DNA of 32,748 nucleotides from Alphaproteobacteria bacterium (GTDB lineage: Bacteria > Pseudomonadota > Alphaproteobacteria > Sphingomonadales > Emcibacteraceae): contig JAADFR010000031.1 of assembly GCA_013152755.1 (NCBI GenBank), positions 23,803 through 56,550 of the forward strand, given 5' to 3'. Numbering within the stretch: the stretch's first letter is position 1; every line of letters begins with the position of its first letter. Position numbers and translations under genes: made by a program. This document shows positions 1 to 32,748 of the stretch, one piece after another. The notes below the pieces were generated by a model. It was not told where the DNA came from. It saw nothing but the letters and a program-made list of their open reading frames with translations, and did no database searches.

Positions 1-279
1 GGCCATGTATCCCCGGAAGCCGCCTCAGGCGGGGTCATTGCCCTGATCGAAGAAGGCGACATCATTGAAATTGATATTCCAAAGCGCACCATCCGGGTAG
101 ACCTGTCTGATGGCGAGTTGGACAAGCGCCGCAAGGCTATGGATGCCAAGGGGACTGATGGCTGGCAACCGGCCGCACCGCGCTCCCGCAAAATATCCAA
201 GGCCCTGCAAGCCTATGGCCTTATGGCCAGTTCGGCAGACAAGGGCGCCATAAGGGATCTCTCAAGATTGCTGAAATGA
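1..279 (+). CDS. ilvD: Dihydroxy-acid dehydratase, C-terminal fragment (5' end outside window)
   Basis: Frame 1 is open from the first base and encodes the last 92 residues of IlvD. This Fe-S enzyme dehydrates 2,3-dihydroxy-isovalerate and 2,3-dihydroxy-3-methylvalerate to 2-oxoacids in valine and isoleucine synthesis. The recognisable family signature is [11 protein letters not shown] at the very start, followed by the stretch [13 protein letters not shown] and a [11 protein letters not shown]-type tail, which is typical of the C-terminal swivelling domain. The protein ends normally at a TGA whose bases overlap a downstream ATG (ATGA). That ATG opens a decayed synthetase gene. ilvE, another branched-chain gene, lies about 3.4 kb downstream on the other strand and is probably a separate unit. 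The identification is secure; the missing N-terminal three quarters cannot be judged. Confidence 0.93.
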
Positions 280-437
280 CCGACAACGCCAACCTCTGTG
301 CCTGATCCGGTAATCTTGCCCGGTTCAAGATGCCGCGCAAAGTAATATTCCAGAACAGCCTGCCCAGAAACATCATGGGCAAGGTTCAGAAAAATATCCT
401 GCGTGATAACCTGAAAAATCAATTTGATGATGCCTGA
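276..437 (+). pseudogene. Remnant of a malonyl-CoA synthetase (MatB-like) gene with a large internal deletion
   Basis: An ATG overlapping the ilvD stop begins MTDNANLCA and hits a TGA at 303-305. The same frame then continues open from 306 to 437 and encodes LARFKMPRKVIF followed by LPRNIMGKVQKNILR. That is the conserved C-terminal end of ANL-superfamily acyl-CoA synthetases, including the catalytic lysine of the A10 motif (PRNxMGKVQK). The wording is closest to alphaproteobacterial malonyl-CoA synthetase MatB. About 450 residues of adenylation domain are absent, so the product cannot be functional. Start and end lie in one frame, which suggests an internal deletion plus a stop rather than random decay. 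The exact family (MatB or another acyl-CoA ligase) is inference from about 40 residues. The ATGA overlap implies it was once co-transcribed with ilvD. Confidence 0.72.
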
Positions 438-473
438 CCAGAATTTATAAAAGTATAAACTGTAAAAAATCCT

Positions 474-539
474 GACAGACTGTCGGAATATTTTACAACT
501 TAAATTGTTGGGTAAAATTAAAATTCTTTGAAATCAAAG
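474..539. promoter_or_regulatory. Three small dyads upstream of the sigma-54 promoter; possible activator sites
   Basis: The AT-rich gap before the PEP-CTERM gene holds three inverted repeats. They are GACAG-A-CTGTC at 474-484, an imperfect dyad at 491-517 whose outer arms are TTTTAC and GTAAAA with inner AAC and GTT, and CTTTGA-AA-TCAAAG at 526-539. They lie roughly 40 to 100 bases upstream of the expected transcription start, where enhancer-binding activators of sigma-54 promoters often bind. The dyads are directly visible; a role as PrsR-type activator sites is inference. Confidence 0.35.
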
Positions 540-550
540 AGTTAATTAAC

Positions 551-566
551 TGGCGCAATAATTGCT
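551..566 (+). promoter_or_regulatory. Sigma-54 (RpoN) -24/-12 promoter
   Basis: The sequence TGGCGC-AATAA-TTGCT matches the RpoN consensus TGGCAC-N5-TTGCW at all positions but one. The GG and GC dinucleotides are 12 bases apart, as required. Transcription would start about 12 bases past the GC, near 577, leaving a leader of about 30 bases before the ATG at 606. An AGGA ribosome site at 595-598 follows. It can only serve the PEP-CTERM gene downstream. Confidence 0.75.
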
Positions 567-605
567 TATATTTTATGACTGATATAAATATTACAGGATA
601 AAAAT

Positions 606-1256
606 ATGAAAATCATTTCATTTGTTAAACAGGGGATAATAGCAATATTATTATCCGTTATTACCATATCAACAGCCTCAGCAACCATTATTTGGGATTA
701 TAGTCCCGACACTACAGGAGCAAATGGGGGGGCTACTTGGCTCAATTTTTCATCTGGTCAAAATTTTGCAGAGTTGGTAACATTTGCCACTGGCGGCACA
801 ATTACAGGAATGGACATATATAGTAATAAAGATAGGGACAAAATTAATGATTCTGTAACTATCAAAATATTTGCCAATAATGGAGGAACGCCAGGAGCCT
901 TGATAACTTCTCTTACTGAGATTATTTCTATTATTGATACAACCGGCGCAAGCTCAGTCGCTAATGTAACACGTAAATTTGCAAGCCTGACCAATCCATA
1001 TACCTATTCAGCCGGAAGCTTCTGGATTGGTATGAGCGGTATTAGAAACATAGGCCAGATGACGTTAGACACAAACTTTCCAGGAAATAGTCAAATAGCA
1101 CATTTTATTGGTAGTTCTTTTCAAGGTGAAGTATCACTTGGTGATATGGCTTTTCGACTTCACAGTGTCGCAAGAAATGTCCCGGAACCTGCTCCTCTTG
1201 CCCTTTTGGGTTTCGGATTATTGGGTATAGCGGTTCTGCGCAGACGCAAAGCCTAA
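606..1256 (+). CDS. Secreted PEP-CTERM sorting-domain protein
   Basis: A 216-residue exported protein. Residues 1-26 form a signal peptide with cleavage expected after ASA. The mature part is Asn/Gly/Thr/Ser-rich and predicted as beta-structure, with no domain I recognise. The C-terminus is a textbook PEP-CTERM tag: VPEPAP at 192-197, a short hydrophobic helix, and the basic end RRRKA at 212-216. Such proteins are threaded through the inner membrane, then cleaved and anchored or released by exosortase (EpsH/XrtA-type), usually in bacteria making exopolysaccharide. No exosortase gene lies in this window. The gene stands alone between a sigma-54 promoter and a strong terminator, so it is monocistronic. 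Its base composition is more AT-rich than the housekeeping neighbours, as is common for these surface proteins. The molecular role of the mature domain is unknown. Confidence 0.88.
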   Translation: MKIISFVKQGIIAILLSVITISTASATIIWDYSPDTTGANGGATWLNFSSGQNFAELVTFATGGTITGMDIYSNKDRDKINDSVTIKIFANNGGTPGALITSLTEIISIIDTTGASSVANVTRKFASLTNPYTYSAGSFWIGMSGIRNIGQMTLDTNFPGNSQIAHFIGSSFQGEVSLGDMAFRLHSVARNVPEPAPLALLGFGLLGIAVLRRRKA

Positions 1257-1279
1257 AAAATATACCGATCAACTTACGG

Positions 1280-1312
1280 ACGGTTGGAGTTTAATATTCC
1301 AACCGTTTTTTT
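1280..1312 (+). terminator. Rho-independent terminator of the PEP-CTERM gene
   Basis: Perfect 9-bp stem ACGGTTGGA / TCCAACCGT (1280-1288 and 1298-1306) with a 9-base loop, followed by a run of seven T. It ends the rightward PEP-CTERM transcript 24 bases after its stop codon. The T run abuts the end of argG, which arrives from the other strand. Confidence 0.87.
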
Positions 1313-2542
1313 ATTCGTAACTCGGATTGATTTTCAATTTGCCGCGTTGATTAAGCAGACGCAGACGCAGGGCGTTCAGCTTGATAAAGCCTGCCGCATC
1401 CTGCTGATCATAAACCTCATCTTCCTCAAAGGTCACATGTTCCATTGAGTATAAGGATTCCGGGGATTTCCGGCCCACCAGATGAACACCGCCTTTATAA
1501 AGTTTCAGGCGCACCGTACCCGTCACATGTTCCTGTGACTTGTCAATAAGGGCTTGCAGCATTTCCCGTTCCGGTGAAAACCAGAAACCGTTATAAATCA
1601 GCTCGGCATATTTGGGCATCAGTTCGTCTTTCAGATGCATAGCCCCGCTATCAAGGGTGATGCTTTCAATACCCCGATGGGCCGAGAGCAGAATAGTACC
1701 GCCCGGCGTTTCATAAATGCCCCGTGATTTCATACCCACAAAACGGTTTTCCAGAAGGTCCAGACGCCCAATGCCATTGGCCCCGCCCAGCTCATTCAAT
1801 TTGGTCAGCAACGTGGCCGGAGACATTTTCTCTCCATCAATGGCTACCGCATCGCCCTTTTCAAAACCAATTTCGATATAGGTGGGGCTATCCGCGCATC
1901 TTCCGGGGCCACCGTGCGATTATAGACATATTCCGGGCTTTCCTCCCACGGGTTTTCAAGCAGTTTGCCCTCGCTTGAGGTATGCAACAGATTGGCATCA
2001 ACAGAAAAAGGCGCTTCGCCGCGCTTGTCTTTTGCCACCGGAATCTGGTTCTTTTCCGCATATTCAATCAGCTTTGTCCGGCTGTTCAATTCCCATTCCC
2101 GCCAAGGGGCAATCACCTTGATGTCAGGATCAAGGGCGTAATAGCCCAGCTCGAACCGCACCTGATCATTGCCCTTGCCCGTCGCCCCGTGGCAGACCGC
2201 ATCGGCCCCCACCGCATGGGCAATCTCTATTTGACGCTTGGCAATCAGGGGGCGTGCAATGGATGTGCCGAGCAGGTAAACCCCCTCATACAGCGCATTG
2301 GCCCGGAACATGGGGAAGACATAATCCCGCACGAACTCCTCACGCAGATCTTCAATGAAGATTTCTTTCACCCCGAACATTTCGGCCTTTTTACGCGCCG
2401 GTTCCAATTCCTCACCCTGACCGAGGTCAGCGGTGAAGGTCACAACCTCACAATTATAGGTATCGCGGAGCCATTTCAGAATAATGGAGGTATCCAGCCC
2501 ACCGGAATAGGCCAGTACGACTTTTTTAATTTCTTGGGTCAT
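1311..2542 (-). pseudogene. argG: Argininosuccinate synthase, interrupted by a one-base frameshift
   Basis: ArgG condenses citrulline and aspartate with ATP to argininosuccinate in arginine synthesis. The N-terminal 232 residues (2542 down to 1844) carry the ATP-pyrophosphatase signature YSGGLDTS at residues 13-20, then KGNDQVRFE. Reading stops early after VAPEDA because the frame slips near 1893-1895. In the next frame the expected sequence resumes as [15 protein letters not shown], then [20 protein letters not shown], and runs to a normal end at 1311. Restoring one C in this stretch gives 410 residues, the usual family length. The rest of the gene is well conserved on both sides, so this is either a very recent mutation or a sequencing or assembly error. 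If real, the two fragments (232 and about 170 residues) would probably be inactive. A GGGAAAG ribosome site precedes the start. Confidence 0.9.
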
Positions 2543-2591
2543 TTATCTTTCCCGTATTGCACATGCGTAAACATCATCAAATTTCACGCGC

Positions 2592-2619
2592 AGTATAGGC
2601 AAAAAAGCATGATACGCAA
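2592..2619 (-). promoter_or_regulatory. Probable promoter of argG
   Basis: Read on the minus strand, TTGCGT (2614-2619) is followed after 16 bases by TATACT (2592-2597), about 50 bases upstream of the argG start. The -10 is good and the -35 is weak (three of six). The rest of the 317-base gap between argG and the esterase gene also holds the rightward esterase promoter and a small leader ORF. Confidence 0.45.
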
Positions 2620-2729
2620 CCATTTCCACACCCTGGTTAAGAAGAAAATTTGCCTGTATTTTTCTTTTACCCGCATATTTCACCAAACAGCTGTTTAGCC
2701 AAAATAAACGGCGTTGAAATTCTTGTGAT

Positions 2730-2758
2730 TTGACAGGCTACTTAACTCTAGCTATCGT
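2730..2758 (+). promoter_or_regulatory. Sigma-70-type promoter of the esterase gene
   Basis: A perfect -35 TTGACA (2730-2735) is separated by 17 bases from TATCGT (2753-2758). Transcription would start near 2765, giving a leader of about 95 bases that contains a small ORF before the esterase start. Confidence 0.6.
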
Positions 2759-2791
2759 CATTCCATTGATTGGCAAGAAAAAATATCTGAA

Positions 2792-2881
2792 ATGACAAAA
2801 ATATTATTTCATACATTTTTTATTGGCTTAGCTTTTGTTTTTTCAACTCAAATCACGATATGTCACCACTTAAAATCATAA
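2792..2881 (+). CDS. Small signal-peptide-like ORF overlapping the esterase start
   Basis: A 29-codon ORF begins MTKILFHTFFIGLAF and continues FSTQI, so it looks like a hydrophobic signal peptide or membrane segment. It overlaps the first 22 bases of the esterase gene in another frame. Neither start has a clear Shine-Dalgarno sequence. It could be a coupled leader peptide, a relic of an alternative N-terminus, or chance in AT-rich DNA. Its position just after a good promoter is the only positive evidence. Confidence 0.25.
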   Translation: MTKILFHTFFIGLAFVFSTQITICHHLKS

Positions 2882-3633
2882 TAACAAGTCTCTTGTTTGT
2901 AATTACTTGCTGTCAAGTATCAGCAGGCGGAAATCTATCTGACAATATACGTATTAAAAGCACCATATTGGGATATGACCTTCAATATCGTGTTTATACC
3001 CCTGAAAACGCCGAAGAAAATCTACCAACTCTGTATATCACGGATGGTCAATGGTATCTCCAAAAAGGGAATATGGATAAAATATTGGATCAACAAATCA
3101 AAGCTGGCGTAATTAAACCCGTCATTGCCATATTTATTGATAATCGTAACCCGGACAAGTTAAGAGAAAATAGGCGAAATAAACAATTTTTCTGCAGTAG
3201 TAAATATGCAAATTTTTTCCTACAAGAATTGGTACCTCAAATTGACCACCATTACCATACAAGCTCCCATAGAAAAGATCGCGTTATTCTTGGCGTATCT
3301 TTTGGCGGCCTAAACAGTGCTTGCTTTGGATTAATGGCCTATTCTGCTTTTCAGGGTATCGCCATGCAATCAGCAGCAAGCGACAAACATGTCCGTCTGA
3401 TAAACAAGCTCTATGCCAGCGAAGATAAGAAACCAATCAAAATATACATGTCTGTGGGCACACGAAATGATAATATGTCTGCCAATCGTTTGCTGAAACG
3501 AACTTTACAGAAAAAAGGCTATGATCTCAGCTACAAAGAAGTCCCCAAAAGCCATAACTGGAAAAACTGGCGGCCTCTATTAAAGGATGTTCTGATAAAC
3601 TTTTTTGCTGTTGAGAAAAACACAGCCCAATAA
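2860..3633 (+). CDS. Secreted esterase, esterase D / enterochelin-esterase-like alpha/beta hydrolase
   Basis: 257 residues starting with a signal peptide (about 1-22, cleavage after VSA). The mature protein has the putative-esterase fold (PF00756 type): an LPTLYITDGQ strand near 55-64, the nucleophile elbow GVSFGG with Ser147, a likely acid in the GTRNDN segment (Asp204), and a late His232 in SHNWKNW. This order and spacing of Ser-Asp-His is that of Fes/esterase-D enzymes, which hydrolyse diverse esters; the substrate here is unknown. TCC at residues 16-18 is not a clean lipobox because Thr precedes Cys, so a lipoprotein is less likely than a soluble periplasmic or secreted enzyme. There is no obvious ribosome site before ATG 2860. 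The gene has its own promoter at 2730-2758 and runs convergently into ilvE with a 5-base gap. It is more AT-rich than its neighbours. Confidence 0.75.
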   Translation: MSPLKIIITSLLFVITCCQVSAGGNLSDNIRIKSTILGYDLQYRVYTPENAEENLPTLYITDGQWYLQKGNMDKILDQQIKAGVIKPVIAIFIDNRNPDKLRENRRNKQFFCSSKYANFFLQELVPQIDHHYHTSSHRKDRVILGVSFGGLNSACFGLMAYSAFQGIAMQSAASDKHVRLINKLYASEDKKPIKIYMSVGTRNDNMSANRLLKRTLQKKGYDLSYKEVPKSHNWKNWRPLLKDVLINFFAVEKNTAQ

Positions 3634-3638
3634 ATACT

Positions 3639-4514
3639 TCAGCGCCCATTAACCAGATCGGCATAGTCCTTCATCAAGGTCTTGCACACATCACCCACCA
3701 GAAAATTATAGGGGCCAATTTCGCTGAGCGGGGTGACTTCGGCGGCGGTTCCGGTCAGGAAAGCCTGCTCAAAATCAGCCATCTCATCAGGCATTATTGC
3801 CCGCTCCACCACATCTATTCCACGCTTTTTAGCCAAATCCATAACCGTGCGGCGGGTAATCCCGTCAAGGAAGCAATCCGGCGTCGGGGTATGCAATACG
3901 CCGTCTTTCAGAAAGAAGATATTGGCCCCCGTGGCCTCGGCAACCTGCCCCCGGTAATCCAGCATCAAGGCGTCATCATAGCCATGCTCCATAGAGGCAT
4001 CCTTACAAAGTGAGGCAATCATATACAGACCCGCCGCCTTGGCATGAACCGGCTCTGTTTCCGGAGATGGCCGTTTCCATTTGGCAATCTCAAGGCGCAA
4101 TCCCTTATGAAGTGCTTCCTCTCCAAAGTACGGTGGCCATTCCCATGCGGCAACGGCAAAATGGATTTTGGACCCCTTGGTTGCGACCCCCATCATTTCG
4201 GACCCGCGCCAGGCTACCGGACGCACGTAAGCATCCACAAGGCCGTTTGCTTTGACAACGTCTATGGCCGCCTGATCAATTTCTTCTACCGTATATGGGT
4301 TTTCAAAACCCAGCATCCGACCCGACTCAATCAACCTCTGGGAATGTTCCCTTAATTTAAAGATTTTACCGCCGTAGGCCTTCTGGCCCTCAAAAACACT
4401 GCTGGCATAGTGGAGCGCATGGGTCAGCACATGAAACTTGGCATCACGCCAGTTAACCAATTCCCCATTATACCAGATCACACCATCACGATCATCATAA
4501 CTTGCGGCAGCCAT
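3639..4514 (-). CDS. ilvE: Branched-chain amino acid aminotransferase
   Basis: IlvE is a fold-type IV PLP enzyme that transfers the amino group between glutamate and the 2-oxoacids of leucine, isoleucine and valine. The 291-residue length is standard. Visible motifs are the N-terminal VFEGQKAYGGKIF, the PLP lysine in HAKAAGLY (Lys159), and the phosphate-binding end region with FLTGTAAEVTPL. An EATGANIF segment sits in the expected place. The start MAAASYDDRDGVIWYNGE is the usual alphaproteobacterial one. The gene diverges from a MarR-type regulator with only 72 bases between the starts, so the regulator's palindromic operator may also influence ilvE. Its end is almost back to back with the convergent esterase gene. 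Confidence 0.95.
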   Translation of the reverse strand: MAAASYDDRDGVIWYNGELVNWRDAKFHVLTHALHYASSVFEGQKAYGGKIFKLREHSQRLIESGRMLGFENPYTVEEIDQAAIDVVKANGLVDAYVRPVAWRGSEMMGVATKGSKIHFAVAAWEWPPYFGEEALHKGLRLEIAKWKRPSPETEPVHAKAAGLYMIASLCKDASMEHGYDDALMLDYRGQVAEATGANIFFLKDGVLHTPTPDCFLDGITRRTVMDLAKKRGIDVVERAIMPDEMADFEQAFLTGTAAEVTPLSEIGPYNFLVGDVCKTLMKDYADLVNGR

Positions 4515-4566
4515 TTTAAACCTCTTTTGTAATAATATTTCACAATAAACTTGATATTCGTAACAT

Positions 4567-4601
4567 TATAATTTAAATATGTCAACATGACTGACATATT
4601 T
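4567..4601 (+). promoter_or_regulatory. TATAAT box and perfect palindromic operator over the MarR gene start
   Basis: TATAAT at 4567-4572 would start transcription near 4579. A perfect inverted repeat follows: AAATATGTCA (4575-4584), a 7-base spacer, and TGACATATTT (4592-4601). The proposed start codon ATG at 4587 lies inside the spacer, so the site covers both the transcription start and the start codon. This is a typical arrangement for MarR autorepression; the identity of the bound protein is inferred from proximity. Confidence 0.65.
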
Positions 4602-5087
4602 TTTAATGTAAAAAAACATTCAGACCATCAAAAATTCCTGAAAGGGATGGAGCTTCTCTATTTCGGCTATCGTGATTTTATCAGTTGGCCCGATGACGTG
4701 TTGCAGACCTATGGTTTTGGCCGCGCCCATCACCGCATATTGCATTTTGTCGGCCGCAATCCGGGCCTGAAGGTGGCGGAACTTTTAAAACTGCTCAACA
4801 TCACCAAGCAAAGCCTGTCCCGGGTGCTGAGCACTTTGGTGGAAAAAGGACATGTTCGGCAGGATATAGGCACAATAGACCGTCGCCAACGGTTGCTTCA
4901 CCTCACCGAACAGGGGCAAAATCTGTTGGACAAAATTACCGAGCATCAAAAAGAACATATGTTGAAAGCCTTTGAAAAGGCTGGTGAACAGTCGGTAGAA
5001 GGCTTCTGGAAAGTCCTGTCCGCCTTGATCGCCGATGAAAATCGCACCGAAATATTGGACAGGGTCAATAAAGATATGGGCGAATGA
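4587..5087 (+). CDS. MarR-family transcriptional regulator
   Basis: 166 residues with a winged helix-turn-helix of MarR type. The recognition region reads LKVAELLKLLNITKQSLSRV, followed by the wing with DRRQRLLHLTEQG, the hallmark D-R-R/Q-x-x-L-x-L-T pattern. Helices at both ends would form the dimer interface. Proteins of this subgroup commonly sit beside ilvE in alphaproteobacteria, which suggests, without proving it, control of branched-chain amino acid metabolism. The ATG used here is inside a perfect palindrome and has almost no leader or Shine-Dalgarno sequence. A later start at MELLYFGYRDF (residue 21) is possible but would trim the first dimerisation helix. The gene ends two bases before the convergent proC. 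Confidence 0.87.
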   Translation: MTDIFFNVKKHSDHQKFLKGMELLYFGYRDFISWPDDVLQTYGFGRAHHRILHFVGRNPGLKVAELLKLLNITKQSLSRVLSTLVEKGHVRQDIGTIDRRQRLLHLTEQGQNLLDKITEHQKEHMLKAFEKAGEQSVEGFWKVLSALIADENRTEILDRVNKDMGE

Positions 5088-5089
5088 GC

Positions 5090-5932
5090 CTAATCCGCCA
5101 GTTCCTTTGATCGCTTATGCGCCGCCCGAACGGCCGCCAGCATCAGCTGCCCCAAACCATTCTGCCCCATCAGTATATTTAGGGCTGCCTCAGTCGTACC
5201 ATTTGGACTTGTCACATTAGTCCGTAATGTGGCCGCATCAAGGTCGGATTGTTCCAGCAAAGCCCCCGCGCCGCTCACCGTATGCAGAGCCAGCTTCCGG
5301 GCCAAATCAGGACTAAGGCCAATCTGCTCGCCCGCCCCGGCCAAGGCCTCCACCATATGAAAGACATAGGCCGGGCCACTGCCTGACACGGCCGTCACCG
5401 CATCAATCAGGCTTTCGTCTGACACCCATTCAACAACCCCCGCCGCCTTTAACAAGTCATGGCAAACGGCCTTTTGAGGATCGCTGACGTTTTTATTGGC
5501 GCAGGCCACGGTAATGCCCCGCCCGATAGCCGCTGGTGTATTGGGCATAGCGCGAACAATGGCGGCATCCTGTCCCAATAGCCCCTCAAAATAGCCAATG
5601 GTCTTGCCAGCCGCTATGGATAAGAAAACGGCTTCTTTACGATCAAGAGCCGCCAAATCACTAATCGCCTGATCCATCATTTGTGGTTTCACGGCCAGAA
5701 TGACATAGCCCGGTCTGATTCCCGATGGCAGGTCAGAGACAGCAGTCGCAAAGCACCCTTCAGCCAATGACGGGGCCATTTTTCGCGCCGTGTCAATATA
5801 AGGGTCAACAATTTTTACCGCCTCCGGTGACAGCCCCGCCGCTAGCCAGCCCTGAAGCATAGCCCCGCCCATTTTGCCGCACCCTATTAGAAGTAATGGT
5901 TTTGCCGGCGATATTAGTGATAATTCAGACAA
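5090..5932 (-). CDS. proC: Pyrroline-5-carboxylate reductase
   Basis: ProC reduces 1-pyrroline-5-carboxylate to proline with NAD(P)H. An N-terminal Rossmann fold shows LLLIGCGKMGGAML; VILAVKPQ and VRAMPNTPAAIG follow in the expected order, and the C-terminal signature is AVSGSGPAYVFHMVEALAGA with TSPNGTTEAAL near the end. I place the start at TTG 5930-5932 because AGGA lies six bases upstream and this gives MSELSLISPAKPLLLIG, a normal N-terminus. An ATG at 5980 would add 16 atypical residues and overlap the preceding gene by 34 bases. The gene is third in a ubiK-ybjN-proC minus-strand operon. Identity is certain; the exact start is moderately certain. Confidence 0.93.
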   Translation of the reverse strand: MSELSLISPAKPLLLIGCGKMGGAMLQGWLAAGLSPEAVKIVDPYIDTARKMAPSLAEGCFATAVSDLPSGIRPGYVILAVKPQMMDQAISDLAALDRKEAVFLSIAAGKTIGYFEGLLGQDAAIVRAMPNTPAAIGRGITVACANKNVSDPQKAVCHDLLKAAGVVEWVSDESLIDAVTAVSGSGPAYVFHMVEALAGAGEQIGLSPDLARKLALHTVSGAGALLEQSDLDAATLRTNVTSPNGTTEAALNILMGQNGLGQLMLAAVRAAHKRSKELAD

Positions 5933-5946
5933 ATTTTTTCCTAAAT

Positions 5947-6453
5947 TCAGGCTTCGCCAACCGTATCCAGCATAGCACATTCAATGGCTTCTTCGGGGCT
6001 TTTCCCGGCCCATAGAACAAACTGAAACACCGGGTAATATTTATTGCTGGAGGTTAGAATACTGTCAGTAATCTTCTCACAGGCCGCCGCCATGACCGCC
6101 TGATCCGGGCCGACCATATTGCTATGGCGGAACATCAGGCTGTTATCTTCTGTCCAGATAGCAAAATGCCCAAGGGCCAGTTGTTCATTGACCAGATTAA
6201 TGGCTTCCAGAATCTTTGCCTGCTTGATTTTGGGCACCCGCATATCCAGCATAGCCGCCGCCTGGAGCAGATTATCCTCGGCAATCCAGAAGTACCGAAT
6301 GTGAAAATCACACCATTCGCCGCTGACGGCCACGGTGATTTCCTCATCATTGGATCGCTCATAAGGCCATTCATTCTGACCCGCAATCATTTCCAGAATA
6401 TCAAGCGGATTGGCCATAAAGGCATCACAGCCGTCAAAATTTACACCCGTCAT
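5947..6453 (-). CDS. YbjN domain-containing protein
   Basis: 168 residues of the YbjN family (PF10722 type), chaperone-like proteins of unclear function related in fold to type III secretion chaperones. Characteristic features are an acidic N-terminal half with VSGEWCDFHIRYFWIAEDN, the central helix KILEAINLVNEQLALGHFAI with WTEDNSLMFR after it, and the closing AGKSPEEAIECAMLDTVGEA. The alphaproteobacterial version is regularly found beside proC and the BMFP protein, as here. Its ATG overlaps the upstream ubiK stop (ATGA) and proC follows with a short gap, so the three are co-transcribed. No catalytic residues are recognisable. Confidence 0.85.
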   Translation of the reverse strand: MTGVNFDGCDAFMANPLDILEMIAGQNEWPYERSNDEEITVAVSGEWCDFHIRYFWIAEDNLLQAAAMLDMRVPKIKQAKILEAINLVNEQLALGHFAIWTEDNSLMFRHSNMVGPDQAVMAAACEKITDSILTSSNKYYPVFQFVLWAGKSPEEAIECAMLDTVGEA

Positions 6454-6713
6454 TTTTTTGCTTTCTTGGGGCTTGCTTTTTTCTCTAATGCCGCGATTTT
6501 CTGTTCCAGCTCTTCGTTTTTCGCGCGGGCCTCACGGGCCATATCACGCACCACGTCAAATTCTTCTCTGGTCACAAGGTCCATATCTTGCAACAGATTC
6601 TCTAACCGTGCGCGAACCATGGCTTCCATTTCGCCCTTGACACCGTGCAGGGTACCAACCGCGCTTTGGCCTAATTTTGCCAAATCATCAAAAAACTTGT
6701 TATCCGTTTGCAT
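6450..6713 (-). CDS. ubiK: UbiK-type accessory factor (BMFP domain)
   Basis: 87 residues: a helix with KFFDDLAKLGQSAVGTLHGVK, then MVRARLENLLQDMDLVTREEF, which is the BMFP core, then a heptad coiled coil EELEQKIAALEKK and a Lys-rich tail. Family members are small membrane-associated trimeric coiled coils; in enterobacteria UbiK assists the UbiJ-UbiB ubiquinone assembly machinery, in alphaproteobacteria the role is inferred. I start at the ATG preceded by AAAGG (about 8 bases upstream); a longer reading from 6830 adds 39 residues without family character. It heads the operon with ybjN and proC and is divergent from lgt. Confidence 0.85.
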   Translation of the reverse strand: MQTDNKFFDDLAKLGQSAVGTLHGVKGEMEAMVRARLENLLQDMDLVTREEFDVVRDMAREARAKNEELEQKIAALEKKASPKKAKK

Positions 6714-6861
6714 GTGACTACCTTTGCCGTAAAAATTGTAATATGACCAAAGTCCTGATGAAAGCCAAGCGGATTCACTTTGATGGCACTTGACTTGATC
6801 GTAAAGCCCTGCATGATAGTGGCTAAACAATTGGAAAACAGCGAAAAGCAGTCATAACCCC

Positions 6862-7680
6862 ATGTTAGAATATTTATTCTCCGCGACCCTCACCTATCCC
6901 AATATTTCACCGGATATTGTCAGTTTTGGCCCCATAACGATTCGCTGGTATTCCATGGCCTATCTTGCGGGTTGGGGGCTTGCATGGCTCTATATGCTCC
7001 GGCTGATCAAACATAAGGGCGCGCCCTGTACGGCGGCACAGGTCGGCGACTTCTTTTTCTGGGCCATGGTGGGGATTATCCTTGGTGGTCGGTTAGGCTA
7101 CGTTCTTTTTTATAATTTTGGCTTTTATCTCAGTCATCCGGGCGACATATTGGCCCTGTGGGACGGGGGCATGTCTTTTCACGGCGGCTTTATTGGTGTG
7201 TCCCTGGCCACCTATTTCTATTGCCGGAAATATAAAATTCCTTTTTTCCGCTTTACGGACCTGATGGCCTGTGTCTCGCCCATCGGATTGTTTCTGGGCC
7301 GGTTGGCCAATTTCATCAATGGCGAGCTTTTTGGCCGGACCACAGATGCGGCGGTGGGCATGGTTTTCCCGCGCGGCGGCCCCCTGCCCCGTCATCCGAG
7401 CCAGCTTTATGAGGCGGCCCTCGAAGGGCTTGCCCTGTTCTTCCTCATGTGGTTCCTGTTTCATTTTACCAACCTGCGTAAAACGCCGGGCAGGCTGACC
7501 GGGATATTCATCATCGGCTATGCCGCCGCCCGAACCTTCGTTGAACAATACCGTGAGCCGGACCAGCAACTTGGCTTTCTGTATGGCACCGGATTTCTGA
7601 CCATGGGGCAATTGCTGTCAATTCCCATGGTGTTGCTGGGCCTGTATCTCATTTTTCGCAAAATCAAGAAAAGTATATGA
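6862..7680 (+). CDS. lgt: Prolipoprotein diacylglyceryl transferase
   Basis: Lgt transfers diacylglycerol from phosphatidylglycerol to the lipobox cysteine of prelipoproteins in the inner membrane, the first step of lipoprotein maturation. The 272-residue protein has about seven hydrophobic segments and all key motifs: RWYSMAYLAGW (28-38), MSFHGGFIG with His107, the signature GRLANFINGELFGR (146-159), and RHPSQLYEA (177-185). The conserved arginine near the end is in YREPDQQLG. The next gene, midA, starts inside its stop (ATGA), giving a translationally coupled lgt-midA-pgeF operon. No clear Shine-Dalgarno sequence precedes the ATG. Confidence 0.96.
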   Translation: MLEYLFSATLTYPNISPDIVSFGPITIRWYSMAYLAGWGLAWLYMLRLIKHKGAPCTAAQVGDFFFWAMVGIILGGRLGYVLFYNFGFYLSHPGDILALWDGGMSFHGGFIGVSLATYFYCRKYKIPFFRFTDLMACVSPIGLFLGRLANFINGELFGRTTDAAVGMVFPRGGPLPRHPSQLYEAALEGLALFFLMWFLFHFTNLRKTPGRLTGIFIIGYAAARTFVEQYREPDQQLGFLYGTGFLTMGQLLSIPMVLLGLYLIFRKIKKSI

Positions 7681-8768
7681 ATGCCCTTGAAACATATTTA
7701 ACCAAGCTGATTAAAGCACAGGGGCCGATAAGCATAGCCACCTATATGGGGGAGGCCTTGGGAAATGCGCAGCACGGCTATTATATGAAGAAAGACCCTT
7801 TCGGACAAAAAGGTGATTTCACCACCGCCCCGGAAATCAGCCAGATGTTCGGTGAAATGGTCGGCCTGTGGCTTGGGGTTTGCTGGCTGAATATGGGTAG
7901 CCCCGATAAAATTCACCTCATAGAGCTTGGCCCCGGCCGCGGTACGCTGATGCAGGATATTCTCCGGGCCATGAAAGTCATTCCGGGATTGCTGGACAGT
8001 ATCGAGGTTCATCTGGTTGAAATGTCCCCTGTCCTGCGTGAAATGCAGGCTGAAAGACTTAAAGGCCTTATAACGCCCAAATGGCATAACCGGGTCAGCG
8101 ACGCCCTCGACCAAAGCAATGGCGGCCCCCTATTGGTCATTGCCAATGAGTTTTTCGATGCCCTGCCCATTCGACAATTTCAGAAAACCGGGGATGGCTG
8201 GCATGAAAGGCTCGTCTGCCTTGATGAAGCAGAAAAGCTCAGTCTTCAGTTGGCCCCGGTCGCCGCCCCTGAAAGTATCATACCGCCTGCGCTGCTTCGG
8301 GCAGATGAGGGCAGTATAACGGAGGTTTGTGCCATCGGTGAAAATCTGCTCTCGGAAATTGCCGAATATATTCAACGCCACAGCGGGGCAGCATTGATCA
8401 TTGATTACGGGCATGACCGCCACGGAACTGGCAACACTCTGCAAGCCCTTAAACAGCATAAATATATTGATATTTTATCTGACCCCGGCGATGTAGATTT
8501 AACCGCCCATGTGGATTTCCAAAGGCTGAAAGAAATAGCACATATCTGTGAGACTAAAACTTTTGGCCCGGTTGGACAGGGCGATTTCCTGAAATTTTTG
8601 GGGATAGAGGCCCGCAGTCAGACTCTGCTGGCCAATGCGACCGACAAACAGGCCAAAGACATTCAAACCGCCCTGAATAGATTGATTCACAAGGACGAGA
8701 TGGGCGACCTGTTCAAGGTCATGGCCATTAGTGACAACGGCCTGTCGGGCATCATCGGGTTTGAGTGA
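7677..8768 (+). CDS. SAM-dependent methyltransferase, MidA / NDUFAF7 family
   Basis: 363 residues of the DUF185/Methyltransf_28 family. The N-terminus has GPISIATYMGEALGN and HGYYMKKDPFGQKGDFTTAPE (signature of the family, residues 16-53), then the SAM-binding IELGPGRGTLMQDIL (82-96), the acidic loop VEMSPVLREMQ, and NEFFDALPIRQF. The eukaryotic relative NDUFAF7 symmetrically dimethylates an arginine of complex I subunit NDUFS2. The bacterial substrate is not established, though an Arg of NuoD/NuoC is a reasonable guess. It is linked by a 4-base overlap to lgt and by a TGATG overlap to pgeF, an order common in alphaproteobacteria. Confidence 0.92.
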   Translation: MNALETYLTKLIKAQGPISIATYMGEALGNAQHGYYMKKDPFGQKGDFTTAPEISQMFGEMVGLWLGVCWLNMGSPDKIHLIELGPGRGTLMQDILRAMKVIPGLLDSIEVHLVEMSPVLREMQAERLKGLITPKWHNRVSDALDQSNGGPLLVIANEFFDALPIRQFQKTGDGWHERLVCLDEAEKLSLQLAPVAAPESIIPPALLRADEGSITEVCAIGENLLSEIAEYIQRHSGAALIIDYGHDRHGTGNTLQALKQHKYIDILSDPGDVDLTAHVDFQRLKEIAHICETKTFGPVGQGDFLKFLGIEARSQTLLANATDKQAKDIQTALNRLIHKDEMGDLFKVMAISDNGLSGIIGFE

Positions 8769-9520
8769 TGAAAACGACCGTTCCCCTGCTGGATGCCCCG
8801 AATATTCGCCACGGTTTTTTCTCCCGCAAGGGTGGCTGTTCATCAGGGATATACGCGTCCCTGAATTGCGGGCCCGGATCAGATGATAAAGCTGAAAATA
8901 TTGCTAAAAACCGACGGGTGGTTTTATCTGCTCTTGATCCGAAAGCCGTCCAAATATGCGGCCTCTACCAAATTCACAGTAATATTGTACATTTTCTGGA
9001 CAAGCCATGGGGGCCCGACAATCTGCCAAAGGGCGATGCCATCGTCACCCGGCAGAAAAATATTGCCCTTGGGATATTGACCGCAGACTGCGCGCCGGTC
9101 CTGTTTTCTGATCCCGAGAATGGCATCATCGGGGCGGCCCATGCCGGATGGAAGGGCGCACTTAACGGTGTTCTGGAAAATACCATCCAAATGATGTGTG
9201 ACAAGGGCGCAAAACGCGCGAATATCAGAGCTGCCATTGGCCCGGCAATTGTACAAAAAAACTATGAAGTCGGTCCGGAATTTAAAGAAGCCTTCAAGGA
9301 ACAGCCCTCTTTCTTTAGGGATAGCCATCGGAAAGATCATTACCTATTTGATTTAAAAGGCTTTGTTCTAAACCAACTAGAAAAATCCGGCCTGAGCAGG
9401 ATTGTCGCCCTTGATCATGATACTTATGACAACCCAAATGATTATTTCAGCTATCGCCGCACGACCCATGCCGGAGAGACAGACTATGGCCGCCAAATAT
9501 CCGCCATTATGATTCTTTGA
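8768..9520 (+). CDS. pgeF: Peptidoglycan editing factor PgeF (YfiH / laccase-domain protein)
   Basis: 250 residues of the YfiH/DUF152 family. PgeF is reported to remove L-Ser-containing muropeptide precursors misincorporated by MurC; older annotation calls it polyphenol oxidase, and eukaryotic relatives act on purine nucleosides. The conserved metal and active-site residues are visible: His70 in YQIHSNIV, Cys108 in ILTADCAPVLF, and His125 in GAAHAGWKG. A typical RHGFFSRKGGCSSGIYASLN stretch opens the protein. I use the ATG at 8768 overlapping the midA stop; a GTG one codon earlier is possible. It is the last gene of the lgt-midA-pgeF operon. Confidence 0.92.
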   Translation: MKTTVPLLDAPNIRHGFFSRKGGCSSGIYASLNCGPGSDDKAENIAKNRRVVLSALDPKAVQICGLYQIHSNIVHFLDKPWGPDNLPKGDAIVTRQKNIALGILTADCAPVLFSDPENGIIGAAHAGWKGALNGVLENTIQMMCDKGAKRANIRAAIGPAIVQKNYEVGPEFKEAFKEQPSFFRDSHRKDHYLFDLKGFVLNQLEKSGLSRIVALDHDTYDNPNDYFSYRRTTHAGETDYGRQISAIMIL

Positions 9521-9596
9521 AGTCGCTTTTTCAAATTTTTCCCGCTATATATTCTACTCTAGATTCGGTGTTTAAAGCATAAAAGGAAATAGCCCT

Positions 9597-10535
9597 ATGA
9601 AACTTCTGTCCGGTAACAGCAATCGGCCCCTCGCAGAAGCAATCGCCAGCTGTCTGAGCATGGAATTAACCAAGGCGGACGTCAAGCGATTCATTGACGA
9701 AGAAGTCTGGGTAGAAATCAAAGAAAACGTCCGTGGTGAGGACGTTTTTGTGATTCAGCCGACCTCTTTCCCGGCCAATGATAATGTTATGGAGCTTTTG
9801 GTCAGCATTGACGCCCTACGCCGGGCCTCTGCCAATCGGATTACCGCCGTTATCCCTTATTTCGGCTATGCCCGTCAGGACAGGAAACCCGGACCACGAA
9901 CACCTATCTCTGCCAAGCTTATGGCCAATCTGATAACCGAGGCCGGGGCCGACCGGGTACTAACCATGGACCTCCACGCCGGACAGATTCAGGGGTTTTT
10001 TGATATTCCGACCGATAATCTGTTTGCCGCCCCGGTTCTGATCCGTGATATTAAGCAAAACCTTTGCGATAATGGTCACAAAATCATGGTTGTTTCCCCT
10101 GATGTAGGCGGTGTGGTACGCGCCCGCGCCCATGCCAAACGGCTCGATGCACCCTTGGGAATCATCGACAAACGCCGGGAAAAAGCCGGGGTGTCAGAGG
10201 TCATGAATGTGATCGGTGATGTGAGCGGCTATCATTGTATTCTGGTGGACGACATTGTGGATTCTGCCGGCACGTTATGCAATGCTGCCGCCGCCTTGAA
10301 AGCCAATGGTGCCACAGGCGTCAGTGCCTATGTGGCTCACGGTGTATTCTCCGGCCCCGCAGTGGATCGCATCACCAATTCGGTGCTGGAAACTGTGGTC
10401 ACAACGGACAGTATTCAGGCCTCGGAAGCGGTGGCGAATTGCGCTAAAATCAGACAGGTCAGCATCGCGCCCCTTTTCGCCGAAGCCATCCGTCGGATCA
10501 ATACGGCGGAGTCAGTCTCTGTGCTTTTTGACTAA
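9597..10535 (+). CDS. prs: Ribose-phosphate pyrophosphokinase
   Basis: Prs makes PRPP from ribose 5-phosphate and ATP for purine, pyrimidine, histidine and tryptophan synthesis. The 312-residue length and all motifs are normal: [10 protein letters not shown] (54-63), the flexible loop [20 protein letters not shown] (88-107), [12 protein letters not shown] (125-136), and the PRPP-binding DDIVDSAGT (218-226). Transcription appears separate from pgeF: the 76-base gap contains a TATATATTCT -10-like stretch, and GGAAA before the ATG is the ribosome site. In alphaproteobacteria it is usually followed by rplY, pth and ychF, as here. Confidence 0.97.
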
Positions 10536-10688
10536 GCGGCAAAATATATAAATAATCATTGAGTTTTCGGGCGTTTCACGTTACAAGCTCCGAACTATGA
10601 GGTCTGTGCTCTTGACTAAGATGCGCGGGCCTTTGACTTTGGCACCCCTGGAGGCCATCGTCTTTATGATCAATTAGGAGAAATTAAA

Positions 10689-11342
10689 ATGGCAAATCCA
10701 GTTTTAAAAGCTGAATTGCGCGAAAAAGCGGGTAAGGGGTCCTCTCGTGCGTTACGTAGAGAAGACAAAATACCGGCTGTTATATACGGCGACAAAAAAG
10801 AACCTACCCTTGTAACCCTGAAACAGGTTGACCTGATGAAAGAGTTGCACAAGGGCGGATTTATGAATACTTCCTACGAAGTTCAGATCGGCAAAGACAA
10901 GGAAACTGTTCTGCCCCGTGATGTTCAATTCCATCCGGTTACTGACTGGCCGCTTCATGTTGACTTCCTGCGGCTTGCCAAAGGGTCCAGCCTGAACATC
11001 ATGATCCCCATTCACTTCATTGGTGAAGAAGAATGTCCGGGCATCAAGACGGGCGGTATTTTGAATGTTGTCCGACATGAGGTTGAGTTCTCATGCCCGG
11101 CCAATGCCATCCCGGAAGCTATTGAAATTGACATTTCAGAGCTTGATATGAATGACAGCATTCATATCAGCACGATCAAACTGCCCGAAGGTGTGACACC
11201 GGTTATTGATGACCGCGATTTCACCATTGCCATGATCTCTGCCCCAAGCGGACTGAAAAGCTCCGGTACGGATGAAGATGAAGACGAAGAAGGCACAGAG
11301 ACCGAAGAAGAAGGCACCACTGAAGAAGGCGGTGAAGAATAA
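10689..11342 (+). CDS. rplY: 50S ribosomal protein L25, long form (Ctc/TL5 type)
   Basis: 217 residues. Residues 1 to about 95 are the 5S rRNA-binding L25 domain (LKAELREKAGKGSSRALRR, then IPAVIYG). A second beta-rich TL5-type domain follows to about 185 (HEVEFSCPANAIPEAIEIDI, then DSIHISTIKLPEGV). The last 23 residues form an acidic Glu/Asp/Thr-rich tail, typical of alphaproteobacterial L25. An AGGAG ribosome site lies 8 bases before the ATG. The 153-base gap after prs contains TTGACT at 10612-10617 without a convincing -10; I call no promoter there. Confidence 0.96.
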   Translation: MANPVLKAELREKAGKGSSRALRREDKIPAVIYGDKKEPTLVTLKQVDLMKELHKGGFMNTSYEVQIGKDKETVLPRDVQFHPVTDWPLHVDFLRLAKGSSLNIMIPIHFIGEEECPGIKTGGILNVVRHEVEFSCPANAIPEAIEIDISELDMNDSIHISTIKLPEGVTPVIDDRDFTIAMISAPSGLKSSGTDEDEDEEGTETEEEGTTEEGGEE

Positions 11343-11366
11343 TCTTCCGGCCTTTAAGGATCAGCC

Positions 11367-11957
11367 ATGTTGTTAGTCGTCGGCCTGGGGAATCCCGGGA
11401 ATAAATACAACAACAACCGGCATAATATCGGTTTTATGGCGGTGGACGAGATTGTCCGCCGCCATAACTTTACCGGTCCCAAATCCCGCTTTCAGGCATT
11501 GACCTATGACGGGCGGCTGGGCGGTGAGAAAGTTCTGATCCTGAAACCACAGACATTTATGAACTTGTCCGGGCAAGCGGTCAGCGAAGCGGCCCGCTTT
11601 TATAAAATCCCGCCCGAAGATATTTTTGTCTTTCATGACGAACTGGATATTCCGGCGGCAAAGATAAAATTCAAAACCGGCGGCGGTCATGCGGGTCATA
11701 ATGGCCTGCGCAACATAGATCAGCATATGGGCAAAAATTATCACCGCATCCGCATGGGCATTGGCCATCCGGGGGACAAAGACCGCGTTCATGGTCATGT
11801 GCTAGGGGACTTTGCCAAGGCTGACCGGGACTGGCTGGCGCCGTTACTTGATGCGGCGGCCCATGCGGCCCCGGCGCTTGCGGACCAGTCCGGCGAAACA
11901 CGGGGGGCTAAATTCTTGAATGAAGTTGGCCTTAGACTTAAACCAAACAACAAATAA
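11367..11957 (+). CDS. pth: Peptidyl-tRNA hydrolase
   Basis: Pth cleaves peptidyl-tRNA released prematurely from ribosomes, recycling tRNA. The 196 residues show the family signature [20 protein letters not shown] with the catalytic His19, the tRNA-contacting [13 protein letters not shown], the Asp of [11 protein letters not shown], and the [13 protein letters not shown] loop. It lies 24 bases after rplY with AAGGA as ribosome site, and ychF starts 11 bases after its stop, so rplY-pth-ychF form an operon, a conserved bacterial order. Confidence 0.97.
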
Positions 11958-11968
11958 CGGATAAAATC

Positions 11969-13072
11969 ATGGGTTTTAAATGCGGGATTGTGGGCTTGCC
12001 CAATGTGGGAAAATCAACCCTTTTTAATGCGCTAACCAATACGGCATCGGCGGCGGCGGCCAATTACCCCTTTTGCACCATTGAGCCAAATGTGGGACAG
12101 GTTCCGGTACCGGACCCACGCCTGCATCTGTTGGCGAACATCGCCGGATCAAAAGAAATTCTACCAACCCAGCTTTCCTTTGTCGATATTGCCGGGCTTG
12201 TGCGCGGCGCGTCACAGGGCGAAGGGCTTGGCAATCAGTTTCTGGCCAATATCCGTGAGGTCGATGCCATCATTCATGTGCTGCGCTGTTTTGAGGATGA
12301 CGACATCACCCATGTGGAAGGGGTTATCGACCCCATCGCCGATGCGGAAACCGTGGAAACCGAATTGATGCTGGCCGATATTGACAGCCTGACCAAACGG
12401 AAAAGCGGCCTTGAACGGCGCATTCGGGGACAGGACAAGGAAGCCAAACTGATCATGGCCCTTGCAGACCGTATTCTGGCCGTGCTGGAAGAAGGCAACC
12501 CTGCCCGCACTGTTGAGGCTGCCGATGAAGAAGAGCAGAAGATGATCAATGAATTACAGCTTCTGACCTCCAAACCTATTCTATATGTTTGTAATGTGAG
12601 CGAGGATGACGCGGCAGAAGGCAACGAGCTGAGCCGCCGTGTGGCGGACAAGGCCGCCGCAGAGAATGCCGTATCGGTCATTATCTCCGCCGCGCTGGAA
12701 TCCGAGATTGCCCAGCTTGATGATGAGGAAGAACAGAAGGCCTTTCTGGAAGACCTTGGACTTGGTGAAACCGGCCTTGGCCGCGTGATCCGGGCCGGTT
12801 ATGACCTGTTGCATCTGATCACCTATTTCACGGTGGGGCCGAAGGAGGCCAGAGCCTGGACCGTTACCCAAAACACCAAAGCGCCGCAAGCCGCCGGTGT
12901 CATTCACACAGACTTTGAAAAGGGCTTTATCCGCTCCGAAACCATTTCCTACGCTGATTATATTGAACATAACGGCGAGAATGGGGCCAAGGATGCCGGC
13001 AAAATGCGCCTTGAGGGTAAAGAATATATTGTTGCGGACGGCGATGTGCTGCATTTCCGCTTTGCCAATTAG
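11969..13072 (+). CDS. ychF: Redox-regulated P-loop ATPase YchF (OLA1 homologue)
   Basis: 367 residues. The N-terminal G domain has P-loop GLPNVGKST (9-17), switch/G3 DIAGLVRGAS, and in place of the GTP-selective NKxD the sequence NVSE, the change that gives YchF its ATP preference. A coiled-coil insert lies around 130-190, and the C-terminal TGS domain has LLHLITYFTVGPKEARAW and ends in VADGDVLHFRFAN. YchF binds ribosomes and is implicated in translation and oxidative stress responses. It is third in the rplY-pth-ychF operon, and the MaoC gene follows after 8 bases. Confidence 0.97.
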   Translation: MGFKCGIVGLPNVGKSTLFNALTNTASAAAANYPFCTIEPNVGQVPVPDPRLHLLANIAGSKEILPTQLSFVDIAGLVRGASQGEGLGNQFLANIREVDAIIHVLRCFEDDDITHVEGVIDPIADAETVETELMLADIDSLTKRKSGLERRIRGQDKEAKLIMALADRILAVLEEGNPARTVEAADEEEQKMINELQLLTSKPILYVCNVSEDDAAEGNELSRRVADKAAAENAVSVIISAALESEIAQLDDEEEQKAFLEDLGLGETGLGRVIRAGYDLLHLITYFTVGPKEARAWTVTQNTKAPQAAGVIHTDFEKGFIRSETISYADYIEHNGENGAKDAGKMRLEGKEYIVADGDVLHFRFAN

Positions 13073-13080
13073 GAAACACC

Positions 13081-13536
13081 ATGCGCGTATTTGAAGATTT
13101 CCCCGTTGGGGCCAGCGAAACATTTGGCGACTATCTGATTACCGAACAGGAAATCATCGAATTTGCCACAAAATACGACCCGCAACCCTTTCATACCGAT
13201 CCTGAATTTGCCAAAAAATCCTTTCATGGCCAATTGATCGCCAGTGGCTGGATGACCGGGGCGGTTACCATGCGGCTGATCTGTGATCATGTCCTGACCA
13301 ACAGCAGCAGCATCGGCTCCCCCGGCATTGATAATCTGCGCTGGTTAAAACCGGTTTATGTGAATGACCGCCTGAAAGCCACCGTAACGGTGATTGCCGC
13401 CCGGGAATCCAAAAGCAAGCCGGGGGTTGGCATTATCAATTATGAGGTTGCCACCCTCAATCATAATGATGAAATCGTTATGACCATTAAAACAACCGGC
13501 ATGTTTTTGACCCGCGCCGCAGTGGACAAAACTTAA
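13081..13536 (+). CDS. MaoC-like (R)-specific hydratase
   Basis: 151 residues with a hot-dog fold MaoC domain. The catalytic dyad of (R)-specific enoyl-CoA hydratases is in FATKYDPQPFHTDPEFA: Asp33 and His38. GQLIASGWMTGAVTMRL and the region SPGIDNLRWLKPVYVND with the following strand match the family. Likely reaction: reversible hydration of a trans-2-enoyl-CoA. The chain length and pathway cannot be read from sequence. It is closely spaced after ychF and overlaps the convergent methyltransferase by 4 bases at its end. Confidence 0.9.
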   Translation: MRVFEDFPVGASETFGDYLITEQEIIEFATKYDPQPFHTDPEFAKKSFHGQLIASGWMTGAVTMRLICDHVLTNSSSIGSPGIDNLRWLKPVYVNDRLKATVTVIAARESKSKPGVGIINYEVATLNHNDEIVMTIKTTGMFLTRAAVDKT

Positions 13537-14279
13537 AACTGTCCAATACGAAAACTCAAAGGCCATTTTACAATACGCTTGTCTGTGTCATCCCCCCAAA
13601 CGGCTGATAATTCTAACCTGATTTCCTCTATGGGATCCCTGCCCTTGTCCGCCTTATAGCGCACTACCGCAGACCATGTAGAGAGATAACCAAGCAGATC
13701 ATCAAGCCGCCATGACGCCGCTATATTGAAGTCTGGCACCGTGGTTTCCTGAAACGGAAAATCTATACTGCGGTAATTTTCATCAACCAATGCCCGCTCC
13801 GGCGGCCAATATTCCCCGATAGTTTTCCAGTATAACTGTCGGACAATACGGTCTATGTCCTGATCGATGGTCAGCAAATTATAGGTCCATACCGCTAAAA
13901 TACCGCCCGGCTTCAATACCCGTCTGGCTTCCTGAAAGAAATCATCATGGGCGAACCAATGTAAGGCCTGCGCAACTGTTACCAAATCCACTGAGGATGT
14001 CTCCAGACCGGATTCTTCCGCCGTTGCAACGCGGAATGTTATATTCTCTTGCCCCTCAGCCTTGGCGACCTGTTGTGCGCTGCCGTCTGTTGCAATGATA
14101 TGATCAAAGAAAGGCGATAAGCCCCGCGCCGCCTGCCCGGTCCCCGTGGCACAATCCCATACCAGATTATGATCCTTACATAACCCGGATAAATAGGGGT
14201 AAAGTTCCTGAGGATAGGACGGGCGAAATTTACTATAGTCTTTGGATTGGGTAGAAAAATGGTCTTTAAATTTCGCCAT
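13533..14279 (-). CDS. Class I SAM-dependent methyltransferase
   Basis: 248 residues. The N-terminal FSTQSKDYSKFRPSYP is typical of the TMT1/trans-aconitate-like group. Motif I is WDCATGTGQAARGLSPFFD (residues 41-59), followed by the acidic motif II ATDGSAQQV, then AEESGLETSSVDLVTVAQAL HW and RRVLKPGGILAVW. These are the classic Methyltransf_11 motifs. The acceptor substrate is unknown. It follows the LLM oxidoreductase gene by 11 bases on the same strand and is likely co-transcribed with it. Confidence 0.88.
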   Translation of the reverse strand: MAKFKDHFSTQSKDYSKFRPSYPQELYPYLSGLCKDHNLVWDCATGTGQAARGLSPFFDHIIATDGSAQQVAKAEGQENITFRVATAEESGLETSSVDLVTVAQALHWFAHDDFFQEARRVLKPGGILAVWTYNLLTIDQDIDRIVRQLYWKTIGEYWPPERALVDENYRSIDFPFQETTVPDFNIAASWRLDDLLGYLSTWSAVVRYKADKGRDPIEEIRLELSAVWGDDTDKRIVKWPLSFRIGQF

Positions 14280-14290
14280 TCATATATCTT

Positions 14291-15295
14291 TCATGAAGAC
14301 GTTGCAGCAAAATGAGGCAATATTTTTTCCCCGAGCAATTCTATGGCATTTTTCACGTTGGGGCCAATGGGGCCGCCAAGATTTATCTGAGTTATTCCGG
14401 CATCCTGCAATGCCTCAATTTGCTCAATGATGTCATTGGGCCGCCCGGTCAGGCCCAGTTTCAACATGTCATCCGTAACTGCCTGTTGAGCCTTGTCATA
14501 ATCCTGCCGGGCAATCAGGTCACGAATAGGGTCAAAATCCGCGCTCTTCAGGCCAATGGTCGCCAAGGCGTCATCCTCAAGATAAGGGCCAAAATAGGCG
14601 ACCATGGACCGCATAACTGCTTCTGCCTCCTGCCCGTCTTCTGAGACACTGAGCCAGGCACATCCGGCAATATCAAAATCTTTACCGGTTTTATTATGCA
14701 CTCGCCCTTTTTGGATGCAATCCACCATACGGCGTGCTGAGGCGGGCGGCGTAATCATGGGTAAGCTGCCATCCCCAATCTCGCCGGACAGGGCCAGAAA
14801 ATCATCGCCAAAGGCACAAACATACAGGGGGACTTCTGACCGGACAGGTTTGAACCGCAAATAACATTGATCAGACCAGTTAAAATGCGCCGTGTGATGG
14901 TCTACAACCTCGCCCCGCAATAATTGTCGAATCATTTGAACCGACTCTCTGGTCACCTGAAGAATATCCGTGCAATCAACTCCAGCCCATCCCACCATGT
15001 CATAGGTGTGAAGGCCAAGACCAATGACCGCCCGGCCACCCGACAATTCGTCCAATGTCGCCAGGTAAGAGGCTATTTCTGCGGGGCTGGTGGTATAGGG
15101 GTTGGGGCCGACACTGCCGATCTTGATCCGATCCGTTGCCTGTGCCACTGCCGCTGTCACCACCCAGGTGTTTTTCATGAAAATATCATGCGGATACCAG
15201 ACATATTCAAATCCTGCCTGCTCCGCCTGCTGACTGTAACGGACTATATCCGGAACAGAACCCACTTTTTCAATAAAACGAATACCAAATTTCAT
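14291..15295 (-). CDS. LLM-class flavin-dependent oxidoreductase
   Basis: 334 residues of the bacterial luciferase-like TIM-barrel family, which uses FMN or F420. It opens MKFGIRFIEKVGSVPDIVRY and shows GFEYVWYPHDI, then RIKIGSVGPNPYTTSPAEIA (the typical third barrel strand), and GGRAVIGLGLHTYDM. Sequence does not settle the cofactor or substrate, and F420 use is only possible, not shown. I start at MKFGIRF; the longer reading from 15346 adds 17 residues that fall in the upstream terminator region. The gene lies just after the terminator of the cytochrome bc1 operon. Confidence 0.87.
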   Translation of the reverse strand: MKFGIRFIEKVGSVPDIVRYSQQAEQAGFEYVWYPHDIFMKNTWVVTAAVAQATDRIKIGSVGPNPYTTSPAEIASYLATLDELSGGRAVIGLGLHTYDMVGWAGVDCTDILQVTRESVQMIRQLLRGEVVDHHTAHFNWSDQCYLRFKPVRSEVPLYVCAFGDDFLALSGEIGDGSLPMITPPASARRMVDCIQKGRVHNKTGKDFDIAGCAWLSVSEDGQEAEAVMRSMVAYFGPYLEDDALATIGLKSADFDPIRDLIARQDYDKAQQAVTDDMLKLGLTGRPNDIIEQIEALQDAGITQINLGGPIGPNVKNAIELLGEKILPHFAATSS

Positions 15296-15330
15296 TTTTA
15301 TAACCCACTCTGCTGTATAAAATAATGAAT

Positions 15331-15360
15331 AAAAAAAGGCCGCCAATTGGCAGCCTTTTT
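15331..15360 (-). terminator. Terminator of the cytochrome bc1 operon
   Basis: Read on the minus strand, a 12-bp stem with one mismatch (arms AAAAAGGCTGCC and GGCGGCCTTTTT, loop AATT) runs into seven T. It sits 27 bases after the petC stop and separates that operon from the LLM gene. The symmetric A and T runs may let it work in both directions. Confidence 0.87.
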
Positions 15361-15386
15361 AATTACATCAATATCGGGTCAGGCCA

Positions 15387-16211
15387 TCACACAAGGTCAT
15401 CGCCTTTTTTGACTTTCCGCCAAACGCTTTTATTAACGAAATAAAGCATAATGGTCAGGATGGTCATAAAGATGATGACCTTCAATCCCATTCTCTTGCG
15501 GTCTTCCATCTTTGGCTCAGCGGCCCAATACATGAAGGTAGCCACATCGTGGGCCATCTGCTGCGTTGTTGCCTTTGTGCCATCGGCATATTCCACAAGG
15601 TCATCAGATAACGGCGGTGCCATGGCAATCATATTACCTAAAAACATTTCGTTAAAATACATGCCGTCTGTCATCTCGTCTCCATTGGGGTTTCCTTCAT
15701 GGTAGGTCGTCAGAATTCCTACAATATAGTCTTCCCCATAAAGGCTGTTCCACGGCGTAAACATAGATAAATGCTCACGGGATTTGGCCAACAAGGAGAA
15801 GTCAGGCGGCAAGGCCCCGTTATTTGAATCGCGCGCCTCTGCCTCTGAGGCAAAAGGGGCTGGAAAATAATCATGCGGCTTGCCCTTACGGAATACTTCC
15901 TCGCCTTCATCATCGGTACCATTAGGGAATTCATACTCTGCGGCAAAAGCCTTTAACTCATCCATATTGTAGCCAAGGGCCGTAAGTTCACGAAAGGCAA
16001 CCATGTTCAGAGAATGACAGGCGGAACAAACTTCCTTATAGACCTGCAACCCTCTTTGTAAAGCGGGCTTGTCGAACTTGCCAAAGGGTCCCGCATGGGG
16101 CCAGTCATTTTTCTTTATTTCAAAAGAACTGCCCCCGGATGCGTTGGCAAAAGAAACTGATCCCAGAATAATCATCGCCGCAAGGCCGATATTTTTAACG
16201 ATTTTTAACAT
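15387..16211 (-). CDS. petC: Cytochrome c1 of the bc1 complex
   Basis: 274 residues. Signal peptide 1-24 (cleaved after ANA). The covalent haem site is VCSACHS (Cys62, Cys65, His66). The axial-Met region is LGNMIAMAPPLSDDLVEY, and the C-terminal anchor helix near 243-262 is followed by a basic tail WRKVKKGD. Cytochrome c1 takes electrons from the Rieske protein and passes them to soluble or membrane cytochrome c in the periplasm. Third gene of the petABC (fbc) operon, 3 bases after petB. There is no fusion to cytochrome b as seen in some lineages. Confidence 0.96.
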   Translation of the reverse strand: MLKIVKNIGLAAMIILGSVSFANASGGSSFEIKKNDWPHAGPFGKFDKPALQRGLQVYKEVCSACHSLNMVAFRELTALGYNMDELKAFAAEYEFPNGTDDEGEEVFRKGKPHDYFPAPFASEAEARDSNNGALPPDFSLLAKSREHLSMFTPWNSLYGEDYIVGILTTYHEGNPNGDEMTDGMYFNEMFLGNMIAMAPPLSDDLVEYADGTKATTQQMAHDVATFMYWAAEPKMEDRKRMGLKVIIFMTILTIMLYFVNKSVWRKVKKGDDLV

Positions 16212-16214
16212 ATC

Positions 16215-17483
16215 CTAGCCCTCCTTCCTTGCATCCAACACCGACTGCGCGATGCTTGTCGGAACAGGTTTGGTTGTTTCCATGCGGCTGACCACAGGGA
16301 TAATCACAATGAAATAAGCAAAGTAAAAGACTGAAGCAATTCGGCCAAGGGTAAGGGCATCAATGCCGCCGCCCATATTGATAATGATCTCACTTGGCAA
16401 TTTGGTCCCCAGATAACCCAAGAATATGGCATTAACCAGAAACAACCAGAAGAAAAAAGCCGTTGCCGGACGAAATTTTGCCGACCTGACCTTTGACCCG
16501 TCCAGCCACGGCAGGACGAAGAATATCAAAATAGAGAAGAACATGGCAATCACCCCGAACAGCTTGTCCGGAACTGCCTTCAATATTGTATAGAAGGGCA
16601 GATAATACCATTCCGGCACAATATGGGACGGCGTCACCATTGGATTAGCCTCAATATAATTATCCGGTTCCCCCATGATATTGGGCATATAGAACACAAA
16701 CAGGGCAAATATTACAATGAAGAAAGACAGGCCAAGGGCATCCTTTGCCGTGTAATAGGGATGGAAAGGAATTTTATCACCCGGACCCTTGGCATCAATC
16801 CCGAGCGGGTTATTAGACCCCGGCAGATGCAAGGCCCAGATATGAAGGATAACCACCCCGACGATAATAAAAGGAAACAGATAATGCAGGCTGAAAAAAC
16901 GCTGCAATGTTGGGTTATCAACGGAGAAACCACCCCACAGAAGGTGCAAAATACTTTCGCCCATACCATTATAAAAATCAAAGGCCCCAAACAGGTTGGT
17001 AATAACCGTAGCCCCCCAGAAGCTCATCTGTCCCCAAGGTAGTACATACCCCATAAAGCCAGTGGCCATCATAAGAAGATAGATCACAAGCCCCAGAAAC
17101 CACAAGACTTCGCGCGGCGATTTATAAGAACCGAAATACATGCCCCGCAAAATATGGACATAAACCACAACGAAGAACATGGACGCCCCGTTAGAATGGG
17201 TATAACGCATAAGCCACCCATAATTCACATCACGCATGATATGTTCAACCGAACGAAAAGCAAGGTCCACATTAGGTGTGTAATGCATGACCAGAATAAT
17301 TCCAGTCAATATCTGCACCACCAGCATGAAGCCGGCCAGTGAGCCGAAATTCCACCAGTAATTCAAATTGCGCGGCGCATTATATCCGGCCCCAAGGGTG
17401 CTATGCATGAGGCCCATAATCGGCAGGCGCTCCTCAAACCACTTTCCGACCTTACTTTTAGGCATATATGTAGATGATCCCAT
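16215..17483 (-). CDS. petB: Cytochrome b of the bc1 complex
   Basis: 422 residues with eight to nine transmembrane helices. The two haems b are bound by two His pairs, each spaced 14 residues: His96/His110 and His200/His214. The Qo-site motif PEWYYLPFY and the [19 protein letters not shown] segment are intact. It oxidises ubiquinol at the Qo site and reduces quinone at Qi. It lies between petA and petC, with a 10-base gap from petA. The C-terminal eighth-helix region is present, so it is a full bacterial cytochrome b, not the split b6/subunit IV form. Confidence 0.97.
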
Positions 17484-17493
17484 TTTTTCCTCC

Positions 17494-18036
17494 CTAACCG
17501 ATCTTGACCGTAGTATCGCTCAGATACTTGTATTTCGGCAAATCAAGGTTCCGGGGTGCCGGCCCCTTACGAATACGACCTGCAATATCATACTCTGACC
17601 CGTGACAGGGACAATACCACCCCCCATAATCTCCGCTCTGAAATTCCGTATTATCCAGAGGGACACAGCCCAAATGCGTACAGATACCAATCATGATCAA
17701 CCATTCCGGCTTTTGGGCACGGTCCTGATCATCCGCCGGATCAATCATTGGGTCATTATTTTCAGAAACTCCACGGGCAATTTCTTTTTCGGTTCTATGG
17801 CGAATGAAAACCGGCTTGCCGCGCCAAAGAATACTAATGGTCTGGCCTACGGGAATGGGTGATATATCCACTTCCACAGAGGCCATCGCCAAAACGTCTG
17901 CTGACGGGTTCATTTGGTCAACAAGGGGCCAAGCGACGGATGCTACTCCGACTGCGCCGACAACTCCTGTTGCAACATAGAGAAAATTACGGCGTGTAAC
18001 TTCTTCTTCATGTTCAATTTGATCATTGGTGGTCAT
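17494..18036 (-). CDS. petA: Rieske iron-sulfur protein of the bc1 complex
   Basis: 180 residues. A twin-arginine signal anchor [12 protein letters not shown] (13-24) leads into one transmembrane helix. The 2Fe-2S cluster is bound in CTHLGC (Cys119, His121, with Cys124) and CPCHGS (Cys142, Cys144, His145); the second cysteines of the two loops form the usual disulfide. The [10 protein letters not shown] loop is intact. First gene of petABC. An AGAGG ribosome site precedes the ATG. A TATAAT on the minus strand at 18115-18120 is a possible -10, but I see no good -35. Confidence 0.97.
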
Positions 18037-18137
18037 TAAAGAAACCTCTTAAATGCTGTATAGATTACTTATGTGATTAAACCTTATGAATGGAATAAAT
18101 TTGTTTTCCCTTAAATTATATTAAAGAAAAGAAAAAT

Positions 18138-18154
18138 AAGGATACCCCATCCTT
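18138..18154. repeat. Small inverted repeat upstream of petA
   Basis: AAGGAT (18138-18143) and ATCCTT (18149-18154) form a short perfect dyad with a 5-base loop in the 281-base divergent region between petA and trmL. It overlaps where a -35 for the candidate petA -10 would lie. Operator or chance cannot be decided. Confidence 0.25.
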
Positions 18155-18241
18155 TTATATATACCTTTCTGATTTACTCAGTATAGGGAACATATGCAAT
18201 AGATTAATGCACTTTAGTTAATTATTTTACGGCTAACCCTG

Positions 18242-18270
18242 TTGCGGCAAACCGGAATAATATCTATACA
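18242..18270 (+). promoter_or_regulatory. Probable promoter of trmL
   Basis: TTGCGG (18242-18247), a 17-base spacer, then TATACA (18265-18270). Transcription would start near 18277, leaving about 40 bases before the trmL start. The spacing is ideal and the boxes are fair. Confidence 0.5.
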
Positions 18271-18317
18271 GCCTGATAGAAATTATTCACCGCCTGAAAA
18301 CACCATGAGGATAAACC

Positions 18318-18767
18318 GTGCAACTTGCCCTCTACCAGCCTGATATACCGCCCAATGTGGGTACTATTCTGCGTATGTCGGCCTGTCTGAATGTGGCGGT
18401 CAATATTATCGAGCCTTGTGGCTTTCCCTTTGGCGAGAAATCCTTTCGACGGGCCGGAATGGATTATATTGATCAGAGTAAAGTCATTCGTCACAAATCA
18501 TGGGATGTTTTTCTGGACAATATTGGCCCGGCGCGGCTGATTCTTCTGACCACAAAGGCCGCAGAAACTTATACGGACATATCCTATCGGTCGGATGATA
18601 TTATTCTGCTTGGCCGGGAAAGTGCCGGGGTGCCTGACGAGGTCCATGCCCGCGCGGACAAGCGGGCCGTGATCCCTATGATGGCGAACACTCGATCATT
18701 GAATGTTGCCCTTTCGGCCTCTATGGTATTGGGCGAAGCCTTGCGGCAGACGAAACTCTTTCCCTAA
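18318..18767 (+). CDS. trmL: tRNA (cytidine(34)-2'-O)-methyltransferase TrmL
   Basis: 149 residues of the SpoU (SPOUT) superfamily, the small TrmL type that 2'-O-methylates the wobble base of tRNA-Leu isoacceptors. Motifs: [20 protein letters not shown] near the N-terminus, [18 protein letters not shown] in the middle, and the C-terminal knot [20 protein letters not shown]. The start is GTG, supported by GAGGA (18307-18311). An ATG at 18305 is in the wrong frame. hemF starts 17 bases after its end. Confidence 0.93.
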
Positions 18768-18784
18768 ACCACAGGACCCCGCCT

Positions 18785-19657
18785 ATGCCCCTTCTGGATC
18801 AAGACATCACCAAAGGCCATCAAAAACAGGCCGCCGCATGGTTTGAGGATTTGCGTAATCAGATATGCTCAGCCTTTGAAAAACTGGAAGATGAACTGGC
18901 CGGCACCAATTCGGATCAGGAACCGGGACGTTTTCAGCGTACCGCATGGTCCCGCAATGATGATCCGAAAAATGGTGGCGGCGTTATGTCGGTCATGAAA
19001 GGCCGGGTATTTGAGAAGGTCGGGGTTAATATTTCAACGGTCTACGGCGAATTTCCGCCCGAATTTGCCAAATCCATGCCCGGCGCGGATAAAGACCCCC
19101 GTTTCTGGGCCAGCGGCATCTCCCTTGTGGCCCATATGCATAATCCCCTCGTTCCGGCCGTTCATATGAATACCCGCCATATTATCACCGCCCGCGACTG
19201 GTTCGGCGGCGGCGGTGACCTGAACGCCGCCTTTCCCAATACGCAGGATACCGCAGATTTCCATGACAGCTACAAACAGGCCTGTGACAAACATGACCCG
19301 GACTATTATCCTAAATATAAAAAATGGTGTGATGAATATTTCTATATCAAGCACCGCAACCGTCCGCGCGGCGAAGGTGGTATTTTTTATGATCAGCTTA
19401 ATAGTGGTGACTGGGCAAAGGATTTTGCCTTTACCCAAGACGTGGGCCGCGCCTTCCTGAATATCTATCCTGATCTGGTCCGCCGCCATATGAATGAAAG
19501 CTGGACCGAAGAGCAGCGCGACGAACTGCTTTATTACCGAGGGCTTTATGCGGAATTTAATCTGGTTTATGACCGAGGCACCACATTTGGCCTGAAAACA
19601 GGCGGTAATGTAGACGCCATCCTCATGTCCCTGCCCCCGGAGGCAAAATGGCGGTAG
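18785..19657 (+). CDS. hemF: Oxygen-dependent coproporphyrinogen III oxidase
   Basis: HemF oxidatively decarboxylates coproporphyrinogen III to protoporphyrinogen IX with O2 in haem synthesis. The 290 residues carry the family blocks: [19 protein letters not shown], the VHMNTRHI strand with its catalytic neighbourhood, [44 protein letters not shown], and the C-terminal [14 protein letters not shown]-like region (here [22 protein letters not shown]). Presence of HemF indicates aerobic haem synthesis, in keeping with the bc1 operon next door. The following hydrolase gene overlaps it by 10 bases. Confidence 0.96.
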
Positions 19658-20511
19658 AGGGTGATGGGGAAAGCCTGAAAGGGCCACCCAATCTTCCGGC
19701 CCCGACCCTTGGCGGGAAATTTGTCTGGGCCGATATTTATCTGTTAGCGGGGTGGCGAATTCAGAAAAACTTTCTGACCGGTCACCATCGGTTGCTCGAC
19801 ATGAAAAATAAACGGCGAGCTTGGGGCAACTATGATCATTGCCTGAAAAAACTTGATCAATTCAAAGCTGAAAAACAGCTTTCTTTTCCCCAATCCCATA
19901 TTTTCCTGCTTCTGCATGGCTTGGGTCGCCACCGCAATAGCATGTTAAAGCTCGAAAAATTCCTGGGTGATAAAGGGTTCGCCGCTTACGCCCTGAATTA
20001 CCCAAGTACATTTCAAACCTTATCATCTAACGGGGATGATCTTGAGCATCTTCTGAATAATCTGGAGGATGTAACGTCCGTCAGCTTCATATGTCACAGC
20101 CTTGGCGGATTGGTGGCCCGGGAATTATTATCACGCAGGCAAGGATGGCGCAAAAAAATAACCGCAAAGCATTTAATCATGATGGGAACGCCAAATAATG
20201 GTGCGCGCATGGCAGAGATGATGAGTAAAATCAAGCTGTTCCACACTATTGCCGGACCAGCCGGGCAGGAAATAAGACCTGAGAGAATAAACCGCTTACC
20301 CGCCCCGGATATTCCCACCTGCATCATTGCGGGGGGACGGGATACAAAGGCAGGGTTCAATCCTTTGCTAGGCGAAGATAACGATGGCATCGTTACCGTA
20401 AGTGAAACAAAAATTGACGGCATGGAAAAATTTAAACTGGTCAAGGTAATTCATACAACGATCATGGATCACCCGGACAGTCATCAGGCTATTTTAGATT
20501 TCATCGAATAG
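19648..20511 (+). CDS. Alpha/beta hydrolase, lipase-like
   Basis: 287 residues. The oxyanion segment [14 protein letters not shown] (86-100) and the nucleophile elbow [13 protein letters not shown] with Ser151 mark an alpha/beta hydrolase of the lipase/PGAP1-like class. [14 protein letters not shown] is the usual strand after it, [12 protein letters not shown] supplies the probable acid, and the C-terminal IHTTIMDHP region supplies the histidine. No signal peptide is visible, so it is probably cytoplasmic or peripheral; the first 80 residues are not part of the fold and are of unknown role. The overlap with hemF implies translational coupling, without an evident functional link. It ends in an 11-base overlap with the convergent CCA-adding gene. 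Confidence 0.78.
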
Positions 20512-21715
20512 AAGCACTCATGTCCAGCAGGTCGGCTTTTGACAGGCTGAAATCGCTGGCGATCCATTCTGTTTCAAGTTTTTTCAATATTTCCCCGAGT
20601 TCCGGCCCTGCGGTCAGGCCCGCTTTAATCAAATCACGACCATGAAGCGGAAAATCGGGAATGGGCCATTGTTCAGCATAATTCAAAAGCGCCGGGCCAT
20701 CCTTGATTTCTGTTTCCGCCCATTTCTTCAACAGGGCAAAAATAAACACCTCTCTGCCAAAACTATAAATAATTTTGCGCATATCCGGCTTGTTCATATG
20801 AGGCGAAATTTCAAAATCCTGCATGCCATATCGCTTCAGGATATTGGCCTGTTTATTGGACAATTTAAGGTGACGGCTTGTGCTGGCGCCCCTGTTGCCG
20901 ATCAGGCAGGACAAGCGGCCCAATATATCACATCGGCCCAGTTTCTGTTCAAGACGCACAAAAGCCATAAAATGGTCCAGCCCCCTAAAATCAGGCAGGA
21001 TATTTCTCAGAATACCAGACTCAGCCATAACCTTTATAATGGGCAACAGATTTTCAGCAGCCAGAGTTTTAAACAGCTCCTGCGCCAAACGCTCCCCCGA
21101 CAAATGGTCGATCAAATGCTTGTTTCTTACGCAGGCTTCAAGTCCCGCCGGGTCAAGCTCCCCCTGCCCGATCTGGGCAGCAAAACGAAAGAAGCGTAAT
21201 ATGCGTAAGGCATCCTCTGTAATACGCCTGTCCGCATCCCCAATAAACCGCACGCGCCGTGCCGCGAGGTCTTTAAGACCGCCGCAGGGGTCATATAGCC
21301 CCCCGTCTCCATCCAGATAGAGTGCATTTATGGTAAAATCCCGCCGCAGGGCATCCTCCCGCCAGTCATCGGTAAAGGCAACCTTGGCATGGCGGCCATC
21401 TGTTTCCACATCCCGGCGCAATGTGGTGACTTCATACGTGTTTCTTTCGATAACCGCCGTGATCGTACCGTGTTTCAGGCCAGTGGGAATGACCTTGGCC
21501 CCGGCTTTTTCCAACCGAGCCGTCATTTTTTCCGGCGGCAGGTCACAAGCAAGGTCAATGTCTATAATTTCCCGGCCAAGCAAAACATCCCGCACCGCAC
21601 CGCCCACCATTCGGCATGTTGCCCCCTCGCCGTTCAAAATAGACAGCAATCTCACCAGAGATTTTTCACCAAACGCCGGATAGTCGGCCAGAGACAGTTT
21701 TTTAACTACCTCCAT
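20501..21715 (-). CDS. CCA-adding enzyme / poly(A) polymerase family nucleotidyltransferase
   Basis: 404 residues from the ATG that overlaps the upstream Nudix stop (TGATGG). The head-domain signature is RMVGGAVRDVLLGREIIDIDLACD, with the metal-binding DxD in IDIDLA. RRDFTINALYLD and GGLKDLAARRVRFIGD follow, then the neck region ITEDALRILRFFRFAAQIG. These are class II CCA tRNA nucleotidyltransferase features. It adds or repairs the 3'-CCA of tRNAs. A longer start at 21775 adds 20 residues inside the upstream gene and is unlikely. It is the last gene of the DUF1285-Nudix-CCA group common in alphaproteobacteria. Confidence 0.93.
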   Translation of the reverse strand: MEVVKKLSLADYPAFGEKSLVRLLSILNGEGATCRMVGGAVRDVLLGREIIDIDLACDLPPEKMTARLEKAGAKVIPTGLKHGTITAVIERNTYEVTTLRRDVETDGRHAKVAFTDDWREDALRRDFTINALYLDGDGGLYDPCGGLKDLAARRVRFIGDADRRITEDALRILRFFRFAAQIGQGELDPAGLEACVRNKHLIDHLSGERLAQELFKTLAAENLLPIIKVMAESGILRNILPDFRGLDHFMAFVRLEQKLGRCDILGRLSCLIGNRGASTSRHLKLSNKQANILKRYGMQDFEISPHMNKPDMRKIIYSFGREVFIFALLKKWAETEIKDGPALLNYAEQWPIPDFPLHGRDLIKAGLTAGPELGEILKKLETEWIASDFSLSKADLLDMSASIR

Positions 21716-22365
21716 CACAGGTTTCCGTTGATCAGCTTGGCAAAGCGCACCAGCATGGCCGCTGTCGCCCCCCATACATTATGTTTTTCATTCATCAAAA
21801 CATAATAATGGCGCTCCTGATCATTCCAAACCCGGCTTTGCAATTCATGGTTACGCTCATCCAGAATATAGGACAGGGGCAGTTCAAAAGCCTCCGCCAC
21901 CTCACCGGCATCAACTTTCAGGCTGAATTCCGGTTGAAGAATGGCAACCACCGGCGTGATCACATAGCCGGTAATGGTTTCGTAATCCTCCATGGCCCCC
22001 AAAACCGTGATATGGGATGGCTCAATGCCCACTTCCTCCTGAGTTTCGCGCAGGGCCGTTGTCATGGCATCGGCATCGCTGGCCTCACAGCGGCCACCGG
22101 GAAAGCTGACCTGTCCGGAATGGGTTTTCAGATGTTGCGCCCTCTTGGTGAGCAGAACCGTCATGCCCTCCTTGCGGTCCACCAGCGGGATCAGCACCGC
22201 CGCCGGTTTCAGGGGCAGTTCGGACGCATGGTAATCCTTGTCCGGGCGATAGATATTCAAGTCACCGTCAACGGGACGGCGCATACTTCTGACCTCTGCG
22301 GTCTGGCGCGCCCGCATCAGGCCCGGATCGTAAGCCTTGAATATCTCAATGATTTTGTCTTTCAC
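21715..22365 (-). CDS. Nudix hydrolase, CoA pyrophosphatase type
   Basis: 216 residues. The Nudix box reads PGGRCEASDADAMTTALRET then QEEVGI, giving the RExxEE-type core, and HLKTHSGQVSFPGG upstream is the CoA-pyrophosphatase (NudL/CoAse) signature. LLTKRAQHL belongs to the same motif. It hydrolyses CoA or oxidised CoA to 3',5'-ADP and phosphopantetheine. It overlaps both neighbours by a few bases (DUF1285 upstream, CCA-adding enzyme downstream), so the three are translationally coupled. Confidence 0.93.
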   Translation of the reverse strand: MKDKIIEIFKAYDPGLMRARQTAEVRSMRRPVDGDLNIYRPDKDYHASELPLKPAAVLIPLVDRKEGMTVLLTKRAQHLKTHSGQVSFPGGRCEASDADAMTTALRETQEEVGIEPSHITVLGAMEDYETITGYVITPVVAILQPEFSLKVDAGEVAEAFELPLSYILDERNHELQSRVWNDQERHYYVLMNEKHNVWGATAAMLVRFAKLINGNL

Positions 22366-22937
22366 TTGGCGGCCTCCAAGGGAAAGAAGGTTCCACTGCT
22401 CCAGATACCGTAATGGCCGTCCTGCATCTCAACCATGTTGGCAAGTTCGTAATAGACCGGGCGGGAAATCAGGGCTTCCAGCCTGTCCCGGACTAAAATA
22501 TAGGGCGATGGCTCGCCCTTGCCCGAGAATTCAAGACGCAGGGGGTGGGCCTCATCCAGCATAACCACATCATCCACATTTGTTCTGAAGTGCAATATTT
22601 GCGCTTTGCCCGCGCCCTCAACACGCATTTCTACAGCAACGAAGGGGGCGTCATCCACACGAATACCCACTTTTTCCACCGGTGTCACCAGATAATATTT
22701 TCCGTCCTCATCATGGCGCAGGATGGTGGAGAACAGCTTGACCATTGCCGGGCGGGAAATGGACGACCCCATATAATCCCAACTACCATCCCGCTTAATA
22801 TGCATATCAATATCACCGCAGAATTCAGGATTCCACAGATGTACGGGCGGCAGACCTTTTTTGCCTGATGCCTTTTGAGCTTCGCGGGCAAAAATATCTG
22901 GTCTGAAAGATGATGTGTTTTTCTCTGTCATAGACAT
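22362..22937 (-). CDS. DUF1285 domain-containing protein
   Basis: 191 residues of the DUF1285 family (PF06938), conserved in alpha- and gammaproteobacteria without a firmly assigned function. Recognisable segments are PPVHLWNPEFCGDIDMHI, the line WDYMGSSISRPAMVKLFSTI, the repeat-like YYLVTPVEKVGIRVDDAPFV, and the C-terminal VRDRLEALISRPVYYELANM. There is no signal peptide or membrane segment. It leads the operon with the CoA pyrophosphatase and CCA-adding enzyme, overlapping the former by 4 bases. Confidence 0.88.
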   Translation of the reverse strand: MSMTEKNTSSFRPDIFAREAQKASGKKGLPPVHLWNPEFCGDIDMHIKRDGSWDYMGSSISRPAMVKLFSTILRHDEDGKYYLVTPVEKVGIRVDDAPFVAVEMRVEGAGKAQILHFRTNVDDVVMLDEAHPLRLEFSGKGEPSPYILVRDRLEALISRPVYYELANMVEMQDGHYGIWSSGTFFPLEAAK

Positions 22938-22969
22938 ACTATAGGAAGTCTCTATGACAATTTGAAGGC

Positions 22970-23491
22970 TTAATGAGATGAATTAATGTTTGAAATCATG
23001 CCTTTTACATTGTTCATTGCACCAGACACCAGTTCCTGTGCCAGTAAACGGTCATAATCCACCGGACCCGGCATTTTCAGATTCCGGGCCAACGCGCGTG
23101 CAAAACCAACCTTTTGATAATAGGCCTCATCCCCCACCAGAATGACCCGCTCATAGCCCAGTTCTTTCGCTCTTTCCAAACCTTGCGCCATAAGCTTAAG
23201 ACCATATCCCTGACCCCGGAAATCTTCCGCCACGGCAATGGGACCAAGCAGTATGGCATCATAGGTCGTTTCATCACCTTTAATCAGGACAGGCCAGAAT
23301 TGCAGGCTGGCCACCTGCTGTCCCTCATAACAACCAGCAAAAGAGAGAGCCCCAATAGGCTCCACCCCTTCTCTTAGCCGATATACGGTTTTTTGTAAGC
23401 GGTCCACACCAAAAGCCTGATCGAGAAGATTGGCGACTTTTTGAATATTATTTGGTTCATATGGCTTAATATGAAACATTATTTGGTTCAT
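22970..23491 (-). CDS. GNAT-family N-acetyltransferase
   Basis: 173 residues. The acetyl-CoA-binding motif A is LGPIAVAEDFRGQGYGLKLM with the RGQGYG loop, followed by ILVGDEAYYQKVGFARALAR, typical of the YhbS-like subgroup. The substrate is unknown. The start used is ATG 23491; a second ATG five codons in (MFHIKPYEP) is equally plausible and neither has a strong ribosome site. A 14-base direct repeat straddles this region. It lies 32 bases upstream of the DUF1285 gene and may share its transcript. Confidence 0.85.
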   Translation of the reverse strand: MNQIMFHIKPYEPNNIQKVANLLDQAFGVDRLQKTVYRLREGVEPIGALSFAGCYEGQQVASLQFWPVLIKGDETTYDAILLGPIAVAEDFRGQGYGLKLMAQGLERAKELGYERVILVGDEAYYQKVGFARALARNLKMPGPVDYDRLLAQELVSGAMNNVKGMISNINSSH

Positions 23492-23561
23492 CCATTTATT
23501 TTATTATAATAATTCGTTTATCATAAATAAAAACAGATGACAAGGTGACAAGGCAAGAAAT

Positions 23562-23594
23562 AAAAACGGCACCCCCATGTTTCAGAGGATGCCG
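23562..23594 (-). terminator. Rho-independent terminator of the phosphate-type porin gene
   Basis: On the minus strand, arms CGGCATCC and GGGTGCCG (one G-U pair) close a loop of about 12 bases and run into five T. It lies about 30 bases after the porin stop codon. Confidence 0.78.
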
Positions 23595-23624
23595 CGAAAT
23601 CTTAAAATATATTTTTAACAGATT

Positions 23625-24935
23625 TTACCAGTCCACCTGAAAACGGGCGCCGATGGCATCAATCTTGTTATTTGTTACACCAACACTGTTCTTCACATTG
23701 GAGTGTGAATAGTTGGCCATAATCCGGGAATAGTTATTCAGATGCCAGTTTACACCCAACAACAGGGTATTCTGCTTTTCACCAAATGTTTCGTGAACCA
23801 GATCAATAACATCATATCTTGCGGCAATCTGGAAAGCGCCTGATCCGCCTTCATTAACAGGGTTCGCCACTTTAGTTCGTCCAAATGAGCCTTTCTTGCC
23901 ACTATAAGAACGGCTTTCTCCGGTCAGGAAGTAGCTCAGAGATATATAACCGCCGTTATATCTTGGGTCTTTAGTTGTCGCCGTTTCAGTTGATGACAAG
24001 GAGTTCTTCATCCATGCCCATTCAGCCTGAGCAGAGAATGGCCCCATTACACTGGCCAACTCAAGACCGAAAAATGTCTCCCGATCAATGTCAAATTTTT
24101 GTGACCGAACAAACTTGCCTGACTGATGGTTATGAGGGCGTTGCTTATACCCATGATTATACGTCATACCATTTTCACTACGGCTAAAGAATGAGGCACC
24201 AACATGAACTTTTACACCATCCGCCACATGGGGGCTGAATGTAGCCCGGGCGGCAAACAGGTTGCTGTCATTTTTTGACGCGTTGGTGGAGCCAAAGCCT
24301 TCAAAAAAGTAACCTGCTTTAACAGTCCAGTTTTTACCGTGAGAACCAACCGCAATACCAACCCGCCGGGATAGTTTAAAGGCATCTGTAAAGCTGGCCC
24401 GTTCCATGAAAGTCATATAACGGGAAGATGTTTGCTCTTCCAAAGAGTTCATATGCTTGAACTGACCCACGGTAACAGAAATCGGTTTGAACTTATATTG
24501 CATATAGGCATCTTTGACGGTAACTTTATTACCCGCGAAATCAGCCTCAAATTTATATTTCACATTCTTGAATACAATACCTTCAACACCAAGACGTGCG
24601 GTGCGCACCTCTGTTCCGTTTATTTTATCTGATGGAATATTCGTCCCGGCACCGTCTTTGACTGTCACAGAACCATAATCAAAGAATAGGCGTCCCCGGA
24701 TTTTCATTTTAAATTTGCCGTCCGGGCTGGAAAATTCCGGTGCCCCTTTCCATTTAACTTTCACCCCGCTTGATTTTTTCTTGGTTTCTGCCTTTTCCAA
24801 AGCTTCAACCTTTTTGGTCAGAACGGTAAGCTGATCTTTCAGTTCCTGTAACGACTGCGCGGATGCGACAGGCACCAACGCAATACTGCAAATAGCAGTT
24901 GCGGCAAGTAAGCGCATAACGGAATTTTTCATCAT
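23625..24935 (-). CDS. Phosphate-selective porin OprO/OprP family
   Basis: 436 residues. Signal peptide 1-26 (cleaved ASA/Q), a short coiled coil (LQELKDQLTVLTKKVEALEK, about 28-47) that would trimerise near the peptidoglycan, then an outer-membrane beta-barrel with alternating aromatic strands, ending in Trp436. KIRGRLFFDYGSV and FKNVKYKFEADFAGNKVTVK with SVTVGQFKHMNSLEEQTSS are the family pattern (PF07396). It would let phosphate or other anions across the outer membrane. A three-repeat PHO box about 100 bases upstream supports a phosphate role. AAGGA lies 7 bases before the first ATG. Monocistronic: a terminator follows and GNAT is separate. Confidence 0.87.
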   Translation of the reverse strand: MMKNSVMRLLAATAICSIALVPVASAQSLQELKDQLTVLTKKVEALEKAETKKKSSGVKVKWKGAPEFSSPDGKFKMKIRGRLFFDYGSVTVKDGAGTNIPSDKINGTEVRTARLGVEGIVFKNVKYKFEADFAGNKVTVKDAYMQYKFKPISVTVGQFKHMNSLEEQTSSRYMTFMERASFTDAFKLSRRVGIAVGSHGKNWTVKAGYFFEGFGSTNASKNDSNLFAARATFSPHVADGVKVHVGASFFSRSENGMTYNHGYKQRPHNHQSGKFVRSQKFDIDRETFFGLELASVMGPFSAQAEWAWMKNSLSSTETATTKDPRYNGGYISLSYFLTGESRSYSGKKGSFGRTKVANPVNEGGSGAFQIAARYDVIDLVHETFGEKQNTLLLGVNWHLNNYSRIMANYSHSNVKNSVGVTNNKIDAIGARFQVDW

Positions 24936-25033
24936 AATATTTTCCTTCCAGAATAAATAAATTTTATAAATTATAAGTTAGTCATAAACTTTAAAATACA
25001 TTCAAGCTTCATAAGGGAAAATATCGGTAGTAA

Positions 25034-25062
25034 ATGTCAACTACATGAAAGAATTATGACAG
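25034..25062 (-). promoter_or_regulatory. PHO box (PhoB binding site) for the phosphate-type porin
   Basis: On the minus strand three 7-base repeats, CTGTCAT, CTTTCAT and TTGACAT, begin exactly 11 bases apart (25056-25062, 25045-25051, 25034-25040). That matches PHO-box architecture, with the last repeat doubling as a -35. TATTTT (25018-25023) lies 10 bases further on as the -10, the spacing seen in PhoB-dependent promoters. It points at the OprO/P-type porin, start 24935. Confidence 0.72.
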
Positions 25063-25123
25063 AATTGTTACTTGTGAATTTTATAAAAATCAGGACCTTC
25101 TGAACCAGTAATCATATTACTTT

Positions 25124-25137
25124 TTGACCCATATCAA
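25124..25137 (+). promoter_or_regulatory. FNR/FixK/Dnr-type site
   Basis: TTGAC-CCAT-ATCAA fits the anaerobox TTGAY-N4-RTCAA perfectly. Its centre (25130.5) is about 41 bases before the start predicted from TATAAT at 25159-25164, the classic class II activator position. Family (FNR, FixK, Dnr/Nnr) cannot be told from the site alone. Confidence 0.7.
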
Positions 25138-25146
25138 AGCAATTTT

Positions 25147-25170
25147 TCACTATATCACTATAATGTGAAA
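25147..25170 (+). promoter_or_regulatory. -10 region of the porin-cytochrome operon with tandem and inverted repeats
   Basis: TATAAT at 25159-25164 is a perfect -10. It is embedded in a tandem repeat TCACTATA x2 (25147-25162), which is flanked by the arms TTTCAC (25145-25150) and GTGAAA (25165-25170). There is no recognisable -35, as expected for an activator-dependent promoter. The start would be near 25171. Confidence 0.6.
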
Positions 25171-25178
25171 CGTAATGA

Positions 25179-25257
25179 AAGGCGATTGTTCCGCCTTATT
25201 GGACGAAAGTTTAATATGCTGGAACGCCTTGTTACAAAAGTAAATTTTTTAATTTAC
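25179..25257 (+). other. Structured 5' leader of the porin-cytochrome operon
   Basis: The predicted leader is about 177 bases. It holds a hairpin AAGGCG/CGCCTT (25179-25197), and a second perfect 7-bp stem GTAAATT-TTTT-AATTTAC (25240-25257). A 30-codon ORF with GGACGAAAG upstream (25216-25308, MLERLVTKVNFLIYI at its start) overlaps the second hairpin. I do not recognise a riboswitch. A regulatory leader is inference. Confidence 0.3.
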
Positions 25258-25348
25258 ATCCCTGATGACTTACCCCCATTTCTTATCATCACCGATGCTA
25301 CCTACTGACCAATATTAATGTTTTTTTACTCTGAAGAGGACATGAGCA

Positions 25349-26638
25349 ATGAATAGGCTATTGAAAAAGAAAATACTATATGCACCCCTATTTGCCAGCA
25401 TGCTATTTATCGGCAACAACGCCGTATATGCACAAGAGGGTTCCATTAATTACAAGAATAAAATTATTGAACTTGAGGCAAGAATTTCGAGCCTCGAGCA
25501 ACTGAAACAAGAACTAAAGGAATTAAAAGAAAACCTAAATACGAAAACAGACAAAATTGCCGTTAAAGAGAAAAAACTTGATAAAGCGATCAAGTCAATT
25601 AGCAAGATTACGTCTGTTAAAGAAGGCAGCCCGGATTCCAAATGGGCTGTGACCGGATATGCCAGTGCCGGTTTTCAGGCCGTTTCCGGCGGTACGACGG
25701 ATAGTTTCGGCGTCGGGAGTTACAGCCCGATCTTTCATTACCGTTTTAAAGACTGGATTATGTTTGAAGCCGAACTGGAAGCCGTTACAGAAGATGACGG
25801 TTCAACCGCAATTGATCTGGAATATTCCCAGATTAATTTAATGTTGAATGACAATATGACGCTTGTTGTCGGCAAATTCCTAAGTCCGATCGGTGCTTTT
25901 CAAGAGCGTCTGCATCCTGCCTGGATTAATAAATCCGTCGACAGACCCGCAGGCCTGAGCCATCACGGCGTTGCACCGGGAAGTGATATGGGCGTCATGT
26001 TGCGCGGCGGCATTCCCCTCGATGATTTTGTCATACAGTATGCTTTTGCCGTCGGTAACGGTCCGCAATTTGATACAGAGTCTGAGTTGGCGCTAGAAGG
26101 ATTTGGTGCCGATAATGACAAGAACAAATCCCTTGCCGGACGCGTATCCCTGTTTCATAAATCTTCCATTGAAGTTGGTTTTTCCTACATGACAGCAGGC
26201 TTAAGTGGCGCGGAAGATACCGACTCCAACCTCACACGGTCATCTGACTATCGCCTTTGGGGCGTTGATGCCTCATATACGGAAGGCCCATGGGATCTTC
26301 GTTTTGAGCTTCTTCATTCCCGGGCGACCCCGGTTGTCGGCCTTGATATGCGGGAAAGGACATGGGAAGCATGGTATGCACAGGCGGCCTATCGCCTTGC
26401 CGGCATCACAGACGACCCAATCTTTAGCAAGTTCGAACCCGTGGTCAGATACGGCGAATTTCGCGCCGAAATCGGTGGTGCATTGATGGATGTTTCCGAA
26501 AAAAGATGGAACGGCGGCGTAAATTACTGGATGGCACCAAGTATTGCGCTCAAGGCCCATATTGAGCGGCGCGATTACTTCGTCAATACACAGCCTGACG
26601 AAACACGTTATCAACTTGAATTTGCCTACGGCTTCTAA
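25349..26638 (+). CDS. Outer-membrane porin with N-terminal coiled coil, first gene of a cytochrome operon
   Basis: 429 residues. Signal peptide 1-28 (cleaved VYA/Q). Residues about 33-90 are strongly charged heptads (EARISSLEQLKQELKELKEN), a long periplasmic coiled coil. The rest is an outer-membrane beta-barrel: ASAGFQAVSGG, MFEAELEAVTEDDGSTAIDL, LVVGKFLSPIGAF, ending in YQLEFAYGF with terminal Phe. VGKFLSPIGAFQERLHPAW resembles the strand-loop of OprP-like porins, but this is not a close relative of the divergent porin. Two monoheme cytochromes c follow within 21 and 17 bases. The operon is preceded by an FNR-type promoter. The solute or partner is unknown; a conduit for electrons or an anion channel serving an anaerobic pathway are both possible. 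GAGGA lies 9 bases before the ATG. Confidence 0.8.
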   Translation: MNRLLKKKILYAPLFASMLFIGNNAVYAQEGSINYKNKIIELEARISSLEQLKQELKELKENLNTKTDKIAVKEKKLDKAIKSISKITSVKEGSPDSKWAVTGYASAGFQAVSGGTTDSFGVGSYSPIFHYRFKDWIMFEAELEAVTEDDGSTAIDLEYSQINLMLNDNMTLVVGKFLSPIGAFQERLHPAWINKSVDRPAGLSHHGVAPGSDMGVMLRGGIPLDDFVIQYAFAVGNGPQFDTESELALEGFGADNDKNKSLAGRVSLFHKSSIEVGFSYMTAGLSGAEDTDSNLTRSSDYRLWGVDASYTEGPWDLRFELLHSRATPVVGLDMRERTWEAWYAQAAYRLAGITDDPIFSKFEPVVRYGEFRAEIGGALMDVSEKRWNGGVNYWMAPSIALKAHIERRDYFVNTQPDETRYQLEFAYGF

Positions 26639-26659
26639 TTTTCTTGAAAGGATAATACA

Positions 26660-26956
26660 ATGAATACCGTAAAATATATCGCCACTATCGCTTTGCTAAT
26701 TTTTCTTGCTATTGGTTTCGCGGCTGATGCGGCTGAAAAGACCAAAAACGACCCCATGCAATTTGCACGCGGGGCAAAGGGATGGGCTCTGAACTGTGAA
26801 CGTTGTCACAATATGAGAGGCCCCAAAGAGTTCTCGGACAATGATTGGGATACCATCGTAACCCATATGCGGGTGCGGGCCAATATTCCGGGTGATGTGA
26901 TCCGGGATATTGCCGTTTTCCTCAAAGCCGGCAATAACGAAAAAGTCAAAAAATAA
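26660..26956 (+). CDS. Small periplasmic monoheme cytochrome c
   Basis: 98 residues. Signal peptide 1-25 (AADAA region). One haem site NCERCHNMRG (Cys46, Cys49, His50). The rest has the pattern EFSDNDWDTIVTHMRVRANI with Met70 as candidate axial ligand, then VIRDIAVFLKAG. I have seen this short W-x(n)-HMRxRAN type among periplasmic cytochromes of proteobacteria; its specific role is not known. AAAGGA lies 8 bases upstream of the ATG. It sits between the porin gene and another cytochrome, and must be matured by the Ccm machinery. A role as periplasmic electron carrier is inference. Confidence 0.85.
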   Translation: MNTVKYIATIALLIFLAIGFAADAAEKTKNDPMQFARGAKGWALNCERCHNMRGPKEFSDNDWDTIVTHMRVRANIPGDVIRDIAVFLKAGNNEKVKK

Positions 26957-26973
26957 CCATGGAGAATATTGTT

Positions 26974-27336
26974 ATGTCTTACATTTCAAGATATTGCATA
27001 AAAGTGATCGTGGGCATGTTCGCCGTGGTTATTATGACCAACTTGTCCGGTGCAGAGGATAATGTGGCAAATGGTGCCAAAATATATGGGGAAACCTGTG
27101 TTGCCTGCCATGGTGAAAATGGCAAAGGTGCGTTCCCCGGCATTCCTGATTTTACCTCAAATACCGGACGTCTCAGCAAGTCGCATCAGATTTTGCTGGA
27201 CCATATTGAAAATGGTTTTGAAAGCCCGAATTCTGACATAGCCATGCCGGAACTCGGCGGCAATGAGGACCTTACCGAACAGGATGTGAAAGACGTTCTT
27301 GCCTATATTTTGAAGACGTTCCACAACGGAAAATAA
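26974..27336 (+). CDS. Monoheme class I cytochrome c
   Basis: 120 residues from the ATG at 26974, which has GGAG 9 bases before it; a 5-residue longer reading from 26959 lacks a ribosome site. An N-terminal hydrophobic signal (to about residue 26) is followed by TCVACHGENGKGAFPGIPDF (haem Cys42, Cys45, His46), the family's conserved GKG, and SDIAMPELGG with the likely axial Met91. LTEQDVKDVLAYILKTFHNG is the C-terminal helix. This is a classic c5/cbb3-CcoP-like soluble cytochrome domain. Last gene of the porin-cytochrome operon; its stop is 7 bases from the convergent DUF934 stop. Confidence 0.88.
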   Translation: MSYISRYCIKVIVGMFAVVIMTNLSGAEDNVANGAKIYGETCVACHGENGKGAFPGIPDFTSNTGRLSKSHQILLDHIENGFESPNSDIAMPELGGNEDLTEQDVKDVLAYILKTFHNGK

Positions 27337-27352
27337 GATAATATTATTTCCG
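27327..27352. repeat. Short inverted repeat between the cytochrome and DUF934 stops
   Basis: CGGAAA (27327-27332) and TTTCCG (27347-27352) with partly paired AT-rich bases between, spanning both stop codons. It may form a weak shared transcript end, but neither side has a T run, so I do not call it a terminator. Confidence 0.3.
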
Positions 27353-27811
27353 TCTGTATAGGGGAACGGCCTCATCCGCCGAAGTCTGATAGGTGACCGT
27401 GAAATCATCAAAGGCGTGCAATGCGTCTTTGATGTCACGGTCCGCCTTGACTTCATAAGCGTTAAAACCGCAGCGTTGCATATAAAATATCTGATCGCGC
27501 ATCACATCACCGATGGCCCGGATTTCTTTGCTATAGCCAAAGCGGTCCCGCAGTATCTTGGCATAGGAATAACCCCGGCCATCGTTAAAGCTGGGAAAGT
27601 TAATGGCAATCAGATCAAAGCTGTCCAGATCGTCCACCATATCACCCGGATGATCATCCGGTTCAAGGCGCAATCCTACTTTGCGCCCTGACAGGTCCAT
27701 TTCTTTCCAGACCGCCAGTGGCACAATCAAATCGCCCGCCGGTATATCGCCTGTACCGTCATAATGGGTCCAACTATCCTCAACAATGGCCTTGTCTTTA
27801 ATGATTTTCAT
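27344..27811 (-). CDS. DUF934 protein, partner of sulfite reductase
   Basis: 155 residues of the DUF934 family (PF06073), annotated in many alpha- and betaproteobacteria as a probable oxidoreductase in sulfite reduction because it is almost always next to cysI. Segments seen: IPAGDLIVPLAVW, LRLEPDDHPGDMVDDLDSFD, the invariant FPSFNDGRGYSYAKILRDRFG, EIRAIGDVMRDQIFYMQRCGF. No cofactor site is obvious. Its start overlaps the cysI stop by 4 bases, so the pair is translationally coupled. Confidence 0.92.
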   Translation of the reverse strand: MKIIKDKAIVEDSWTHYDGTGDIPAGDLIVPLAVWKEMDLSGRKVGLRLEPDDHPGDMVDDLDSFDLIAINFPSFNDGRGYSYAKILRDRFGYSKEIRAIGDVMRDQIFYMQRCGFNAYEVKADRDIKDALHAFDDFTVTYQTSADEAVPLYRRK

Positions 27812-29484
27812 AGCTCCGCTCCCCGTAAGGAAAATTCTTCATATATGGCTTTGAAAGGCTCCGCGCCAACCCGGCGGTAGGTATCGATGAACCGTTCCCC
27901 CGGTGTGCGAATATCGATATAAATCTTCAATATATCTTCCAATGCCGGGATGATCTCATCTTCCGGGAAACCCCGGCCCATAATCTTGCCGATGGACGCC
28001 GTGTCCGTCGCATCCCCGCCGAGCGTGATCTGATAAAACTCTGTGCCTTTTTTATTGACACCAAGTATCCCGATATGACCCACATGATGATGACCGCAAG
28101 CATTGATACAGCCGGACATTTTCAACTTCAACTCGCCCAGATCATACAGATAATCCATATCATCAAAGCGGCGGGTGATTTTCTCGGCAATGGGGATGGA
28201 CCGTGCATTGGCTAAGGTACAGAAATCAAGACCCGGACAACAGATCATATCCTGCATGGTGCCAATATTCGGTTCGGCAAAGCCCGTGTCCCTCAAAGAC
28301 TGCCACAGGTCAAACAGGTCTTCCTTACGAACATCCGCAAACACAAGATTTTGTTCATGGGTGGACCGCAATTCACCAAAACTATATTGATCGGCAAGGT
28401 CGGCCACGACCAGCATCTGTTTGTCGGTAATATCCCCTGGCGGCACGCCCGGCTTTTTCAGGGACAGATTAACAATGGCATATCCGGCTTTCTTATGAGA
28501 CAGCACATTCTGCTTGTACCAGAATGAGAAATCCTTGTTATCCAGCAAATTTTGCTCCAATGCACCACATTGGTCCGGCAGCTCTGCATAATCAGGGTCG
28601 GTGAAATAGGCGGAAACGCGCTCTATCTCGGCCCGGTCAAGCGGCACAGCCCCTTCCCGGCCAAGGGCGGCAAATTCGGCGTCCACTCGGCTGGTAAATT
28701 CCTCAACCCCCAATTCATGGACCAGAATTTTAATTCGGGCTTTATATTTATTATCCCGGCGACCAAATTGATTATAAACCCGCATGATGGCCTCGGTATA
28801 GGTTATCAGATCGGCTTCCGGTACGAAGCTGTTGATCACCTTGCCGATCATTGGAGTCCGGCCCATGCCGCCGCCAACGTAAACTTCAAAACCAATGTCA
28901 CCAGTATCATTTTTAACCGCACGATAACCGATGTCGTGGAACTTAATTGCGGCCCTGTCCTGTTTCGCGCCTGTGAAGGCAAATTTAAACTTGCGGGGCA
29001 GATAGGCAAATTCCGGATGGAATGTGGACCATTGACGCATAATTTCAGCATAAGGACGCGGATCGACAACCTCATCACGCGCCACGCCAGCCAGCTGATC
29101 CGCGCTGATATTACGAATACAATTGCCGCTGGTCTGAATGGCATGCATCTGAACCGTCGCCAGATCATCCAGTATATTCGGCACATCCTCCAGATTGGGC
29201 CAGTTGAACTGTATATTCTGGCGCGTGGTCATATGGCCATAGCCCCGGTCATATTTCGTGGCAATAGCACTGAGCATACGAAGCTGGCGCGAGGACATAA
29301 GGCCGTAAGGAACCGCCACCCGCAGCATATAGGCATGAATTTGCAGATACAGCCCGTTTTGCAGGCGCAACATACGAAACTCGTCCTCTTTTAATTCACC
29401 GGAAAGCCGGCGTTTTACCTGATCCCTGAACTGCGCCGCCCGTTGTTCGACAATCTGCTGATCATGTTGATTATATATATACAT
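27808..29484 (-). CDS. cysI: Ferredoxin-type nitrite/sulfite reductase
   Basis: 558 residues. The two halves repeat the ferredoxin-like/sirohaem fold, with QNIQFNWPNLEDVPNILDDL and GNCIRNISADQLAGVARDEV in the first. The coupled 4Fe-4S/sirohaem site is CCPGLDFC (C-x5-C) plus MSGCINACGHHHVGHIGIL (C-x3-C). Next to DUF934, the role is six-electron reduction of sulfite to sulfide for cysteine synthesis; nitrite reduction cannot be excluded because the fold is shared. The symbol is by context. It starts at ATG 29484 with weak ribosome signal. The 302-base upstream gap has a perfect palindrome at 29521-29535. Confidence 0.9.
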   Translation of the reverse strand: MYIYNQHDQQIVEQRAAQFRDQVKRRLSGELKEDEFRMLRLQNGLYLQIHAYMLRVAVPYGLMSSRQLRMLSAIATKYDRGYGHMTTRQNIQFNWPNLEDVPNILDDLATVQMHAIQTSGNCIRNISADQLAGVARDEVVDPRPYAEIMRQWSTFHPEFAYLPRKFKFAFTGAKQDRAAIKFHDIGYRAVKNDTGDIGFEVYVGGGMGRTPMIGKVINSFVPEADLITYTEAIMRVYNQFGRRDNKYKARIKILVHELGVEEFTSRVDAEFAALGREGAVPLDRAEIERVSAYFTDPDYAELPDQCGALEQNLLDNKDFSFWYKQNVLSHKKAGYAIVNLSLKKPGVPPGDITDKQMLVVADLADQYSFGELRSTHEQNLVFADVRKEDLFDLWQSLRDTGFAEPNIGTMQDMICCPGLDFCTLANARSIPIAEKITRRFDDMDYLYDLGELKLKMSGCINACGHHHVGHIGILGVNKKGTEFYQITLGGDATDTASIGKIMGRGFPEDEIIPALEDILKIYIDIRTPGERFIDTYRRVGAEPFKAIYEEFSLRGAEL

Positions 29485-29520
29485 TAGCCTGATCCATTTA
29501 CGTCATACTGCAAAGTATTA

Positions 29521-29535
29521 ACATAATAATTATGT
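29521..29535. promoter_or_regulatory. Palindrome upstream of cysI, possible operator
   Basis: ACATAAT-A-ATTATGT is a perfect 15-base palindrome, 37 bases upstream of the cysI start. Looser symmetry (ATTAA outside on both sides) extends it. It could bind a regulator of sulfur assimilation; the AT-rich context makes chance palindromes common. Confidence 0.35.
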
Positions 29536-29643
29536 GTATTAATTTATTCTACACTTCTATATACGCATTTATTTCAGAAATACAATATCTGAGTAAAATT
29601 ATTCCTGCATTTTAAGGGTCTTTAATGATATAGAAAATAAAAA

Positions 29644-29740
29644 TTAACCTTTTATAAACATATATGGCCTAATCTTGACAATGTTAAACATTTTCCTCCC
29701 CAGACTTGGGCGGTCTCGCTTTTAGAGCCGCCCATTCTTT
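29644..29740. other. GC hairpin and possible leader ORF in the cysI-rnhB gap
   Basis: GGGCGG (29708-29713) and CCGCCC (29728-29733) form a strong stem extended by TCT/AGA with one bulge, followed on the plus strand by ATTCTTTT. On the minus strand it is followed by GGGGAGG and a 15-codon ORF (29644-29691, MFNIVKIRPYMFIKG). The hairpin could be a weak rightward terminator of a short RNA or part of the cysI leader. The remainder of this 302-base gap is AT-rich and shows nothing else. Confidence 0.3.
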
Positions 29741-29762
29741 TGCCAAAATCCCTTTATATAAT
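29735..29762 (+). promoter_or_regulatory. Probable promoter of rnhB
   Basis: TATAAT at 29757-29762 with a poor -35 TTCTTT 16 bases upstream (29735-29740). The start would be near 29769, leaving about 18 bases of leader before ATG 29787. Confidence 0.45.
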
Positions 29763-29786
29763 TGCACAACACGTTAATATTCGCCC

Positions 29787-30428
29787 ATGAATAAAAGCAG
29801 TTGCATAATCCCTCATGGCCCCACATACGCGCTTGAACAGCAAGTGGGCGGCATCATATGCGGTGTGGATGAAGTGGGCCGTGGGCCGTGGGCTGGCCCG
29901 GTCCTCACCGCTGCGGTTATTTTGAACCCGGACAATATCCCCCCCGGGCTGAACGACAGCAAAAAACTGACCGCAAAGAAACGCGAAGCTCTCTATCCGT
30001 TGATTATGGAAACGGCCTATGTGGGCTTTGGAGAGGCATCTGTTGAAGAAATCGATCAGCATAATATCCTACAGGCAACCCTGATGGCCATGGCGCGCGC
30101 GGTTGAGAATTTGGAGATAAAACCGGACCATGCGTTGGTGGATGGTAACCAACCGCCGAAACTGATTTGCCCGGTAACTTGTGTCAAAAAAGGTGACAGC
30201 CTTTCTCTTTCCATCGCGGCGGCCTCTATTGTGGCCAAAGTAAAACGTGATTTTTTAATGACAGAATTAGGTGAAATTTACCCCGAATATGGCTGGGCGA
30301 AAAACGCAGGATATGGTACTGCCCACCATCAGAAAGCACTAAGCCTTGTAGGTCCGAGTCGTTTTCACCGCAAATCATTCGCCCCGATTTCCAAGCTAAT
30401 TACTCAGGGAATCCCCATAAGATATTGA
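29787..30428 (+). CDS. rnhB: Ribonuclease HII
   Basis: RNase HII cuts 5' of single ribonucleotides embedded in DNA, initiating ribonucleotide excision repair. 213 residues. The active-site acids are visible: Asp28 and Glu29 in CGVDEVGRGPWAGPV, Asp119 in HALVDGNQ, Asp137 in KKGDSLSLSIAAASIVAK. LNDSKKLTAKKREAL and AGYGTAHHQKAL complete the family pattern. In alphaproteobacteria it commonly precedes ccrM, as here, with a 95-base gap containing the ccrM control region. Confidence 0.96.
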   Translation: MNKSSCIIPHGPTYALEQQVGGIICGVDEVGRGPWAGPVLTAAVILNPDNIPPGLNDSKKLTAKKREALYPLIMETAYVGFGEASVEEIDQHNILQATLMAMARAVENLEIKPDHALVDGNQPPKLICPVTCVKKGDSLSLSIAAASIVAKVKRDFLMTELGEIYPEYGWAKNAGYGTAHHQKALSLVGPSRFHRKSFAPISKLITQGIPIRY

Positions 30429-30515
30429 TTCATCAGAAAAAATAACTTGACCTGATTCGCTTTTTGATTCAGAATCGCTTTTATAAAAAACGAAATCTAA
30501 AAAAAAGTGAGAGTC
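30427..30515 (+). promoter_or_regulatory. ccrM control region with five GANTC sites
   Basis: GANTC, the target of CcrM itself, occurs at 30427, 30454, 30466, 30472 and 30511. The third and fourth form the palindrome GATTCAGAATC. TTGACC (30447-30452) followed after 17 bases by CAGAAT (30470-30475) is a weak promoter overlapping that palindrome. One site per 256 bases is expected by chance. Methylation-controlled transcription, as known for Caulobacter ccrM, is the likely function. Confidence 0.65.
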
Positions 30516-30523
30516 AAGTATAA

Positions 30524-31645
<1,122 letters not shown>

Positions 31646-31681
31646 AGAAATAAAAATAATAATAAACTCCGGTAAAACTGG

Positions 31682-31710
31682 CCCGTCTTCCTTGCGAAGA
31701 CGGGTTTTTT
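31682..31710 (+). terminator. Rho-independent terminator of ccrM
   Basis: A perfect 9-bp stem CCCGTCTTC / GAAGACGGG with a 5-base loop, then six T. It ends ccrM transcription 37 bases after the stop. Confidence 0.9.
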
Positions 31711-31762
31711 ATTTTATGACGAATAATATCTTCAACCCTGCTATTTCACGCGCGAGGAAAAT

Positions 31763-32194
31763 ATGACACGCCCCAGATTTCATTTGGCCTTTCCCGTTAC
31801 CGACCTTGAACAGGCCAGAGAATTTTACACAAATATTCTGGGATGCTCGCTTGGCCGGGAAAGCGATTGCTGGATAGACTTTAATTTCTTTGGCCATCAA
31901 ATCGTCGCCCACCACAGCAAAGACGCCCCCGATTGTCCCACCAGCGATGTTGAGGGCAAAAAAGTCCCCATACGCCATTTTGGCCTGATCCTGGAGCGCA
32001 ATGACTGGCAAAGGCTCGCCGACAGGCTGACCGAGAGAAAAATAAAGTTCCTTATTGAACCTCATATCCGCTTTGAGGGGCTGGCCGGGGAACAGGCGAC
32101 CATGTTCATTCAGGACCCGTCCGGCAATGGCCTTGAATTTAAATCATTCGCCAGTGATGATGATATTTTCGCCACAGATACGGGCGGCGCATAG
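31763..32194 (+). CDS. VOC (glyoxalase/dioxygenase) superfamily protein
   Basis: 143 residues with the paired beta-alpha-beta-beta-beta modules of the VOC fold. The first opens FHLAFPVTDLEQAREFYTNI with a His6 as possible metal ligand; the second has IRHFGLILERNDW and ends MFIQDPSGNGLEFKSF, with Glu at the usual ligand position. No specific activity can be assigned; many such proteins are dioxygenases, lyases or resistance proteins. A hydroxyacid dehydrogenase gene begins 5 bases after its stop, suggesting an operon. Confidence 0.85.
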   Translation: MTRPRFHLAFPVTDLEQAREFYTNILGCSLGRESDCWIDFNFFGHQIVAHHSKDAPDCPTSDVEGKKVPIRHFGLILERNDWQRLADRLTERKIKFLIEPHIRFEGLAGEQATMFIQDPSGNGLEFKSFASDDDIFATDTGGA

Positions 32195-32198
32195 CCCT

Positions 32199-32748
32199 AT
32201 GACCATTTTAATCCTCATACCCGGCAGAGATTGTCGTGATCTGGCCGCCGCCCTTAAAAAAAATGATCCCACATTGGACATCCGCATATGGCCCGATGAC
32301 GGTGAGCGGGCGGATATTGACTATATCATTAGCTGGAACCATCCGGCGGGAGAGCTTGACAACTATCCTAACCTGAAAGTCGTTGCCTCATTTGGGGCGG
32401 GGGTGGATCATATATTTAATGACCCTGCCCTGCCGGAAAATATCACCATCACCCGGCTGGTGGATGATTGCCTTGCCGGGCAGATGTCCGACTATGTTCT
32501 GGGGGCTATTCTGAACCACCGGCTCCGCTTGACCGAATATCGGGAATATCAGGGCGCAGGCGTCTGGTCACCCAAGGAACCCCGGACCGGAAACCATGTT
32601 TGTTTGTTAGGTTTGGGCAATATCGGGCAGGAAGTGGCGCATAGTCTAACGGCGCAGAATTTCAAGGTGAGCGGTTGGAGCCAAAACCCTAAAAATATTA
32701 AGGGCGTCACCAGTTTTCAGGGTGATGATGAATTGGCTGAGGCCATAG
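32199..32748 (+). CDS. D-2-hydroxyacid dehydrogenase, GhrA-like (3' end outside window)
   Basis: The first 183 residues are visible. The N-terminal catalytic half reads MTILILIPGRDC, then YIISWNHPAGELDNYPNLKV and VASFGAGVDHIF, then DCLAGQMSDYVLGAILNHRL, as in glyoxylate/hydroxypyruvate reductase A. The NAD(P) loop VCLLGLGNIGQEVAHSL (GxGxxG) follows. The catalytic Arg-Glu-His lie beyond the window. Likely reaction: NADPH-dependent reduction of glyoxylate or hydroxypyruvate. Window end truncates the gene. Confidence 0.88.
   Translation, partial: MTILILIPGRDCRDLAAALKKNDPTLDIRIWPDDGERADIDYIISWNHPAGELDNYPNLKVVASFGAGVDHIFNDPALPENITITRLVDDCLAGQMSDYVLGAILNHRLRLTEYREYQGAGVWSPKEPRTGNHVCLLGLGNIGQEVAHSLTAQNFKVSGWSQNPKNIKGVTSFQGDDELAEAI

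Follow-up and report, generated by a model that had tools for sequence, protein, structure and literature searches.

The window, by which we mean the whole 32,748-nucleotide stretch of DNA analysed here, carries a compact operon on the forward strand: a gene for an outer-membrane porin (25,349–26,638) followed by genes for two monohaem c-type cytochromes, CytA (26,660–26,956) and CytB (26,959–27,336). The genes lie on the same strand with gaps of 21 bases (porin–CytA) and 2 bases (CytA–CytB); in some other loci, the CytA frame overlaps that of the porin. A preliminary description had placed a porin, a 98-residue monohaem cytochrome and a further monohaem cytochrome at these positions, and all three are present. 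Upstream are an FNR/CRP-type dyad in class II position (25,124–25,137, forward strand; TTGACCCATATCAA, with half-sites TTGAC and ATCAA separated by CCAT), which we judged from the sequence, shuffles, a genome scan and comparison of loci, and a putative −10 element, TATAAT (25,159–25,164, forward strand), which predicts a start near 25,171 and a leader of about 178 nucleotides.

The module occupies a site whose flanks adjoin one another in 12 of 23 relatives’ loci. The left border is a divergent OprO/OprP-type porin gene (23,625–24,935, reverse strand; Porin_O_P, E 8.5e-62); the right border, recognised from Pfam and the relatives’ loci, is a DUF934 gene with a cysI-like haemoprotein of the sulfite/nitrite-reductase type (27,344–29,484, reverse strand). 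In one relative (G063), the same site carries a boxed gene in which a monohaem domain is fused to a barrel. The petABC genes of the bc1 complex (15,387–18,036, reverse strand; cytochrome c1 assigned by eye, cytochrome b and Rieske by clustering) lie 7 kb from the module.

Pfam, a predicted model, structure matching and alignment all point to a porin of the 16-strand OprO/OprP-like type with an N-terminal helix. The protein has 429 residues, with the helix, a long one, at residues 35–88 of the model; it belongs to Porin_O_P (PF07396; 30.1 bits against a gathering score of 20.9), also matches Porin_4, and has no Pfam match to MtrB_PioB. Its best structural matches are OprO (4RJW) and OprP (2O4V), with Z 27.3 each. 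A conserved loop (179–211) contains His189 and His205, but these histidines are absent from all three verrucomicrobial porins aligned, which makes a general metal site doubtful.

The two cytochromes each contain a single CXXCH motif. CytA (98 residues, CERCH) has invariant W63, H69-M70-R71 and R73 in the family alignment. It scores above the cut-off of no Pfam family, Foldseek returned no match below 0.001 (the best, cytochrome c6, has E 0.3), and its profile gave mostly CXXCH-local matches to solved sequences, the best being a bc1 cytochrome c subunit (E 3e-06). CytB (125 residues, CVACH) is a class I cytochrome c that clears the Pfam cut-offs for Cytochrom_C (49.6 bits against 21.3) and Cytochrome_CBB3 (49.1 against 27). 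Its start may be the second ATG, at 26,974, because GGAG precedes that codon and several homologues start nearby. The core of CytA is more positive than that of CytB in 40 of 51 loci.

Conservation of the porin–CytA pairing

Of 85 loci, taken from records of Pseudomonadota, Myxococcota, Planctomycetota, Verrucomicrobiota, Omnitrophota and Binatia, 84 have the porin and CytA genes side by side and in the same orientation. Among 58 mainly proteobacterial loci, a set that includes L101 (Myxococcota) and L102 (Planctomycetota), CytB comes next in 50 and is fused to CytA in 5; three more loci beyond this set also have CytA–CytB fusions, and the fusion order is once reversed. Thus, the synteny search proposed in the preliminary description finds the three genes as neighbours elsewhere. 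Six loci encoding distant CytA-like proteins (L161–L166) gave no porin match, and the pairing therefore applies to the CytA family proper.

These counts are not independent, because several loci come from single genomes (L028/L029, L059/L061, L070/L072/L078 and L082/L084) and some rows are near copies. The related-loci collection kept 80 of 84 relatives, and its hits include the marine isolates Kordiimonas laminariae and Hyphomonas jannaschiana; the 27 of the 85 loci outside the 58-locus set are from Verrucomicrobiota, Omnitrophota, Binatia and further bacteria, and were grouped by locus number. L030–L036, L038–L040, L042, L043 and L045–L051 are contigs repeated as L052 and up, and from L028–L051 we counted only L028 (around the window copy), L029, L037, L041 and L044. 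L156–L159 repeat counted contigs and were left out.

The module is rare and patchy, with 4 of 398 genomes in a phylum sample (E <1e-15) and 6 of 385 in a class sample (E <1e-20). Together with the empty site in relatives, this is the pattern expected if the genes formed no functional unit and simply hitchhiked on mobile islands. We consider this very improbable: the pairing is kept across phyla, the fusions occur in both orders, the spacing is tight, and the upstream box was gained or lost no fewer than five times in the tree.

The FNR-type box and its regulon

Class II FNR/CRP dyads resemble TTGAT-N4-ATCAA and are centred near −41.5. The window box is centred at 25,130.5, or −40.5 from the predicted +1 (placed from TATAAT), which is the class II position and agrees with the anaerobox at about −41 and the TATAAT previously noted upstream of the operon. 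In 32.7 kb, the presence of a single exact dyad lacks significance by itself (0.25 expected; at least one in 16 of 100 shuffles). Scanning the region for consensus promoters likewise gave 6 against 6.2 expected from shuffles, and the box–TATAAT promoter is absent from the resulting list. What carries the window dyad beyond chance is the wider count: genome-wide, there are 24 dyads against 5 for a reversed control pattern, and boxes lie upstream of 10 of 78 modules (9 of 77 without the window). The 13 boxes before modules correspond to 0.37 per kb, compared with 0.020 per kb elsewhere in these loci (19-fold), and each of 11 permuted control palindromes was found upstream of 0 of 78 modules. This count omits 7 of the 85 loci: L053, L054, L065, L070, L071 and L092, at contig edges, and L090, where the contig begins at CytA and lacks the porin.

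We also considered class II geometry as a shared trait of the other boxed modules. At class II spacing, the best −10 match scores 3.85 of 6 on average across the 13 boxes (window included), against a background of 2.90, and reaches at least 5 at 3 of the 13; these scores are not convincing.

Fifteen of the 24 dyads were read, and some of these lie upstream of nirS, norC, ccoN and hemA. The box is thus common to denitrification and low-oxygen genes and to other module copies, which bears out the proposal of an FNR-type control site. Among the CRP-type proteins found in the assembly (95.5% complete), we recognised no canonical FNR. The one surrounded by boxes, on contig C172, is a fusion of the NIT-CRP type; as a candidate regulator, it would suggest nitrate or nitrite sensing; another lies about 7 kb to the left of the window.

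The preliminary description had looked to co-occurrence with anaerobic respiration genes; no single anaerobic pathway tracks the module. A NirS search over the order gave matches in 91 of 296 genomes at E ≤0.001, of which only the 13 below 1e-50 were counted. By this measure NirS is present in 6 of the order's 20 CytA genomes (a single genus accounts for all six) and in 1 of 8 boxed genomes; in that same genus, it is also present in 5 of 10 genomes without CytA. We therefore dropped a NirS-specific role.

A helper role in anaerobic respiration is somewhat unlikely. The porin would pass an anion of the nitrate or nitrite type, and CytA and CytB would be soluble carriers for NirS, cNor or cbb3 oxidase, all without electron transfer at the outer membrane. 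This fits the regulon of the box, the OprO/OprP fold of the porin and the ordinary class I character of CytB. Porin-family and small cytochrome genes also occur, separately, among the Bradyrhizobium NnrR targets in the accessible part of PMC6710368. Against it stand the 31 of 58 modules that lie near copper-efflux-type genes without an exact box, the constancy with which CytA stays beside the porin, and the 14 of 20 CytA genomes in which NirS was not found at E <1e-50.

Copper-efflux genes as the alternative context

Copper-efflux-type genes form the most frequent neighbourhood among the mainly proteobacterial loci (31 of 58); a locus was scored when its retrieved flanks contained one or more members of the CusA, CusB, CusC, CopA, CusF and DUF411 clusters. 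In L100, for example, CusA, DUF411, porin, CytA and CytB follow one another on one strand. The preliminary interpretation, which stands in its conserved operon and FNR-type box, had not foreseen this setting. The two contexts are alternatives: copper genes accompany 0 of 10 modules with an exact box and 28 of 41 without one. This exclusivity is limited to exact boxes, because the second module copy of this genome, which lies on another contig (C47) with copper-efflux-type genes, carries, 111 bases upstream, a dyad with one mismatch (TTGATCTAGATCAT). Dyads with one mismatch to TTGAT-N4-ATCAA are also found upstream of L029 and L088. Around the window copy, there are no copper-efflux genes in L028 and none by eye in the window. 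In the tree, the window copy groups within the copper-island copies, of which one belongs to the same genome; it is descended from within their clade. A CueR-type dyad was tried as a control element of the copper copies and rejected, occurring upstream of 1 of 28 against 1.25 expected.

Copper islands could also collect the module as spare parts, that is, as duplicates of cytochromes, the Rieske protein and a porin that withstand copper, with the FNR-type copy a secondary re-use. Copper targets Fe-S proteins and the assembly of cytochrome c; the accessible part of PMC10304878 names cytochrome c assembly and Fe-S clusters as such targets. In favour of this explanation, four copper loci (L037, L065, L099 and L100) contain a bc1-type Rieske gene without a recognised cytochrome b gene. 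It is quite doubtful, since CytA forms a separate family and is no near copy of a housekeeping cytochrome, and the porin–CytA pairing is also found outside copper islands.

Genes for bc1-type Rieske or cytochrome b lie near 16 of the 85 loci, window included. They are directly downstream of the module in L053 (petABC) and L094 and close to it in several Verrucomicrobiota, and the module of L061 is followed by genes for a multihaem cytochrome and an MtrB/PioB barrel. Such neighbours would suit an outward flow of electrons from bc1 through CytB, CytA and the porin to an external acceptor such as Cu(II), Fe(III) or another. We regard this direction as unlikely: there is one haem per protein, no membrane-spanning part was seen, and reducing copper would yield Cu(I), the more toxic product, within copper islands.

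A proposed split module for electron transfer at the outer membrane

The fused gene at the equivalent site in G063 encodes a protein resembling Cyc2. Its barrel and the porin of the module are homologous (hhalign 98%, E 2e-13, 149 columns); for its haem part against CytA, hhalign gives 32%, which does not establish homology. Cyc2 has the motif AXPXFAR[Q/K][T/Y] before CXXCH and PXL after it (accessible part of PMC8406198). The fused protein fits 5 (G063) or 6 (G106) of the 7 fixed positions, with PXL present; in the CytA alignment, compared by eye, the AXPXFAR[Q/K][T/Y] motif is absent. In one genome (G016), the split module coexists with a homologue of the fused protein; the two are therefore not strict alternatives.

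The module probably passes electrons at the outer membrane. Our best reading, to which we give roughly one chance in three, is a split, Cyc2-like electron module that would couple metal-ion redox chemistry to the cytochrome c pool and would be used against copper or under oxygen limitation. We infer its docking, electron flow, direction and substrate as follows. By analogy with the fused haem domain proposed to plug Cyc2, CytA would be the dedicated monohaem partner of the porin, docking at its periplasmic mouth. CytB would shuttle electrons between CytA and the cytochrome c pool of the periplasm; here, that pool would comprise the bc1 complex, cbb3 oxidase and the nitrite and NO reductases. 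The likeliest reaction would be the one-electron oxidation of a metal ion entering the pore. In copper islands, this would be Cu(I), and the module would work beside CusCBA and CopG-like proteins without needing oxygen; in the copies under FNR-type control, including that of the window, it would be Cu(I) or Fe(II). A more specific proposal, possible but tentative, is that this two-part monohaem cytochrome-porin is an anaerobic cuprous oxidase of Cus islands, oxidising Cu(I), or Fe(II), at the outer membrane, that was recruited more than once into FNR-type regulons.

Because multicopper oxidases need oxygen, the anaerobic handling of periplasmic Cu(I) in Gram-negative bacteria is in our judgement a live question. 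The only single-haem porin conduit known to us is the fused Cyc2 type. A compact porin–cytochrome module in a copper or FNR-box setting would give a direct genetic handle on both anaerobic Cu(I) handling and single-haem porin conduits.

Comparison with known systems

We found no description of the module in the literature searched, whose coverage stops short of subscription journals and preprints, nor in the accessible parts of PMC6344600, PMC10734462, PMC10654088, PMC7558416, PMC6710368, PMC8406198 and PMC10304878; the two copper papers among these (PMC7558416 and PMC10304878) likewise show no cytochrome-porin unit in those parts. The FNR, FixK and NnrR regulons of Alphaproteobacteria resemble the window in box sequence, class II position and the sister genes nirS, norC, ccoN and hemA. 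Unlike the window, the NnrR target lists, as far as accessible in PMC6710368, contain porin-family and cytochrome genes but no porin-cytochrome operon. Cus/CopA islands with CopG-like (DUF411) proteins supply the neighbours of the 31 copper-associated loci, whereas the window copy has no such island around it.

The MtrAB, MtoAB and PioAB conduits, like the module, have a barrel and a c-type cytochrome encoded side by side, but theirs are a 26-strand barrel and a decahaem cytochrome (accessible part of PMC8406198), compared with 16 strands and one CXXCH per cytochrome here. The module also resembles Cyc2, a fused monohaem cytochrome-porin and Fe(II) oxidase, which shares the single haem and the 16-strand OprO/OprP-like barrel; the accessible part of PMC8406198 likens its barrel to the same two structures, OprO 4RJW and OprP 2O4V. 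In contrast to Cyc2, the haem protein and the barrel of the window are encoded by separate genes, a second cytochrome is added, and the commonest context of the module is copper efflux.

Conservation of the porin–cytochrome unit

The elements that the preliminary description placed at 25124-27336 are all present: an FNR/CRP-type dyad (25124-25137; hereafter the box), a TATAAT element, a porin gene (25349-26638) and the genes for two cytochromes, CytA (26660-26956) and CytB (26959-27336), all on the + strand of contig 31 in a 2.9 Mb assembly that is 95.5% complete. The predicted leader between promoter and porin start is about 178 nt long (25171-25348). The porin is predicted to form a barrel (pLDDT 80, pTM 0.72; first 34 residues poorly modelled) that in structure most resembles OprO and OprP, with a modelled N-terminal helix of about 54 residues ahead of it. 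CytA, which matches no Pfam family above cut-off, is modelled (pLDDT 85) as a small, helical protein with one haem, and C46, C49, H50, W63, H69-M70-R71 and R73 are invariant among 40 aligned homologues. By Pfam, CytB belongs to the ordinary class I cytochromes. In one related locus (L053:1-4059) petABC directly follows porin-CytA-CytB in the same orientation; the window has it 7 kb away.

Using CytA as the sole query, we found relatives in 20 of 296 genomes of the order, at 24 places, and at all 24 the porin, CytA and CytB matches occur in that order. The porin of L041 (9680-11013, in single-contig genome G004) is split over two frames; it is whole in a near-identical relative (L040/L067). From a named collection, 80 of the 84 relatives found were retained and combined with five further loci, the window included. 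Across these 85 loci a same-family porin lies beside CytA on the same strand in 84; the sole exception, L090, begins at a contig edge. Within the mainly proteobacterial set of 58 loci, CytB is separate and downstream in 50, fused to CytA in five and not found in three. In the other 27 (Verrucomicrobiota, Omnitrophota, Binatia and others), the order is CytA-porin in 24, and bc1-type and multihaem genes are among the neighbours. Fused di-haem proteins are also encoded at three additional loci outside the set of 58 (L154, with reversed order, L155 and L160). Together, the porin-CytA pairing and the CytA-CytB fusions argue that these proteins work together. One boxed copy (L044:9268-10458, genome G006) has two CytB genes in tandem after CytA.

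Copper and FNR-type contexts

CusA, CusB, CusC, CopA, CusF or DUF411 clusters occur in the fetched flanks of many modules, with at least one in 31/58 loci and at least two in 24/58. One representative of each cluster was compared with NCBIfam: those of CusA (CusA/CzcA family), CopA (copper P-type ATPase) and CusB (RND adaptor, best model CusB) scored above cut-off, the TolC-like and CusF-like representatives scored below it, as did another for which CueR was the best model, and the DUF411 (CopG-like) cluster was named by eye. In L100 a single strand reads CusB-CusA-DUF411-porin-CytA-CytB-MerR-Rieske-CopA. Copper loci L037, L065, L099 and L100 contain bc1-type Rieske genes, with no cytochrome b recognised in the fetched stretch.

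An exact TTGAY-N4-RTCAA box lies upstream of 10 of 78 modules, window included (13 boxes in all), a density 19 times that found elsewhere in these loci. Copper genes occur in 0/10 boxed versus 28/41 unboxed loci (Fisher p = 9e-5, an optimistic value because the loci are related); 13 of the 51 have neither. The module is adjoined by hemN in boxed loci L059 and L072, and by a CRP/FNR-type gene in L061, L072 and L086. About 1 kb downstream of the boxed module in L061 (10648-14844) are an ethylbenzene-dehydrogenase-type haem protein, a multihaem cytochrome and an MtrB/PioB barrel. A quick tree built from 57 loci requires seven changes of the box label, a number as low in 11 of 500 shuffles; at least five of these changes are forced by well-supported branches, so gain or loss of the box has happened on several occasions.

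The window's genome contains 24 boxes versus 5 for the control. Fifteen of the 24 were fetched and read, and boxes lie roughly 100-230 bases upstream of nirS (two boxes), norC and ccoN, whose families Pfam confirmed (ccoN as COX1), and of hemA, ubiT, ccmC and ccmF, named by eye; others of these fifteen are inside coding frames or before genes without an evident anaerobic role. Three CRP-type matches in this genome exceed the Pfam cut-off: a 216-residue protein encoded 7 kb to the left of the window, one on contig C79, and a fusion of a NIT (nitrate/nitrite-sensing) domain to a CRP-type regulator on contig C172 (L148:1402-2982). On C172 one box lies upstream of the fusion gene and another before moaA (identified by eye); thus a nitrate/nitrite-sensing regulator is as much a candidate as FNR or a sensor of NO.

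Origin of the window copy and a fused protein at its site

A second module copy is found on contig 47 of the same genome, in a copper-type neighbourhood, with 58% (porin), 62% (CytA) and 54% (CytB) identity to the window copy. In the tree, where an Emcibacter record is among its relatives, the window copy falls inside a fully supported group of nine rows, seven of them copper-context copies. It is flanked by an OprP-type porin gene and DUF934-cysI. These flanks adjoin in 12 of 23 other DUF934 loci of relatives, with 133-297 bases between BLAST matches, and none of the 23 shows the module in the 1.5 kb covered on each side. In G106, the nearest genome by DUF934 identity, OprP-type porin and module are both absent from the site. 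The window copy likely left a copper context by duplication or transfer and was captured by an FNR-type promoter.

In G063, of the same genus, the space between the same two flanks is occupied by a boxed cassette (L192:3326-6915) encoding a Cyc2-like protein, a small cytochrome, an FCSD-type flavoprotein and a NapC-type cytochrome. The Cyc2-like protein (377 residues, no Pfam match) has one CXXCH, at its N-terminus, and over its last 150 residues this protein family shares homology with the end of the porin in the module (hhalign 98%, with only four sequences on one side). The Cyc2 motif given in PMC8406198 is nearly matched at the N-terminus (5/7 fixed positions in G063, 6/7 in G106). Among the 296 genomes there are four strong homologues (G057, G063, G106 and G016) and three weak partial ones, none in the window's own genome. 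Exact boxes stand upstream of the gene in G057, G063 and G106, and none was seen at the G016 locus. Fused protein and split module are not strict alternatives, since G016 has the former as well as a boxed copy of the latter (L079). It is mainly because of this fused protein at the same site that we prefer a Cyc2-like role to one in which the cytochromes are soluble carriers, with no electron transfer at the outer membrane.

A possible mechanism and comparison with known systems

Our best overall explanation, to which we give a probability of only about 0.36, is that porin-CytA-CytB is a Cyc2-like outer-membrane redox module. PMC8406198 describes the presumed action of Cyc2 as oxidation of Fe(II) entering its pore, with the haem domain plugging the periplasmic side of the barrel. 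By analogy, CytA would sit at the porin's periplasmic mouth and accept a single electron from Cu(I) or Fe(II), which might then pass to CytB and on to the cytochrome pool. A conserved porin loop (179-211) has His at 189 in 40/43 and at 205 in 34/43 porins; the alignment includes three verrucomicrobial porins, and these lack both, so that a metal site shared by all is doubtful. In anaerobic copper resistance, CopG-like proteins and Cus matter, as stated in PMC7558416. Within the open-access literature, which set the scope of our search, no description of porin-CytA-CytB was found; we rate it as belonging with the porin–cytochrome modules, as a variant new to the literature searched.
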